Source: Tilletia caries | Lineage: Eukaryota; Basidiomycota; Exobasidiomycetes; Tilletiales; Tilletiaceae | Assembly (NCBI GenBank): GCA_032718865.1 | Contig: JALUTQ010000005.1 | Location: 1,364,001 to 1,428,000 of the forward strand | Direction: 5' to 3' | DNA: 64,000 nt | Part shown: positions 1-64,000 of the stretch, piece after piece | Layout: every line of letters begins with the position of its first letter | Position numbering within the stretch: position 1 is the first letter of the stretch | Program-made: the position numbers and the translations under genes | The notes under the pieces: generated by a model | Told to the model about the DNA's origin: nothing | Seen by the model: only the letters and a program-made list of their open reading frames with translations | The model's database searches: none

Positions 1-1
1 C

Positions 2-2370
2 ATCTTGGAGGCGGAGATCCTGCGACAGCAACGGCGTGCTCAAGGCAGGGAGACCAGCGAGGACAGTGCCGATGAAAGGATACAGGCGGAGGCGAAGCGG
101 AGACTTCAGGAGGAAGCGGAGGCTCAAGCCAAAGCCAGGGACGAGGCAAGGAAAATGGATCTCGGCCAAAGGCAACACGCAGCTTTTGCAAAGATGCGGG
201 AAGACATCAAGGCTCAGCGGGCAGCACACGTTGCAGCAGCAGAAGCTGCAGAGGCCGCCGACCCTCTGGCTGGAGTATCTTCTAGCAAGAGGCCGAAAGG
301 AAACGGCCAATACCGGACCCCTTATGTCGTTTCAGATGATTCCGACCAGGAAGTGGAAATGCGCGAAGTCGATCCTAATCGATCTTCTTCTTCTGCGCCA
401 AGCTCAAACCCGACCACATCCCATTCCTCGGCGGGATCTCAGGTGCCGATGCCGGGCAGCTTCCATCCGGGTATGTTTGCGGACGTTTTCAAGGCTTCTC
501 CGAGTAATCCCGGTTTCCAGAAGAATGCCGACAGACCGACGTCGGTGGTCACCATCAGTGACAGCGATGAGGAGTACCAGATCGTCGGTGAGAAGCGGAG
601 TAACAACGGCAAGGAACGGATGCAGGAGGACTACCGAGCTGAGCTACCGACCGACGAGGATGCAGATGGCGACGATGGCTCATTCACCACGGCTCGTGAC
701 GCCGCCAACCAAGGGGATCCGCTCGGTGACGAGACGGAGAGCGAAATCGACGAACTTGACGACGACATCAATGATGATCCAATTTCAGGTATTTCGTCAG
801 GCGCCAATGGCTCCGGACCCTCTCGAGGTGCTGCTCAGCATCAGCAGCCAGAAAACGTACAGAATGCTGATGGCGGGATGGACGACGATGTCGCCATGGG
901 CTCGGCCTCGACCAGCCGCATTTCTTCTAATGATGGCAGAATGCCAATGCCGTTCCCATTCATGGCTGCTCCAGGACCAGCTACAGGTCATCCATCAGGT
1001 TCAGAAGCAGACGAACGAGTTCGCTGGCACGCCGTCGACAAGGAGCAAGTTTCCTCCAACCCTGCGCCCTCCCAACAGCTGCCGTCGGTACACGATCAAA
1101 GAAATCGAAGACGGTCGACACTTACTGAGGCCTTCCTTGCCGAAATGGCTAGTCCGGCGAAGAAGGTCCGAATGGATCCCGGTCCATCAATACCCGGTCC
1201 GTCGATGCCTACCCCGGCTACCGATTCTCCGTTTGCAGCGTTCAACCCGTCTTCCTCCTCAAAATCCTCGGGCTACCGACAGTACCTCGACTCTGACCTG
1301 GACGATGGAGAGACAGAAGCCTCGAACGCTTGGTTCCAATCTTCCGTGGCTCAGTCGGGCGGAGGCCGTGCCCCCACTACTGTGCATTCGGATCGCTCGA
1401 AGGCAAAGATAACTCCAGCGACGCGAGAGAGAAGGGCGGGGAAGAAGAAGCAGCAGCAGCAAGAGGGCGCAGGTGAAGCCAGCAATGCCACTGGCATGTT
1501 TGCTCAGGCTGGGCAAAACCATAGCCATTCGGGCATGTCCTCGGCAGAGCCTGTAGAACGAATGGTAAGTAATTTCGCTGTGAGCTGAAGCATGTTAAAA
1601 AAGATTGAGTTCTGACTCCGGTTCAACGTTTAACCTTCCGTTCACAGCAAGCTGAGGCGTCCACTTCCGAGCGCTTGCCGTCCTTTCCATCAAATCCGGC
1701 AGATCCTGACACGCCGACAGCAAACAGGACAACCCGGGCTCCACCTGATCAGACTCTCACTCCCTCTAAACGTCAAAAGCCAAACCCGTCTCCCTCGCCT
1801 GCACCTGCACCTGCGTCTACTTCTAATCCCACCCGAACAGCGCGAACGCCGTCGAAGCGGATAACGCGGTTTCAAATCCGAAAGAAGGAGGCAGCCGCGC
1901 AGGCAGCTGCCGTCGCCAAATCCGCCCCTGTTCTACCAACTGTTGCGGAAGAGAACTCTGCGTTGCCGTTCCGATCGTTGCACATCGCTCCGGACGCGAA
2001 AGGTGATGGACCTATGCTGGAGAGCGAACTGGCGCAAGGTCTTCGGATCGACCCTCGACCGCCCATGTTCCGACCTCCATCCAGTGCGAAACCCAGCTCG
2101 AGCGCTGGTCCCTCCTCTTCGCCGTTCCCATCGTCATCGAGCGCAACGCCGAAGCGAGCTCCAGTGACGATCAATCGAGCGAATGGCGGAATCGAACGGC
2201 GGCCGCGGCTTCCTGTTCATCACTCTGGTAACGTCGTGCCTCCGACCCCGTCGATGGCAGCCTTACCCTTCTGGGCTCCCCTGGGCTCGTCGCGTCCGGC
2301 CCCGGCAAGGCCGTCTGTGGTCAACCCTAGCGAGATCGGCGTTGTCGACGTCGAGATGACGGATGCCTGA
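2..2370 (+). CDS. Unrecognised disordered protein, 3' part (5' end outside window)
   Basis: The reading frame is open from the left edge, so the start codon lies outside. Exon 1 ends at 1564; a GTAAGT donor and TTCACAG acceptor give an 83-nt phase-0 intron (1565-1647), and exon 2 runs to a TGA at 2368-2370. The visible N-terminal part is a charged, Ala/Glu/Arg/Gln-rich helix or coiled coil (codons to about 80). The rest is low complexity: Ser/Pro-rich stretches, acidic patches (DSDQEVEM, SDSDEE, ESEIDELDDDIND) and basic clusters such as KRITRFQIRKKE. The acidic-Ser patches resemble CK2 sites or SUMO-interacting motifs, but that is inference. No catalytic domain is visible in this part, so no function is assigned. 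Confidence 0.75.
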
Positions 2371-4016
2371 TCAAAGTCGACCCTCCCGATGGCACGTCAA
2401 AGGCCCAGCCGGCGGGCACTGCCCTGTGCGCATCAAGATCTTCTCGACCCTTTCCCCTTTTTTGAAGGCTCGGAGGTCATCCCTTCGTGCCGAATCTGAA
2501 CATGTATCAACAGCTTCCGCATCGCAGCTCCCAACCTCAAATTCCCTCAAACTTGTCAAGGTCGATCCTTTCCCCCTTCCCTCTATATCGAGCCGGGTCT
2601 TCTGCCCATCACGTTCATCATTATGTCAACCTTCCAGAGGATGATGCGCAGACGATCCCTTTCTTCTTGCCCACCCGCTTTGGGAACACGAATGGATGCC
2701 GCTGACACAGCGCGTCCTGTGCCTCCGCCGGCATCGAGCATTGAAGCGCTCATGAGCTCGTGCTCTCCAGCACAGATGGCGGCACAGCATGCGATGGCGA
2801 AGTGTTCGATGGACTTCCCAGTCCCGCATGCTGACATGATCGATGGTCCATGCTCGCAAGCACGCGGGTCGCAAGGTCTTCTTCCTGTCACGCCGGCGGC
2901 CTGTGCGACCTGCGCCGTGAGCTAATATCCCGACTCCCGATTTTGATGCTGGTTCATGGAACCTGCCAAAGTGGTGCCAAGCTTGAGGCTGCAGGCACGA
3001 GATGAAGCGGGGAAGCAGATGAGACCGAGACGGAAATATTAATAAGCAGAGCTCCGAGCTCCGAGCTCCGCCTGTCCAAATCTGACCTGCGCTGCTTTGT
3101 CGATCGTGATGTTCTGATCCGACGCTGACCAACAACAGTAAGTAGTGCGAAGCGTGCAGCCAGCACTCAGAGCGTCTCAGCAGCGCGGCGTGCTCATCGC
3201 CATGCACATGGCGCCTTGCTTCTTGGCCCCTGCTGAATCATGGACGAAAGAGCCAAGCCTGGGGCAGTGCAACTGTGACCACCTCCTGCGGCCATCATCT
3301 CACCTTCGACGTGCCCTCGGTGCGGAACTGCTGCCATTCTTGTATGTGAATCCCGCATCATCGTTCCTGCCAGGGATCGTCATTCCCGGTTGGCGTGCTC
3401 GTGCTCGTGCGCATGCGCTCAGCGCTCAGCGAGTCTCGGCGCTGGGACACGTCAATAATCCCGCAACCAAGAATTCTCAACGGTACCGCCGCTTGAGATC
3501 ACCCATTCCAGCGGGTGCCGTTCGGATGAGGTGCAGAGCCACGCCGAGCACACCCAAGGGCCAAGCGCAAGCGGCGGGACTGCGCTGCGGGAGCGGCAGC
3601 CAGAAGCTTTGCCTTGATGTCCGCTCGATGGTGATGCCATTGTGCATTTCCTCATCGTGCTGGTCTCCCACCTCTTTCTCACCGCTCACCGCATCGAAGT
3701 TCTCGCATCTGACCCATGCCTCGATGTCTCATCGCCATACGCCATGGGCATGAGCAATGAGCAGTGCAGCAGTGATCCTTCGGGCAATTCTTGGCAGGCC
3801 GCTGACTGCTGATCCTTCTGTCCCGCCCAGTACACTGCACAGGCGTCCAAAGTGACCAGCTGACATCTTCGTCCTTATAAGAAGCACCCACCCAACCCCC
3901 TCTCTAACCATCTCTCTCTCCCCACGCCTTCTACTTTGCTCTTCCGCGATCTATAATCTTCTTCCTCACCACTACCAGCACTCCTAGTCAGCTTCACCTT
4001 TCAACCCTTCCTCAGC
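2371..4016. other. Intergenic, no supported gene
   Basis: This 1.6-kb stretch has scattered open frames but none with convincing protein character. It holds a triplicated GAGCTCC motif near 3049-3070 and a TATAAG box near 3876, about 140 bp before the fasciclin gene start, followed by a C/T-rich leader typical of highly expressed fungal genes. Confidence 0.5.
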
Positions 4017-5220
4017 ATGAAGTTCTCACTCGCAACCGCCGCCGCTGTTCTCCTCAGCACCGCCCCCGCTGCCCTGGCTCAGGATGTAAACACCACCGCC
4101 TACGCGACCGGTCTCCTTGCGGCCCTCAACGCCAACGGCCTCACTGCCCTCTCCGGCCTTGCTGCCAAGATCAACACGAAGCTGCTCCCCGCTCTCGCGG
4201 CCAACATCGGGCGCAACCTCACCGTGCTTGCGCCTTCCAACGCCGCCATCGCCGCCCTCGGCAACAACCTCTCGGACGATGACATCTTCAATGTCATCAC
4301 CTACCACATTCTCAACGGGACGTTCAACAACAACCAGAGCGACGCCGTCGTGATTGCCCCCACTGCTCTCACGGCCTCGTCCCTGGTTTCCCTCCCGGCC
4401 GGCCGCCCCCAGGTTGTCGTCCTTGCCAAGTTCGAGAACGGCACCACCTACGTCAAGGAGCCCCTCAACAACCTGACCTTTGTCCAGTCTGCCATCAACG
4501 GTGTTCAGTACCAAAACTTGCTTGGTGAGTAGAAACTGCAATTTGTGCATCATCAGCATGTAGCTAACCAATTTCTGAATCTTACCCTCAGTCCGCCCTG
4601 TTAACCAGGTGCTCACCGTCCCCGGCAACCTCACCAGCCTGGCCACAAAGGCCGGCCTGACCCAGCTCGCCCAGCTCCTCACCACCGCGAGCCTTCTGCA
4701 GCCCCTTGAGAACGCCAAGACCGGTCTTACTATCTTCGCGCCCACCAACGCCGCCATCGAGGCCATCCAGTCGACAGCTTCAACATTGAACAACACCCAG
4801 CTCCAGGCCCTCCTCTCGCAACACGTCCTGAACGGAAGCGTCGTGTACTCCAACGCCATCGGCGACTCCGCGGTCAACGCTGCCGGCCAGACTCTGTCCT
4901 TCACCAAGAACAATACCGGTGTCTTTGTCAAGCTCGCCAACACCACCGCCAAGATCACCCAGACTAACATCCTCTTCCGTGGTGGTGTTGTGCACACCAT
5001 TGACCAGGTGCTCGTCGACACTGCTACCAACCCCACCGCTGCCAACGACGCTTTCTCCACCGCTGCCACTGCGGGCCCCACCCCTACCGCTGGCGGCAAC
5101 AACGGCAGCGGCGGTAACGGCGGCAACGGTGGCAGCAGCGCTGCTGCCCCCGGCTCCAAGGTCGGCGCGGGTCTCCTCGCCCTGACTCTCGTCGCCTCCG
5201 GTGTCTACGTTCTTCTTTGA
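4017..5220 (+). CDS. Secreted GPI-type protein with two fasciclin (FAS1) domains
   Basis: A 378-residue protein in two exons: 4017-4524 and 4592-5220, split by a 67-nt intron with a GTGAGT donor, GCTAACC branch site and CAG acceptor. It starts with a signal peptide (MKFSLATAAAVLLSTAPAALA). Two FAS1 repeats follow, about residues 22-170 and 175-320, each with the family signatures TVLAPSNAAIAAL / TIFAPTNAAIEAI and a distal YHILNGTF / QHVLNGSV block. A Gly/Asn/Ser-rich linker leads to a hydrophobic C-terminus without a charged tail, fitting a GPI attachment signal. FAS1 proteins act at the cell surface in adhesion or wall association; the exact ligand is unknown. Many N-x-S/T sequons are present. 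The strong TATA box and C/T leader suggest high expression. Confidence 0.9.
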
Positions 5221-5647
5221 AGCGGAGGACTTCCCTTCTTTGCTTCTTTGATCTCATGATACCACCCCCCACTCCCACGAACCCCCACTACCATTCACTC
5301 TCCAATCTGCCCTTCCCCAATGTGTATAGTTGTTATGGTGTAGGAACGAAAAATGAACATTTGCAATTATGTCTATCCTCCATCAGACGTGTGCTCAAAA
5401 AGTTTCTATAGCTTGACATGCTTGTGCATTCCTCAACGCGCGTTTGGAAGTTTGGAAGCCAAATCTCCAGTTCATGATGGTTGAAGACGACCTCAGAGTT
5501 TAACGCTGCGAAAGGGGACCCAAACGAATTCCGGTCAGTCCATTGAGAAGCGATTCGGTCTTTCGGTCACGCGCAATGGACGTACCCTGATGGTCGAAAG
5601 AACAGGACGAGGTGGAAGCAAAGATGAATAAGAGGGCCGAAGTCAAT
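5221..5647. other. Intergenic, convergent 3' flanks
   Basis: Between the fasciclin stop and the COQ5 3' end on the other strand. It holds only probable 3' UTR sequence. A minus-strand continuation of COQ5 by one more splice, ending near 5570, is possible (see COQ5). Confidence 0.4.
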
Positions 5648-7097
5648 TCATGCACGCATCGAGACTGTCAAATTCGTGCCGATGAACTTACCCATCCACA
5701 TGGTTGCGATCCCAAGGGTCAAGTCTTCCCACGTCCCCCGAACGTCCCCGTCATCGCGCGCGTGCTGGTCCCCAGGAGCCCGCTGCCTGACACCTAATCG
5801 CTGAGCAGCCTTCTCCAACTCTTTGGTGATCTGGTTGGACCCGTCGAGAGCACGGTTGTTCCCCATCGGCCCGAATCCGAGAGCGGCGGCTGCGGGTGAG
5901 CCGGGCAGTTCGAAGCCTGCGTTGCGGACCATTCTTGCGAATTGGGGCTGGGTGGGGAAGCGTTCGATGGACTCGATTAGGTATTGATAGGAGTCGCGGT
6001 CGCCGGCGAGGATATGGCCGAGGGAAGGGATGAAGGTGAAAGAGTACTGCCGGTACAACCTGTGGAAGTAAAAACCTCAATTATTAGAGAACGGTTTATA
6101 TATGAAATGATGGAGAGAGAAAGAAAGGTTCATAGGTACGTACTCAGCGAGAAGCGGGACGTTAACCTTGCCAAATTCAAGGCATGCGAAGACTCCACCG
6201 GGCTTAAGGACGCGGTAGGCTTCTTCCAGGACGCGATCGATGTGTGTACAATTCCGAATGCCGAAGGCAATGGTGTAGAGGTCGACCGAGTTGTCCGGGA
6301 TGGGTTTGCTCTCAAGCGGCGGGATTCCAAACGAGGCCGGGGCAATAGGAACGGTCATGGTACCACCCAAGGTCTCTGCATTTCCCAGCCGGAAGTCGAT
6401 CTGAGGCGTATTCCAGTACATGGTCTTCTTGATCCTCCTCTGACCCTCCCAGAGCATTTTGGGATTAATGTCGAGCATGGTGACCTTGATGTCTCGATCG
6501 CCGTGTGTTTCGCGAGCATGGTCAAGGAGTCGGAGGGCAATGTCACCGGTGCCGCCGGCGACGTCGAGGCAGTGGATACCGGAGCGTGGGTCGAGAGTCT
6601 TGACGAAGTGGTCCTTCCAGAGTCGGTGGATGCCGAGGGACATGGCGTCGTTCATGAGGTCGTAGGACGAGGCAACGGAGGAGAAGACTCCTCCCACTTA
6701 TTTGGCCCAAAAATGAAGCATTGGAGGAGGTAGACAGAGAGTCAGCCAGTCGCTATGAATGCTTTGTATGAGCATTTCACTCACCCAGAGTTTCTTTATC
6801 GTCTCGCGCCATATCTTTGAATCCGAAATGGGTCGTCCCACTGGAAGAAGCAGAGGAGGGCGTCTCTCTCCTGTCCGAAGAGGAGGACGAGTTCGACACA
6901 TTCAGGAAGACGGATCCTTGTGAGAAGAAGCGACTCGTACTTGTCCTACCCGCATTCGAACGCTCGGAAGAAAGCTGGACGGGTCGGGTTGGCAGCAGAA
7001 GTGGCAACCGAGAGACTGCTGCGATCTGTGTTGAAGACGGAGCGCAAGACCGCACAGCATTCGAAAGAGCGCCGGAGCGGAAGCCTCGGAGCGCCAT
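5648..7097 (-). CDS. COQ5: COQ5, ubiquinone biosynthesis C-methyltransferase (UbiE family), mitochondrial
   Basis: Three exons on the minus strand: 7097-6785, 6696-6144 and 6059-5648, joined by 88-nt and 84-nt GT-AG introns whose phases fit. Family landmarks are [20 protein letters not shown] at the start of the domain, the SAM-binding [15 protein letters not shown], the post-[32 protein letters not shown] and [13 protein letters not shown]. The N-terminal 100 residues are Ser/Arg-rich with few acids, as expected for a mitochondrial presequence. The enzyme methylates the benzoquinol ring in coenzyme Q synthesis at the inner membrane. The last residues are uncertain: the frame ends at 5648 after TMWMGKF, but a GTAAGT just inside it could splice to a short final exon near 5570. 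It is divergent from CUL1. Confidence 0.92.
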
Positions 7098-7583
7098 GAC
7101 TACTGGATCACTAAGCAACGCACCTGAATCGTCGACACGATGATGTTCTGGAAAAGTTGTGAAATGTCGTTGCTGACGGCGAAGGTCGGGAAGGGAAAGG
7201 ACGGTTGTGTTGTCGGATCGACAGCCGTGCGCTTGTGCTCCGCCTCTCGAGGACCAAGCCAACACGCTGAGTGCACAGTCGGGGATGGTGTCGCGGCCGC
7301 GTCCTCAGCCTGTCCTCGACCACGAGTCACGACCACCCACCCGCCCTCGACAGCAAGCTCAGCGCTCCCTCCCTTGGGCTTGATCCTGCACTACTTCAGC
7401 TCGAAACGTGCTGCCATAGGAAGCTCCCAAGCACCCGCAGAGCAAATCGAACCAGCATTTAATCCGACCTCAGCGTCTCGGTCGCGAACTTCCCTCATTC
7501 GAGAAGGATATACATACGTGTAGCCTGTTACAATAACAGCAACAGACCCAGGCCCGACTTCCAGCATCTCGATTCTGCCAGAT
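7098..7583. promoter_or_regulatory. Divergent promoter region between COQ5 and CUL1
   Basis: A 486-bp interval separates the two start codons. No canonical TATA box is evident, and both genes must take their promoters from it. Open frames here lack protein features. Confidence 0.5.
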
Positions 7584-10500
7584 ATGCCGATCTCAGCAGC
7601 TGACAAGGGCAAGGCGCCTGCCTCGTCTGTGCCCGACATTGCGGTCGAGCTGGATGCCGAGTGAGTTCCATATCGCCGGCGTTATCCTGAAATCACAGCG
7701 CTTTGGCTCTGTGCGCGCGCGCTATGGCAGCTGATTTATCTTTACTCTCCTACCTGCTCCCCCGCGCACACAGAATCCAAGAAACCTGGGACATAATCGA
7801 GCCAGGCCTTAACACCATCGTGAGTTTCTTTGCACTGCTTGTCATAGATTCTGATTCGCCGAGTGTTCTGACAATTCCTTTCATGATTCGATTTCAGATG
7901 ACAAACTTCAAGACTGGCCTTACCTTCGATCTCTACATGGACTACTACACCGTCGCTCACAGCTACTGTGCAGTCAAGGGCAACGCAGCGGCCTCATATT
8001 GTCAGTCTCATGCGCATTGCTCGTGCTGGGAACGCCTTCCATCCCGCTCACTTTTAAGCTTTTCTTTCCCTCTCGTGTTCACAGCTATCGGAGGGGCTGC
8101 GGGGCAGGGCATGGGTCTCATTCGTGGTGAGCCGCTGTACCTATGCATCGACCACTATTTCGCCCAGCATCTCGAAGCCAGCAAAGAGGTAAGTCTGTCT
8201 TCATCTGCGCCGCGCATGTCTTTCACCGCTCACGCTTGTGTGCCTCTTTTTTCCGCTGCTTCTTTCCCGGCTATGTCTGTACTTTTACATTTGCCAGGGC
8301 TCCAACGGACTCTCAGACGAACCTCTGCTCCGATTTTACGCGTCCGAGTGGGCGCGCTACTGCCGAGGCGCCGGCATTGTCAAAAACATCTTTTCCTACT
8401 TGGACCGGCACTGGATCAAGACCACAAGAGAGAACGGGAGGAAGGACGTCTATGCGGTGTACACGGTACGTTGTCATGCGAGCTAATTCTGTGCAAGTCG
8501 CGAGATTGAGGACAACTGACACTCACCCATACTGTTTCGACACCCTGCGCGCGTGCTATCATGTAGCTGGCATTGGTCAAGTGGAAGGAGTGCATGCTCA
8601 GCCACGTTCAGCACAACTTACGGCTCACCCAGGCCATTCTCAAGCAAATCGAGAAACAACGAGACGGTGACGCGATCGACTCGTCGTTGTTGAAGACCGT
8701 TATTAGCAGCTTCGGTGAGTATTGGGTTCTGCCGCCTTCCATTCTCGCACGTTTGAACCGATTTTGCTGAACCTGTGTCGGTCTGCTCAATTGGCCCTCT
8801 GTAGTATCTCTCGGCATTGATCAAAGCGATGGAAACAACGTCAACAGAGTCCAGCTTGAATTGTACCGCTCCGACTTTGAGCAGCCATTCATTGGCGCAA
8901 CACAGGCCTACTACGAGCGGGAGTCGACCTCCTTCGTGACTGCAAACACGGTCGTCGACTACATGAAGAAGGCAGAGGCGCGTCTGAAGGAGGAGGACGA
9001 TCGGATCGAGCTCTATATGAACTCGAACAGTCGAGGGAAGGTAAGCATGGACCTAGAGCATCATTCGCGTTCTCTTGAAGTCTGGCTGACGTAGGTCTCT
9101 ATCCGATTGGCTCAAATAGCTTATTCCGGTGTGCGAGTGGGTGTTGATTCACGGTCACCGGCAGTTGCTCTGGGACGAGTTCCAAAATTTGCTGGACGGA
9201 GAGAAGAGGGAAGGTGAGTACTTCCTTCAAGTCTCGTCGTACACCGCAAACATCTCGTCGTTGACCTGATACTCACTTTTCCATCCGACGTCCTCAGATC
9301 TGTCACGCATGTACTTGCTGCTGCAACGACTGCCAAACTCGGAAGGCTTCCTGCCCTTGTTGGACATATTCGAAGCACATGTCAAGCAACAAGGTCTTGC
9401 GGCCGTGGAGAAGGCCGCGGGCGCCAACCCTGAGAACATTGTAAGTTCATTCGATGTCGAGCTACGTCTGCTAATCGTGATTCAATACTCAAATGTTCCA
9501 TGTGTTAAACAGGAACCCGAAGCCTATGTAGAGGCATTACTACAGGTCCACACGCAGAATGTCAGCGTTGTGAACGAGGCGTTGCGCGGGGATCCTGCGT
9601 TCTTGGCTGCCATGGACAAGGCGTGCAGATCGTTTATCAATCGCAACAAAGCTACTGGGACGGCCTCGACCAAGAGCCCTGAGTTGCTCGCCCGCCACAC
9701 GGACGCTCTGCTCAAGAAGAGTAACAAGAACGCTGCTGAGGCTAGCTTGGAGGAAGCATTGAATCAGATGGTGCGTGTTATTCGAAGTTTGGAACACTTT
9801 GCGGCTACCCAACACCTTACTGATGTCGTCTGTTCCGCTTTCAGATGATCTTGTTCAAATATCTGGAGGACAAGGACGTCTTCCAGAAGTTCTACGCACG
9901 CCACCTGGCAAGGCGTTTGGTGCACTTCACTTCAGCCTCGGACGATGCCGAGTCGAGCATGATTTCCAAACTCAAGGAGGCATGCGGATTCGAGTACACC
10001 CAAAAGCTGGCGCGCATGTTTGCTGACATGGACGTCAGCAAGGGCCTGAACGACAAGTTCAAGGAGAAGATGACGGCCACACACGACAAGGCCGAGCTCG
10101 ACATTGACTTCTACTGTCTCGTCCTCGCCAATGGCGTCTGGCCTCTCCAGCAGGGCACGACGGAGTTCCTGATTCCTGCGGAGCTGCAGCCGACGTACAA
10201 GCGGTTCGAAGGCTTCTACGCGAACCAGCACTCGGGTCGTAAGCTGCAGTGGTGCTGGCACATGTCGCGGAACGAGATCCGGACGAACGGCTACAACCAG
10301 AAGTATGTGCTTCAGGTGTCTTCGTCCCAGGCGGCCATCTTGCTCCAGTTCAACACGGGCGAGACGCTCACGTTTGACGAGATCCAGAAGGCGACGGGTT
10401 TGGATCAGAGCACGTTGAAGGGTAATATGGCCTTGTTGACGAAGGCTAAAGTCTTGCTGGAGGCGGATGATTCGTACTCGGTTAACACTGGTGAGTTTTC

Positions 10501-11155
10501 TCATGTTCTGCTTCGACTGTTGGACTGCCTGCGTGTGTATGATGTTGATCTGACAAGGGGGCTCTTGGGTGTTCCTTTGTTTTGGAACAGACTTCAAGTC
10601 GAAGAAGCTGCGGGTCAACCTCAACTTGCCGATCAAGTCGGAGCAGAAGACGGAGTCAAAGGACGTAATGAAGACGGTAGATGATGACCGACGTCTGCTG
10701 CTGGATGCCTGCATTGTCCGGTACGTTTCTGCCTTGCACTCCTTCAACCTCGCTTGTTGTCCCAATTGCTGAACCCTCGCATCTGTCTGACCCTCCACAA
10801 CAACAGAATCATGAAGTCGCGAAAGACGCTCAAGCACGCCCAGCTCATCCAGGAGGTGATCACTCTCATGGCTGCACGGTTCCAGCCTAAAGTGCCCGAG
10901 ATCAAGAAGGTGAGCTCTGACCATTCCTTCAGGCCGTTGTTTTCCTCTTCCACTTGGTTTTCTGACACCTCGCGGCGCCATGCTATCGCTTCTCCCAGGC
11001 CATCGACAGTCTGATCGACAAGGACTACCTGGAGCGAGTAGAAGATGCAAGAGACACGTGAGTCTGGTTCCTTCTCTTGATCTCGTGGCGCTGTCGTGGC
11101 AAGGAACTCATCACGACCCGTTTTTGCTCGCTGCAGCTATGCGTATGTGGCCTGA
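7584..11155 (+). CDS. CUL1: CUL1-type cullin, SCF ubiquitin ligase scaffold
   Basis: Fifteen exons reconstruct a full-length cullin. The start ATG (7584) opens [14 protein letters not shown]. The N-terminal cullin repeats carry the Skp1-side signature [12 protein letters not shown]. Later landmarks are [49 protein letters not shown] and [16 protein letters not shown], then [17 protein letters not shown] and [21 protein letters not shown] of the cullin-homology domain. The Nedd8 site is [13 protein letters not shown], split by an intron after IVR; the lysine after IM is the expected conjugation residue. A 16-nt last exon encodes the cullin tail YAYVA, stop 11153-11155. It scaffolds Skp1/F-box and Rbx1 in ubiquitination. 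The intron density (14) far exceeds its neighbours. Similarity runs closest to CUL1 rather than CUL3 or CUL4. Confidence 0.95.
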
Positions 11156-11636
11156 GCGGAGCTGTTTGCGAATACAACAGTTTCGACGCTCGGTCCCCCC
11201 TGTACCATGTGTGGGTCAAGTGGGCAGGCCTCGGTTGCACTTCCACGCCGGCAGGTTGAAAGCAAGTTTGCGATCACTTCGTCTGTATGCCCGTTCTCTT
11301 TCCGATGACGACTGAAGGGAAGATTAGGAGGCGGCCGCCGTATCACGCAAGCCGGCACGTGCGAGTGAAAAAGGGGGAATGGATGGATGCATCGAAATGG
11401 GGCCAGAGTGGCAGGATGAGGAATTGTGAAGGACAATAACAAGAGAGAATAGAGACTGAGTACGAGAGGAGCGGACAAACGAGTGTGTATGTGGACTAGA
11501 ACGATATGGATGTAGGTGACGGATGAGCGATCCTTGTACATGCTGATAGTCGACGGAAGCAGTCGCCCCTGAGTGGCAAGGGCGTACGCTTCAGTTCGGG
11601 AGGGTCGTAATGGCGCAAATAAGAGAAAAGTCTAGC
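11156..11636. other. Intergenic between convergent CUL1 and Kre9-like gene
   Basis: About 480 bp, likely both 3' UTRs. No supported gene. Confidence 0.5.
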
Positions 11637-12387
11637 TCAGAGCACCATCATGCCGAGCACCAGGCTCGCACCCAACCCAAGCGACGCAATTGCGAGAGGA
11701 GCACCGGTAGCCATGCGTGCGCCGGGACCCGCAGCCGACTTCTGGTTTGATGACGAAGCGGGCTTGAGGGTGGGCGCTACGCTGGGAGTGGTGGCCTTGG
11801 CTACGGAGGCTGATGAGACAATGGTGGAGAGACCGGTCGGGGGTGCGGCTGCGGAGGGGATGTCTGCTGCGCCCTTGTTGGTGTTGGTGATGGTGGAGTT
11901 CCAGGTGCCGGTCATGCCGGAGAGTGTGAAGCGGGCGGAGAAGGCGAGGGGCGCGGAGCCGTTGGCGGCGACGTTGGTGCCTTCGAAGCGGATGAAGCTG
12001 TCGGCACGAACAAACGTCAGTTCAGCATGCATGATGATAGGAGAAAGGGATTCAGGAGATGCGATGCACAACGTACTACTTGTCCGAGTTCGGTCCAGCC
12101 GTGGGATCAATCTTCCAGCTGCCGGAAGTCTTGGTGTTCTTGACGCCGCCCTTGAGCTCCTGGAGCCGGTACTGGACCTGAGAGGAGCCAGTGCAGAGGA
12201 AGACGTTGATGTCTCCGTACTGCTTGGTGGTGGGGACCTTGCCGTCGTCGACCCAGTTGACGTCGAGGGCCTCGCCTCCCTTTGCCTTGGTGGCTGCGAC
12301 GGGCGAGTGGACGACGATGTTCGCGAGCGCGGACTGGGCGGTCAGGGCGAGGACGGCGGCGGCCAGGGTGAGCCTGAGGTGCTGCAT
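11637..12387 (-). CDS. Kre9/Knh1-type GPI-anchored wall protein
   Basis: A 223-residue protein in two exons (12387-12077 and 11997-11637) with a 79-nt intron (GTACGT donor, GACAG acceptor, phase 2). Residues 1-22 are a signal peptide (MQHLRLTLAAAVLALTAQSALA). Residues 23-125 match the Ser/Thr-rich GPI family domain (Kre9/Knh1 N-terminal type): an opening IVVHSP, a central LDVNW and a closing Y-F-I-R-F-E strand. A Ser/Thr/Ala-rich stretch then leads to a hydrophobic tail (LAIASLGLGASLVLGMMVL) typical of GPI anchoring. Members act in cell-wall beta-glucan assembly or as surface proteins; the precise role here is not known. Confidence 0.85.
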
Positions 12388-12970
12388 GCTGTGCTGTGCT
12401 GTGTGTGAGTGGGAGAAACGAGTGTGTGTGTGAGAGAGAGTGAGAGAGTATTATGAGTGGAAAGCAGACAGAGCGAGTCGATGGTGGTGATGGTGATCAA
12501 CGCGAATCCAGGCTGGCGGCGGCGAGTCCAAGAAGGTCACAGCTGGAGTCGGAAAAATATTAAACCAGGCTAAATGCACAGCGTCATGCAGGCACTGCAG
12601 CAGTGTTCCAGCGCGGCAACTTAATCCAATAAAGCTCCTGTTCGGTCTTTGGGCCCGTTTTCTCTGTTCTCCGCTGCTGTCCGACACAAACGGCGTCAGA
12701 CCACAACAAGACTGAGTCCGTTTAGGGGTCTGGCCCGCTGGCCTCATAGGTGCTCAGTCGCTCAGACCCCTTCCCGGAGGGTCTGTGCTCATCAAGTCTC
12801 GACGATCGTGCCAAGCCCGCGTGCATCCGGATCACGGATGCAACGACCGTTGTCGGCTCGACATCGCCAATCTGCCTCGACCTTCCCAAATTCCGCAGGA
12901 CGAAAGGTGGCCTGCTCGCTGACCTTCATCGCTTCATCGTGTCCTTCCATATTTTGAGCTAGAGAAAACA
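12388..12970. promoter_or_regulatory. Divergent promoter region, Kre9-like gene and DUF952 gene
   Basis: A 583-bp interval. It has a GT/GA-rich leader next to the Kre9-like gene (12388-12450) and an AATATTAAA element near 12556. No gene is supported. Confidence 0.4.
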
Positions 12971-13655
12971 ATGGCGTGCTCATATCCGGACCCCAGGGGA
13001 GCCACCGTGCTGTACAAGATCCTGACCTCCGCAGAGGCCGAGGCGCTTCCAACCTCCCCCTCCACCGTCTGGCACGGCTCATCATTAGATGTAAGTTGTC
13101 TGAACGCAATGCCCCTCACCACAAAACCTGGGACTGAACCCTTCCTTCTCTAATCTTCCAAAGATCAAAGACGGCTTCCTGCACGCATCAACCGTACACC
13201 AGCTCCCCATCACCCTCCAACGCTTCTTCACCCCCGAAAACCCGGAGGTCGGGGACACGGTTCACATCTACGCCATGCAAATTGACCAGATCCCAGAGGG
13301 CAAGTTGAGGTGGGACGAGATTAAGAGTGGGGAGGTCTTTGGACATGTTTACGGGTGCGTTTTCTTGTCTTTCCCCGAACGATAGATTATTCTGTAACCT
13401 TGGTCCGGTGCTGTTCACTGACAAAATACGGTCGTACCATGGTCTCTCTTACACAACCTTGGATCATTGACCTTGCGGCATATTCGCAGCGTGAGTATAG
13501 TGAAAGCATCTACGAACTGTAAACCTCCTTTCCCTTACTGACACCCGCTCGCATCTTCGCAGGGCATTAACCCAGCCACCGACTTCAGCTTCCATCGTAC
13601 CTACCACCGCAACTCCCAGGGTCTCTTCGAGCTCGACGCGGACCTGCCCTTCTAG
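12971..13655 (+). CDS. DUF952-family protein
   Basis: Exon 1 (12971-13090, MACSYPDPRG) and exon 2 (13164-13354) encode the DUF952 core: VLYKILTSAEAEAL, a short WHGSSLD turn, IKDGFLHASTVHQLPITLQRFF and VHIYAMQIDQI. The last exon (about 13561-13655) gives FSFHRTYHRNSQGLFELDADLPF and a TAG. A middle exon is needed for frame and is visible before a GTGAGT at about 13490 (LLHNLGSLTLRHIRS), but its 5' splice acceptor has no AG in the right place, so the model is incomplete. DUF952 proteins are small and of unknown biochemical role, with an ART-like fold suggested in the literature. It is oriented tail-to-tail with ALG7. Confidence 0.7.
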
Positions 13656-13866
13656 ATCAGGGCAGAAGATACATACGTAGAGAACCCAGGAAATGCAACC
13701 CTCATGGAGATCAAGCTGCTCTTCAAAGAAATAAAGGTATCAAGTATTACATGCACGAAAGATTTTCACGGGCCTACAAACGCAAGAGGCCCTCTAAGGA
13801 AAGCGAAGGTAAAAACCGAAAGTAATGAATGAAGCAGGGGCGTTGTATGTGCAGACTGCATCCCCC

Positions 13867-16205
13867 CTAGAAATGCGGGAAGACGACAGGCGCGAGCCAG
13901 TATCGCACCGAGAACGCAAGTACGCTGCCCACAACCTGTACTCCCATCACATACACCCACAGCCCAAACTCCGACACCTTCACCGCACCCTCCTTATTCG
14001 ATGACCTTCCCCCTTCACACAGCTTCCGTAGCTTGCGCCGAAGGGCAGCTTCGTCCTCCGCTGATAACGCAGTGCCTGCTGTTGTTGTTGTTGTCGACGA
14101 TGGTTGTGCAGCAGACGACACGGGGATGCCGAACTCGGCTGCGAGAATGGGCAGCTCGTCGGCTCGGGCTAGGTCCGGTCGGGGCCGGCTTCCACGCATG
14201 ACCAGGATGGCGTTGAGGATAGTCAGATTGGTGCAGGCGATGACCCTACCCTTGCCTTTCGCAGCTGAGGAAGAGGGAAATTGTAACATCAGCTCTGATG
14301 TGTCTCCATTCAGGAAAACTCCAAAGAGCGACGAACTCAGACTTACATTTGCTCCGCTCCCCGCCCTTGATCCCGTTCAGATCTACACTCCCTGCCTCCT
14401 CTTCTGGCACACGAACGAGAGCAGCGAGTCGGAGCAGCTCGAATATTCTGAGAATGACAGCTGTGAGCGAAGCCTTGAATCCTGCTTTCCCTTCTCCTCT
14501 TTGGAGACCCTTCTGTGGCTTTGCACCAAAGATGGCCAGGGAAGGATGTAAGCCCATCGTCTCCGCGTCCACGCTGTTCGAGCAAAGGAAATTCGGTCAA
14601 ACAGTTCCTGAGCCGCATCAATATATTCATGCTTGAGAAAGTTACTCACTGTGGGACGCGATGCCGCGGGCAGTACACCAGTCCGAAGAGCTGCGGACAA
14701 CTGAGGAGGAAGTTGAATATTTGCGGAAGGAAGAAGAGGAGGAGCGTCTTGCTGAAATGGCCGAGTACGCCTGCGACTGCGAGCATCTGACCGGCAAAGT
14801 AGCAGAAAGTGTCTCCGATGAAGACGCGAGATGGGTATCTACAATATGAATAACTCAGAAGCAGTCAGTCAATTGACCCGGCAGAGGATACATGCCCCCG
14901 TGCCAGTGCTCTAGAGGAGGCCTCGTTGGAAAAACTCACCGGTTCCAGTACAACAGCCCAATGCAGGTGCCCACGAAGGGAACGAGCAACGACAAGCTGA
15001 AAAGATGCCTGCCCACGAGCTCAACCGAGCTCCGACTGCCGACCTCGCCCGCGCGTTCGTCCAGGTAGAGGAGGTCGTTCACCACCAGACTGAGGGCGAT
15101 GACGAGCGCCTGGCCAACTTCGACGCCGTTGATACCTGCGAGGATGTTGATGCTGTTTGTGCAAAAGGTGGAGAGGAGGGAGATGTAGAGGTAGTACAGT
15201 GGGCCTAGAGGCGCAGAAGGAGAAGGGGTGATGAGCAACTTGGGATAGCATACATAGACAAAATGCCAGACATGACCTACCCAGATCAATCAGACCTCCA
15301 CCAATGAGAGACTTGAGAAAGCCAGGGACGACGACGTGGGTGCCTCCACCGCCGGTGTAGTAGACCACCAACAAGGGCACACTGGAGACGAGCGGAATCG
15401 GCAACTTGTATCTCCACCGAATATCAAAGACGTCGTCGAGGAAACCCAACATGGTCGCGCTACTCAAACTGAGACAGGCGCCGAGAAAAGCGGCGAGTTC
15501 ATGATGAGGCAAATCGGCGCGGCCCGCCAGGTCGCCTGACCAACCGCCGTCCGGGTTGAGAGCCTGTTGGGTGGAAGGCGAAAGGGCGGCGACGGATTTG
15601 ATGCCTACGCCTAGATTTTCCGCGATCTGGCGCGGGTTGATACGCAGTGCCGAGGGCCGTGGTAGCGCAGTGAAGAGATGCGGTCCATAGCCCTTATAGT
15701 AGCCCTTATAGAGGAAGGCAGCTCGGGTCGCGCCGGACAAGCCTCCGTCGGCAGTGGAGAAGGTGGAGGGGGAGACGTATCGGAAGGGAATGAAGAGGTA
15801 GAGCAGCAAGATGGTGATGCAAGCTGCGGGCAGACCCATCGTCTCAGGTATGAAGTGGTCGGATCTTCGTCGAGGTTTGAGCAGGTCCCTTCCTTTGAAA
15901 CCGCGCTGGAGGAAGACGTCCCGGGCCGCGCCGACAGCTGCGCCGGTCAGCCACGCCGCCAAGATGGCGAAACCGATGGCGGGGAAGAGTCCCGGGAAGG
16001 CATAGTCGAGTTGGACGAGCCGACTGAGGGCGCTGTGTAGCTTGTTGTCCTTGTTCGCTGCGGAGACGTCTGGGGAGGGTATGAAGAAGGGGAGCACACG
16101 TGTGAGGACGGCGGCGAAGGGGGGGCGGTGGAGGAGGGGGGTGAGCAGACAGAGCAGGGCGGACGGGAGGGAGAGTGCGAGGAGCACGGAGAGCAGCGCG
16201 GTCAT
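13867..16205 (-). CDS. ALG7: ALG7, UDP-GlcNAc:dolichyl-phosphate GlcNAc-1-phosphotransferase
   Basis: The minus-strand gene starts at the ATG at 16205-16203 ([11 protein letters not shown]); the longer upstream frame has no ATG. Landmarks in order: [10 protein letters not shown] with [40 protein letters not shown], then after an intron [18 protein letters not shown], and after another [19 protein letters not shown] with [32 protein letters not shown], a variable loop, and the terminal exon (to 13867) with [13 protein letters not shown] and a membrane segment. These are the diagnostic ER membrane motifs (DDxxD-like [26 protein letters not shown]). The enzyme makes GlcNAc-PP-dolichol, the first step of N-glycan precursor synthesis, on the cytosolic ER face. 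At least four introns. It is the target of tunicamycin in other fungi (family knowledge). Confidence 0.93.
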
Positions 16206-16550
16206 CTCAGCAACAGCAGCAGCAGCGGCAGCAACAATGTCATCGCACACTCAGCGATGTCGAGCTCGAGGTCGTCGGTGTCGTGTAACGTGTATGGCTG
16301 CCCCCGCAGCGCGAAGGTCAGTCAGTGGGTGGGTGGAGGCCCGATCTCGGAACAGGTGGAGGTGGAGGTGGAGGTGGAGGCTCGCGTGGCAGCTCCGATT
16401 TCCCACGCTGCTCGTGCACTCGCTCCCCAAACCAACACCGACCCGCCTCGGCCTCACGTCGCCTCACTCACTCACTCACTCACTCACTCCCTGTCCTCTC
16501 ACTCTCTCAGCTTCCCACCAGCCACTGCCGCAGAACAGCGATCTCCAGCG
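16206..16550. promoter_or_regulatory. Divergent promoter region ALG7/MOB2 with simple repeats
   Basis: A 345-bp interval holding a (GGTGGA)n run near 16352-16382 and a (TCAC)n run near 16466-16490. Both sit close to MOB2 and may be unstable in length. Confidence 0.6.
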
Positions 16551-17559
16551 ATGTCCTTCTTGTGAGTACCGAGCTGCGTGCTCAGCCAGCCGGCTCGCTT
16601 AGCGCCATTCTTGCCCCATGGCGCTGACCACGTCTTCCTCCTCCCCTCAGCCGAAACATGCGCCCCTCGGCGCGCGGGACCAGCAAGAAGTCTCCCACCA
16701 TGAACCCCTACGACGGCTCCCAGATCGGCGCCCCCGGCTCCAGCGGCGCCCTCCCACCGGGCATCACAGCAAACTACGTCACAGGCCCGAACGGCGTCCC
16801 CAAGCCCCTCTTCCTCTGCAACCCCTTCGTCCGCTCGGCCCTGATCAAGGGATCCTTCAAGACGATCGTCGTTCTCCCCAAATACGTCGACCCGGTCGAG
16901 TGGATCGCGGTCAATTTGTTCGACTTTTTCAACAATCTCAACCAGTTCTACGGCGTCGTTGCTGAGTTTTGCACCATTCAGAATAACCCGACTATGGCTG
17001 TTGGGTTTGGGTTGGACTATACTTGGATTGATCAGAATCGGAAACAGGTCAAGTTGCCCGCGCCTCAGTATATTGACTATGTCATGACCTGGGTTGGCGG
17101 CTTGCTCAGTGACGAGGCCACCTTCCCCACCAAAGCATGTGAGTATTTCCCCCTCATGTTCATGTTCTACCCCCAGCTGACGTTCAGAATGTACACCTAC
17201 CCCATTCAGCACGCGAGTTCCCACCCACCTTCCGCACAACAGCCGCACACATCTACAAACAGCTCCTCCGCGTCTTCGCACACATCTACCACGCCCAATT
17301 CTCCTACCTCGTCCATCTCTGCTGCGAGGGCCACTTCAACTCCCTCTTCGCCCACTTCATCGCCTTCGGGAAGGAGTTCGATCTCTTCGACTTCAAGGCG
17401 TTCAAGTACTCCTCTGCCGCTGCGGACTCATTACGGGAAGACGGTGGGGGGCCTGGGGAGGGTGGCGCGGCGGCGGGTGGGCAGGCTTATCCGGGAGTGT
17501 GTGATTTGATTGAGCGGTGGGTTGAACTGGGCATCTTGGACGAGACTGTGCTTCGGTGA
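16551..17559 (+). CDS. MOB2: MOB2-type kinase activator (Mob1/phocein family)
   Basis: Three exons (16551-16561, 16651-17138, 17210-17559) join in frame to a 282-residue protein. The first exon is only 11 nt (MSFF start). Mob motifs are NPFVRSALIKGSFKTIVVLP, VEWIAVNLFDFFNNLNQFYG, FCTIQNNPTM, LDYTWIDQNRKQVKLPAPQY, then AHIYKQLLRVFAHIYHAQF and AHFIAFGKEFDLFD. The NRKPV/LPAPQYI-like block and FAHFIAFGKEF match Mob2 better than Mob1, so it should bind an NDR kinase (Cbk1/Orb6/Ukc1 type) in morphogenesis signalling. The Mob zinc site is altered: Cys111 is kept but the second Cys is Asn116, while the two His remain. A Gly-rich linker lies between residues of the last helix region. Divergent from ALG7. 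Confidence 0.9.
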
Positions 17560-18183
17560 ATGGGTTCTCGAAGGCTACGAAACGGGAAGGGGAAGGGGCA
17601 TACGATTCGGGATCAAGCACCTCTCTCGCTTCATCCCAGGGGACGACATCCGGGATTCCGTTCCTCGAACACGCAAAACTCTGGAGCGTACGCGGGCAGC
17701 CTCCTCAACTATACACAGCACATTGGCATCACCTCCCGAATCGAACGTAACGACCCATCTGTAACAATAATGTCCGAGTTTAAAGGCCAACCAGGCCGAC
17801 CATTCATCAACACATCTCATCAAGGATTGACACTACTCTGGAGGCGAGAATGGAACTTTCCTAGGGATGGAGAAACGAGCGAGTTGGTTATTTGAGGTAC
17901 CACTGACGAGGTAAGGGTGCAATTCTGAAGAGGGAAGGCGGGACGCGCTGTAAGAATAGGGAAGAACAGATGCAAGGAAAAGAGAGTGAAGTGGGACGTC
18001 CAACAGATCTGGGGTTGGGACGCGAGAACACGAGAACACTGCACGCCTCGAGGGCAAGAGGGTAATGACTGCTGATGGATAGTTGGATACAGGTCTGTGT
18101 ATGGTTATGCTAGCGATGTGAAAGTAAAGAGAGAGTAAGGCATCCACTCCACGCCTGATCGTTCCGATCCCAAAGACACATTG
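17560..18183. other. Intergenic between convergent MOB2 and CAP59-family gene
   Basis: About 620 bp with no supported gene; presumably 3' UTRs of both neighbours. Confidence 0.4.
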
Positions 18184-20180
18184 TCAACTCGCGACCGGCA
18201 ACCCCATCTCCACCGTCGACACCGGCGCCTCGACCCACCCATACCCAAACGCCTCCTTACAGAAAGTAGCCTTCTTCCCCCAATCCGTCACCCATCCAAA
18301 CATCCGATGACTCACCCCATCCTGCCACACCACCCTCCACGGCCGCACCATCTCCCACCGCAGTATATGCCGATACAGCACCCACGCGTTCCAGTCGTAC
18401 GTCACCCCGACTTTGGGGTTCATCAGGATCAAGGGCCGGAGCTGGGTGTGCGCTGTGAGCATGGTGGCCACGGGGAGGCGGAGGGAGCGGATGAGACGGT
18501 GCATGTCGTAGGAGAAGAGCATGCATTCGGAGGCTATGCAGCTTGTTGAGGAGCGGAAGCGGAGCGGTAGATGGGCGGGGGCGTCGTATGATCGGGCCTG
18601 TACCTCATGCCCCCTCCGTATGCTCGTCATGCTGGAATTGGCAGCAGAAACTGCTGTTCCTTCTCCTTCTATTTGGACTTCCCTCCGCAATTCCCGCCGC
18701 CCATCATCATCGTCATCGACGTCCCGCGCCGACGCCGAAGACGACGCCGCTTCAGCGCGTAGCTGCCGGACCCGGGGCCAGTCCTCCATGCTCGAATCGA
18801 TGTACCACTTCGCATCAAAAGCGGTGATCCCGTTCCAGCACGCGTTGACCTCGATCGGCACGCCCTCGCGCAGTTTCGCAATATCTTCGAGTTCTTGGAA
18901 GTAGGGCCACATCGGCTTGACGCGTCGGGCGAAGGCATCGCGGGTGACCCATCTGTAAAAAAAGGGAGTTAGGAGTAAGGAGTAAGGGACTGATTTGCGT
19001 TCTCCGCGGAGATAAGTCGGGAGTAAAGCACAACTCACGTGTCGTATATGCCAAGGGGGAAGTAGTCGAACGCGCAAGCCTGGTCATACGTCCCATTATT
19101 GGTGGCCAGAAGCTCGACGACCTCGTCAGGGTCCATGAAGACATCGTTGAACCAGACGACCTTGTCGAAGTTCTTGCCAGGGACGACGCCCCGGAGCCCT
19201 TCGTCCAGCGGCTTGAGCGCGGTATTGCGCACCATGGACAGATACTCGATCCGGCCGCCAGGAGGCTCGCCTTCACTCTTGCCGACCCGTTTGGACTGGT
19301 CGTCCATCAGGATTTTGTGTGCGATGCCCAACTGGGCCAGCCGCTGATCAAACTCGGCCAAGGCCTGTTTGGTGCCGTCGTCGGAGTTGGACTCGTATAT
19401 GCTAAGGAAGACATTTTCGCGCCCTACGCGCTCGATGACGCGGAGTATGCTCGCCGACCAGGCGGGCAGGATGGCCTCGGTGTTGTACAAGTTCGCGACG
19501 AAGAAGTAGGTCCGGTTCTGGATGGGTTCTGGTAAGGGTGGGAGATGGAGACCTGTGATCGGGCCTGCGCTGCTGCCGGTGGTGGTGAGGACCGAGAGGG
19601 AGGCCGTTGTTGATTCTGGGTCCCAGCCGGGGAAGAAGAGGAGGCTGAGGGGGTGCCATGTGCACAGGAAGAGCGGAGTCAGACCAAAGAGGATCCAGAG
19701 CAAGCGCGAGCGGGTGAGAACGCGTCCGCCGACGCCTGCTCCCTTTGACAAGGACCGTTGGCGCCCCTTGGCCAAGGCGCGAATATCGATGGCGAGCGAG
19801 AGAGGCATGGCAAGAAAGACGACAGAGAGGTAGATGTAGAGTGTAGAAGGGATGCTGAAGTAGATGGAGAGCACCACAGTCCCGAACGCAGTCAGCACGC
19901 CCAGGTTGAACACCCGATGTCGCTCGAGCCAGCCGAGACGACCTGCAGCAGCAGCGGCTGCGAAGGAGAGCGGGGAGCCTGGCCCTGAGCGGGATTTCGT
20001 CCCTGCTCCTGCTCCTCCGGCGCGGGCGTTGCCGTTGACTTTGCGGCCGGAGAGACTGCCTTTGGAGCGCATGCCGGCGCGCCGTAAGCGTGCGGTGGGA
20101 GGTGTGCAGGAGGAGGACACGGACACGAGTCGATCTGAGCCGATGTCTGCTTCCTCGTCTCCGTACTCGTCGCCGTACTC

Positions 20181-20218
<38 letters not shown>

Positions 20219-20510
20219 CGTCGAAGCTGGGCCCTACTTGATCGTGGTAGGTGTGGCGGTGGTCGTGGTCGTGGTCGTGATCGGACCAGTGTTGCTGCTG
20301 TTGCTGTTGCTGTTGCTGAGTGCTGGGCGCTGATGGTGATGAATGTAGGAGAGCTGATGCTTCCTGTGTGGTAGAGAATGTGTCGAGTTCGTACTTGTCT
20401 TGCGCTGCTGTATGGGACCCTGAGGTCGATGGCGCCATGGCTGTGCGGTGTTGGTGATGATCGGTGGCAGTGTACGATGGCGATGAGGACGAGCTCAACG
20501 ACTTGCTCAT
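18184..20510 (-). CDS. CAP59/CMT1-family mannosyltransferase-like membrane protein
   Basis: Two exons (20510-19039 and 18952-18184) give 746 residues; the upstream in-frame extension lacks an ATG. The N-terminal ~200 residues are disordered with poly-Gln, Asp-His and Asp-Asn repeats. Hydrophobic segments follow (LGVLTAFGTVVLSIYFSI, LYIYLSVVFLAMPLSLA, LLWILFGLTPLFLC). The catalytic region begins with TYFFVANLYNTEAILPAWSASI, ENVFLSIYESNSDDGTKQAL, RIEYLSMVRNTALKPL, KVVWFNDVFMDPDEVVELL and CAFDYFPLGIYDTWVTRD, hallmarks of the cryptococcal CAP59/CMT1 family. Family members are Golgi or ER type II enzymes, some adding alpha-1,3-mannose in capsule or glycolipid synthesis; substrate here is unknown. 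An inserted acidic loop (residues about 540-570) separates parts of the domain. Confidence 0.88.
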
Positions 20511-21706
20511 CACGACCAGCAGTGCTCCCGGTGCCGTCCAGCAGAAGCAGAGATCCAGATACGCCGCGCAGTCAAGGGAAGCGTCAGGCGTAACCGTAAG
20601 GTAAGCAAGCGCCAACGAGAAGAGAGAGAGAGAAGTTGGAGGGGGAGCACTGAGCAGGGCAGGGCGGCATATGCTTATTGCTTAACCTTAACCAGCACAC
20701 TACAAAATGCGCCAACGGATAAACTCAGCAATTACAACAACATGCGCCAAGCCACGATCACCGATCACCGATCACCGATCACCGATCACCGATCACCGAT
20801 CACCGATCACCGATCACCACCGACCAGAAGGACAACTTCACCTCGCGGCTCGCCATGGAGGACCGCCGGGCGAGTGGCGAGGCGAGGCGAGGCGATCAGC
20901 AGCGTGGTCCCCGGCATCGCGCATGGGCTGGCTCACATCTCTCTCACCCCTGCCAGCGAAGACAATCCGGGAGCCCAGGAATTCCACACACCCTGTGGAG
21001 TGTGGCATCAGCACTCCGTCTGACTTGCGCATTCATTCCTTCTGCATCCACTTCGACCCCGCTGACCTCTCTTTCCATCCTCCTCCCAGTACTCCCGCTC
21101 TGCTGACTTCTGCTGACCCTGATACGCAGCTCCCCATTCTCTGTTCTTGTGCCCCCTGCTGGTTCTGCGATACGGGCATAAAGGGGGAGAGGTGCGCGGG
21201 TGCGCCACTCGTTGCCGTGGCAACAAGAACCCAGCAACCCCTGGATTCGACTGGAACATGCCGCAATCACGCAAACACATGGCCCAGCACACAGCGTAAG
21301 TCAACCAGCCATTCATGGGGTCCCTCACCAGCATCCCGATTCCCGATTCTGATCGTTTGCTTCAATTCCAGGGCCATGGCAACCGATCGTCGCGGAGGGG
21401 CACGAGGCGCAGGGTAGAGACAGGACGCGCGGCCATGGATCTGTCAAGGCAGCAACGATCAGGCTCCTACGCTCCTACGCCCTAACCCAAAGTCTCGATC
21501 TCGATGGCCAGTGAACAACTCTCGCACGGATGTCAATCGCGTCCTGCACGAGAGCAGTCTCTTTCGGGTTGTTTCTTGGGTCCGGCGTGCTTTAGAATCT
21601 GCTGCGAAATCCATGTCAATATCGCTGTGGAGATCAGGGTTCGTTGAAGCTATATAAGAAGCGGGTCTGCTCATTTTTCTCCCCCCTAAGCTACTCATTC
21701 TTCACC
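20511..21706. other. Intergenic with 7-bp tandem array
   Basis: About 1.2 kb. It holds the CGATCAC array described separately and, near 21650, a TATATAAG box about 55 bp before the next start codon. Other open frames here look like chance frames. Confidence 0.5.
20755..20817. repeat. Tandem array of nine CGATCAC heptamers
   Basis: Nine uninterrupted, identical copies of CGATCAC fill 63 bp. Each copy carries a GATC. The array lies about 245 bp upstream of the CAP59-family start codon and is not in any supported gene. Confidence 0.95.
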
Positions 21707-22584
21707 ATGGCTCCTTCATTCGTATCAAACAGCCTCCCCGATGCCAACGAGCTCCTCGGCATGACTATCCAAACCCTGATCCAGCTCGCTCAAAAGACGA
21801 GCCCCAGCGAGGCAGTTATCGACTGCGCCAGGATCATCAAAGCTGCACAGAAGAGCCCCCTGGACAACATCATCCCCAACATCGGCAACGTAGCCTACGC
21901 CAACAAGGTACAGCGGCCCATCAAGACGGCTACCGCACCGGCCACGAGTCCTTCCCGGATCGACAGCAAGACCGAAGTCGACGAGGACAAAACACCCCGC
22001 GCCACCACTCGCCCAGCTGCTCCGATTGTCCGCCGGGCGCCGACCACTACACTCTCTGCAGCTCACTGGCAATGCCCTCACGGCAATTGCCTTGAGCGCT
22101 TTGACACTCTATCAGGACTCTCCGGACGGAAGACAGTCTCAGCCAAACAAGAGGGCTTCTATTGGGATGCCATCGATCAAGTGGCACATCCCTTCCATGC
22201 GGTGGACCCTACCCATCTTCCTCACTCCCTGGGACATGCTTTCGCTGACATCTTCATCCCCGTCTTCAATACAGGTAACAATTTTTCCCCACCCAATCCC
22301 TCACCCCCCGACCACCGTGTCCCTTTTTGCCCTTACTTTCACTCTCATCCTCATCCCCCTTCGCCCGTCCATCACGCTCATGCATTTTTTCCCATACAAA
22401 TCAAGCAAACTTATCGCGAAGGTGCATACGGCGACGCTTCTGCTCGAGTACCTCCGAGCAGCAGTGCCAAGGTGCAGCACAGTCTCTCCCCTCTCTCTTC
22501 TTTCCTCCCTCCCTCTCTTCCTCTCTCCGTCCGCAGCCGGTCGCCATCGATCTCAACCATGTCGCGGACACCAACGAGAAGTAG
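21707..22584 (+). CDS. Hypothetical protein, exon structure uncertain
   Basis: An ATG at 21707 follows a TATATAAG box by about 55 bp and opens MAPSFVSNSLPDANELLGM, an amphipathic start with QTLIQLAQKTSPSEAV and a hydrophobic NIIPNIGNVAYANK. Phase-compatible splices suggest more exons: a donor after YANK (about 21908), an acceptor CTCTGCAG near 22057 opening LTGNALTAIALSALTLYQD, a donor near 22275, an exon near 22395-22460 (LIAKVHTATLLLEYLRAAV) and a last exon ending PVAIDLNHVADTNEK before a TAG near 22584. I recognise no family. The first intron would itself be open in frame, so an unspliced form is possible. Confidence 0.4.
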
Positions 22585-23359
22585 GCTGTTTCCCCGTCAG
22601 TATCATGTGCTTGTCATCGTCACTCCTTCTTCCTTCCCATGCTCCCCACCGATTACTGACGAAGTACTCCTTTTCTGTCCTACCTTATTGCACACACGCG
22701 CACCCTGAGCTTCGCATCGTGCGCGGAACACCCTCGGCTCCTCCCTCCCTTCGGATCACGACCATCATTCCACACTCTCACTGGGACGATGACGACGAAC
22801 AGCCGCAGTATCGGGAGCAAGGCTTCTTGGGGTCGAGACCGGCCACGACGATGGGGACGGGGACGATGTCAACTTTCGACCATCCTTCTGCATCGTACAT
22901 TGCAGCCGTCATCCTCGCCCTCGGTCATCCAACACCCGTGACCCGACCAAGGACGAGCAAGATCACCATCATCATCACCAACGTCCGCTCATCCGACTTA
23001 GGCCTTGTCCGCCTCCTCCCTCCTTACCACTCGTTTCCTTCGAGCCGGCCTCACTGCAACACTACTGGATCGATGCAGCTCTGGCTCCTTGTGAGTTTCT
23101 CTCTTGCCTCCCCTGACTGACTCTAGTGCTGATACACTTCTTGTTCTCCCTCTTGGCAAACAACTCAGTCCTCGATCTCTCCTTATCATCGTCCCGCCAA
23201 CGCTTACGAGCGCGGATGTTCCGGGGTGCTTGGACAGATGAACGATGGATGTTCTGGCCGCACGGCCTTCTCCTGTGGTTAACCCACTCCGTCACGTTAC
23301 GCCTAGCGATCAGACAGAATGAAGCCATTGTTTTGCCCAACGTACACCGCCGTAATATC

Positions 23360-23900
23360 TTGAGGCTCAACCGAGTATCAACTCTTGAGTTCACATGAGC
23401 CTCAAGCAATTCAAAAAGTTGAGAGTCAATTGAGAACAGGCAACCTCATACGTGTTGATCATTTGAGAGTCAAGTTGAGGTTCATGTGATTCTCAACTTG
23501 AGGCTCAAGTGTTTCTCAACCGCATTAGGCCAAAAAAAAAAAAAAAAAAAAGGTTATCCGACGGTGGGCTCGAACTTACGAGGTCCGAACCGCAGACGGG
23601 CACCCTACCACTGTGACGCACGCATCACAATGATAAAAGGACTGAAAAATTGTGTTATATATACCATTGTGTAAACTTTCAAAACACGAGTGACGGGCTG
23701 TCATAGCTTCCTACCCTGTAGACGACGTCGCTACATGGTGTCTGCAACTGTTTGCGAGGGACGTAGCCCCCTTCTCGTCCCTCAGGCTGCTGTTTCTAAA
23801 TTGAATCTCATGTGAAGGTCAGTCTGTTGCTCACTTGATTCTCAAGTTGAGGTTCACTTGAGCGACAACCTGTCCTTCATGTGAGTCTCACGGCTTTGTT
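23360..23900. repeat. Dispersed TCAAGTTGAGGTTCA-like repeats in both orientations
   Basis: Close copies occur near 23470 (TCAAGTTGAGGTTCATGTG) and 23841 (TCAAGTTGAGGTTCACTTG), with shorter or inverted versions (CTCAACTTGAGGCTCAAG near 23492, and others near 23362 and 23420). They surround the A20/tRNA-like block and may be degenerate ends of a small mobile element. Confidence 0.55.
23552..23626 (-). ncRNA. tRNA-like sequence (pseudo-tRNA or SINE head) followed by T20
   Basis: Read on the minus strand, this stretch has an A-box-like CACAGTGGTAGGGTG, an anticodon-arm-like CCGTCTGCGGTTCGG and a B-box AGTTCGAGCCC at tRNA-like spacing. The acceptor and T stems do not pair, so it is not a working tRNA. 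It ends directly at a run of 20 T on its own strand (20 A on the plus strand, 23532-23551), which would stop RNA polymerase III. Confidence 0.4.
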
Positions 23901-24534
23901 TCTCATGTGACCCACAATTCGGACGAACAAGTGACGTTCAATTTTGTGGGAAACACTCGACCCTCAATGTACGACGGCGGTGTATGCTATGTATCATGCC
24001 TGACGTCTGACGGATTACATCGTGTTGTCTGCAAGCGTTTTGTCGCTGTACCTAACCTGAGTCCTTTGTCTACCGTCCGCACATCGCCCTGCGGATTCGG
24101 AGCACGTACCCAGCAGGACCATGATGTTGGCTGAAGGTTCTGTCGGCGCGCGAAAGGCTGGAAAGCTTTGGATTCGATCCCAGGGTCCAACCCGCTCGCT
24201 TCCCAAGTCCCAAGCTGCTGATCTGATGTTTTGGCGCCTGCCCTCCACCGCCGCGACAACGATGTCATGGTAAGATACGAGGCAAGTCTGGCGCCTGCTC
24301 CAGACAGGCCCTCGTCAACAAACGAGCAATAAACTGACTGTCTTCTCAAGGTAGAGTCGAAACAGCAGATAGAAGCTTCTTGGCTGCTGACTTCCACCAT
24401 CTCGCCTTGAAGTAGGAGCAGTAGCTTGGATCTCAGACGCTGACATAGTCTACTTAAGCAGGTCTTTTGTCATCCTTCTCACCTCTCTCTCCCCCCCTTC
24501 CTCTCTCTTCTCTGCCCCCACATTCATCCCTTGG

Positions 24535-27096
24535 ATGCCCCCGACAAAGTCCAGGTCCTCAGTTGTCCATCACAACAGCAACAACTTGGCTCTCCTAGAT
24601 CGAGCAGGTCCATCTTCGTCTTATCGACCAGGACAGCCTCTTGCAAACGACAGCGACGACGAAGAAGAAGAAGAAGAAGACGATAACGAGCTAGACTCTC
24701 TCTTACGAATCTCCCAAAGCAAGATGTCGGCGGAATCCAATACCCAGTCCGATTCGAATAGGTTACCCGGCGTCGTGACCCGTTCCTCCCAACAGTCCGT
24801 CACACCCCGTTGGGCCGCCGGGTCGACCGAGGGACAAGATGACGAAGAGGCCTTTGCTAGGTACGACCCTTCGCGAACTGCGATTGAGAACAAGGTCGCT
24901 CTCGTCACCCTCCAACTCGACAAACAGGGTTTTGGGCGGTACCAACTTTGCGTCTGGATTCTTGCCGGGTTTGGGTACATGCTGGTGAGGTGTTCTTCTT
25001 CCCTCCCGGCTCTGCGCCTGTTGCTCGCATTTCCTCCCCTTGCGCTAACGTTTCGTCTGAATGATTCCGCTATGTAGGACTTGATGTGGGCTCAAGCATA
25101 CGGCCTCGTCGCCTCGCCCATCCAGAAGGAATTCAACGTCGGCGCGGACGTGGCCAATCTCAGCACAGCTTTCAGCACGGGCTTGACCGTCGGTGCCTTC
25201 GCCTTCGGGATCGCCGTCGACGTCTTTGGTCGCAAGCCCGCTTTTTACGCGAGCTGCCTCATCTCGTCTTGCTTTGGTCTCGTCTTTGCTGCCCCGAGCA
25301 ATTTCAACGCGCTCTGTTTCTTGGCTGCTATGATTGGCTTTGGTATTGGTGAGGAAACGCGTACTTTCGTTGCTATCGAAGTTCTCTTCTCATGTGTCTG
25401 ACGCGTCTTTTTTTTCCCTACCAGGCGGCAACATTCCTGTAAGAGCGGAACTCTTCAGACGCGTCTTACGATGGGGGTATACGGTGACTGATATCTGCAG
25501 ACATTTGACAGGTCGATGGAACGATCGTTGTCGAGACGATTCCCACCCAGCAGCGATGGATGGTCGCCCTACTTTCCACCTTCCAACCGCTCGGAGTGGT
25601 CCTTTGCACGCTCCTCGCATACGCCTTCATCCCCTCTCGAACCTGCGGGCCAGAAGTAGCCGCCGGCGAATGCACCAAGAGCGCCAACTTTGGCTGGCGA
25701 ACCCTCATGCTCGTCATGGGCGCCATCACCCTCTGCGTCTTCTTTGCGCGCTTCTTCATCTTCGACTTCCACGAGACGCCCCAATTCCTGCTCAGCGTCG
25801 GCGATGACGAAGGTGCGATTCGCGTCCTCAAGGCGATCGCGAAGCAGAATCGGAAGGAGGACGTTATGACGCTCACTGTGGAGGATTTCCAGCGGGTGGA
25901 CGCGTTGGCGTTGGGGACTGACACCGTCGCCAGTGTTGAGGGCGAGATCATTCGGGCGGACCGTGACTCGGATGGGGATGACGGCAAACTCAAGCCTGGC
26001 GCGCTTGGGAGTGAATCCGAACAGCGCAAAGTCGATAAGACGGCGACACCTGTCAACGTCGCGGCCCCCATCCGCCGTCTCCAAGCCGCTGCCGTCACGT
26101 CCAAGACAACATCGGCTTTAACAGTGCGGCAGGAGAAAGGGTTCATCGCGTTTGCGCTCTTCCACGTCAAGGCCACCTTTGTCCGCAGCATCGCGGGTCT
26201 GCTCACCCTCTTTGGCAACAAGCGACTCGCGCGGGTCAGCTCGATCTTGTTCCTTGTCTACATTTGCGACTTTTTCGCCTTTTCGATCGCGGGCTTCTTT
26301 TTGCCTCTCATCTTGCAGGACAAGGGCGGGGAGACGAATCATACCATTCGGGAGACATACGCGTCGTAGTGAGTGCTATTGACAAACGAATGTGAGGAGC
26401 GTGAAGGGTACTGACGGAAGTTTCGGCCCACAGTATCGCAATCTACGCGCCCGGGTTAACTGCGACCCTCTTAGCTGGAGCACTCTACAGCCTGAACCGC
26501 CGGGCTCAGCTGCTCTCGCTCATCTTCAGCTCGGCGCTCATGGCTGTGAGCTTGTTCCTCTACGCTGCCGTCAACAGTGAGTTTCTGATTTCCTGATGCG
26601 ACTTTCAGATGGCAGTCATTCACAGATCTCCCTATAACCCAACCGTCGCACTGTGCAACAGGTTGGGAATCTTCCATCGGACTCAACGCGCTCGAGTACT
26701 GGGCTCAGTCGCTCTTCAACGCGATGCTGTACGCCTACACTCCCATCACGTACGTTTCAGAACTCGCTCCTTCGGCCAGTTGGAGGACCTGAAGCTGATC
26801 ACCCTCCTTCGCTCACCCTTCTGTTTCCCCACCTTGGCGACACACACACACACTATCTGACCCTCTGCACAAAACAGGTACCCAAGCTCGATCCGCGGCA
26901 CAGGGAGCGGCACATGTTCGACTGTCGGTCGGATCGCCTCCATCGTCGCCCCTATCGCAGGCAAGAAACTGTACGGCGACGGCGGCCCGACCAATGCGCA
27001 GAACACCGTCTACCTCGCGGGCGCGATCGCACTGGTCACTCCGCTCGCGCTGGCGCTGTTGCCTTGGGAGACGGGGAAGCGCGTTCAGGCTCTGTG
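24535..27096 (+). CDS. Major facilitator superfamily transporter (SVOP/sugar-porter-like)
   Basis: The ATG at 24535 opens an N-terminal cytosolic region rich in Asp/Glu (DSDDEEEEEEDDNELD). About seven exons follow. Membrane landmarks: RYQLCVWILAGFGYML, the MFS motif-A region AFAFGIAVDVFGRKPAF, a GGNIP turn, then ETIPTQQRWMVALLSTFQPLG of the long first half, a cytosolic loop with FDFHETPQFLLSVGDDEGAI, and in the second half IFLVYICDFFAFSIAGFFLPL-like, IYAPGLTATLLAGAL, ALEYWAQSLFNAMLYAYTP and a final RGTGSGTCSTVGRIASIVAP. The ordering and the P-E-S/D-R-like loop equivalents fit a 12-helix organic-solute transporter; substrate unknown. Stop at 27094-27096. Confidence 0.85.
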
Positions 27097-27501
27097 AGCC
27101 GCTTGAGGCTGGAGGGAGCATACGCGCCTTTCGTTTTGGGACTCTCTCTCAGGATTCCATCGGACGCGTGATGCGGCCAGCACGTCTTTACTCCTACCCC
27201 GTCTTCCATTTTACTTCAAGCTCCAAGCTTCCAGTCGGGCACATATGTAAACGGGATTTTTTATTTGTACCAGTCAGTGTAAGATCAGCAAGAGCAGGCA
27301 AATACACAAACGGACAAGCACCAGCTCAACATGCGAAGCGCACCTCTCGGTCTTCCATCGAGGTTCATGGAACAGAATGAATGCGATCTACGGACGGGCC
27401 CAGAAGGCATGGAAGTCGCGAGGAGCTTTTGCACCGTCTGAAACAGGACAGAAGTATATGCGTTGTAGGGATGATTGCGATTGGGTCCAAAAGGTAGTGG
27501 T
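27097..27501. other. MFS 3' flank up to the retrotransposon insertion
   Basis: About 400 bp of probable 3' UTR and intergenic sequence. The last five bases (27497-27501, GTGGT) are one copy of the target-site duplication. Confidence 0.6.
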
Positions 27502-27872
27502 TGTGGCGTCTAGACTGTCTTCCTCGAGATCGAGGGCAAGGGAAAGGTGTGAAGAGAGAGAACTGTGTGTGACTGCTATTCTGAACGTAACTGGTGGTAA
27601 GGAGGAAGTACAATCGACTGGATCGTCCGTAATCTCGACCCCTTTATCGTCCATGGTCCTGTGTCCATCGTCTTCGACCCCCGCCCGCTCGGACCCATCC
27701 ATAAGCCCGCACGTCCCAACCCTGCTTGCTGCCATGCCCTCCATCGCCCCAAGGGTCTCATCCCTGATACGAACCTCGTTTATCCCCCTCCTCCATCCTC
27801 TCAGCGATATTTCGACACCTCATCTCCGTCAGACAACCCATCTCGCCCCGACAAGTTCGTGTCAACGCCACA
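27502..27872 (-). repeat. 3' LTR of the chromovirus
   Basis: A 371-bp direct repeat matching 34374-34744. Its ends are an 8-bp inverted repeat, TGTGGCGT and ACGCCACA, with the standard TG...CA. A purine-rich tract (minus-strand reading of 27873-27885, GGAGGGGGGCGGC) abuts it inside the element, as expected for plus-strand priming. Confidence 0.96.
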
Positions 27873-27916
27873 GCCGCCCCCCTCCGAATGTCCAAAGTCG
27901 TCCTCGACTTTTCCCA

Positions 27917-30900
27917 CTACTCCTTCGTCTCCATCTCCATGTCCCTCAACTGCCGTGCCCTCTCCTCCGCAATACCAAGCACCCATTCCCTTCCCTTCGT
28001 TAGTCGGCTGATCCCCTTCTCCGCCTTGATCTTCTGAGCGAAGTCCCGGCGGGCCCAATGCATGCCGGGCAACCGTTCGTCGCATTGCCAAGTCGGTTCG
28101 ATACCTCCCGCCCACTTGACCAGGTAATCGAATCGTTGCCCGTCGATGAACTGTGTTGGCCGACGACCGAGAAAGGCAGAGACGCGACGCTCGGTTCGGG
28201 AACCCTCCTCCGTCGTGCCGACGAGCGGTCTGGGCGTGACAGTTGTGGGGTCCCCGTGGAAGCGTTCGAGGGCTTGGACAGGGAACACCGGGTGGGCCTT
28301 AAACCAGGGGGGTACCCGGGTACCTCCAGCTGGTAGGTGCCGGGTCTAATGAGTTCGGCGACTCGGAACGGCCCCATGAGCTTCGGGGACAGCTTCGCCT
28401 TCGCCCTTTGTGTTGGATCCAGTCGTTGTTTGTAATGTTCCGTCTTGACGAGTACCCAGTCGTCGATGCTAGGCGTCCAAGCGAGATGTCGACGGTTGTA
28501 CTCCTCCGACTGACGATTCTGCGCACAGATGATGCGGTCTTGAACGTCGGCGTGGAAGGCCAGGAGGGCACCGAGGTCCGTGACCGTTCCCGCGGAGGCC
28601 GCGCCTTCCTGGTCTTGTATCTGATGGAGTGTCTCGGCCAAGGGGAACACACGAGGGTTCCTCGCGAAGACGATCTTGTATGGGGGCTCTTGCGTCGTCT
28701 CTTGCGTCTGTGTGTTGTAGGCCATCATGGCCGCGGGCAACATCATCGGCCAGTCGTGTTGGTCGAGGGCAACAGTGTGCCTCAAAAGCGTTCATAGTTG
28801 TTGGTTGAGACGCTCAACCTGACCGTCGGTCTGAGGGTGGTATGCCGCAGACATGCCGTGTTTGATGCCGAGCCTTTGAGTCAGCGCCCTCCAAAACTCG
28901 GAGGTGAATCGTACGTCGCGATCGCTGATGAGGCGCCTGGGGATGCCGGTCCACGGGTAGACGTTCGTGAGGAATCGTTCCACCGTGTCCTTTGCTGAAT
29001 CAGTCGTCTTGCTGGTGTAAAAGTGGCGAACTTAGAGAACTTGTCCGACACAACCGTGATGGCATCGAATCGTTGATCGCCGGCAGGTATCAACCCCGTC
29101 ACGAAGTCGATCCCGAGGGTATCGAAGACCTTGGGCGGACTGTAAATTGGGATCAGTTGTCCGTACTCCTTGTGGTGTCGTGCCTTATTCGTCTGGCATT
29201 CGTAGCATTTTGCGACCGCCTCCAGGACCCGTGAGTTGAGGTCGGGGAATGTAAAGACGTTCTTGATCGCCTCAGTTGTTCTCTTGACGGAGGGGTGCCC
29301 GGCCCGAGGTGACTTGTGAAATTCGTCGATGATCGTCTGGATCTTGTCTTCTGGAACGCAGATCCTGATCTGATCCAACTCGGGGCCCGACCGTTCGAAG
29401 AGGAGATCGTCCTCCACGAAGAATCTCGGATGAGATCCCTCATCAACTTGTCGTACCGCCACGGCCACCTGTACCTGCCTCTGCAGCCTGGGGCTTCTCC
29501 GCCGCCCCTTATCCTTATCCGAGCCGCCCACGTTACTTTCTCCCTTGCTCCACCGCCCTCCAATCCCATCCGTTCCGCCCGTCCCTTTTCCGTCCTGGAT
29601 ATCCGATTGCTGGTCGCCAACCTTTGGTCCCTTGTCCTCCACGATGTCCGTCTTGTGTTTCTTATCCCTTCGTTGTTCGCCTACCAGAGAGCCCGAGTCC
29701 ACCACAGTGCCCGCCGTTCCTCCACTGTTACCCGTCAGCTGATCTCCTCCAGATGTTCCCGTTCCACCGCTGTCGAACGCCGAACGATGCTTTCCAACCG
29801 AAGAGCCCAAGTCCACCACGATGTCCGTCGAACGATCTTTTCCAACCAAGGAGCCCAAGTCCGCCACGGTGTCCGTCGTTCCTCCACCATTGTCCGCCAG
29901 AAGATCCCCTCCAAGTGTACCCTTTCCACCATCGTTTTCCCCATCTCCGTCGCTTTCATCCGTCGGTGTGTTCCCCCCCTTCCTACTCGCTTGATGGTGA
30001 GGTACTTGATTTGTTGTTCGGGGCTTTGTTCTGGTAGTGGGCTGCGGGAAAGGGCGTCTGCGACGTTGTTGAACGAGCCCTTCCGGTACTCCACCTTGAT
30101 CTTGTCCCGAAGCGGAGCCAGGGCGAGAGCGAGTCGTTGGAGTCGTCCTGTTGGTGCTTCAGATTTAAGGTCCCAAAGGTACTTGAGCGCCTGATGGTCA
30201 CTTCTGACGGTCAGATGTGATCCGTCGATGTAATGGGCCAACTTCGAGACGGCCCACACGACGCACTGAAGCTCCAGATTTGTGGCGCCGTATCGAGTTT
30301 CTGGGCTCTTAGTTTGTCGAGAGACGTAGACGATGGGATGCTCCTTGCCGTCCTCTTGCAGTTGAATGAGGGCGGCTCCGAATCCCACGGCGGATGCGTC
30401 GACGTCCAGGATGAAGGGTCTGGCGTAATCGGGGCGGCGTAGAATTGGCGTGGTCGTCAACGCCCGCTTTAGGTCGTCAAAGGCTTGTTGCTGCTTCCCC
30501 GTCCATCGGAACGGTTCTGAGTGAATGGCTTCGTTGATGGGCTTTGCTCTCGTTGCGAAGTTTTCGACGAACTTGCGATACCACGAGGCCATCGCATAGA
30601 ATCGCAGCGCCTCCTTCGCTGTGGTTGGGACCGGGAATTCTCGAACCGCTCTTGTTCTCTCCTCGTCTACCATGATGCCCAGGGCGTGAGCTCGGTACCC
30701 TAGAAGCTTGAGGCTGGTGAACGCAAAGGCGCACTTCTTTGGCGCGATCGTGATACCGGCATCGCCCAGGGCTGTGAGGACGCTCCTTACGTCGACGAGA
30801 TGCTGCTCGTAGGTCGGAGAGAACACCAGGATGTCGTCCAGATATGCGATGGCGCAGATGAACCGGAACGCTGCGAGGATGTTGTCGATTACGCGCTGAA

Positions 30901-32326
30901 AGAAGGCTGGTGCCGACTTCGGTCCGAAAGGCATCCGGTTCCAGAGCCTTGTGCCGAACATGGTGATGAAGGCGGTGAGCTGCCGGGTCCTCTCCGTACA
31001 GGCGAACTGGTGATAGCCTTTGTTACAATCGACGATCGTGAGGAAGACGGCTGAGGTGAGGAGTCCATAGATCTCATCCGTCTTGGGTGAGAAGTAGCTG
31101 ACATCCTTTGTCACATTGTTTAGCGGACGATAGTCGACGCAGAACCGGAGTTTGTCCCTTTGGGGAACGAGGACTACTCCCGAGCTGTGTGGGCTCGTAC
31201 CTGGTTCCGAAAGGTTGAGCTCGTCGTGTTCCCGCAAGGCCTCTTCGATGGCCGTCTTCTGTGCGGGCGACGTTCGACGCGGTGGCTCGCTGTGCTTCCA
31301 TCCATCCTGTCCATCCTTCAGCTCGATGTCGAACAGTTCTTGCTCGTATAGACCTAGAGGGCGTTCCTTGGTCGGCCACACCTGCTGGGACTGTAGGACG
31401 GCGAGGAGAGCCTCTTGTTGCGAGTCGTCAAGGCTCGACGAGACAGCGACCTGGATGGCCTCTGACCCGTGAGGATACTCGATCTCCAATTCTCGGAAGG
31501 TCGTGCTTTCCTCCTGGGACAGCCCGGACAAGTCGATTGGACTCGTGCCGTCCGCCGTCTCAGCCGTTAACGTAGTCGACGACGTCTGCTTGGCCCTATC
31601 CTTGTCCTTTGACCTGATAAGTTCCGCGGTCATCGCTGGAGCTCGACGGAAGGTAGCCGTCCAGGTGGTCGGGTCGCAGACGACACCGACCTCGACCATG
31701 TTGTCAACGCCCAACAGCCATCCGTCCGCACATCGATCCACCTCGTGGAACTCACACCACTCCGTCTTCTCCTCCCCATCTCTTCCTGCGAACGTGACCG
31801 GGAGCACGACGACTGACTTTGTCATCTGCCTGTCTCCGTCATCGAACCCGTGCAGCTCGATCTGCTGAGCGGGCAGACGTTCGACGTCCGGCGCGACCGA
31901 TTTGAGCGCGCGGGTAGAGATCAAACTGATCTCTGAACCAGAGTCGAGAAGAAGCTCATATCGATCCTGGCCCTCGACACGGACGCAAAGCTTGAAGGTT
32001 GTCGTGTTGCGGTGTAAGGTTCCAGGTTCTCGTCCCGACGGTCGGGTTGATGTCCTGCGGATGACCTTGACGCTTCGCACTCGTCGGACATCATGTTCGG
32101 ACGTAGAGTCGTCCGAGGTGGCGTCATCCGTGAACGAGTCTTCTTCGTTTCCGTCGGAACTCGAGCCGGAAGAAGATTCGTCTTTGAGTACGGAGGAGAA
32201 CAACCGGTTGATACGAGGGTATGCTTTCTCCACGCGACGGACGTATGCCTTCGTCTTTTCATCTTGACCGTTGGGGCAGTCGCGAGCGACGTGTCCGGTT
32301 TGGTGGCACACGAAGCAGCCTCCAAT
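27917..32326 (-). pseudogene. Pol of the chromovirus: zinc knuckle, protease, RT, RNase H, integrase, chromodomain; multiple breaks
   Basis: After the Gag TAA the same frame gives the zinc knuckle, an acidic linker, the protease LLLDSGSEISLIS, RT (FCVDYRPLNN, AYLDDILVFS) and RNase H (FILDVDASAVGFGAAL), and runs to 29735. The integrase is in another frame (HHCC finger around 29160-29320, TLGIDFVTGL core); the shift maps to a seven-base homopolymer at 29973-29979. A second shift lies near 29003-29016 after ATFTPA, an in-frame TGA at 28792-28794 after VERLNQQL, and a third shift at the six-base run 28307-28312. The last frame carries a chromodomain-like segment (FDYLVKWAGG, PTWQ). As read, no active integrase could be made. 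A repetitive Gly/Asp/Val linker lies between RNase H and integrase (29500-29960). Confidence 0.9.
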
Positions 32327-34240
32327 TTACCGGTCCTTCTTGCGTTGCCGACGTTCCTCTTTCGTCAGAGGGGCTGGGTTTGATCGGGAACCCGAAGCGA
32401 CGGCGCTAGCACGAGCCTTGGTCTTTGAGGCTCTCTTGGTCGCGGCCCCTCTCTTCCGGAATCGTCCTCCCTCTCCCCTTCTCCACGTCGTTCTCCCCGT
32501 CCCCGTATCCGTGTCGGAGTCATCGTCGTTCTGGGTGGAGCGAACCCAGACGTTTAACTCGGCGCGAATATATGACTCCCTCTTCGTCATCTTTAGAAGG
32601 TAATCGTTCCAGGAGGTAGCGGTCTCCATCGGTTCGTACAGCCTCGTTTGCCAAACGGATGGGAGCCCATTATGGACGAGGCCAACGAGCTCAGATACTG
32701 ATCTTTGGTTGAGAAGCGGCATGACATCTCTTTCTGCGATGTCGACGTTCGGTGAGCTGTAGATGAGAAGTCGAGCAACGGATTCCATGCCGATCAACCA
32801 ATATTTGTCGTAGAGATACGTTGACAGGGCCTCGCGTTTTGGTTTAAACGTTCGACCAAGCATCTTGAGGGAGGCGGAAGAAGGATCCTCTGTCCACTTC
32901 TGGAAGAACGCTGTTCGCCACTCTTGCCAGGTCGTCGGACGCGGGAATAAGGAGTCGAACCAATCCTTCGCCTCCCCACGCATGCAGGAATGCAAGACGC
33001 CCAAGATCGCTCGGTCCTCGTACAGTCCGTTCGAGCGAAAGTGCTCCATATGCGCCCAGAAAGCGAGGGGGCGCTTGTCGCGTGGGTTGAAGTCCCCCAG
33101 CTCGGACTGTCGGGGAATACGAGGCTTGTCGTCGCGAGGTGGACGACGATCTTGCAGGGGGTAGCCTGCCCCAGTCGGGCCTGGAGATCCAGGTGGACCG
33201 CCAGGGGCGGTCGAAGGCCTCCCTGGAGGAGGTCCAGGTGGGCCACCGCCGGGGCTACCGAATCCACCGCCACCTGGGCCAAAGCCACCAGGACTATCCG
33301 GTCCACCGCCGCCAGGACCGGAAGGTTGTCCGCCTCCGCCGCCTCCGATTCCTCCGGCCGGTCTATACTCGCCCTGCGCCTCGAGTCGTCTATCATACTC
33401 GGCTTCCGACGCCGGTGCGCCGACAGAAGGGACGAGACCGCCTCGAGGGGTGCTTGTCTGCTGAGGTGGTCCGAACATCGATATGGCTTCGATTGGGTGT
33501 CGAATCGATGGCCGGGCGGTTTGGATTGGTGGTGTCGAAGGAGCGAAGGTGACAGACGGCCGTGGTGCCGCCGCAGTTGGAACTGTGTCGGGGCTCGACG
33601 CCGCCGTGACGGCGGAGGGGGTGGCGAGGACGGTTCGATCGGTCGATGTAGTGGACCGAGAGCCTGTTCCCGCCTGTGCTCCGCCGTGCATCCTCTCCAA
33701 CAGCTCCAACACCCGGGACATTCCCTGCTCGAGTTGATCAATCCGGGACATGCCTCGCTCGAGCCGATCGATCCGGGCCCGGCTGGTGCTTGTCGTCTCC
33801 AAGGAGGAAGAGGTATCCGACCATGCAGCTTCGGGCAGGCCCTGCCAAAGAGGTTGTCCTATACGAGGTTCTCGAGCCTTGCCCTTGATCGTCTGCCAAC
33901 GCTCGCGGCGGAGGAGGGTGTAAACCCGCTGATCCGCCATAAACTTCTCCGCTCTCTTGAGACGAGCATCGAGGCCGACACCTTGGGTCTCCGAGCCGTG
34001 CATGAGGCCATATCGATCCTCGAGTCGAATCGCCTTCTCCAGTTTCTCTTCTTCCGTCAAAGGACGCTCGGGCGTCTCGTCGTGGGGATTTGCCGACGTC
34101 GAGGGGCGATCGGTCGTTATCGGTGTAGCCGGCAGACCTTGACTCTGCTCGGCTTGTGAGGGCTGGTCGAAAGAACGTTCGCCGGAGAAGGCTTCGCGTT
34201 CGTGGGCTGGCGATCCAGCCATTTGTGTCGCGGTCGCCAT
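32327..34240 (-). CDS. Gag of the chromovirus (637 residues, ends before its zinc knuckle)
   Basis: Starts MATATQMAGS at 34240, 134 nt inside the 5' LTR. Residues to about 220 are charged and helical; residues about 270-360 are a Gly/Pro-rich linker with runs such as GGIGGGGGGQ. The capsid-like retrotransposon-gag domain follows (RPLAFWAHMEHFRSNG, GEAKDWFDSLFPRPTTWQEWRTAFFQKW). The tail is strongly basic and ends KEERRQRKKDR at a TAA (32327-32329). The zinc knuckle CFVCHQTGHVARDC lies just past that stop in the same frame, so Gag and Pol are separated by this one codon and not by a frameshift. Confidence 0.9.
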   Translation of the reverse strand: MATATQMAGSPAHEREAFSGERSFDQPSQAEQSQGLPATPITTDRPSTSANPHDETPERPLTEEEKLEKAIRLEDRYGLMHGSETQGVGLDARLKRAEKFMADQRVYTLLRRERWQTIKGKAREPRIGQPLWQGLPEAAWSDTSSSLETTSTSRARIDRLERGMSRIDQLEQGMSRVLELLERMHGGAQAGTGSRSTTSTDRTVLATPSAVTAASSPDTVPTAAAPRPSVTFAPSTPPIQTARPSIRHPIEAISMFGPPQQTSTPRGGLVPSVGAPASEAEYDRRLEAQGEYRPAGGIGGGGGGQPSGPGGGGPDSPGGFGPGGGGFGSPGGGPPGPPPGRPSTAPGGPPGSPGPTGAGYPLQDRRPPRDDKPRIPRQSELGDFNPRDKRPLAFWAHMEHFRSNGLYEDRAILGVLHSCMRGEAKDWFDSLFPRPTTWQEWRTAFFQKWTEDPSSASLKMLGRTFKPKREALSTYLYDKYWLIGMESVARLLIYSSPNVDIAERDVMPLLNQRSVSELVGLVHNGLPSVWQTRLYEPMETATSWNDYLLKMTKRESYIRAELNVWVRSTQNDDDSDTDTGTGRTTWRRGEGGRFRKRGAATKRASKTKARASAVASGSRSNPAPLTKEERRQRKKDR

Positions 34241-34355
34241 TGCTACAATGGGACAAGATAGGTTAGGATTCAGTCGCCACGACTGATCCAGAGTACACGC
34301 CGCGTGTACTTACAGTGTAAGCTCTCTTGTATGAGCGGCCACGCTCCTTTGACGA

Positions 34356-34368
34356 GGCGGAGCTACCA
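34356..34368 (-). promoter_or_regulatory. Primer-binding site, probably initiator tRNA-Met
   Basis: Five bases inside the 5' LTR the element strand reads TGGTAGCTCCGCC. The implied tRNA 3' end is GGCGGAGCT-ACCA, with U at position 72. An A1:U72 acceptor pair is the hallmark of eukaryotic initiator tRNA-Met, so that primer is inferred. Confidence 0.65.
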
Positions 34369-34373
34369 AAATC

Positions 34374-34744
34374 TGTGGCGTCTAGACTGTCTTCCTCGAG
34401 ATCGAGGGCAAGGGAAAGGTGTGAAGAGAGAGAACTGTGTGTGACTGCTATTCTGAACGTAACTGGTGGTAAGGAGGAAGTACAATCGACTGGATCGTCC
34501 GTAATCTCGACCCCTTTATCGTCCATGGTCCTGTGTCCATCGTCTTCGACCCCCGCCCGCTCGGACCCATCCATAAGCCCGCACGTCCCAACCCTGCTTG
34601 CTGCCATGCCCTCCATCGCCCCAAGGGTCTCATCCCTGATACGAACCTCGTTTATCCCCCTCCTCCATCCTCTCAGCGATATTTCGACACCTCATCTCCG
34701 TCAGACAACCCATCTCGCCCCGACAAGTTCGTGTCAACGCCACA
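34374..34744 (-). repeat. 5' LTR of the chromovirus
   Basis: The 371-bp partner of 27502-27872, with the same TGTGGCGT/ACGCCACA ends. Element transcription should start in it and run toward lower coordinates. Confidence 0.96.
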
Positions 34745-34949
34745 GTGGTATCAGGAGGGAAGTCCTTGGACAAGTAGGGAGGCAAGGATAGAGGGGGCAG
34801 GAATTACAAGATAGCGTTCATCGAAAGGAAAGTGAAGGATAGGAAGTGAGGGTAGGACTCGAATGACGACTTAACGAGCCTGGAAGAGCATGAAGTTGCA
34901 TGATATAGAAGCGTGCCTTGTTCACAGCGATGGCGATAATCATGCCTTT

Positions 34950-37002
34950 CTAGTGATGAAGGGGTTGAGCGACCTGCGAGTACGCCGACCGAATCATCTC
35001 GAACAGCTCCGGGTCCCTCGTCGCAATGACCTCCGGATCCTCCGCCAGCGCCACAAAGAGCGTGCTGACACCGGAACCAATCGTGCCCGCACCGAGGGAG
35101 AGCGAGATCTGCAGACCGAAGACAAAGCTCGCGAGGATGATGATCGACGAGCTCTCGCCTGGGTTCGAGTTGGACTCTTTGAGGTAGATGTAGGAGAAGA
35201 GGGCGGTGAGGATGCCGATGGCGAAACTGCCCATGAGCCAAACTGTGTTGACCAGCGAGTCGTTGACGATGACATCGACACCCTGTGGAAGAAAATGAGA
35301 TGCCGGTACGTGAGTTTTTGAAAGACGCAGATTTCGAGACAGAGGCAAAACGTGAATCTCACCTTCTGTTGGAGCAGCGTGAAGGTCGCCTTGGCAGCCT
35401 CGATGTAGCTGGACCCATAAAGGGCAACATTGATAAAGGCGTACTTGTTGAGCCATCGGACCATGCCCTCAATGCAGCCGATACCTGGAAAAGAAAAGGA
35501 GCCCCTCAATGAGTTCAGAAACCTCGCCGCGTCCGAAACATCTGGTCAAAAAGCAAAATGAACTCACAGCAACTAGCGACGCAAGCCAGGATGGAACTGA
35601 TCATATCTCCCTCCGCAGCTTGCGTAGCGGAAAGTGTGCGGAAGAAGGCGCGCAACAGCTCGAGGAGGGAGACGATGAGGGAGCCGAAGCAGATACTGCC
35701 GAGCGAGTAGGTAGTTGCGCGCTTGAACGACGACAGAGCGACGTGCTTCGTCGGAGCCTGCCATGAATGAAAAAGAAAGGGGTCAATTCTGTCTCCTTGA
35801 GAATGGAGATTTCAACCAGAAACGCTCGCGGACTCACTCCATAGTACCAAACGCCAAAGATGCCCGCAGTGACAACAAGAGTGATGTTCTTCAACACCTC
35901 CGAAACGTAGTAGAACACGAAGAAGAGGAAGACGACAAGGCCCGTGATGGTCGAGTTCGAGCGGGAGGAGTTGCTCTGGGACTCGCCCTTCGGGTCGAAG
36001 CGTTGGTAGGTCGCGACCAGCGTCCACGTCCACCAGACCGAGAACATGGCCTGGAAGAGGGAGCCTAGGAGGGCGACGACGTACGTGCTCGGGTACTGGT
36101 TCGCCGCCTTCAGGATAGTCTTGAGCAGGATACGCGCAAGTGGGACTGGGGGTTGGTGTGATTAATCCGATCAGTAACTAAATGCGCCATGATCCAGGAG
36201 GATCAGGAGGAGGGACATGTAGACTCACTGCGTTTACGGGCGAAGAAGTAGAAGACGATGCTCAGGACGGCGAAGATGGTGAAAATGACGGCCCCGGACG
36301 TGAAACCTTGAGTCCAGACTGTGCGTGCAAGAATTGAGAAAAAAAGTAGTTGAGCATGTCTGAATGATCGACGAGCGGGTTAAAGGAAAGATGGGTTCAC
36401 TCACGATAGACGCAGTATCCAATGTTGAGCAGCACGTTGAGAGCCCAGGTGATCTCAATGATGGCCCGAGTAGCAACCCGGACCAAAATCAAGTACAAGA
36501 TCGAAAACACAAGCGCAACCCCAACGCTAAGCATCAGGATGATAGCCGTATGCGTATTCAGCGTGCCCACAAGCCCATTAACACCCCCCGGCCCGTTTCC
36601 CTGCCGCCCGCTCACAAGACCACCGGCGATACTGCTTATCGAGTAGTCGCGCAGCGTGATGACCGAGAGCGCGATGAACCCGCCGAGCACGGCAAGGAAG
36701 AAGAGGGCGAAGAAGGGGTCGCGGAACTTAGGCTTCGTTGGTGCGAATCGCTCCCCCTCGTAGCCGTTTGGGGCCAGGACGCCGGGCTTGTCGCCCCCGC
36801 CCGCGCCGCCGTAGCCGGAGTAGCCTCCTCCGCCGGGCTGCTGCTGCTGTTTGGCATAGTCCTGCTGCTGCTGTTGGGGCGGGTAGTATCCCTGCTGCTG
36901 CTGCTGTTGCGGCTGTTGCTGTTGTTGCTGGCCGTAGGGAGCGGATTGGGGCATGCTGTAGCCCTGCCCCGCGTAGGGCGGCTGCTGCGCGTAGTACGCC
37001 AT
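34950..37002 (-). CDS. PNS1: PNS1, choline-transporter-like (CTL) membrane protein
   Basis: Starts MAYYAQQPPY at 37002. The N-terminal 100 residues are Gln/Gly/Tyr/Pro-rich, as in fungal Pns1. After KPKFRDPFFALFFLAVL the protein has about ten membrane segments spread over six or more exons, including IILMLSVGVALVFSILYLILV, VIFTIFAVLSIVFYFFARKRI, the conserved YVVALLGSLFQAMFSVWWTWT, a GLVVFLFFVFYYVSEVLKN block, SICFGSLIVSLLELLR, CIEGMVRWLNKYAFINVALYG and FSYIYLKESNSNPGE. It ends AQPLHH at a TAG (34950-34952). CTL proteins are plasma-membrane or vacuolar solute carriers; yeast Pns1 is not essential for choline uptake (literature), so substrate is open. Confidence 0.92.
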
Positions 37003-37469
37003 CTGCTCGTGACTGCGGTGTGAAGGTGGTGGTGGTGAAGGTACAGCATGCAAGGAGCGCCCGGCTGCTCGCTGCTCGACCCAGACAGAATTCCAGATTC
37101 CAGATCGTCGGTTTGTTTGTTTCATTTGTTCGTTTTGTTGATCCAGTCCCCACCGACCGCGCATCGGGCCCAGCATGACCGACGAACGTTCCTGCCGCGA
37201 GCTGTCAGATGTCAGCTGAGAGGTACAGGCAGGCAGGGCATGCTGTAGACAGGATCGTGCGATCTTGGTGGTTCAATAATTGCAAGGGTGAGAACGATCT
37301 CTTCCACCGTGATCCACAGCACAGGGTCTTCGATGGCCAGGGAATCGTGCGAGGGGCTAAAACAAGAAGAGAGAAGCGTGGGAACGAGCGCGAGAAGAAA
37401 GGGAAGGAAATGAGGAAACAATGAACTTCCATTATATTTGGTAATCTGAGACAATCAGCATCCAGCGGC
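37003..37469. other. PNS1 upstream region
   Basis: About 470 bp holding the PNS1 promoter and leader. No gene is supported. Confidence 0.4.
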
Positions 37470-37543
37470 GACTGCGTAGCTCAGTTGGTTAGAGCGTCCG
37501 ACTGTTAATCGGGAGGTCGACAGTTCAAACCTGTCCGTGGTCG
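37470..37543 (+). tRNA. tRNA-Asn (anticodon GTT)
   Basis: A 74-nt cloverleaf without intron. Acceptor GACTGCG pairs with CGTGGTC (two G-U), the D arm is GCTC-AGTTGGTTA-GAGC, the anticodon arm TCCGA-CTGTTAA-TCGGG places GTT at 34-36, and the T arm is GACAG-TTCAAAC-CTGTC. A T5 run at 37547-37551 is the Pol III terminator. Confidence 0.97.
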
Positions 37544-37710
37544 ATCTTTTTGTTTTGGTTTGATGTATCTTTTTGGACACAACCACATGACACCCGTCCC
37601 CAGCTCTGAGCCCTCCCCTCCTTTTTTACTTTTTTGCTACCCGTACTCTACTAAGGATTCTCCAGACATTTGCTCAATCATCATTTGCAGAGCTGACACA
37701 GACGCAATCA

Positions 37711-38728
37711 TTACATTTCACCGCATTCTATGGAGGGGCGGGTCGTCGAAGGAAGTGAGCAAGGTTCAACATTGAAGGGGAAGTGAATGGAGACTCACCT
37801 GCGATTCTGACTGCGAGTCTGGGTCGATTGTTTGCCCCTGTGGGCACGTTCTCCATCTTGCGGACTGTCAATGTGCCGTCGATGACCTGGAGATGGAGAG
37901 GATGAGATGAGTGGAATAAAGGAAAGGGAGGGAGAGAATAGGATGAGAACTGACCTTGCCGAAGACGACGTGCTTGCCGTCGAGGTACTCTGCTGGCGCA
38001 CATGTGATGAAGAACTGAATGGAGAGAGGGAATCAAAAGGATATGAGTGTGTGAGCGTGCCGAAGTTGAAACAGCTCTCTTTCGATTGAACAGAAAAAGA
38101 AAAAGGCAAGGCGTACCTGACATCCATTCGTATTCGGACCCGAGTTGGCCATGGAGAGCAGCATGGGAGTGGTATGTTTGAGCTCAAACCCTTCGTCTTC
38201 AAACTTGTCTCCGTAGATGCTTGTGCTGCCTGTGCCATCTGCGTTGATGAAGTCGCCTCCTTGGACCATGAAGTTGTTAATGATGCGGTGGAAGATGGCG
38301 CCTTTGTATCCGACGGGTTGGTGATTTGGTCTGGATTGGTAGAGGGGTTTGAAGGTCAAGACCAACTACAGAAAAAAGAGGGTGAAAGAAGGAGCTGACC
38401 TGTGTTCGCCTGTGCAGAATTGTCTAAAGTTCTCTGCCGTTCTGCGGGTTGGGGAAAGGAGGTGTGAAAGTGAGCTTATCTGGTGAATTGAAGGAAAGAT
38501 GCGAGGTAAAAACTGAGATAGAAGGGAAAGACGTACTTTGGGACGATGTCTGAGAAGAGTTCGAACTTGATCCTGCCCGCTGGCTGGGGCGGGTTGTCTC
38601 CGATGGTAATGTCGAAGAAGACGATTGGCCGTTCTAGTGAAAATTGGAAAGGGATGAGCTGACTGACGAAAGGACAAGAGGGGCGAGGAGGATCTCGGTT
38701 GATACCCACCTGGTTTCGCGGATGCCAT
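37711..38728 (-). CDS. PPIH: Cyclophilin H-type peptidyl-prolyl isomerase
   Basis: Seven exons from MASAKP (38728) to ECGEM-stop (37711). The final exon is only 17 nt. Family motifs: [111 protein letters not shown]. The active-site set (FHRI, FMVQGGD, MANSG, FFIT, W replaced by LDGKHVVFG context) is intact. The variable [15 protein letters not shown] segment matches cyclophilin H of the U4/U6 snRNP rather than cytosolic CypA, so a splicing-associated role is inferred. Confidence 0.88.
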
Positions 38729-39594
38729 GATGACTGTTCTATATACCAGCTGAGCAATTCGAAGGCGTGGATGGGATGGGTCAGGTCATGGTCCAGCAGG
38801 CCATGGCTGCGATCTTCCTGAGGCAAGCAAGGCGAGGCGCTTTTCAGAACAGAAGTAGTGCTTTTGCAAAAAATATCTTTGCTGGATACGGTCGGCTATA
38901 ATCGGCGTCCATACAGTGGTTCGATGCAGGAACGAAAGGGGCAAACACCGGGGGCGCGGGGGCGGCGGGCTGAAGCGGAAGCGAGAGAATTCCTGAGGGC
39001 GGCACAGCTTGGAAGCAGCGAGGCATCAGCGGATCAGCATGGAGGAGTGTGGGAGGCAAGCAAGCAGGGAGAGATGGAAGCGTGCCTTGCTTGCGACGAT
39101 TGGCGTGCCTGGCTGGCGGTGCCGTGCGTGTGGGTTGCGAGGGCGATGTTGGGGACAGGGGGACCCTTGAATCTGTGTGTGGGATGAGGTGTGCGAGATT
39201 GACTGGTGTTGTGCTGTGTTCCCCCGCGCGGTTCGGTTGGGACTTGGGATGCCGAGATTAGGCGGGGGAGTAGAGTGACGCAGTGCTGCCCTTGGCGGGG
39301 CGGGGTGCTCAGCGCTCAGTTCGCCCCCTCATCCAGAAGGCCGGCGGACGGCGGTGGAGACGAACATCTCTCCCTCCGTTCCGCTTTCCCTCTCGCCGCC
39401 ATCGACGATTACAACAGCAGCAACAGCAGCGAGCTCGATAGCAGCGCAGCATATTCTCAGCTTAGTAGTAGTACTCAGGCACACACACTCACACACACAC
39501 TGACCAGGTACGCATTCATTGCGACACACACACACACCATGGGGAATAGCACAGCGCTCAGGTTCTCACTCTCCTCCTCCCTCTGCGCAGAACG
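38729..39594. promoter_or_regulatory. Divergent promoter region CypH/HSF-like, possible 5' UTR intron
   Basis: An 866-bp interval. A CA-repeat leader lies at 39480-39540. A GTACGC donor near 39507 and a CTGCGCAG acceptor ending at 39590, four bases before the HSF-like ATG, suggest an intron in the 5' UTR. Confidence 0.5.
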
Positions 39595-42495
39595 ATGGCG
39601 GACTCGTCGCCGTCGCTGACTGCGCGCACACAGCTCCAGGGCCGGCCCACCACGCACCAGTCCTCCCAGCACGCCTTCTCACAGCCACAGCCAATCGACT
39701 TCTCCTACAACACCGCCTCCATCCGTCCTTATCTGTCCACCTCCTTCAAGACATCCGCAGAACGATCCATCTCATCACGCTTCCGAGAGCACCGCAACAA
39801 CGAAGATGAGGATCAGCACGACATCTTCCCATACAACAACGGTAGCAGTCCTTTCCTCCCAGCCAACAGACCACTGCCACAGAATACAGCCACCGCAACA
39901 GGAGCTGGCGCAGGAACAGGAACAGGAACAGGAACAGAGCTGCCACAGCGACTCATGTCCCTCGGCCATCTCACCCTCAACTCGCCAGACATCAGACCAA
40001 ACACAGCCATCTCTCCGCTGCCCACCCTCTCAGCACTCAACCCAGGCACCAGCTACTCCTCCTCCTCCGCACTCGGCACATCCCCCGGTCCACACGCTGC
40101 CTATGCCCAACAGCGACGACTCAGCAACCACCGCGCACCCACCATGCGCGATGTATACGGCACCGGTTCGCCCTCTTCCTCTGGTGTTGTGGCCAATGCT
40201 GCATCAGCTGTTCCGGGTGTCTACGGCGTTTCACCCTCAAGCGCAGCAGCGACAGCAGCAGGAAGACTCAGTAGCAGTCTCCCCGCTCCCTCTGGTTTCA
40301 TCCCACCCGGCACATCTCCTTCCTCAGCAGCAGCCGCAGCAGCTAGCGCCCGGCGTATCTCACATGGTAGACCCGTTCGGCCCGGTCTCGTCTCCGCCTC
40401 CTCCAACTCCGGCGCACTGCCCACCCTGCCCTCTTCGTCCTCGGCCACCCGTCAGGGTCCATACTCACGTCCAAGCTACAGCTCCGCCTCCAACCGCTCC
40501 CAATCTCGGAACCGACTCTCCTTTGGACAGCAGGGTGGGGGTCCAGGTACGGGCCCCCGTGAGGATCGTAACAACTCGTCCGGACTCGGCTTACTCGGCG
40601 CGGCTGCTCTGGCTGATGCCGCCAGTCCACCTTTTGCCCTCCGCCCGACTCGCATGAACCGCTTTCACAACTCCAGCAGTGCCAGAGCGACCTCGATCGC
40701 CGACTCGGATCTCGACTTTGCCATGGAGGATATCGAGGGTCCCTTTAACGACAAGCCACACCACCATCACCATCACGCCGGTCCGTCCTCGTCCGACCTC
40801 GAGGAAGGGGAGGAGACCGATCTCGATGAGCTCGACGAAGATGACGAGCTGGATGACGAGATGATGCTCTCGCTTGTCAACGAGGTCGACGATGCTGAAG
40901 CCACAGAGGACGAGTCGGAGGAGATCAAGGAGCATATTCGGTCCTCCGGCGCATCGTCCTATACCAAACCGGGCATGGGGCCCGGCATGGGCCAGCTCTT
41001 GGGACAATTCAACCAGCATCCTCTGGGCGCGGGAGCAGGTGCGGGCGTAGGCGCACATCGGAATTCCCTCCGCTCCATGCCGACGGCCGTCCCCGGTGGC
41101 CGTGCCCGTTCCACGGCGCGTCATTCCGTCGGCGGCATTGGGATCGCAGGTGGTGGACCGGGCACGTCGGCCGCGGCGAGTTATACCAGCCCCTCGTCCT
41201 CGCTGGGTCTGAACTTTCGCGAGGCACATGGACATGCGCCGCACCAACCTTACCCGAGCCGGGCCGCGCACCAGCAGCATCATCTGTACAGCGCTCGCTC
41301 GCCCCGATTGGGCGGCCAGGCCGATCTTGGTTCGTCTTCGTCCTCGAGTCCGATCTACTCCGCTTCGGTTCCCACTACCGCTGCTGGAGTGGCCTCCTCG
41401 CTTCAGAGACAAGTCAGTAGTACGGGGAGCGGGGAGACGGATTTGAGCCATGCGTCTTCTGCGTTGGCTGCGATGCGGCATTATCCCTTTGGCTCCAGTC
41501 CTGCCACGTCGGCCACGGGAGGCGGTGGGCGGGCTGCTGTTCTTCCGCCCCGGTCGGCTCTTCCGACGACGGGACATCATCGGCGGACGCAGAGTGCGCA
41601 GACGAACGAGGATGGAGGGAGTGAAGCCGGGTCTTCTTCGGCTGATGGGACGCGTTTGACCGCCGGTACCAGCGGGGTTGCAGGTGCGGCAGCGGACATT
41701 TCCACCTCGAGTATGGGCGCGGGAACGGGAACGGGTCTTGACGAGAATGCCGAGGTCGCCTTGATCCGGGACCGCCTGGGCGGCGCAGCCCACTGCTCCG
41801 CCTTCATCTCCAAACTCTGGTACCTCCTCATCAACCCAACCCTGTACTCGCCCTACATCCGCTGGTCCGAGGCGGGCGACTCGATCATCCTCTCGAACGA
41901 AGCCGACGTCTCGGCCGAGTTTGCGAACGAGGTTCTCCCTAGGCTGTTCAAGCATGGGAATAATGCGAGTTTTATTAGGCAGTTGAATCTGTATGGGTTT
42001 CAGAGGGTGCCGAGTAGTCGGTTGTTGGATCAGGCGGAGGTGAAGGCTGCTGCGAGGATTATGAGGGAGAGGGAGAGGGTGGGTGGTGCTGGTGTTGGTG
42101 GGAGGAGCTTGAGTCGTGGACGGAATTCGGACGCGGTTGGGATGCCGTCCTCATCCTCGGTACCGTCGTCCTCGCCCCTGCGCTCCTCCACCATCCCCCA
42201 ATCACAATCGACGAGCGGCTCCCCCTCCAATCCGAACGCGAACGCGAACGGCGGGATGATGACGATGACCACTGCCTTACACCTGTACGGTCCCCATTCG
42301 AGCTTTGCGCATCCGTCCTTCCGGCGCGGGCAGGAGAGTCTGTTGCCGAGTATGAAGCCGCGGTCGAGTAAGAAGCCGAAGGGGGCTAAGGCGGGTGCTG
42401 CGGGAGGGTCGGCAGGGACGGCGGTGGGGGGAGCTGCTGGGGACGCTGTGGGTGGAGGGGAGGGGGAGGATGATGGGTTTGGTGGGGAGGAGTGA
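39595..42495 (+). CDS. HSF-type DNA-binding regulator with a split, C-terminal domain
   Basis: A single coding exon of 966 residues. The first ~700 residues are disordered: Ser/Pro/Ala-rich, a (TG)n-like Gly-Thr stretch, a His6 tract and a strongly acidic block (DLEEGEETDLDELDEDDELDDEM) that could act in activation. The HSF domain starts near residue 732 (AFISKLWYLLINP, YIRWSEAGDSIILSN, LPRLFKHGNNASFIRQLNLYGFQRV). Instead of running straight on to the last strand, about 90 low-complexity residues intervene before SFAHPSFRRGQESLLPSM (near 900-920), which matches the normal end of the domain. The domain sits at the C-terminus, unlike Hsf1, Sfl1 or Skn7 where it is N-terminal. Target genes unknown; no coiled-coil trimerisation zone is evident. 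Confidence 0.85.
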   Translation: MADSSPSLTARTQLQGRPTTHQSSQHAFSQPQPIDFSYNTASIRPYLSTSFKTSAERSISSRFREHRNNEDEDQHDIFPYNNGSSPFLPANRPLPQNTATATGAGAGTGTGTGTELPQRLMSLGHLTLNSPDIRPNTAISPLPTLSALNPGTSYSSSSALGTSPGPHAAYAQQRRLSNHRAPTMRDVYGTGSPSSSGVVANAASAVPGVYGVSPSSAAATAAGRLSSSLPAPSGFIPPGTSPSSAAAAAASARRISHGRPVRPGLVSASSNSGALPTLPSSSSATRQGPYSRPSYSSASNRSQSRNRLSFGQQGGGPGTGPREDRNNSSGLGLLGAAALADAASPPFALRPTRMNRFHNSSSARATSIADSDLDFAMEDIEGPFNDKPHHHHHHAGPSSSDLEEGEETDLDELDEDDELDDEMMLSLVNEVDDAEATEDESEEIKEHIRSSGASSYTKPGMGPGMGQLLGQFNQHPLGAGAGAGVGAHRNSLRSMPTAVPGGRARSTARHSVGGIGIAGGGPGTSAAASYTSPSSSLGLNFREAHGHAPHQPYPSRAAHQQHHLYSARSPRLGGQADLGSSSSSSPIYSASVPTTAAGVASSLQRQVSSTGSGETDLSHASSALAAMRHYPFGSSPATSATGGGGRAAVLPPRSALPTTGHHRRTQSAQTNEDGGSEAGSSSADGTRLTAGTSGVAGAAADISTSSMGAGTGTGLDENAEVALIRDRLGGAAHCSAFISKLWYLLINPTLYSPYIRWSEAGDSIILSNEADVSAEFANEVLPRLFKHGNNASFIRQLNLYGFQRVPSSRLLDQAEVKAAARIMRERERVGGAGVGGRSLSRGRNSDAVGMPSSSSVPSSSPLRSSTIPQSQSTSGSPSNPNANANGGMMTMTTALHLYGPHSSFAHPSFRRGQESLLPSMKPRSSKKPKGAKAGAAGGSAGTAVGGAAGDAVGGGEGEDDGFGGEE

Positions 42496-42860
42496 GGTGG
42501 CTCTCTTTTGGTCTGCGCGGGTCGGTTTGCCTTGGATCGAACACGGACACACGCACACGCACATGCACACACAACCACAAACGCAAGCAAACACACCCAC
42601 GCACGCGAACAGACACTCCCACGCACATACACACACACACACGCACACATTTTCGACCGCCCCTTCGCTTTCGTTCGCCATTCAAGATCCGACCACCCGT
42701 CTCCTTTCGGCTCTCCCGTCTCGACCACCACATCTACTTCGCCAGTCTATACTTCGCCCATGACTTTCTTTCTCCGGGGCTTTCTTCTCTTGCCATCTCT
42801 CACGACATTTGTATAACACCCATCTCTCCCCTCCGTCGACGGGGTTTGCGTTGGGGCCTT
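42496..42860. repeat. CA-rich 3' flank of the HSF-like gene
   Basis: An imperfect (CA)n/(CACG)n tract fills about 42540-42650. The remainder is probable 3' UTR up to the 14-bp duplication at 42861-42874. Confidence 0.7.
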
Positions 42861-43117
42861 GTTCAACACACAACTTTTTGATTCATACGCTGACCCAGGC
42901 CGTGGAGGCCTATGCAGGGAAGAGAGAAGATCATACAACAGGAGGAGGAGTTAAGAGTGAGGACGATGTTGGAGGAGAGGTCGCAGCCAAAGGCGGGAGG
43001 GGGATCTGAAGGAAGTGGGGATGCTGCGCACAGCGGGATCATATGAGAATACCAAACGTACTTTATGCTGCATGTTTGAGCGCCATTGTGGGAGATGTGT
43101 CGTAGCCGGCGTACCAG

Positions 43118-44521
43118 CTACAAGTCCGAGGGAAGGTTGCCAGGGGACGTCAATTCGTCGTTTTTGGCGAGCGCGTCTCGCCATGCGCGTCGATGTGCGC
43201 ATTGCTCGTCGTCTGCCTTGTGCGCCTCGCCGCAGTTGGAGCAGCGGAGGCTGTGTGTGGCGCATGATGAGGAGGCGGTGCTGCTGCATGCTGCGCAGGG
43301 AGGATGGTTGATTGTCGGATGTTTTCCCGCGCACAGCCGACAGACAGGAGATCGGCGACAGTGACGCGCGACGTGGCCGAACTGTTGACAGTGCCCGCAT
43401 TGCTGGAGTCGAAGATTGGGACGATATTCCGAGACGATGCGGGGCTGGTTGTTGTATCCAAGTTGACCCCGGTCCAAAGCCATGCGTTTGGCACCGGGGT
43501 CTTCACAGAGGACGAGGACTGACCCGAAACCGTTGGGGTGGGCCTCCCGCTTCACTGGAGAGGCGAGAAACCGCGTGTTGATGAAGTTGATGTTGTTGGT
43601 GGAGGTGAGAGCAGCTGCCATGCCCTCACCATCCTTGTCGGAGAAGGGTATTCCGTGAACCACGATTGTTTGAAGGAGCCTGAACGTTGGTTCGCGCAGA
43701 GTGGGGAGTGCTTCTTGGTCGGGGAAGGCTTCCGCAAGCCATCGATCGCCTTCAGATGCGAGGACTTGCTCGACCTCCAGCTGGTTGGCAAAGTTGATGC
43801 CGATGTCGCCGCTCCTCAACTTCTCGACCGAGAGTGGTGTGACCATCTCTGATCAAAAAATTGGGTCCTTGAGAGCGTTGAAGATCTGTGGTGCGCCGAG
43901 GTTGCGCGCGGGGTGGTCGGGAGGCAGCCCTTTCGTATTGAGGACGACGCGAAAGCGCACGCGCGGCGCGGATGTGTGCCTGTGCGCATACACCGTTGCC
44001 GCAGACCGTGCGGCAACCGTGCCGGGAGGAGGATTTCCTCGGTTGGGGGTCGAGTCGGTTGTCGGGGGGGAAGGAGCAGCTGTTTCCAGCACCGTCCGCT
44101 CGAGCGCACCGAAGCGGCCGAGGAGCATCTCGAAATCCGACCTGGAGATGGGCGGAGAGGCATCCGCGGCATTCGGTGTGCTGGAAGGGCCGGGAGCGGG
44201 AGCTGCTGAGGAAGAGAGATGCTCCTGGAGTCTCTCGAGCGCTCGCTTGACGTTGTGGAGCTCGGCGTCCTTCGGCTGTCGATACCGTTTACCGGTATCT
44301 GGGTCGCTGGCCGTCGAGCGGATGATAGCGAGGGCGTCCTGTATAATCGAGGACGCAGTGGACGAGTTGAGAGGGTCGTCATTTGAGGGTGCTGACGTGG
44401 CAGCCGCATGAGGTGGAGATTGTGGGGCGTCGGGCTCGTTGTCCGCCCGTCGCGCACCAGTGGACGAAGACGAAGCGTTCGTGGGGACACGCGAGGTGCT
44501 CCCGCGGGCTCTAGGAGGCAT
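43118..44521 (-). pseudogene. LINE ORF1 (Gag-like) with three CCHC knuckles, one in-frame stop
   Basis: Starts MPPRARGST at 44521. Residues to ~90 are disordered and Ser/Ala-rich; a short coiled coil (VKRALERLQEHL) follows. The middle part (VHGIPFSDKD, NINFINTRFLAS, FGSVLVLCEDPGAKRMALDRG) is typical of fungal Tad/I-like LINE gag proteins. Zinc knuckles near the C-terminus are CGHCQQFGHVARHC, CRLCAGKHPTINHPPC and a third CSNCGEAHKADDEQC. An in-frame TGA at 43853-43855, after NALKDPIF, splits it into 222 and about 242 codons in the same frame. No upstream or downstream ORF2 exists. Confidence 0.85.
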
Positions 44522-44584
44522 GAGGGTAGGTCAAAGGATACTTGGCGGGGGAGGCAGTTATGTGTACCAATCCACTCAAAAGTT

Positions 44585-46890
44585 GGGGCCAGCTCCGGGC
44601 AAAACTAGAATCGGCTCGGGGCAAAACTTTTTGCTAGGGACAAAACTCCAAAGCGCCGAGGTGGTGTGGAAGATGGGAAGGTGGTGGTGAAAGTGTTGGA
44701 CGAGCAGAACACGTCGAGCTCTTTTGAGCAGCACAGGAAGGCAGCACATATGAGAAAAGGATACTGGATAATGCAGAGATTCATGTCATGAGAAAGAAAG
44801 GTAATGCATACATATGAGAGTTGAGACCGAAGACAAGCCGCAACGCTCATATGTCATCATAAAAGACATGAGTTGACCTTGTGTTCGACGGACTTGCATC
44901 GGCCGCAAGGCTGTGGACAGCGGCTGCAATTATGCCCGGCTTGCATGCAGTTGCTACAATGCCTTGTCTGCTTCCTCGCTTTAGCCTTTGCCAATTCTGC
45001 CGCCGTGAGAAGACGGCCGGTTGCCTTGGTGGCGGCAGCGACCTTGCGCTGCTCCGGGTTTAGAGGGTCCAAAAGACGAGGGAAACGGACATCCTGGAGG
45101 CCCTCATCCGTGCGCCACTGAGGATGTATGCTGGAGAGCGGAATCGGCTGACTGCTCGCGCGTAGTTGACAGAGGGTGTGCGAGCAAGGAAGACCCATGG
45201 TGACCGTGATAATGCAGGTGCATGTAATCACCCCGGTCTCATTTGATCTCCGTGCTGCTTCCACAGTCTGCCGTCCCATTTCGTCCTGCGCCTGGATGAG
45301 CCGAAGCGCATATCTGGAGACGGTATTGGCGACCTCGACGTAAAATCGATCCCCTAGAATATTGATGGGGACTTTGTTGTGATCGTTTGCAATGTCGCTT
45401 TCAATCTGTGTGTGTTGTACCACAAAGTGATTTTTCAAGGCCTGCGTGACGCTGAAAAGGTTTCCGTGACGGGAATGGAGGTATTGCTTGAGGGTTGCGT
45501 GGCAGCCTTCTGCACGGGAAGTTGTACGCGAGCCCATGTGAGGGTGCCTGTTGATGTAAAATGAAACCCACAGATGCTCCGACGATAGTTTAGCGTCCAC
45601 ATAATCGACCAAGTCTTGACGGACATCTCCCCATCGCGTCTCGAGCTGATCTCTTGCTTCTGTAAGACCCTCCGGCGTCGTAGAGTCGCGTAATTCGTCG
45701 AAGTCGGACATAAATTGATGGAAGGATTCCTGGTCGAGGAGCCGAGGTCGCGCCTGCTTCTCGACGTTCTGCCGGACGTGCCACTGACAATGTATGTGGG
45801 CGTAAGATGATTCCAGGGTGTTGAAAAGCGCAGCACCGAGGGCAGCATCGTCATCTGTGACGACTACGTCTGGATTCCAGTCCGGAGCGAGCTGACGAAG
45901 GGCAGAAAGAGCCCAGGAATAGGTCATGGTGGTTTCGTCCGGCAGAAACGCGAGAGCGACAGTGAAAGAGCGGTTGGAACTGGTCATTCCGACCATGTGA
46001 AGGAGGGGGAGCCGATGCTGATTCGTGTTGTATGTTGCATCGATAAGAATTACCGACCCGAAACGACGCAAAAGCCCGAGACCATGCGGATGGGCAAAGA
46101 AAAGTCCTTCGAGCCGCTCAACACCCGCATTTACCGTAGCGGTCTTCGTGATGTGAGGCCATTCCTGTTCCTTGAGCCATTCCAGCAGGGCTTCGGCTGG
46201 GGCTCGTCCGTGCAGAACTTCGCGTCGATGCCGCTGCAAAAGGTTGGAGATGTCCTTGCTGGTGACCACAAGCGGAATGGGACGTTGAACCAGCATGGAA
46301 ACGATTCGGGAAGGTCGTGTTCCATGGCGAGCGAGTTCGATGATCTGATATTTTTGTTGCGACATCGATGCGACGCTGGATGGCATGGGCCAAGGGACTG
46401 GTGGAAGCAAGATGGTTGTGAGACGCGTTCGTTACCGCTGTAACCCATTTCCCCTCGTGATTGACCTTGAGACGAACACGAAACGGACATCCGGATTTGG
46501 CACTGGACGTTTTGCGCTTTCGGGTCTGATCAGTCAGATCATGGGAGTTCTTGTAGCCGCCCTGCTTGTGACAGCCCATGGTAGAGATAAATGCCTTTGC
46601 TTGATGCGTACGTCCGTACGTCGTCACTGCATAGCCTTCCATCTGCGCCCAAGTCTGGAGGTAGGCCACCCCTTCTTGTTTTGTGTCGAACGATTCGTCG
46701 TTGGGGGGCGGAAGCAGCATGTCGAAGACTGATGGAAGATGAAGAAGATGTGGTAGACAGACAGAAAAAAAGAAAAAAAGAAGCAGGAAGGAGGTCACCA
46801 AAAGCGACAGGTGTCGCGTGTCGTCGGCGTTTTGCCCGTAGCAAAAAGTTTTGCCCGTAGACATTTCTAGTTTTGCCCGGAGCTGGCCCC
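44585..46890 (-). mobile_element. Mutator-like (MULE) DNA transposon, 2306 bp, with TIRs and 9-bp TSD
   Basis: The outer 26 bp (44585-44610 and 46865-46890) are perfect inverted repeats beginning GGGGCCAGCTCCGGGC; similarity continues in a second block with GGGCAAAAC motifs to about 62 bp. TCAAAAGTT flanks both ends (44576-44584 and 46891-46899), a 9-bp duplication typical of MULEs. It encodes one transposase on the minus strand and lies inside the leader of the LINE-like element. Confidence 0.93.
44857..46720 (-). pseudogene. MULE transposase with FAR1-like N-terminus and SWIM finger, one frame break
   Basis: Starts MLLPPPNDESF at 46720. The N-terminal part has a FAR1/WRKY-GCM1-like fold signature (AQMEGYAVTTYGRT, SGCPFRVRLKV, ASHNHLAS). 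A five-base A run (plus 46351-46355) then shifts frame by one, and the catalytic part follows: VILIDATYNTN (first Asp), VVVTDDDAALGAAL (second Asp), CQWHVRQN, SRAEGCHATLK (Glu). A SWIM finger CTCIITVTMGLPCSH and a CCHC-like tail CSNCMQAGHNCSRC close it at 44857. The triad DDE and SWIM are intact, so only the run-length change separates this from a full transposase. Confidence 0.9.
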
Positions 46891-46916
46891 TCAAAAGTTA
46901 GGGTTCAACACACAAC

Positions 46917-47454
46917 ACGACCCACAAACGCACGCATATGGTCACACGGCACCACATACACCCGGACGCCCCTCCCCCATCTTTACGCTAACTTCACGTG
47001 GAACGATACATCCCCCTTTCTCCTCTTTATCTCGCTCTCTCGTCTTCTTGATCTTTTTGCTCTGCCCCTTATACCTTCCTTCCATCCATCATCTTGTGAT
47101 CTTCCACTCCTCCCCAGACCTCATCTTCTGCTCGCTTCACTTATCTGTTGTTCTTCTTTCTCCTTACTCTCTCCTGACTCTTTGTGTACCAGTATGCTCG
47201 CCCCTTCTCCCCTTTGGCGTGTTGCTATATATGCCCATCCGTTTCCAGGTTGTGCGCGTTTCGAGGTCTCACCCTGATGCGGATGCGGTGATGGAATGAA
47301 TGAATGTCCGAGCGAGGTTCATGCTCAGTCGCCATCTCGCCGCACTCGGTGTCGAAGTTCTTACTCGCCACCACCATCATCGACATTCCTGCTCGTACCT
47401 TACATACACACTTCCTTTCCCAGGCATTGTACTGAAGCAGTTCGCAAAGAAAAA
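46917..47454. promoter_or_regulatory. Promoter/leader of the SDR gene
   Basis: About 540 bp, C/T-rich (46980-47200) with a CTATATAT element near 47224. No gene supported. Confidence 0.4.
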
Positions 47455-48546
47455 ATGACTCGCTCCCTCACCGACGTCCGCGCCGCGAACCTGCGCGCCG
47501 CCTCCGCCCTAACCTCCGCCTCGCCCTCCATCATCCCGCTAGCCATCCTCCTCGGCGGCACCTCCGGAATCGGGCTCGCGACCGCCTACGCCCTCTCGAC
47601 CGCCTTCCGCGGCAAGATCCACCTCCTCCTCAGTTCCCGCTCGGCCGCCCGGGGTAAGGAGGCTATTGAGGGTTTACCGTTCCCGCCGTCGGTGGAGAAT
47701 GGGGGCAGTGCGGAGTTTGTGGAGGTTGATGCTAGTTCGATGAAGTCTGTTGTTGGGCTGGGCAGGGTGTTGAGGGGGAAGGTGGAGGAGAGGAGTGGGG
47801 GGAAGGTGAATTACCTTGTGCTTAGCTGTGGACAGCTTGTCTTCCAGGTGAGTTATATGTAACAAGGAGCGCAGGGCATTTGGAGGGTTTCTCTGACACT
47901 TGGAGGTAAACGCATCTCGCAGGGCTCGGATCGTACGGAGGAAGGCATCGAACGCAAGCTGGCGATGAACTACTACGCCCGCTTCGCCCTCGCCGAAATG
48001 CTCAGCCCCAACCTGGAAAAAGCCTCACAAGCCAACGAGCCCGCACGCGTCATCTCGATCCTCGCCCCCGGCCGCGGCGGACCCATCGACACCTCCGACT
48101 TCGGCCTGGCCAAAGAAGCCGAAATCAGCGGGAAGAGCATGATCCGCTTACCCACCTGGCTCCGACAGGCCGAGATGGCCGGTGTGACGTATGGCGACTG
48201 GGCGACGGAGTATTTGGCCGAGCGACATGGGCGGGTGAGCTACATCCATACCTACCCGGGCATCGTCAAGACGCCCGTCATGGGCTCGATGCCGTTCCTC
48301 ATCCGTCTCCTCTCCGCGCCCATCTTTGCCCTCGCGGGCATCTCGTCCGAGGAGTCCGGTGAGAATCACGCGAACTATCTGTTGGATGATGAGGGTGCTA
48401 TTAAGGGAGGGGGTGCGTTCTTTCGGGGGCCGAAGGGGCAGGAGGTGCAGCGGACGCAGATTAAAGGGTTGGAGGGGGAGGAGAGGAAGCAGAAGATTGC
48501 TGAGCTGTGGCAGCATACCGTCGAGGTGACGGGTATTGACGCCTAG
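47455..48546 (+). CDS. Short-chain dehydrogenase/reductase-like protein
   Basis: Two exons (47455-47847 and 47923-48546), phase-0 intron, 338 residues. The dinucleotide fold motif is LLGGTSGIGLATAYAL, followed by LLLSSRS, a VDASSMKSV adenine-pocket block and NYLVLSCGQ in place of NNAG. The region normally holding the catalytic YxxxK reads TYGDWATEYLAERHG, with no Lys at +4. Fungal SDRs of this shape exist, and many lack the classical pair; whether it reduces a substrate is open. The C-terminal half has THYPG-like YIHTYPGIVKT as in retinol-dehydrogenase-like members. Confidence 0.85.
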
Positions 48547-48768
48547 GACGCTCTTGTCCATGGGCCATGGCCCACTTCCCACTTCCCACCAACCAGCTTC
48601 TTCCCGTACGCGATTTGATTCATTCTGTCTCCCTAATTCCTATGTACCAAAACGTCGCGTCTTCAGGCTTCGCATCAATATGACAGGTTTTCAGCATCTC
48701 TTACTCATCCGGACCCTTCTGCAGCTGCTCCCAGCAAAATGAATGCCCTATTGGAGTTTGCATTTTCT

Positions 48769-51164
48769 TCAATCTTCGAGAACCCGGCCGACGAGCGAAC
48801 GTTGTACGTCCGCATCGGAACCAAGCCGGGTCGCCCAGAACGGTCCGATGGCGGCCTGCAGGGATATGGCGAGGGGTTGCTCCATCGCTTGCACGTCGAC
48901 GTCCTCGCCCGCGTTCAGAGATCCTTGCGGTGATGCAGAGCTGGGGAAGATGGTCACGATGCAGGTCTGGAAGGGAGGGGGGGGGGGGGGGCGTTTGGAA
49001 GAAAGTCGACAGACCGGTCAGAGTCACAAAATGTCTCGAAAAGAAAGGATAACGACAGAACTCACCTTGACCTCCCGCGTCAACGCCGCCACTTCCTCCT
49101 TAATTCTAAGCCTGCTCAGCTGACTCAAACCATACCCCGCCGAACGCTCGTACCGCCTCGTCCACTCTCCGATCCGTTTCAGCAGATCACTCCTCCTCCG
49201 CTGTCGCAGCGTGCCCCCATTATCCTCGTCCTCGTCCTCATCCGCAGCAACGTCCGCCTCCGGACCGAAAAGAGCCAATCGAGCGGCCTCCCGCCCGATC
49301 CTTCTGAGCCCAAGTAACGCACCCAACTTCGTCCCCGGACTCTCCTTCGGTCCATTCGACCCCGCCCCTGCAGCAGCATTACCGTCCCCCACACCGAGCG
49401 CAAACATATCCTCGTCCTCAACCCGACGTTCAAAGCCGATACTCTCCTCCAAGCTCGGAAGTCCCGCCGTGAGCGCCTTGAGCAAAGTCCGGACGATGCG
49501 CGGGCGCAGACCTGGGTATGCGCGTGCGTGGGATTGGACGAGGTGCGCTAGAAGGGCCGAGGCGTAGGTGCGGAGCTGGTAGGTCGCGGCGTGCGCTGCT
49601 GCTGTTGCGGCCGCGGGAGCGGCGTCTTTGGATTCGGAAAGTTGGCGGGCTCGAGAGGTGCCTAGGTTGGGTGGAGCGGCTGGTCCGAACGCTGTCTGTG
49701 CTGAGAGGGGTGGACTCAGGGATGCACAGAGGAGGACGGAGAGCACGGTGGGAAGGAGTTGATGGAGCTGAGGCAGATAGGAATGTTGTCTCAGTAACTC
49801 TCTTCGGCATAGAATCCATGGCGTTCCGTCGAAGCATCACTCACATATGGCTCCACATACAAGCTGTCGTTGAAGCTCATTGCGTGGATGACATTGAGCA
49901 TGACCCGGAGAGCCACCGTATCACCCGCAGCGGCGTTCATCCGATCTTGCGCCGACGAATCTGTCTGAGACGCAGAGGACGAAGCGAGGGACCACTGCCC
50001 GCGCAGACATGCGACGACTTTCTCCCCGATCCATTGCACCAGGTAAGGCAGTAGAGGATGTAGACCCGGATCGGACCGCAACGAGGCAAGACCGGCGTCC
50101 CGGACTGTGTTCCCTGACGATCTTCTCGAGAAGAATGTGAGAGTCTGTTGAGCGTTGGAAGATTGAGCGGCTGCATTGGCAGCGTTCACCCCGCCGTCGC
50201 CCGTTTTAGTACTACTGCCCCCAATCTTGTGCCCGGCAGCGTCGACCATGATAATATCAGGATCGCTCTCCACCTGCGCCCCCTGACCATCCTCATCCTC
50301 GTCCTCATCCTCGTCGTCCTCTACGTCGGCACTGGCGGGTGGGCTGACGATGGCATTGGTCAGTCGCTCGAAGTATAGCTGAAGTTCGCGGGAGAGGACG
50401 TGTTTGATGAGAGGCTTGATCTGGGCTGTTCCTGCGCCCATTGTGGATGTGCCGACTCCAGCTGCGCCTGCGCCTGAGGACCCGTTCGCAGTGATGCCCC
50501 CAGAACCGGACGCCGAGTCAGGTAAAGGCCCACTGGCGCCAAGTAAGCGCCCGGCAGCCGCCGCTCCGGCCGTTCCGAAGGCAGAGGTAGAGGTGGGCGC
50601 GCGCTGGGGTACGTTCTGGGGTACGTCAGGTACCACACCCTCGATCGCAAGCCAGTGCGCCTCCCAGCCGACTCCTCTCCCCTTGGCGAGTTTAGGCGCG
50701 GCATCGAGGATCTTCTCAAAGTCGATCTCGTCATCCGCAACGTAGTGAATTGGGCCTGTGGGCGTCTGTACCCGGCGGAACGTGGGGCCCAAGGTGGAGG
50801 GATGTCCAACGGTACCTGTCCCGCCCACCGCAGCATTGTTCGTCCCCGCGCGCGGGAAGGTCGTCGTAGAAAAGGGCAGGAACCCGTAGATGGGTTCCAC
50901 ATTCCGTGCCCTCAGCGCAAGCTCGACGTCCTGCGTGCTCAACGCGCCGCGCTTCGCATGGCGCATGTACTTGGCGGCCTCCTGGATGATGTCGCGCAGG
51001 CGGTACTCGACATCGGCGGCAAAGGCGACGGCTACGTTGTCGCGCAAGGGTGCGATGCCGAGACCTTCTGCTGCGTCGCGGATCGTGTCGGTCGGGTAGA
51101 GGACGGAGGAGGATGCTGAGCTTGAGGCTCCCGCGCCGAACTGGTCGCCTGTGCGAGGCGGCAT
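48769..51164 (-). CDS. TAF6: TAF6, TFIID/SAGA histone-fold subunit
   Basis: Three exons (51164-49845, 49767-49066, 48966-48769) give 739 residues. The start MPPRTGDQ precedes a histone fold (YPTDTIRDAAEGLGI, LRDNVAVAFAADVEYRLRDIIQEAAKYMRHAKRGALSTQDVELALRARNVEPIYGF). A TAF6 middle block includes PTGPIHYVADDEIDFEKIL and LAKGRGVGWEAHWLAIEG, then disordered linkers and a HEAT-repeat region (VLSRELQLYFERLTNAI, PLLPYLVQWIGEKVVACL, RPRIVRTLLKALT). It pairs with TAF9 in TFIID and SAGA. The last intron has a long G/C homopolymer in its pyrimidine tract (about 48977-48992). Confidence 0.94.
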
Positions 51165-51359
51165 TGTTTCGCTTTCCTTTCCCACCAGAGTCCGTTCGCG
51201 CGCGCACTGCTCTTCAGGCTGTGGTGTTGCTCTCCCAAGTGGATTGGCGATGATGGACGTCGAGGACAAGGGATTCGTTGATGAGAGATTTCTTCCAGCC
51301 TCGGTCTGCGCGACTACCAGCAACCCAAGCAGGCAAGCGGTTAGCGGAGAAGTTTACGG
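51165..51359. promoter_or_regulatory. Shared TAF6/CUS2 promoter
   Basis: Only 195 bp separate the two divergent start codons, so a shared bidirectional promoter is likely. Confidence 0.6.
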
Positions 51360-52981
51360 ATGTCATCTTCAAGTTCGACCCCTGCGCGCGGCGGGCCTGC
51401 GAAGCGTTCTGCGGCGGACGCAGCATCGACCGAGGGAAGCTCAAGCTCAAGCCCAGGCTCAGGCTCAGGCTCAGGCTCAGCATCAGGCAGCCGCAGCGAA
51501 GATAGAAATCAGAACAAGCGACCGCGGCCGAACGAAGGCGGGAGTCATAATGGCAGCAACGAGGAGAAGAATGCGTCTGGCGGTGCCTCCCAGCCTCCAA
51601 CGCGCGGGCCGAAGCCGGTGACATCGGTCTACGTCTCGAATCTGCCACTCGACGCAACGCAGGACGAGCTCGCGACGGCCTTCAGTCGGTACGGCGTCCT
51701 CCTCGAAGACGACGCTGGTTCGGCTGCGAACCGGATCAAGCTGTACAGGGACGCAGCGACGGGCATGTTCACTGGCGATGCGCTGATCACGTACTTCAAG
51801 CCGGAGAGCGTGGATCTGGCGGTGAGCGTGTTGGATGAGAGCTGTCTGCGCGCTCATCTGGGTCAACGCGAGCCTATCATGCGTGTCAAGCGGGCCGAGT
51901 TCGGGAAGGACAAGGACAAGGACAAGGACAAGGACAAGGACAAGAACGCTGGCTCGGGCTCGGCTGGGTCGAGTCGACAAAGTGCACCAGCCTCCAAGAA
52001 TGGGGCATCGCGACCGGTACCGTCCGCAACTGATGGGGAAGCGAAGGCGAAGGCGAGTGCGCAGCAAGGCTCGAGCAACGGGGGTTCGGGCTCGCATGCG
52101 GAGCAAAGGGACTCAGGGCGGCGGCAGCTCACGGAGTCGGAGAAGCGCAAGGTACAGAGGCGCATGGCGAAACTGCAAAGGTAAGCTCGTGCTGGCTTCT
52201 TGTTGTGCGTTTTCTTAGATACATGCGATGAATGCACCGACTGAATTCGTACTCGCAATCACAGCAAAACGGACGGATGGGAGAGCGACACGGACGAAGA
52301 AGGACCGGGCCCAGGCATCATCAACAACACAACAACATCGACAGGCGCTCCCGGTCAAATTCCGACGCTTTCCGGCGATCTGTCGGTTGTGGATCCTGCA
52401 TTGGAGAACAGTCGGACGGTGGTGTTGACCAAGATGTTCACGTTGGCGGAGCTGGACGAGGACCCGACTCTGTTGCTCGACTTGAAGGCCGATGTACGGG
52501 AGGAGTGCGAATCTTTGGGTCGAGTTACCAGCGTGATGCTGTATGACGTGAGTTGCTTGCGATGTGTCGAGGAAAACGCAGTCCATACATGACTCTGATT
52601 CTCTTCACGCCTCTCTCCAACCGAGCAGAAAGAACCAGAAGGGGTGATGTCGGTCAAGTTTGCGGATGTTACAGGGGCCAGGGCATGTGTAGCAGTGAGT
52701 TCCTCCTCAGTCCTCCGATCCTCCCGAACCCTGCTAGCCTCCAAGCTGACGAGACGGCATCTGCTTCTTCGCTGCAGAAAATGAACAAACGGTACTTTGC
52801 AGGGCGTACGATTACCGCGTTCCTGTGCCATGGCAAGCCGCGCTATCGACGGACGGGTGTGGGCGAGGACTCGGATGATGAGGCTGCGGGCACGGACGAG
52901 GTGAAGCGGATCGATGCCTTTGGGGCCTGGCTCGAAGGCGGCGGCGATGCTGATGATGGACAGCAAGCCCAGAACCGGTGA
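51360..52981 (+). CDS. CUS2: CUS2/Tat-SF1-type U2 snRNP splicing factor with RRMs
   Basis: Starts MSSSSSTPARG. A disordered Ser/Gly-rich leader precedes RRM1 (TSVYVSNLPLDATQDELATAFSRYG, RIKLYRDAATGMFTGDALITYFKPESVDLAVSVLDES). A lysine/aspartate repeat (KDKDKD...) and a basic linker KRKVQRRMAKLQR follow. After an intron an acidic, Trp-containing stretch (TDGWESDTDEEGPG) comes before RRM2 (TVVLTKMFTLAELDEDPTLLLDLKADVREECESLGRV, VMSVKFADVTGARACVA, KMNKRYFAGRTITAFLCHG). Four exons, stop at 52979-52981. Tat-SF1/Cus2 aids U2 snRNP entry via SF3b contact. Confidence 0.9.
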
Positions 52982-53304
52982 TTTGTGTGATGAGAACGGG
53001 TCAGAACTCAGAAGCCAGACAGAAATCGACCGATGGCTTCCTGCTGATCACCAGACTCCGACTCATCTCGTGACTCGTCCTGCGTCGTTGCTGCGTCGGT
53101 GCTGCTTGCTGCTCCTGCTGCTGCTGCTGCTGCTCCGCCTGCCTGCCTGCTGCCTGCCCTGGTGTGGACGCGTTTGCCTTGCTTCGGTCCGCGGACCGCG
53201 ACTGTATGGCGCGCCGTTTTGATACACCTATTTTTGACAATTGACATTTGATATTTGGCATTTGACATTTGGCATTTGACATTTGACATTTGACATCGAA
53301 ATCA
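52982..53304. repeat. CUS2 3' flank with ATTTGACATTTGGC-type repeats
   Basis: A CTG/CTC-rich run near 53100-53145 and a degenerate array of the 7-mer (A)TTTGAC/TTTGGC at 53234-53296. No gene. Confidence 0.7.
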
Positions 53305-53356
53305 TCTCATGAGAGGGTCTCATGAGAGGGTCTCATGAGAGGGTCTCATGAGAGGG
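53305..53356. repeat. Four tandem 13-bp repeats (TCTCATGAGAGGG)
   Basis: Four exact copies of TCTCATGAGAGGG, each containing the palindrome CTCATGAG. The array ends exactly where a hairpin begins. Confidence 0.95.
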
Positions 53357-53395
53357 ATTACTCTTTGAGCGACCGACTGACGGTCAAAGAGTAAT
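53357..53395. repeat. Perfect 12-bp inverted repeat (hairpin)
   Basis: ATTACTCTTTGA and TCAAAGAGTAAT flank a 15-nt loop. It directly abuts the 13-bp array and precedes the gypsy relic, so it may be an element end. Confidence 0.85.
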
Positions 53396-53399
53396 ACTC

Positions 53400-55950
53400 T
53401 TGCCGACTCAGATACATATGTCCGAGACACCCACTAGTCTGGCACAACCAGCTGGCAGTTACCTCGTCTTCCACTCCGGCCCAGGCGTCGACGACCTCAA
53501 CATCTCTCTTGCTCGAATCACAGACCCTGGATATCATCCTCGAGCGACAAGATGGCTTCAACCAGCGCCTCGGCCAGGTGAAACATGCCGCCCCCATCTC
53601 CACCATCTCTTCTGCTCTTGGCCCGGGTCCGACGACTACTTCTTTTGCTTCCGGCCCAGGCCCGACCTCACCCTCTCCTCCGTCACTCCATCCATTTGTG
53701 ACCACTCGACACTCGTCGCCAAGGCCGTCATGTTTCCTTTCCCCATCAGACACCGTCCACACTCCACGCCACCAACGCTTCAGAATCGGCAAGTCTGGCA
53801 GCCGTCCGGTGGTCTATGGGGTCAAGCTGCTTTTACCCCATGGCGTCCTTCCGGTACCGGCGCCACGCCTTCAATCCATCCGGCTCAAGAGGTTCACACA
53901 GCTCCGGACACTGCCTCGGCCACTGCCTCGACGAACAACGACGACGGCGTCACCCCCTTCCCAGTCTTCCGCGCGCTGCCTCGGGAGGTCAAGGAGACGT
54001 TCCACCGGATCATGGAGGCCATGAGCACGACGACCTGCGACTTTCTTCAGACGGCCTCACCCTCACAGCTGCCGGAGGACGCCCTTCAGCGCATAGCCGT
54101 TCAGGCTGGAACCACCATTCCACACCCCCTTCTCCCCGAAGGATCCGACTTCGGCATCAACGAGGCCTGCCCTGCTGCTGAGGGCACCGCCACGTCAGTT
54201 CCGAACACCGTCGCTCCGGCTTCCTCAGGGATGGAACCCAGCCGTAATGGCGACCATTCCGATTATCCTGAAAGACGACGCCGCCGCCTGGCACGAAGGC
54301 GTCACTCTCGAGGAGGCGGAGTCGCTAGAGACCTACGAAGCTTGGGCCGAGGCCGTGCACGAGGCATTTCCGGTGAACACCACCGCAGTCCACACTCCAC
54401 ACAACGACGCGGGGCCGGCGTCCTCAGCTGAAAGCCCGAACAGGAGACCTCCATCGGTTATTACTTCCGCAAGCTGTTGGCTCTTCGGACTGCATACGGC
54501 CACGATCAGTCCGACGCTGCTCTCGTGACGGACATGAAGGATGGGTTCTCCACCTCGTTCGTCAACTTGCTGCGCATCGCCCAGACCGATTCGACGCTGA
54601 AGCAGCTGCGGCCTGAGCAAAGAGAGCTCAAGACTTCCACGTCTTACCGTCGTTTGCGCATGGCCTTTGCGGTTTGCCTGGGTCGCGACTTCATCGACGC
54701 GAAGGAACTTTTGGTCTCACCAGTTCGGGGCCAAGGTCGGATGGGTCGCTATACCTTCCAGGCCAATGAGCGTGAAGCGTCTTCCGGGGCTATATGGTCG
54801 GGAACCGGAGCTCCTCGCGGCGTCTGACATCGACCTCTTCGCCGGCGAGCAACGCTGGGTTACGTTCCGGTCGGGGCTCATCGCCTGTCTCCAGACGTCG
54901 ATTACGCCGTCATCTTTCACCTCTCGACCGTGCTGGACGAGTGGGTGCGCCTCTTTGGTCCCGCTGGTTTATTCCGTCACGCGCCCTTTGGTCACATTCT
55001 GCTGGGGTTTTGTGGATCTTCGCCGTTCCATCTTCGGAAGGGCACGGTCGTCGCGGACGCGTATGCGGCCCGGGTCGGGAACGTCACGACGGACGCTGGA
55101 GAACTCTTTGCCTTGGAACCCGCTCGGTCGGCGGTAGCCACAGCTGGGACCTCTTCTTCTGAGCTTACCTCGTCCGACGTCGAGCTAGCCCTGCCCTTGG
55201 ATGCTTTCGAGTTGGCCGACGCTTCCGGGTCCAGCCTTACCGCTGACGCCGGCGTCTCCGGGGTCGACGATCGTTTCCGAGTCGGCCTCGATGCTTCGGG
55301 CGTTCCATATCCGGACATCGTGGCCTTGCTCCGACATGGCAATCAAGAATCAACCTGATGCCCGACTCTACCTTGCGCTCGCTCTTATCTTGAGACGTCA
55401 TCGAGCCATCAACCAGCCCCGTTTCTTTCCCGGTGGTCATGGTCCGCCAGAATGGGAAATGGCGCTTCTGCGTGGATTAACGCACGAGGGATGCCAATAC
55501 GATTCTGGATCGGTGTCCACTCCCTACTATCGACTCGATCTTCCAAACCCTTTCGAGCAAGAAGGTGTTTAGCTCCCTCGATGCCATCCGCGGCTACCGT
55601 CAGCTCTGGGTCATGGAGTCAAATCGATGCGCCGCCGCACGAGAGCTTCAGAAGCAGCGATACGATGGTAAGCGTGCGCCGGCTCCACCTTTGGCCATCG
55701 GGTACCCCATCCTGAACGTGGAGCAGCTCGTTTTTGCGCCAACTGATGTAAACCCCTTCGTCACTGAACGTGAGCGCATGGCCGGCTTGGCTCGTGGTGG
55801 TCGGTCGTCGGCTTCGCGTGGGCTCCATGATTCTGCGGTGGTGGTCGGTGGATGATCCTCTTGGCTCCCCCGCTCTGGACGACGAGTTGGCTCCCGCTGC
55901 TGTTCCTCGCGTTCGACGGGCGCCACGCACTCGTCCAAGGGAGCGTGAGG
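53400..55950 (+). pseudogene. Ty3/gypsy relic with degraded gag and large internal pol deletion
   Basis: Pieces in changing frames resemble gag (AAAWHEGVTLEEAESLETYE with ETSIGYYFRKLLALRTAYG later, near 54250-54560). Near 55550 an RT palm start is clear (SSKKVFSSLDAIRGYRQL), but about 30 codons on it becomes integrase C-terminal-like (ARELQKQRYDGKRAPAPP, 55640), so most of RT, RNase H and integrase is missing. A basic stretch near 55900 (PRVRRAPRTRPRERE) ends it. No LTR pair was found. Confidence 0.65.
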
Positions 55951-56049
55951 AGTGCGGGCGCAGGGAGTGATACCCAATCGTCGGACAGGCCAAGGTCGAC
56001 GATGGCCAGTGCGTGAAGCACCTGCGAGCGAGCAAGAGGTGCAGATTGA

Positions 56050-56720
56050 AACCAACTACTGGCCGGGCCGGTGTCGAGGAGATATTGTCGGAGTAAAGAA
56101 AGAGACAAGGCCGTAGCCATGTGATCTAAGGATCTTCCTGGAATTGGCCCCGGAGTAGCATTCCCCTGAGCTCCGCGGACTCCGGGGGACGCTCTGCAAG
56201 CAGAGAGCAGAGAAGTTGGTAGGGAGGGCACCGAGAGAGATAAGCAATGCCAGATACGTGAGGTCTGAAACTGCTTCGCTTTCTGGAAGCGGGAGAGCAT
56301 ACACACACCAAGAGTGGGGAAGCTCAGAGCGCGGCTGCAGATTGCCGCCAGGCGCTTCAGGATGGCAAGAAGAGTAGGGGAGGGAGATGTGGTGTCCGAG
56401 GTGGGTGATGACAGGACCGTTGGACAGGCATGAGAGGCCGTGGGCGGAAATGATAGAGGCAAGGGCAGCAACGTGCGGAGAGTCGGTCGGAGAAGGGTGT
56501 CCTACGAGCCAGAACGTAGACTTCGAAGCGTTTATGCGCGCGTTCGAGGTGCGTTCGCACAGGTGGAGGGCGTTGAGTAAGGTCCACCGCAGAAGGCCTC
56601 TGGCGGAGGCTTCGAGGAAAATAAGGCCATCGTCAGCGAACGACAGAGAGGTGAGGAAACCCAGCCCGGGGACATGGGAACCTACGCCGAAAGCGCGCAG
56701 GAGAGGAGCGCATCAGCGTG
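56050..56720 (-). pseudogene. Non-LTR (LINE) reverse transcriptase fragment
   Basis: On the minus strand a frame reads HVPGLGFLTSLSFADDGLI (catalytic FADD at about 56625-56645), then LLRWTLLNALHLCER, a SNARINASKSTFWLVG motif and HVAALASIISAHGLS...HLGHHISL, the classical LINE RT fingers-to-thumb order. It is degraded past 56300 and truncated on both sides. Being opposite in orientation to the gypsy relic, it is a separate insertion. Confidence 0.7.
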
Positions 56721-57289
56721 AGGAGCAGGAATGGAGTCAAGTGCAAGAGTGAGGAAAGAAGAGGAGCAGAGCGAGACGAAACGGTGCTGGCCTAGTAGGC
56801 GAAGAGAAGAGAAGATCCGTGACAAGAGAGAACGGGTGACGAACGCCGACACGAGGAAGGCGATGATTCGGCCGTGTAAAACGCTGACGGCTGAGCCGAT
56901 CGATCAATAAACGATTAAGCCTCCCACCGTGAACGTGACCAAGCAAGCCTTCGCCCTTTACGTGACCGTGAGAATTTTTTCTTGACTCTTGATCCCGATC
57001 CAGTGCAAATGTTTTGCTCTGTACTGCTCCAGTCCCGAGTCCTTCTGCTGCAAGCCTGCAATATCCCTTCCACCCATTCCTACGACCCTGCGCCATTCGA
57101 TTAAACTTCAGGTATGTATCCCTTACCTGGTTTCGCGCTAGCCAGGTTGACTCCCAATCTGCAGTCGGCCGCTGGCAGTTCACGCTCTATTCGCTTAAGC
57201 CTTACGGCTTATGGTCGAGATGACGTGATTGCTGACTTAAAGTGCATTCCCTGTCTTGCAGAGTTTCTGCACCAGTTCAGAATCTTCAC
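56721..57289. other. Flank between LINE fragment and PHD gene
   Basis: About 570 bp. It likely holds the PHD-gene promoter and a possible 5' UTR intron (an acceptor-like TTTCTGCACCAGTTCAG precedes the ATG). No gene supported. Confidence 0.4.
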
Positions 57290-59464
57290 ATGGATTCAGA
57301 TCCCGAACTTGCCCGAGCCCGTGCGTACGGACAAAGCTGCGCTGAGCTCGCGAGGACCGTGCAACACATGTGCGACCTTGCGGTTTCACAGCCGAGCATG
57401 AGGGCTGCTATGCTGTCCGCACTGCGCGGCATCATGAATGATATGCCGCAGCGGGCGCAGCCTACTGGTCAGTACCTTATCTCGAATCCTATTTCTAGTC
57501 TATCAATCTCCTGTCTTGGCCGATCACTTTTTGACACTTTTGATTTGACACTGTCTGATCTGTGAAGCAGGTGCAGGAGCCTCTACAGCAATCGACCGTG
57601 CGCCTGCATCCGTGCGCGCGCCAGCATCTGCTGTCTCGGCGTCTTCCACAGTGCCGGCGGATATTAAACCTTCGCCTGCTTCCCAGATTCCCGCTTATGC
57701 CGCGGGTACGAAACTTGGAATGTTCGGAGAGCAGATGCCGACCGCACTCCGACGCTCGGTGCCGTCGCATAAGGCTACTGCTATGGCGTCAGCCGGTAAA
57801 AGTGCTGGCGCCAGCGCTGGCGTTGGTGTCGGTGTCAGCAGCAGTACGACCTCGCAGAAATTGAAGGAGTTTCGCATCAAAGACGATAAGGTAAGGCTTA
57901 TGGAATCCAGATTCCAGACTCCAAATAGTGCTCTCGATCAAAGTTGACCCATACCTCCTTTTAACTTTCACGTTCTCAGATTTTTGTCGTTCTGGATCGA
58001 GGATGGCTGAACCGACCTTTGACCCCCTATTATAAGGGGGACATTCTGGACGGTCACCCTGGACACAAGGTGATTATGCCTTTCAAGGTAAACTGGTCTG
58101 CCGAAGAGCTGAGCTCAGCGGTGGTCGACAAGGTACTGGAGGAGGCAATCCACGATTTTCGCCCCAAGCCAAACAGACAGGGTCGCCAGGGACCTAGTTT
58201 TGAGTACGTTTGACTTCCGAGTTCCGGTAGAGTGGTGCATGAAAACATAGAATGACCTGACTGCTTAGAGCTTGGTGCTTCTGTTTTGTTTCCAGATGGG
58301 CCAAGGTATCGGTTGGATCTGGCTTTCTTGTAACAAACGGAGCCCACGACAAGTACAATGGCTTCGACTTGCGTTCCGAGTACGGCAGAAAGCATTGCTT
58401 TATTGTCCTTACGGAGGATCAAGAGCCAGATCCAATTCATGCCGATGCGCTGGCGGCAGCCGTCGCGGAGACAGACCCAGAAGGAGATCCGTTCGCTGCC
58501 CCCGATCGACCTCAAGATGACGACTTGGTAGAGACCACATGCTGCATTTGTGCCACTCACTGGCCGCGGAATGTGATCCTGACCCATGAAAAGAGGTGTG
58601 CGAAGAACGTGAGTCTAATACTGGACTGGTCACTCTACTCCCAACCCCATCATTGCTTTTGAGCTTCGGACACTCTCAACAGCAATTTGGGACTTTGGCG
58701 CTTTGGCGGCAATGCGGCATGATGCTGGATTGCTATGAGAATGTTCGCTGACCTTGATCTAACTAACTATATTGTATACAGCCTGCATACGCTGCCCGAA
58801 AGAAGCCAGTGGCGTACAAGGGAAACGGAAAGGCAAAACAAACAACCCCGGCCGAAGATTCAGACGATGGCTTCAGCGTCTTTTCAAACGACCCTATGCG
58901 ATTCTCTCCCACCAGTACTCCCTTCCAGGCCGCAGCCTCAGAAATCAGTCCATCGGTAGCTCGCAGCGAGAGCCCTGCTTCTGCTGCGGACGGCACTGAG
59001 GAAGCTGCCGGACCCACTGTCCAGCCAGAGCCAGAAGTGAAGAAGACCCGGGGAAGTGCGCGGAGGCCTCGTCACTGCATTTGTGGAAAACCGGACAACA
59101 CGAAAGTGAGTCAATTGAAAACCACCCAGGAGAGGAGTGGAAGTGATTCTGTTTACAGGCGTTCCACTGACTTCAGCTTGGTATGATCCTCCTCTTTGAT
59201 GCATTAGATGATTTGCTGTGACAGCACGTCACGCGTCAACGAGTGGGTGAGTGGCGCAAGCAGCATGGTCATGGAATACGAGCCAGTGTTATTTTCGAAC
59301 GTTGAGCTCTCCTAACTGATACGCTTTCACTCTTCCTTCAGTTCCACTACGATTGCGTCGTTCTCCCTGCCTCTCCTGCGGAGATGCACAACTTCAAGTG
59401 GTTCTGTCCCCAATGCGCTCTGAACACCGACCACGAAGATTCAATGGACAAAGAGGACAGCTGA
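57290..59464 (+). CDS. Unrecognised multi-exon protein with C-terminal PHD finger
   Basis: Starts MDSDPELARARAYGQ (57290). Seven exons: an N-terminal helical region, a Ser/Ala/Pro-rich linker, a conserved-looking globular segment (IFVVLDRGWLNRPLTPYY, GHPGHKVIMPFKVNWSAEELSSAV, VSVGSGFLVTNGAHDKYNGFDLRSEY), a CCICATHWPRNVILTHEKRC zinc-like stretch, an acidic Ser/Pro linker, and a PHD finger. The finger is built from three exons: CICGKPDNTK, a 39-nt exon (59208-59246) MICCDSTSRVNEW, and FHYDCVVLPASP with FCPQC. The fourth Cys of the usual CxxC pair is not obvious. I do not recognise the central domain. It faces the integrase-core gene tail-to-tail (215 bp apart). Confidence 0.65.
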
Positions 59465-59679
59465 TGACATCGTTGAGTTGTAACCTGTCTCCTTCCTCCC
59501 GCTCGTTGCATTCTTGCTTCCCAATTCAAACTCCCAAATGATTCCGTCCTTGCGAGACCACACGATAGATTTCTGTGGAGTATGGTCTAAGATTTCAGGC
59601 TCTTACGCCTTCAAGTCATCGGCCAGCTGAATGTGAACGATATAGTCAATGAAGAAGAATATGATGCATATTGCATTGA

Positions 59680-60672
59680 TCACAGCTCCGGTTCCAGGTA
59701 AAGAGCCACTGCCTCCAATACACGGCAGTAATGTGCAATACCGCCATCTTCGGGAAGGGGAAAAGCCAATGGGCCGATGTTGAGGAGCTGCTGTTGAATG
59801 TCATCGTTGTACAGAGATTCTGGGACGAGGACGTTAACGTCGTCGACAAAGACAGACGGCCCCTGGTCCTGATCACATGCGTCCGAATCTCCGACGGGCT
59901 CCGATGTCTCCGGAAACGATACGCCCTGTGATCGAGCTGTCATTGTGCCTGGTGAAAGAGGGCATATTATCGGTCAAGTTCAGGCTCTTGTGTTTGGGAC
60001 GTGGGTCATGGAGATGAATTGATACTGACTTTTGATCCATTGTTGCATCGGCGACAATCCCCCGAGCCCTTTCGTGGCCATCGGATGCTGATTCCACCTT
60101 TGCTGGAAGTGTTGCAGGCTCTCGTTCAGAGCAGGCATGAAAACCCGGTGCAAACACCAGATGTGTACCGGGTTGGTACAATCAACAATCCCCATGCCTT
60201 CCATCTCCCCAAAGACTTCGGCGAACCTTACGGTGGACCACCGCTGCAAATCGACCCACAGGCGCTCGATGCGTTGATTGCTTGTAGAGGGACCTGTGAT
60301 AAAGCTTCCTCGACCAGTCCCTGTAGAGCACAAGATCGCCGTCAGAGAACATACGTGCGAAGAGAAAGAAAGCAGGATGGTACTTGCGAACATACCTCGA
60401 CGTGCTTCCATATATGCTTTAACTGCAACCATCTCTCCGCCATGGTCTGCCCTAACTCTCGAGGGCAATCCGCAATGGTAAACACCCTCCTTAAACGCCA
60501 GGAAAACCGTGCTCGCTCTGTTGTTGTTCGCTGCCTTCATAAACGTGACCAAATGACTCTTGCCATCGATACCGCCGTGTATCACAATCTTGTAGCGAAT
60601 CAACTTGTGATGCCCGTCAATGTGCCACAGAGAGTTGGCGAATGGGACATCATAATGTAAGGTGTCTGACAT
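59680..60672 (-). CDS. DDE integrase-core-domain gene (possibly N-truncated)
   Basis: Three exons on the minus strand (to 60396, 60320-60030, 59948-59680) with phase-fitting introns. The catalytic set is visible: NSLWHIDGHHKLIRYKIVIHG (first Asp), YGLPSRVRADHGGE-like CGLPSRVRADHGGEMVAVKAYME (second Asp), and NQRIERLWVDLQRWST (Glu). IWCLHRVFMPALNESLQHFQQRWNQHP follows, then an acidic tail (LYNDDIQQQLLNIG, DGGIAHYCRVLEAVALYL). This matches the integrase-core family common in basidiomycetes. The only upstream ATG (MSDTLHYD, 60672) leaves almost no N-terminal region, and sequence upstream looks like the LTR of the next element, so the 5' part may have been lost. Confidence 0.75.
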
Positions 60673-61718
60673 ATGTAGGTGCCACGCGTACATTATTCAG
60701 CACCTCACAAGTTAACATTTCTATCCTCTCACCCGTACCGACGCGTGGTGCGGATTGTTTTTCTCTGCGCGCGCGATATGTGGTGCGCGTTGTTTTTATT
60801 TTCTCACCTGAGACGCGCCGCGCGTCGACAATTGTCACGTGGCGCGTGTGGTGTGCGACGCGTGGTGCACGTTGGTTTCTCAGGCGCCCAACGCGTGGTG
60901 CGCGTCACGTGCCACATATGGTGCGTGTTGTTTACAATTTTGGTGAAGTGTTGGTTCACGCGAATTTACCATCGAAACACATTTTCGCGTGGTGAACCAA
61001 CGCTCACCATGCGCACCGCGCGCACCACTCACCACCGCTTCCTCTCACCTCACCTCGCCACACTCACACTTCCCCTTTGACTCGTCCCTGCTCCCATGAT
61101 GACTGTATGACTGTGTATGTATTTAGCCCGTGTCAAAGGATGACTGTGTATTGACTGCTGGGTGATTTATGGTGACTGTTGGATGACTACTATCTGACGC
61201 GTCAGTTGTCACGTGGCTGTGACTCTTGTGACTCACCAGCACACCGACGCATCCACATCACCACACCTCAGCGCAGCGCACACCACACAATGCGCTGCGC
61301 ATCAGGGGCACCATGAAAGGTATAAAAGGAGCGCCCTCGCCGCCCTTCTTCCCTTCTGGTCCCCCCAGCTCTTTCCTCTCACACTCCCAGACAACTAACT
61401 TAGCAATCACAGATCATTGCAGAGTTAAAGTCTACTGTGTGAAGTCTGAGTCTCATAAAGTTTCATCAAGTGATTGAGAGAGCCACTTTCACCCACACAC
61501 CTGTAGGACCACTGGTATACTGGTTAGTTATCTAAACATAGTAGCATAGGCCAAAGTTCAGCAGCGCGTCACTTCTGTCTCTATACAACGAGCGGTACTA
61601 CGCGTCCGACTGTCCAACACCAATTCTATTGTGTTTGCAACGACCTTATAACTAGGAAATCTTACACTTTTTTAACTCTCAAAGACCTCTGTGACCAAAA
61701 GGTTTACTGAGTCTTACA
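60673..61718 (+). promoter_or_regulatory. Probable 5' LTR and leader of the second gypsy element
   Basis: The stretch 60735-61000 is a degenerate array of ACGCGTGGTGCGCG-like motifs, each near a T-rich patch; TGACTG-type repeats follow (61080-61220). A TATAAAAG box is at 61322. The untranslated leader runs to the ATG at 61719. The partner LTR is outside the window, so LTR limits and primer site cannot be fixed. Confidence 0.5.
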
Positions 61719-64000
61719 ATGGCACCCAAGAAGCGTAAAGACCTTCACGAAGGCAGCGAAGCCGCCGCTTCTGCTGCTGATGACATCGCTGGTGCTTCCC
61801 AGGGTCAAGCTCAATCTCCCGAAGTCCCTAGACTTACCTCGGAGTCCTTTCAAGGCGACGAGGACACGGGAGAACATCAAGAGCCCAATCAAAAGGGCAA
61901 CTCATCTCTCGCGGACACCATCCGCAACATCAACAAATCCGATAACGACGATAGCATCGCCGCTGCGTCTCAAGTCGGAACTGAAGCTCCAGAGAAAGAT
62001 CTCCACGAGCTCAGCGTCGAGGAATTGGAACTCGAGTTTCAAATCATGTCTCGACAGAATCGAATCGATCTCATCCGCCAAACTATCCTCCAGAAAAAAC
62101 GTCAAAACAACCAAAACATTCAAAACATTCCGGTTCCTCAAGTGCCTGTTCTTGACCCTCCCGTCCGGCAGGCTCCAGTGAACCAACCCATCAGACAGTC
62201 CGCTCTCCCTGACTCTGAATCAGTCCTTCGCGAACGACAGAACGATCGACTCCGCCGCGCCGGGCTCCTGCCGCCTCGTGCAAGTGAGGCGCGCCAGCAA
62301 CCCCGAGCCTCGGCACCGGCGCCAGGCCGTATGTCGTTCCCCACGCAAACGATACGACACCAGAGTGTTCCCATGACCTCCATCCTCTACGGCGTCGACA
62401 GAAAGATCTCGGAGATCATGAATTCAACCGGTCAAGACGACGACGACCTCCCCGGAGACAAGTCGGAGCTCACTCGCGCCGGGATCAAGATGACCTCTCC
62501 AGAGAAATGGAAGGGAGACCGATCACTCCAGCTGTTCACCGACTGGGTTCACTCGGTAGCCCATTACTTTAAGGTTCACGCCCCGCTCTCAGAACGTCTC
62601 AAGGTTAACTTGATTGGCGGGTACCTGCTAGCCGACCCGTTGGATTGGTACTGGCGCCACGTCGCTCCTCACGCTAAGTCGTGGACCGCGACGGACGTCA
62701 TGGTCGCACTCCGTCGCAACTTCTTGGTCGATGAACTCTCACGACAAGCAGCGGACAAATTCGAAAGCGCGGACCAAGGATCGAAAGATATCCACGCTTT
62801 CCAGGCATACATTCTCAAGCTCGCCGATCAGATGACCGAGTACCCCAGTCCAGTCGCTCTCAACCGTCGATTGCTCAAAGGTATGAAAAGCAATCTGAGC
62901 GCGGCCATCATCGCCAACCGCGGCATAGATGCTGAGCTTTCGCCTTGGGAAGACATTGTGCAGGCTGCCATGGATCAAGAACGCGCCCAACGCTACGCTG
63001 GATCCATTACTAAAGCTGCACCGACTCGCACGGAAGACCGCAAGGACACTCCCCGCACTTCCCGGCTTAATCAGCCTAATCGTCCCTCGAATGGCCAGGG
63101 ATTCAATCGACCAAAAGGATCGGCTCCGGTATACCGACCGATGGTTCCGGTGAACCGCCCATCGGCCGCCAGCCCCATCCGTAACACGGCAGCTCCGGCT
63201 ATGAGGCCTACAGGCGCAAAGCCTACAGACCAATGCCGTACTTGCGGCGCCTTCGGCCACTGGTCGCCGGACTGCCCAAAGCGACTTCGCTCAAACATGC
63301 TTGACATGAAGGAATCTGAACCCGCCGATCAGGGTACAGATGACGCAGAAGAGTGCTCTGAGCCTGGCGTCATTCTCTTTCAAGAAGATGATGAAGCCCG
63401 TGATGAAGACGGGTGGCTTGACGAAGATGAAGACAGTGAGGGCCTGAACTCCAATAACATGACCGACGAGGATGATGAGACTCCTCTCATGTGCAATGGT
63501 GTCGCCCACAAAGCCCCTGCCGCCAAACCTATCGTTACGCGCGAGTCTAACGTCTCCAATGCCAAGGCTCCTTTCGGTGACGCATCGAAGGTCTCGAAGC
63601 ACCGGCCGCCGTTGGTTCATCCGATCGTAGCCAAGATCAAGATCAATGGATACGAGGCCAAAGCCTTGTTTGATTCCGGATCTACAGCAGATCTCATTTC
63701 GGCGTCTTTTGTCGATACGCATAAATTGCCTTCGTTCAAACTGGATGAGCCCTCGCCTTTGCAACTCGCCATCACAGGTTCCCGTGGCAAGATCAACCGC
63801 GCTTGTTTCGTCAAAGTGATTCACGGCGCGTGTTCGAACAAAGAACGCTATTTTGACATCCTGAACATCGATAGGTACGATGCCATTCTAGGCACCTCTT
63901 ATCAAAAAGACTTCGGTGTCTTGCTGGATGTTTCCGCCAACGAGTTCATCTACAAAACAAATCCTACCCAGTTGATCTTCAACACCAAAGAAATTCCGAC
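61719..64000 (+). CDS. Gag-protease part of a second Ty3/gypsy Gag-Pol, open at right edge
   Basis: A single frame is open from the ATG at 61719 to the window end. It starts MAPKKRKDLHEGSE, a nuclear-localisation-like basic motif. The Gag domain includes SPEKWKGDRSLQLFTDWVHSV and VNLIGGYLLADPLDWYWRHV; the zinc knuckle is CRTCGAFGHWSPDC near 63237. An acidic linker follows, then the retropepsin LFDSGSTADLIS near 63667 and a YDAILGTSYQ strand near 63880. Gag and Pol appear fused in one frame with no stop between. RT and integrase lie beyond the window. The frame is intact throughout. Confidence 0.88.
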   Translation, partial: MAPKKRKDLHEGSEAAASAADDIAGASQGQAQSPEVPRLTSESFQGDEDTGEHQEPNQKGNSSLADTIRNINKSDNDDSIAAASQVGTEAPEKDLHELSVEELELEFQIMSRQNRIDLIRQTILQKKRQNNQNIQNIPVPQVPVLDPPVRQAPVNQPIRQSALPDSESVLRERQNDRLRRAGLLPPRASEARQQPRASAPAPGRMSFPTQTIRHQSVPMTSILYGVDRKISEIMNSTGQDDDDLPGDKSELTRAGIKMTSPEKWKGDRSLQLFTDWVHSVAHYFKVHAPLSERLKVNLIGGYLLADPLDWYWRHVAPHAKSWTATDVMVALRRNFLVDELSRQAADKFESADQGSKDIHAFQAYILKLADQMTEYPSPVALNRRLLKGMKSNLSAAIIANRGIDAELSPWEDIVQAAMDQERAQRYAGSITKAAPTRTEDRKDTPRTSRLNQPNRPSNGQGFNRPKGSAPVYRPMVPVNRPSAASPIRNTAAPAMRPTGAKPTDQCRTCGAFGHWSPDCPKRLRSNMLDMKESEPADQGTDDAEECSEPGVILFQEDDEARDEDGWLDEDEDSEGLNSNNMTDEDDETPLMCNGVAHKAPAAKPIVTRESNVSNAKAPFGDASKVSKHRPPLVHPIVAKIKINGYEAKALFDSGSTADLISASFVDTHKLPSFKLDEPSPLQLAITGSRGKINRACFVKVIHGACSNKERYFDILNIDRYDAILGTSYQKDFGVLLDVSANEFIYKTNPTQLIFNTKEIP

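What the first reader, a model, noticed from the sequence alone, without database searches (positions are those of the whole stretch)
42861..46916. Gag-only LINE-like element that kept its 5' end but has no reverse transcriptase
A 14-bp target duplication, a short A5 tail and an ORF1 with three zinc knuckles define a non-LTR element of 1713 bp. LINE copies are normally 5'-truncated; this one has its leader and ORF1 but lacks ORF2. The layout recalls gag-only Drosophila HeT-A. It could be one internally deleted copy or a non-autonomous family moved by a partner LINE.
Basis: partly seen in the sequence, partly recalled or inferred. Interest (0 to 1): 0.75.

Follow-up and report, generated by a model that had tools for sequence, protein, structure and literature searches.

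The report
Gag-only jumping element in a fungus
A fungal genome (a Tilletia bunt fungus, judging by its closest protein matches) carries a family of short jumping elements that kept a LINE's first gene and both ends but have no copying enzyme, so they most likely ride on the enzyme of full-length LINEs in the same genome, much as HeT-A does in flies and HAL1 in mammals.

Summary
Window 42861-46916 holds a 1713-nt non-LTR element between 14-bp target duplications, split by a 2306-bp MULE DNA transposon. It belongs to a family of at least 12 copies in this assembly. Six others start with an identical 33-nt 5' end, and each has its own 11-15 bp duplication. No long copy has ORF2. The window copy is an older, dead one: 27 nt short at the 5' end, with a stop in ORF1 and the MULE. 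Full-length LINEs (endonuclease, RT, RNase H) in the same genome share the family's 5' ~50 nt and 3' ~46 nt, which holds a GGCC hairpin; their ORF1 is only 42-46% identical over most of its length. A second, diverged gag-only type (74% DNA identity, one copy) also occurs. ORF1 evolved between the two under purifying selection (dN/dS 0.22), and they share 3'UTR sequence not detected in the LINEs. Against this, only one of seven long copies has an unbroken ORF1 frame in this assembly. It is most likely a long-lived RT-less satellite, moved in trans by a LINE that reads the shared hairpin. Closest precedents: HAL1, HeT-A, MoTeR2.

The parts
42861..42874 (.). target-site duplication, copy at the element's 3' side (GTTCAACACACAAC)
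   Evidence: exact 14-mer occurs only here and at 46903 in the window
46903..46916 (.). target-site duplication, copy at the element's 5' side
42875..44584 (-). gag-only element, main part: A5 tail, 3'UTR, ORF1 and most of the 5' leader
   Evidence: 98.3-98.6% identical to six other long copies, gaps not counted
46891..46902 (-). gag-only element, extreme 5' piece beyond the nested transposon; lacks the first 27 nt that the sister copies have
   Evidence: comparison with the 5' ends of six copies
43118..44521 (-). ORF1 (Gag-like), 467 codons in the one unbroken copy (C19); interrupted here by TGA at 43853-43855
43199..43399 (-). three zinc-knuckle-like motifs: 43358-43399, 43286-43342, 43199-43243
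   Evidence: regular-expression reading of the translation; Pfam is weak: Zn_ribbon_3 below cut-off in the C19 copy, zf-CCHC below cut-off in the C7 LINE's ORF1
42880..43117 (-). 3'UTR; no RT or endonuclease sequence seen
   Evidence: in the C19 copy only the last ~46-52 nt match the LINEs fetched, by DNA comparison
42890..42912 (-). 3'-terminal hairpin TAGGCC-TCCAC-GGCCTGGGTCAG shared with full-length LINEs
   Evidence: 19 genomic hits, 0 for the control pattern
42875..42879 (-). A5 tail
   Evidence: sequence; several sister copies carry longer A or A/T tails
44585..46890 (-). MULE DNA transposon inserted in the 5' leader of the element (later event), with FAR1 and MULE domains
   Evidence: Pfam; near-identical copies elsewhere; 9-bp duplications here and at two other copies
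44576..44584 (.). 9-bp duplication TCAAAAGTT of the MULE (second copy 46891-46899)

Best explanation
This is a dead copy of a non-autonomous, gag-only (ORF1-only) family of non-LTR retrotransposons. Shown: copies of the family share a 5' end, a 3' end with a predicted hairpin, an ORF1 with three zinc-knuckle-like motifs and no ORF2, and were inserted independently with 11-15 bp duplications and A-rich tails; ORF1 shows purifying selection between the family and its diverged relative; full-length LINEs with endonuclease, RT and RNase H in the same genome share the 5' and 3' ends. Inferred: the RNA is transcribed from the shared 5' end, is packaged by Gag, and is then bound at its 3' hairpin by the ORF2 protein of a related LINE, which nicks DNA and reverse-transcribes it by target-primed reverse transcription. 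The selection on ORF1 suggests that over the long run the lineage profits from making its own Gag and borrows only ORF2; since most recent copies have a broken ORF1 in this assembly, Gag may also be shared among copies.
For: Six other copies match the 33-nt 5' end with 0 mismatches, control 0, and have six different duplications of 11, 14, 13, 13, 15 and 12 bp; with flanks of the same size, words of 11 or more were shared by 4 of 3000 random pairs (also 4 of 3000 with smaller flanks). Gaps apart, the six differ by 0.06-0.82% from each other and by 1.4-1.7% from the window copy, so they are recent. The 3' hairpin pattern gives 19 genomic hits and 0 controls; I assign 11 to this family, 3 to the second gag-only type and 5 to LINEs or their truncated copies. 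The looser pattern gives 31 hits against 2 controls and takes in the C39 LINE and two further LINE groups. The C7 LINE (14-bp duplication) and the C36 LINE (12-13 bp) begin like the family: the 5' alignment with the C7 LINE scores 53, against at most 37 in 2000 shuffles. The last 46 nt are 93% identical to the C7 LINE, E 1.9e-14. ORF2 of the C7 and C39 LINEs has endonuclease, RT and RNase H domains. dN/dS between the two gag-only types is 0.22 (bootstrap 0.148-0.311, 298 codons paired in the C19 frame), 0.09 over the zinc-knuckle part, against 1.9 and 2.3 in the wrong frames.
Against: No transposition was observed and no partner ORF2 identified. Only 1 of 7 long copies (C19) has the unbroken 467-codon ORF1: three (C36, C17, C3) shift frame in the zinc-knuckle part and stop after 454 codons, C22 and C5b stop after 215 and 255, the window copy after 222. 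The four-copy A5-for-A4 run conflicts with the other informative sites, and several of these breaks lie in homopolymers, so assembly error or recurrent slippage is possible; if real, recent copies did not need their own intact Gag. Of the eight LINE loci compared (L029-L036) only the C39 one (L031) has a single long ORF2 frame, and its 3' end matches less well (84-86% over 53 nt; 82% over 45 nt) than that of the broken C7 LINE; LINEs outside these loci were not read. The N-terminal part of ORF1 shows no constraint (dN/dS 1.0 over 54 codons, poorly aligned). Within the family dN/dS is 0.26-0.71 where it could be computed, on few changes, and 5 and 6 nonsynonymous to 0 synonymous changes in two copies. 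The second gag-only type rests on one frameshifted copy without a recognisable duplication. The hairpin is predicted only; its stem does not vary among the closest families, so there is no covariation test.
Confidence: 0.85

Rival explanations
1. Simple deletion: the family is a recent internal deletion of one autonomous LINE, and ORF1 is a passenger.
For: Both ends and the ORF1 order match LINEs in the same genome. Six of seven long copies have a broken ORF1 frame, as a passenger would.
Against: ORF1 of the C39, C7 and C36 LINEs is only 42-46% identical over the matched stretches; the highest value for any LINE is 56% over 81 residues of the zinc-knuckle part on C32. LINE ORF1s lie on the other side of a branch with support 100/100. 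The family shares upstream 3'UTR sequence with the second gag-only type (p 0.001 for both ends tested) but not detectably with five LINE 3' ends (p 0.09-0.77). dN/dS to the second type is 0.22.
Confidence: 0.08
2. Two independent losses of ORF2: the two gag-only types came separately from related full LINEs, and the selection on ORF1 acted while those were still full LINEs.
For: B is a single copy, so its gag-only state could be a deletion in that copy; the A and B 3'UTRs match only weakly outside the last 75 nt (p 0.03); recent family copies show little constraint.
Against: The stretch just upstream of the common LINE tail matches between A and B (p 0.001) but not detectably in LINEs. No RT-bearing member of the A/B clade was found in the genome.
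Confidence: 0.27
3. ORF1 has been taken up by the host, for example as an effector-like gene, and spreads as a gene family rather than as a mobile element. There is a fungal precedent: the EKA avirulence genes of powdery mildew derive from truncated LINE ORF1s (PMC4641428, passages read).
For: ORF1 shows purifying selection between the two types and is annotated as hypothetical proteins in Tilletia.
Against: Each of the six sister copies is bounded by element ends, a tail and its own target duplication, and most have a broken frame. EKA genes are described as having lost the zinc-knuckle half, whereas here that half is the most constrained. No secretion signal or expression was tested.
Confidence: 0.03

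Closest known systems
HAL1 (half-L1) of mammals
   Same: ORF1-only LINE derivative with tail and target duplications, said to depend on the RT/endonuclease of full LINEs (passage in PMC5322556; the original paper, Bao and Jurka 2010, is not held).
   Different: Derived from L1 in mammals. Here the host is a fungus, the LINEs with the same ends carry RNase H and zinc-knuckle-like motifs in ORF1, and a specific 3' hairpin is shared with them.
HeT-A of Drosophila
   Same: Makes Gag but does not encode an RT; enzyme likely from TART or TAHRE (passages in PMC5537684).
   Different: HeT-A adds to chromosome ends in arrays (passages in PMC8947103). These copies lie at dispersed sites with target duplications.
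MoTeR2 of Magnaporthe oryzae
   Same: Fungal RT-less element of ~1.7 kb sharing 5' and 3' ends with an RT-bearing partner, MoTeR1 (passages in PMC7367193).
   Different: MoTeR2 is telomeric, has an unrelated 786-bp middle with no obvious function and shares 860 and 77 bp with its partner. Here the middle is a Gag-like ORF1 and only ~50 and ~46 nt are shared.
SINEs that share a LINE's 3' tail (stringent-type recognition)
   Same: A stem-loop 3' end common to a non-autonomous element and LINEs (passages in PMC3747384).
   Different: SINEs have no ORF (recalled); this element has a Gag-like ORF1 and also shares the LINE 5' end.

Membership tests
non-LTR retrotransposon (LINE-derived) | independent insertions with variable-length target duplications and an A-rich 3' tail | tested here: met
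   six of six sister long copies and the window copy
non-LTR retrotransposon (LINE-derived) | ORF1 homologous to LINE ORF1 with zinc knuckles | tested here: met
   42-46% identity to ORF1 of the C39, C7 and C36 LINEs; three zinc-knuckle-like motifs by regular expression; Pfam weak
autonomous LINE | ORF2 with endonuclease and RT in the element | tested here: not met
   no room for ORF2 in the seven long copies; the 247-nt 3'UTR matches LINEs only at its end
HAL1 | ORF1 only, no ORF2, mobile as a family | tested here: met
   ORF1 frame unbroken in 1 of 7 long copies
HAL1 | descends from the L1 clade | tested here: inconclusive
   the LINEs with the same ends have RNase H in ORF2, and Pfam reported no L1-type ORF1 family for this ORF1, but no RT tree was made; that mammalian L1 lacks RNase H is recalled
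HeT-A | Gag-like ORF without RT | tested here: met
HeT-A | telomeric head-to-tail arrays | tested here: not met
   single dispersed copies with target duplications; the C17 and C13 copies lie about 20 kb from contig ends; telomere repeats were not looked for
MoTeR2 | shares 5' and 3' ends with an RT-bearing partner | tested here: met
MoTeR2 | telomere-repeat targeting | tested here: not met
   the duplications read have no common sequence and are not telomere repeats
trans-mobilised satellite of a LINE | moved by the partner's ORF2 protein | not testable with these tools
   needs an experiment; only the shared ends were seen

The most novel reading that the evidence does not exclude
An ancient gag-only retrotransposon lineage has lived in Tilletia since before the wheat bunt fungi and T. 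maclaganii separated. It has kept a Gag by selection while borrowing ORF2 from changing LINE partners through a 3' hairpin common to the LINEs of the genome, which would make it a fungal counterpart of HAL1/HeT-A of independent origin. Three T. maclaganii proteins group with the two gag-only types (100/100) apart from the five LINE ORF1s compared, but whether they lack ORF2 could not be seen.
Probability: 0.4. Interest if true: 0.65.

Novelty: new variant of a known kind. Interest (0 to 1): 0.5.

Why it matters
Non-autonomous LINE relatives usually keep no gene (SINEs) or are dead 5' truncations (recalled). A lineage that lost the enzyme yet shows selection on its Gag bears on an open question: which LINE proteins must be supplied by the RNA's own element and which can be borrowed. 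A compact fungal genome with a few LINE families, two gag-only types and a simple shared 3' hairpin makes that question tractable. It also shows that some Tilletia 'hypothetical proteins' are mobile-element Gags.

Tried and rejected
A chance 14-bp match was rejected. HeT-A-like arrays at telomeres were rejected from copy positions, without a search for telomere repeats. I looked for ORF2 remnants in the 3'UTR: DNA comparison with nine fetched loci found only the end, and reading the three frames by eye showed none; no protein-level search of the 3'UTR was run. An AlphaFold model of the C-terminal ORF1 half was too poor to use (mean pLDDT 41.9, 5 sequences), so no fold search was made; its strand/helix order would fit an RRM, which I do not claim. 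The shared A5/A4 frameshift as proof of trans movement was dropped, since it conflicts with the other informative sites. No target duplication was recognised for the B copy (by eye), for one LINE tail (C25) or for the truncated C13 copy; the 57-nt C4 copy has only 8 bp; the interrupted C30 copy was not tested.

Literature: nine paper searches ran. In the titles and abstract starts listed (some lists were capped) I saw no gag-only LINE family in a fungus; 'Tilletia' with 'non-LTR' gave 0 papers. This covers open-licence papers only. Seven papers were seen in passages; the rest only as listings.

Confidence was lowered from 0.88 to 0.85 and the novel case from 0.45 to 0.40 because only one of seven long copies has an unbroken ORF1; the first two rivals were raised slightly.
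Full report
What is there. The finding's coordinates are exact. GTTCAACACACAAC occurs twice in the window, at both ends of the block, and nowhere else with one mismatch allowed; 0 of 100 shuffles gave two matches. The block reads on the minus strand: a short 5' piece, a large insert, the rest of the leader, ORF1, a 3'UTR and an A5 tail. The insert is a MULE DNA transposon of 2306 bp with FAR1 and MULE domains, a 9-bp duplication here and at two other copies, and near-identical copies elsewhere in the genome. It entered the element later. Subtracting it and its extra 9 bp leaves 1713 nt.

The organism. Five proteins matched ORF1 in the large protein collection, where only the 7993 candidates sharing most words were scored. 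All five are from Tilletia: T. caries (99% identical over 71% of the query), T. controversa (a fragment, 100% over 17%) and three from T. maclaganii (54-63%). The window's genome, 38.1 Mb in 40 contigs, is therefore most likely a wheat bunt fungus, although its species name was not given.

It is a family. The whole block used as a query finds five further long copies matched over about 1.72 kb, a sixth with a 122-bp internal deletion, and 5'-truncated copies. I count 12 copies in all: the window copy, six long copies, and five truncated ones (C30 twice, C4 twice, C13). A pattern of the first 33 nt, with three mismatches allowed, has six hits, all perfect, and no control hit. Each of these six copies has its own duplication, of 11, 14, 13, 13, 15 and 12 bp. 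Among 3000 random pairs of flanks of the same size in the window, 4 shared a word of 11 or more. Of the truncated copies, two have duplications of 14 and 12 bp, the 57-nt one has 8 bp, for C13 none was recognised and one C30 copy was not tested. Gaps apart, the six long copies differ from each other by 0.06-0.82%, and from the window copy by 1.4-1.7%. The window copy is thus an older member: it lacks the first 27 nt, has a TGA in ORF1 and carries the MULE.

The gene. In the C19 copy ORF1 is open for 467 codons. It is the only one of the seven long copies with an unbroken frame: C36, C17 and C3 stop after 454 codons through a one-base shift in the zinc-knuckle part, C5b after 255, C22 after 215 and the window copy after 222. 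C36 differs from C5b by one substitution in 1716 sites but has the A5 run that C5b lacks, and C5b lacks two C in a C run; such homopolymer changes may be assembly errors, slippage or real. Three zinc-knuckle-like motifs lie at the C-terminal end; Pfam sees them only weakly. A genome search with the downstream piece finds ORF1 relatives at 42-46% identity in the C39, C7 and C36 LINEs, 36-44% over most matched stretches of further LINEs on C21, C32, C40 and C39, and at most 56% over 81 zinc-knuckle residues in one C32 LINE. No RT-bearing element with a near-identical ORF1 was found there.

The LINEs. The C7 LINE (C7:2028204-2034752) is bounded by a 14-bp duplication, and the C36 LINE by 12-13 bp. 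The C39 LINE (C39:1617878-1623572) has an unbroken ORF2 frame of 1311 codons and a shorter candidate duplication of 10 bp. ORF2 of the C7 and C39 LINEs has endonuclease, RT and RNase H domains. The C7 LINE is broken: a ~700-bp repeat found at 40 other listed places (40 of 137 candidates scored) sits in its ORF1 region, and its long ORF2 frame appears to end early. The C36 LINE's ORF2 lies in several frames.

Shared ends. The 5' starts are CAACCACCATCATC... in the family, CAACCATCATCTCAG... in the C7 LINE and CATCAACCATCACC... in the C36 LINE, each followed by TGACCCC(C)TAAC and TTGAG. The family's 5' 96 nt against the C7 LINE scores 53, against at most 37 in 2000 shuffles. At the 3' end, the last 46 nt are 93% identical to the C7 LINE (E 1.9e-14), 52 nt are 87% identical to the C36 LINE and 45 nt are 82% identical to the C39 LINE. 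All contain TAGGCC-loop-GGCCTGGG. The strict pattern gives 19 hits and 0 control hits. I assign 11 to this family (loop TCCAC or TTCAC), 3 to the second gag-only type (loop TTT), 3 to the C7-type LINE and 2 to the C36-type LINE. The looser pattern gives 31 hits against 2 control hits and takes in the C39 LINE and two further LINE groups. Folding puts a hairpin at the motif in the nine 3' ends tried, weakest in the most distant LINE group. The stem does not vary among the closest families, so there is no compensatory evidence.

A second gag-only type. The C35 copy (L017) has the same order of leader, ORF1 and 3'UTR with no ORF2 in about 1.3 kb, and is 74% identical to the family in its main matched stretch. 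It is one copy, frameshifted and with part of ORF1 missing. Two 5'-truncated tails carry its hairpin loop, one of them with a 14-bp duplication. dN/dS between it and the family is 0.22 (bootstrap 0.148-0.311) over 298 codons. By region it is 1.0 (54 codons, poorly aligned), 0.17 (114 codons) and 0.09 (116 codons, zinc knuckles). Reading in the two wrong frames gives 1.9 and 2.3. Within the family the few changes give 0.26-0.71, or nonsynonymous changes only in C3 (5) and C22 (6), so recent constraint is not evident. Just upstream of the LINE-like tail the family matches both B-type ends at p 0.001, while five LINE ends give p 0.09-0.77; a truncated copy of the family itself (C13), whose flank there is host DNA, gives 0.13. 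In the two distant LINE groups the cut was not in register with the tail, so their values (0.09, 0.21) include part of the hairpin region. The A and B 3'UTRs without the last 75 nt match at p 0.03. This favours, but does not prove, a gag-only common ancestor.

Tree. With ten ORF1 pieces chosen by me, the family, the B copy and three T. maclaganii proteins form one side of a branch with support 100/100, and five LINE ORF1s the other; the order within the first group is not resolved.

How it most likely works. The family makes an RNA from its shared 5' end, the RNA is packaged by Gag, and is used as template by the ORF2 protein of a related LINE that recognises the 3' hairpin; insertion by target-primed reverse transcription leaves the duplications and A-rich tails. 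The ends, the duplications and the selection between the two types are shown; the promoter, the packaging, the recognition and the partner's identity are inferred. The C39 LINE is the only partner candidate seen with a single long ORF2 frame; the C7 type is nearer by its 3' end but broken in this assembly.

Known relatives. HAL1 (passage in PMC5322556), HeT-A (passages in PMC5537684) and MoTeR2 (passages in PMC7367193) are the nearest. The Blumeria EKA genes show LINE ORF1 taken up as effectors (passages in PMC4641428), but those lost the zinc-knuckle half that is most constrained here. In the passages of the Tilletia genome paper that I read, LINE appears as one of 15 repeat superfamilies (PMC9172201). 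It works like HAL1; by host and targeting it is not HeT-A or MoTeR2, and descent from L1 was not shown or excluded by an RT tree.

Verdict. A real, well-bounded gag-only LINE satellite family. The kind is known from animals; the fungal, dispersed case with a Gag-like ORF appears new within the searches made.

Noticed in passing
window 44585-46890: Nested MULE transposon, 2306 bp, FAR1 and MULE domains in two overlapping frames (44857-46431 and 46118-46897), with 98-99% identical copies elsewhere in the genome.
   Followed up: partly
L029 about 3528-4239: A ~700-bp repeat, 94-99% identical at 40 other listed places, sits inside the ORF1 region of the C7 LINE; possibly a solo LTR (not tested).
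   Followed up: no
L018 about 3781-4258: A ~480-bp element with terminal inverted repeats (GAGGTGGAGGACGAAAGTCTTCGAA) interrupts a short truncated copy of the gag-only family.
   Followed up: no
L010, L011, L012, L014, ORF1: Four of six long sister copies share an A5 for A4 run in the zinc-knuckle part of ORF1 that conflicts with the other informative sites.
   Followed up: partly
G000 C21, C32, C36 (twice), C40 and C27, C30, C32, C34, C39: Two further groups (5 tails each) end in GCATAGGC hairpins with loops CTCTTGC and CTCTACGA; the four loci read (L033-L036) are LINEs, so the hairpin may be common to many LINEs of this genome.
   Followed up: partly
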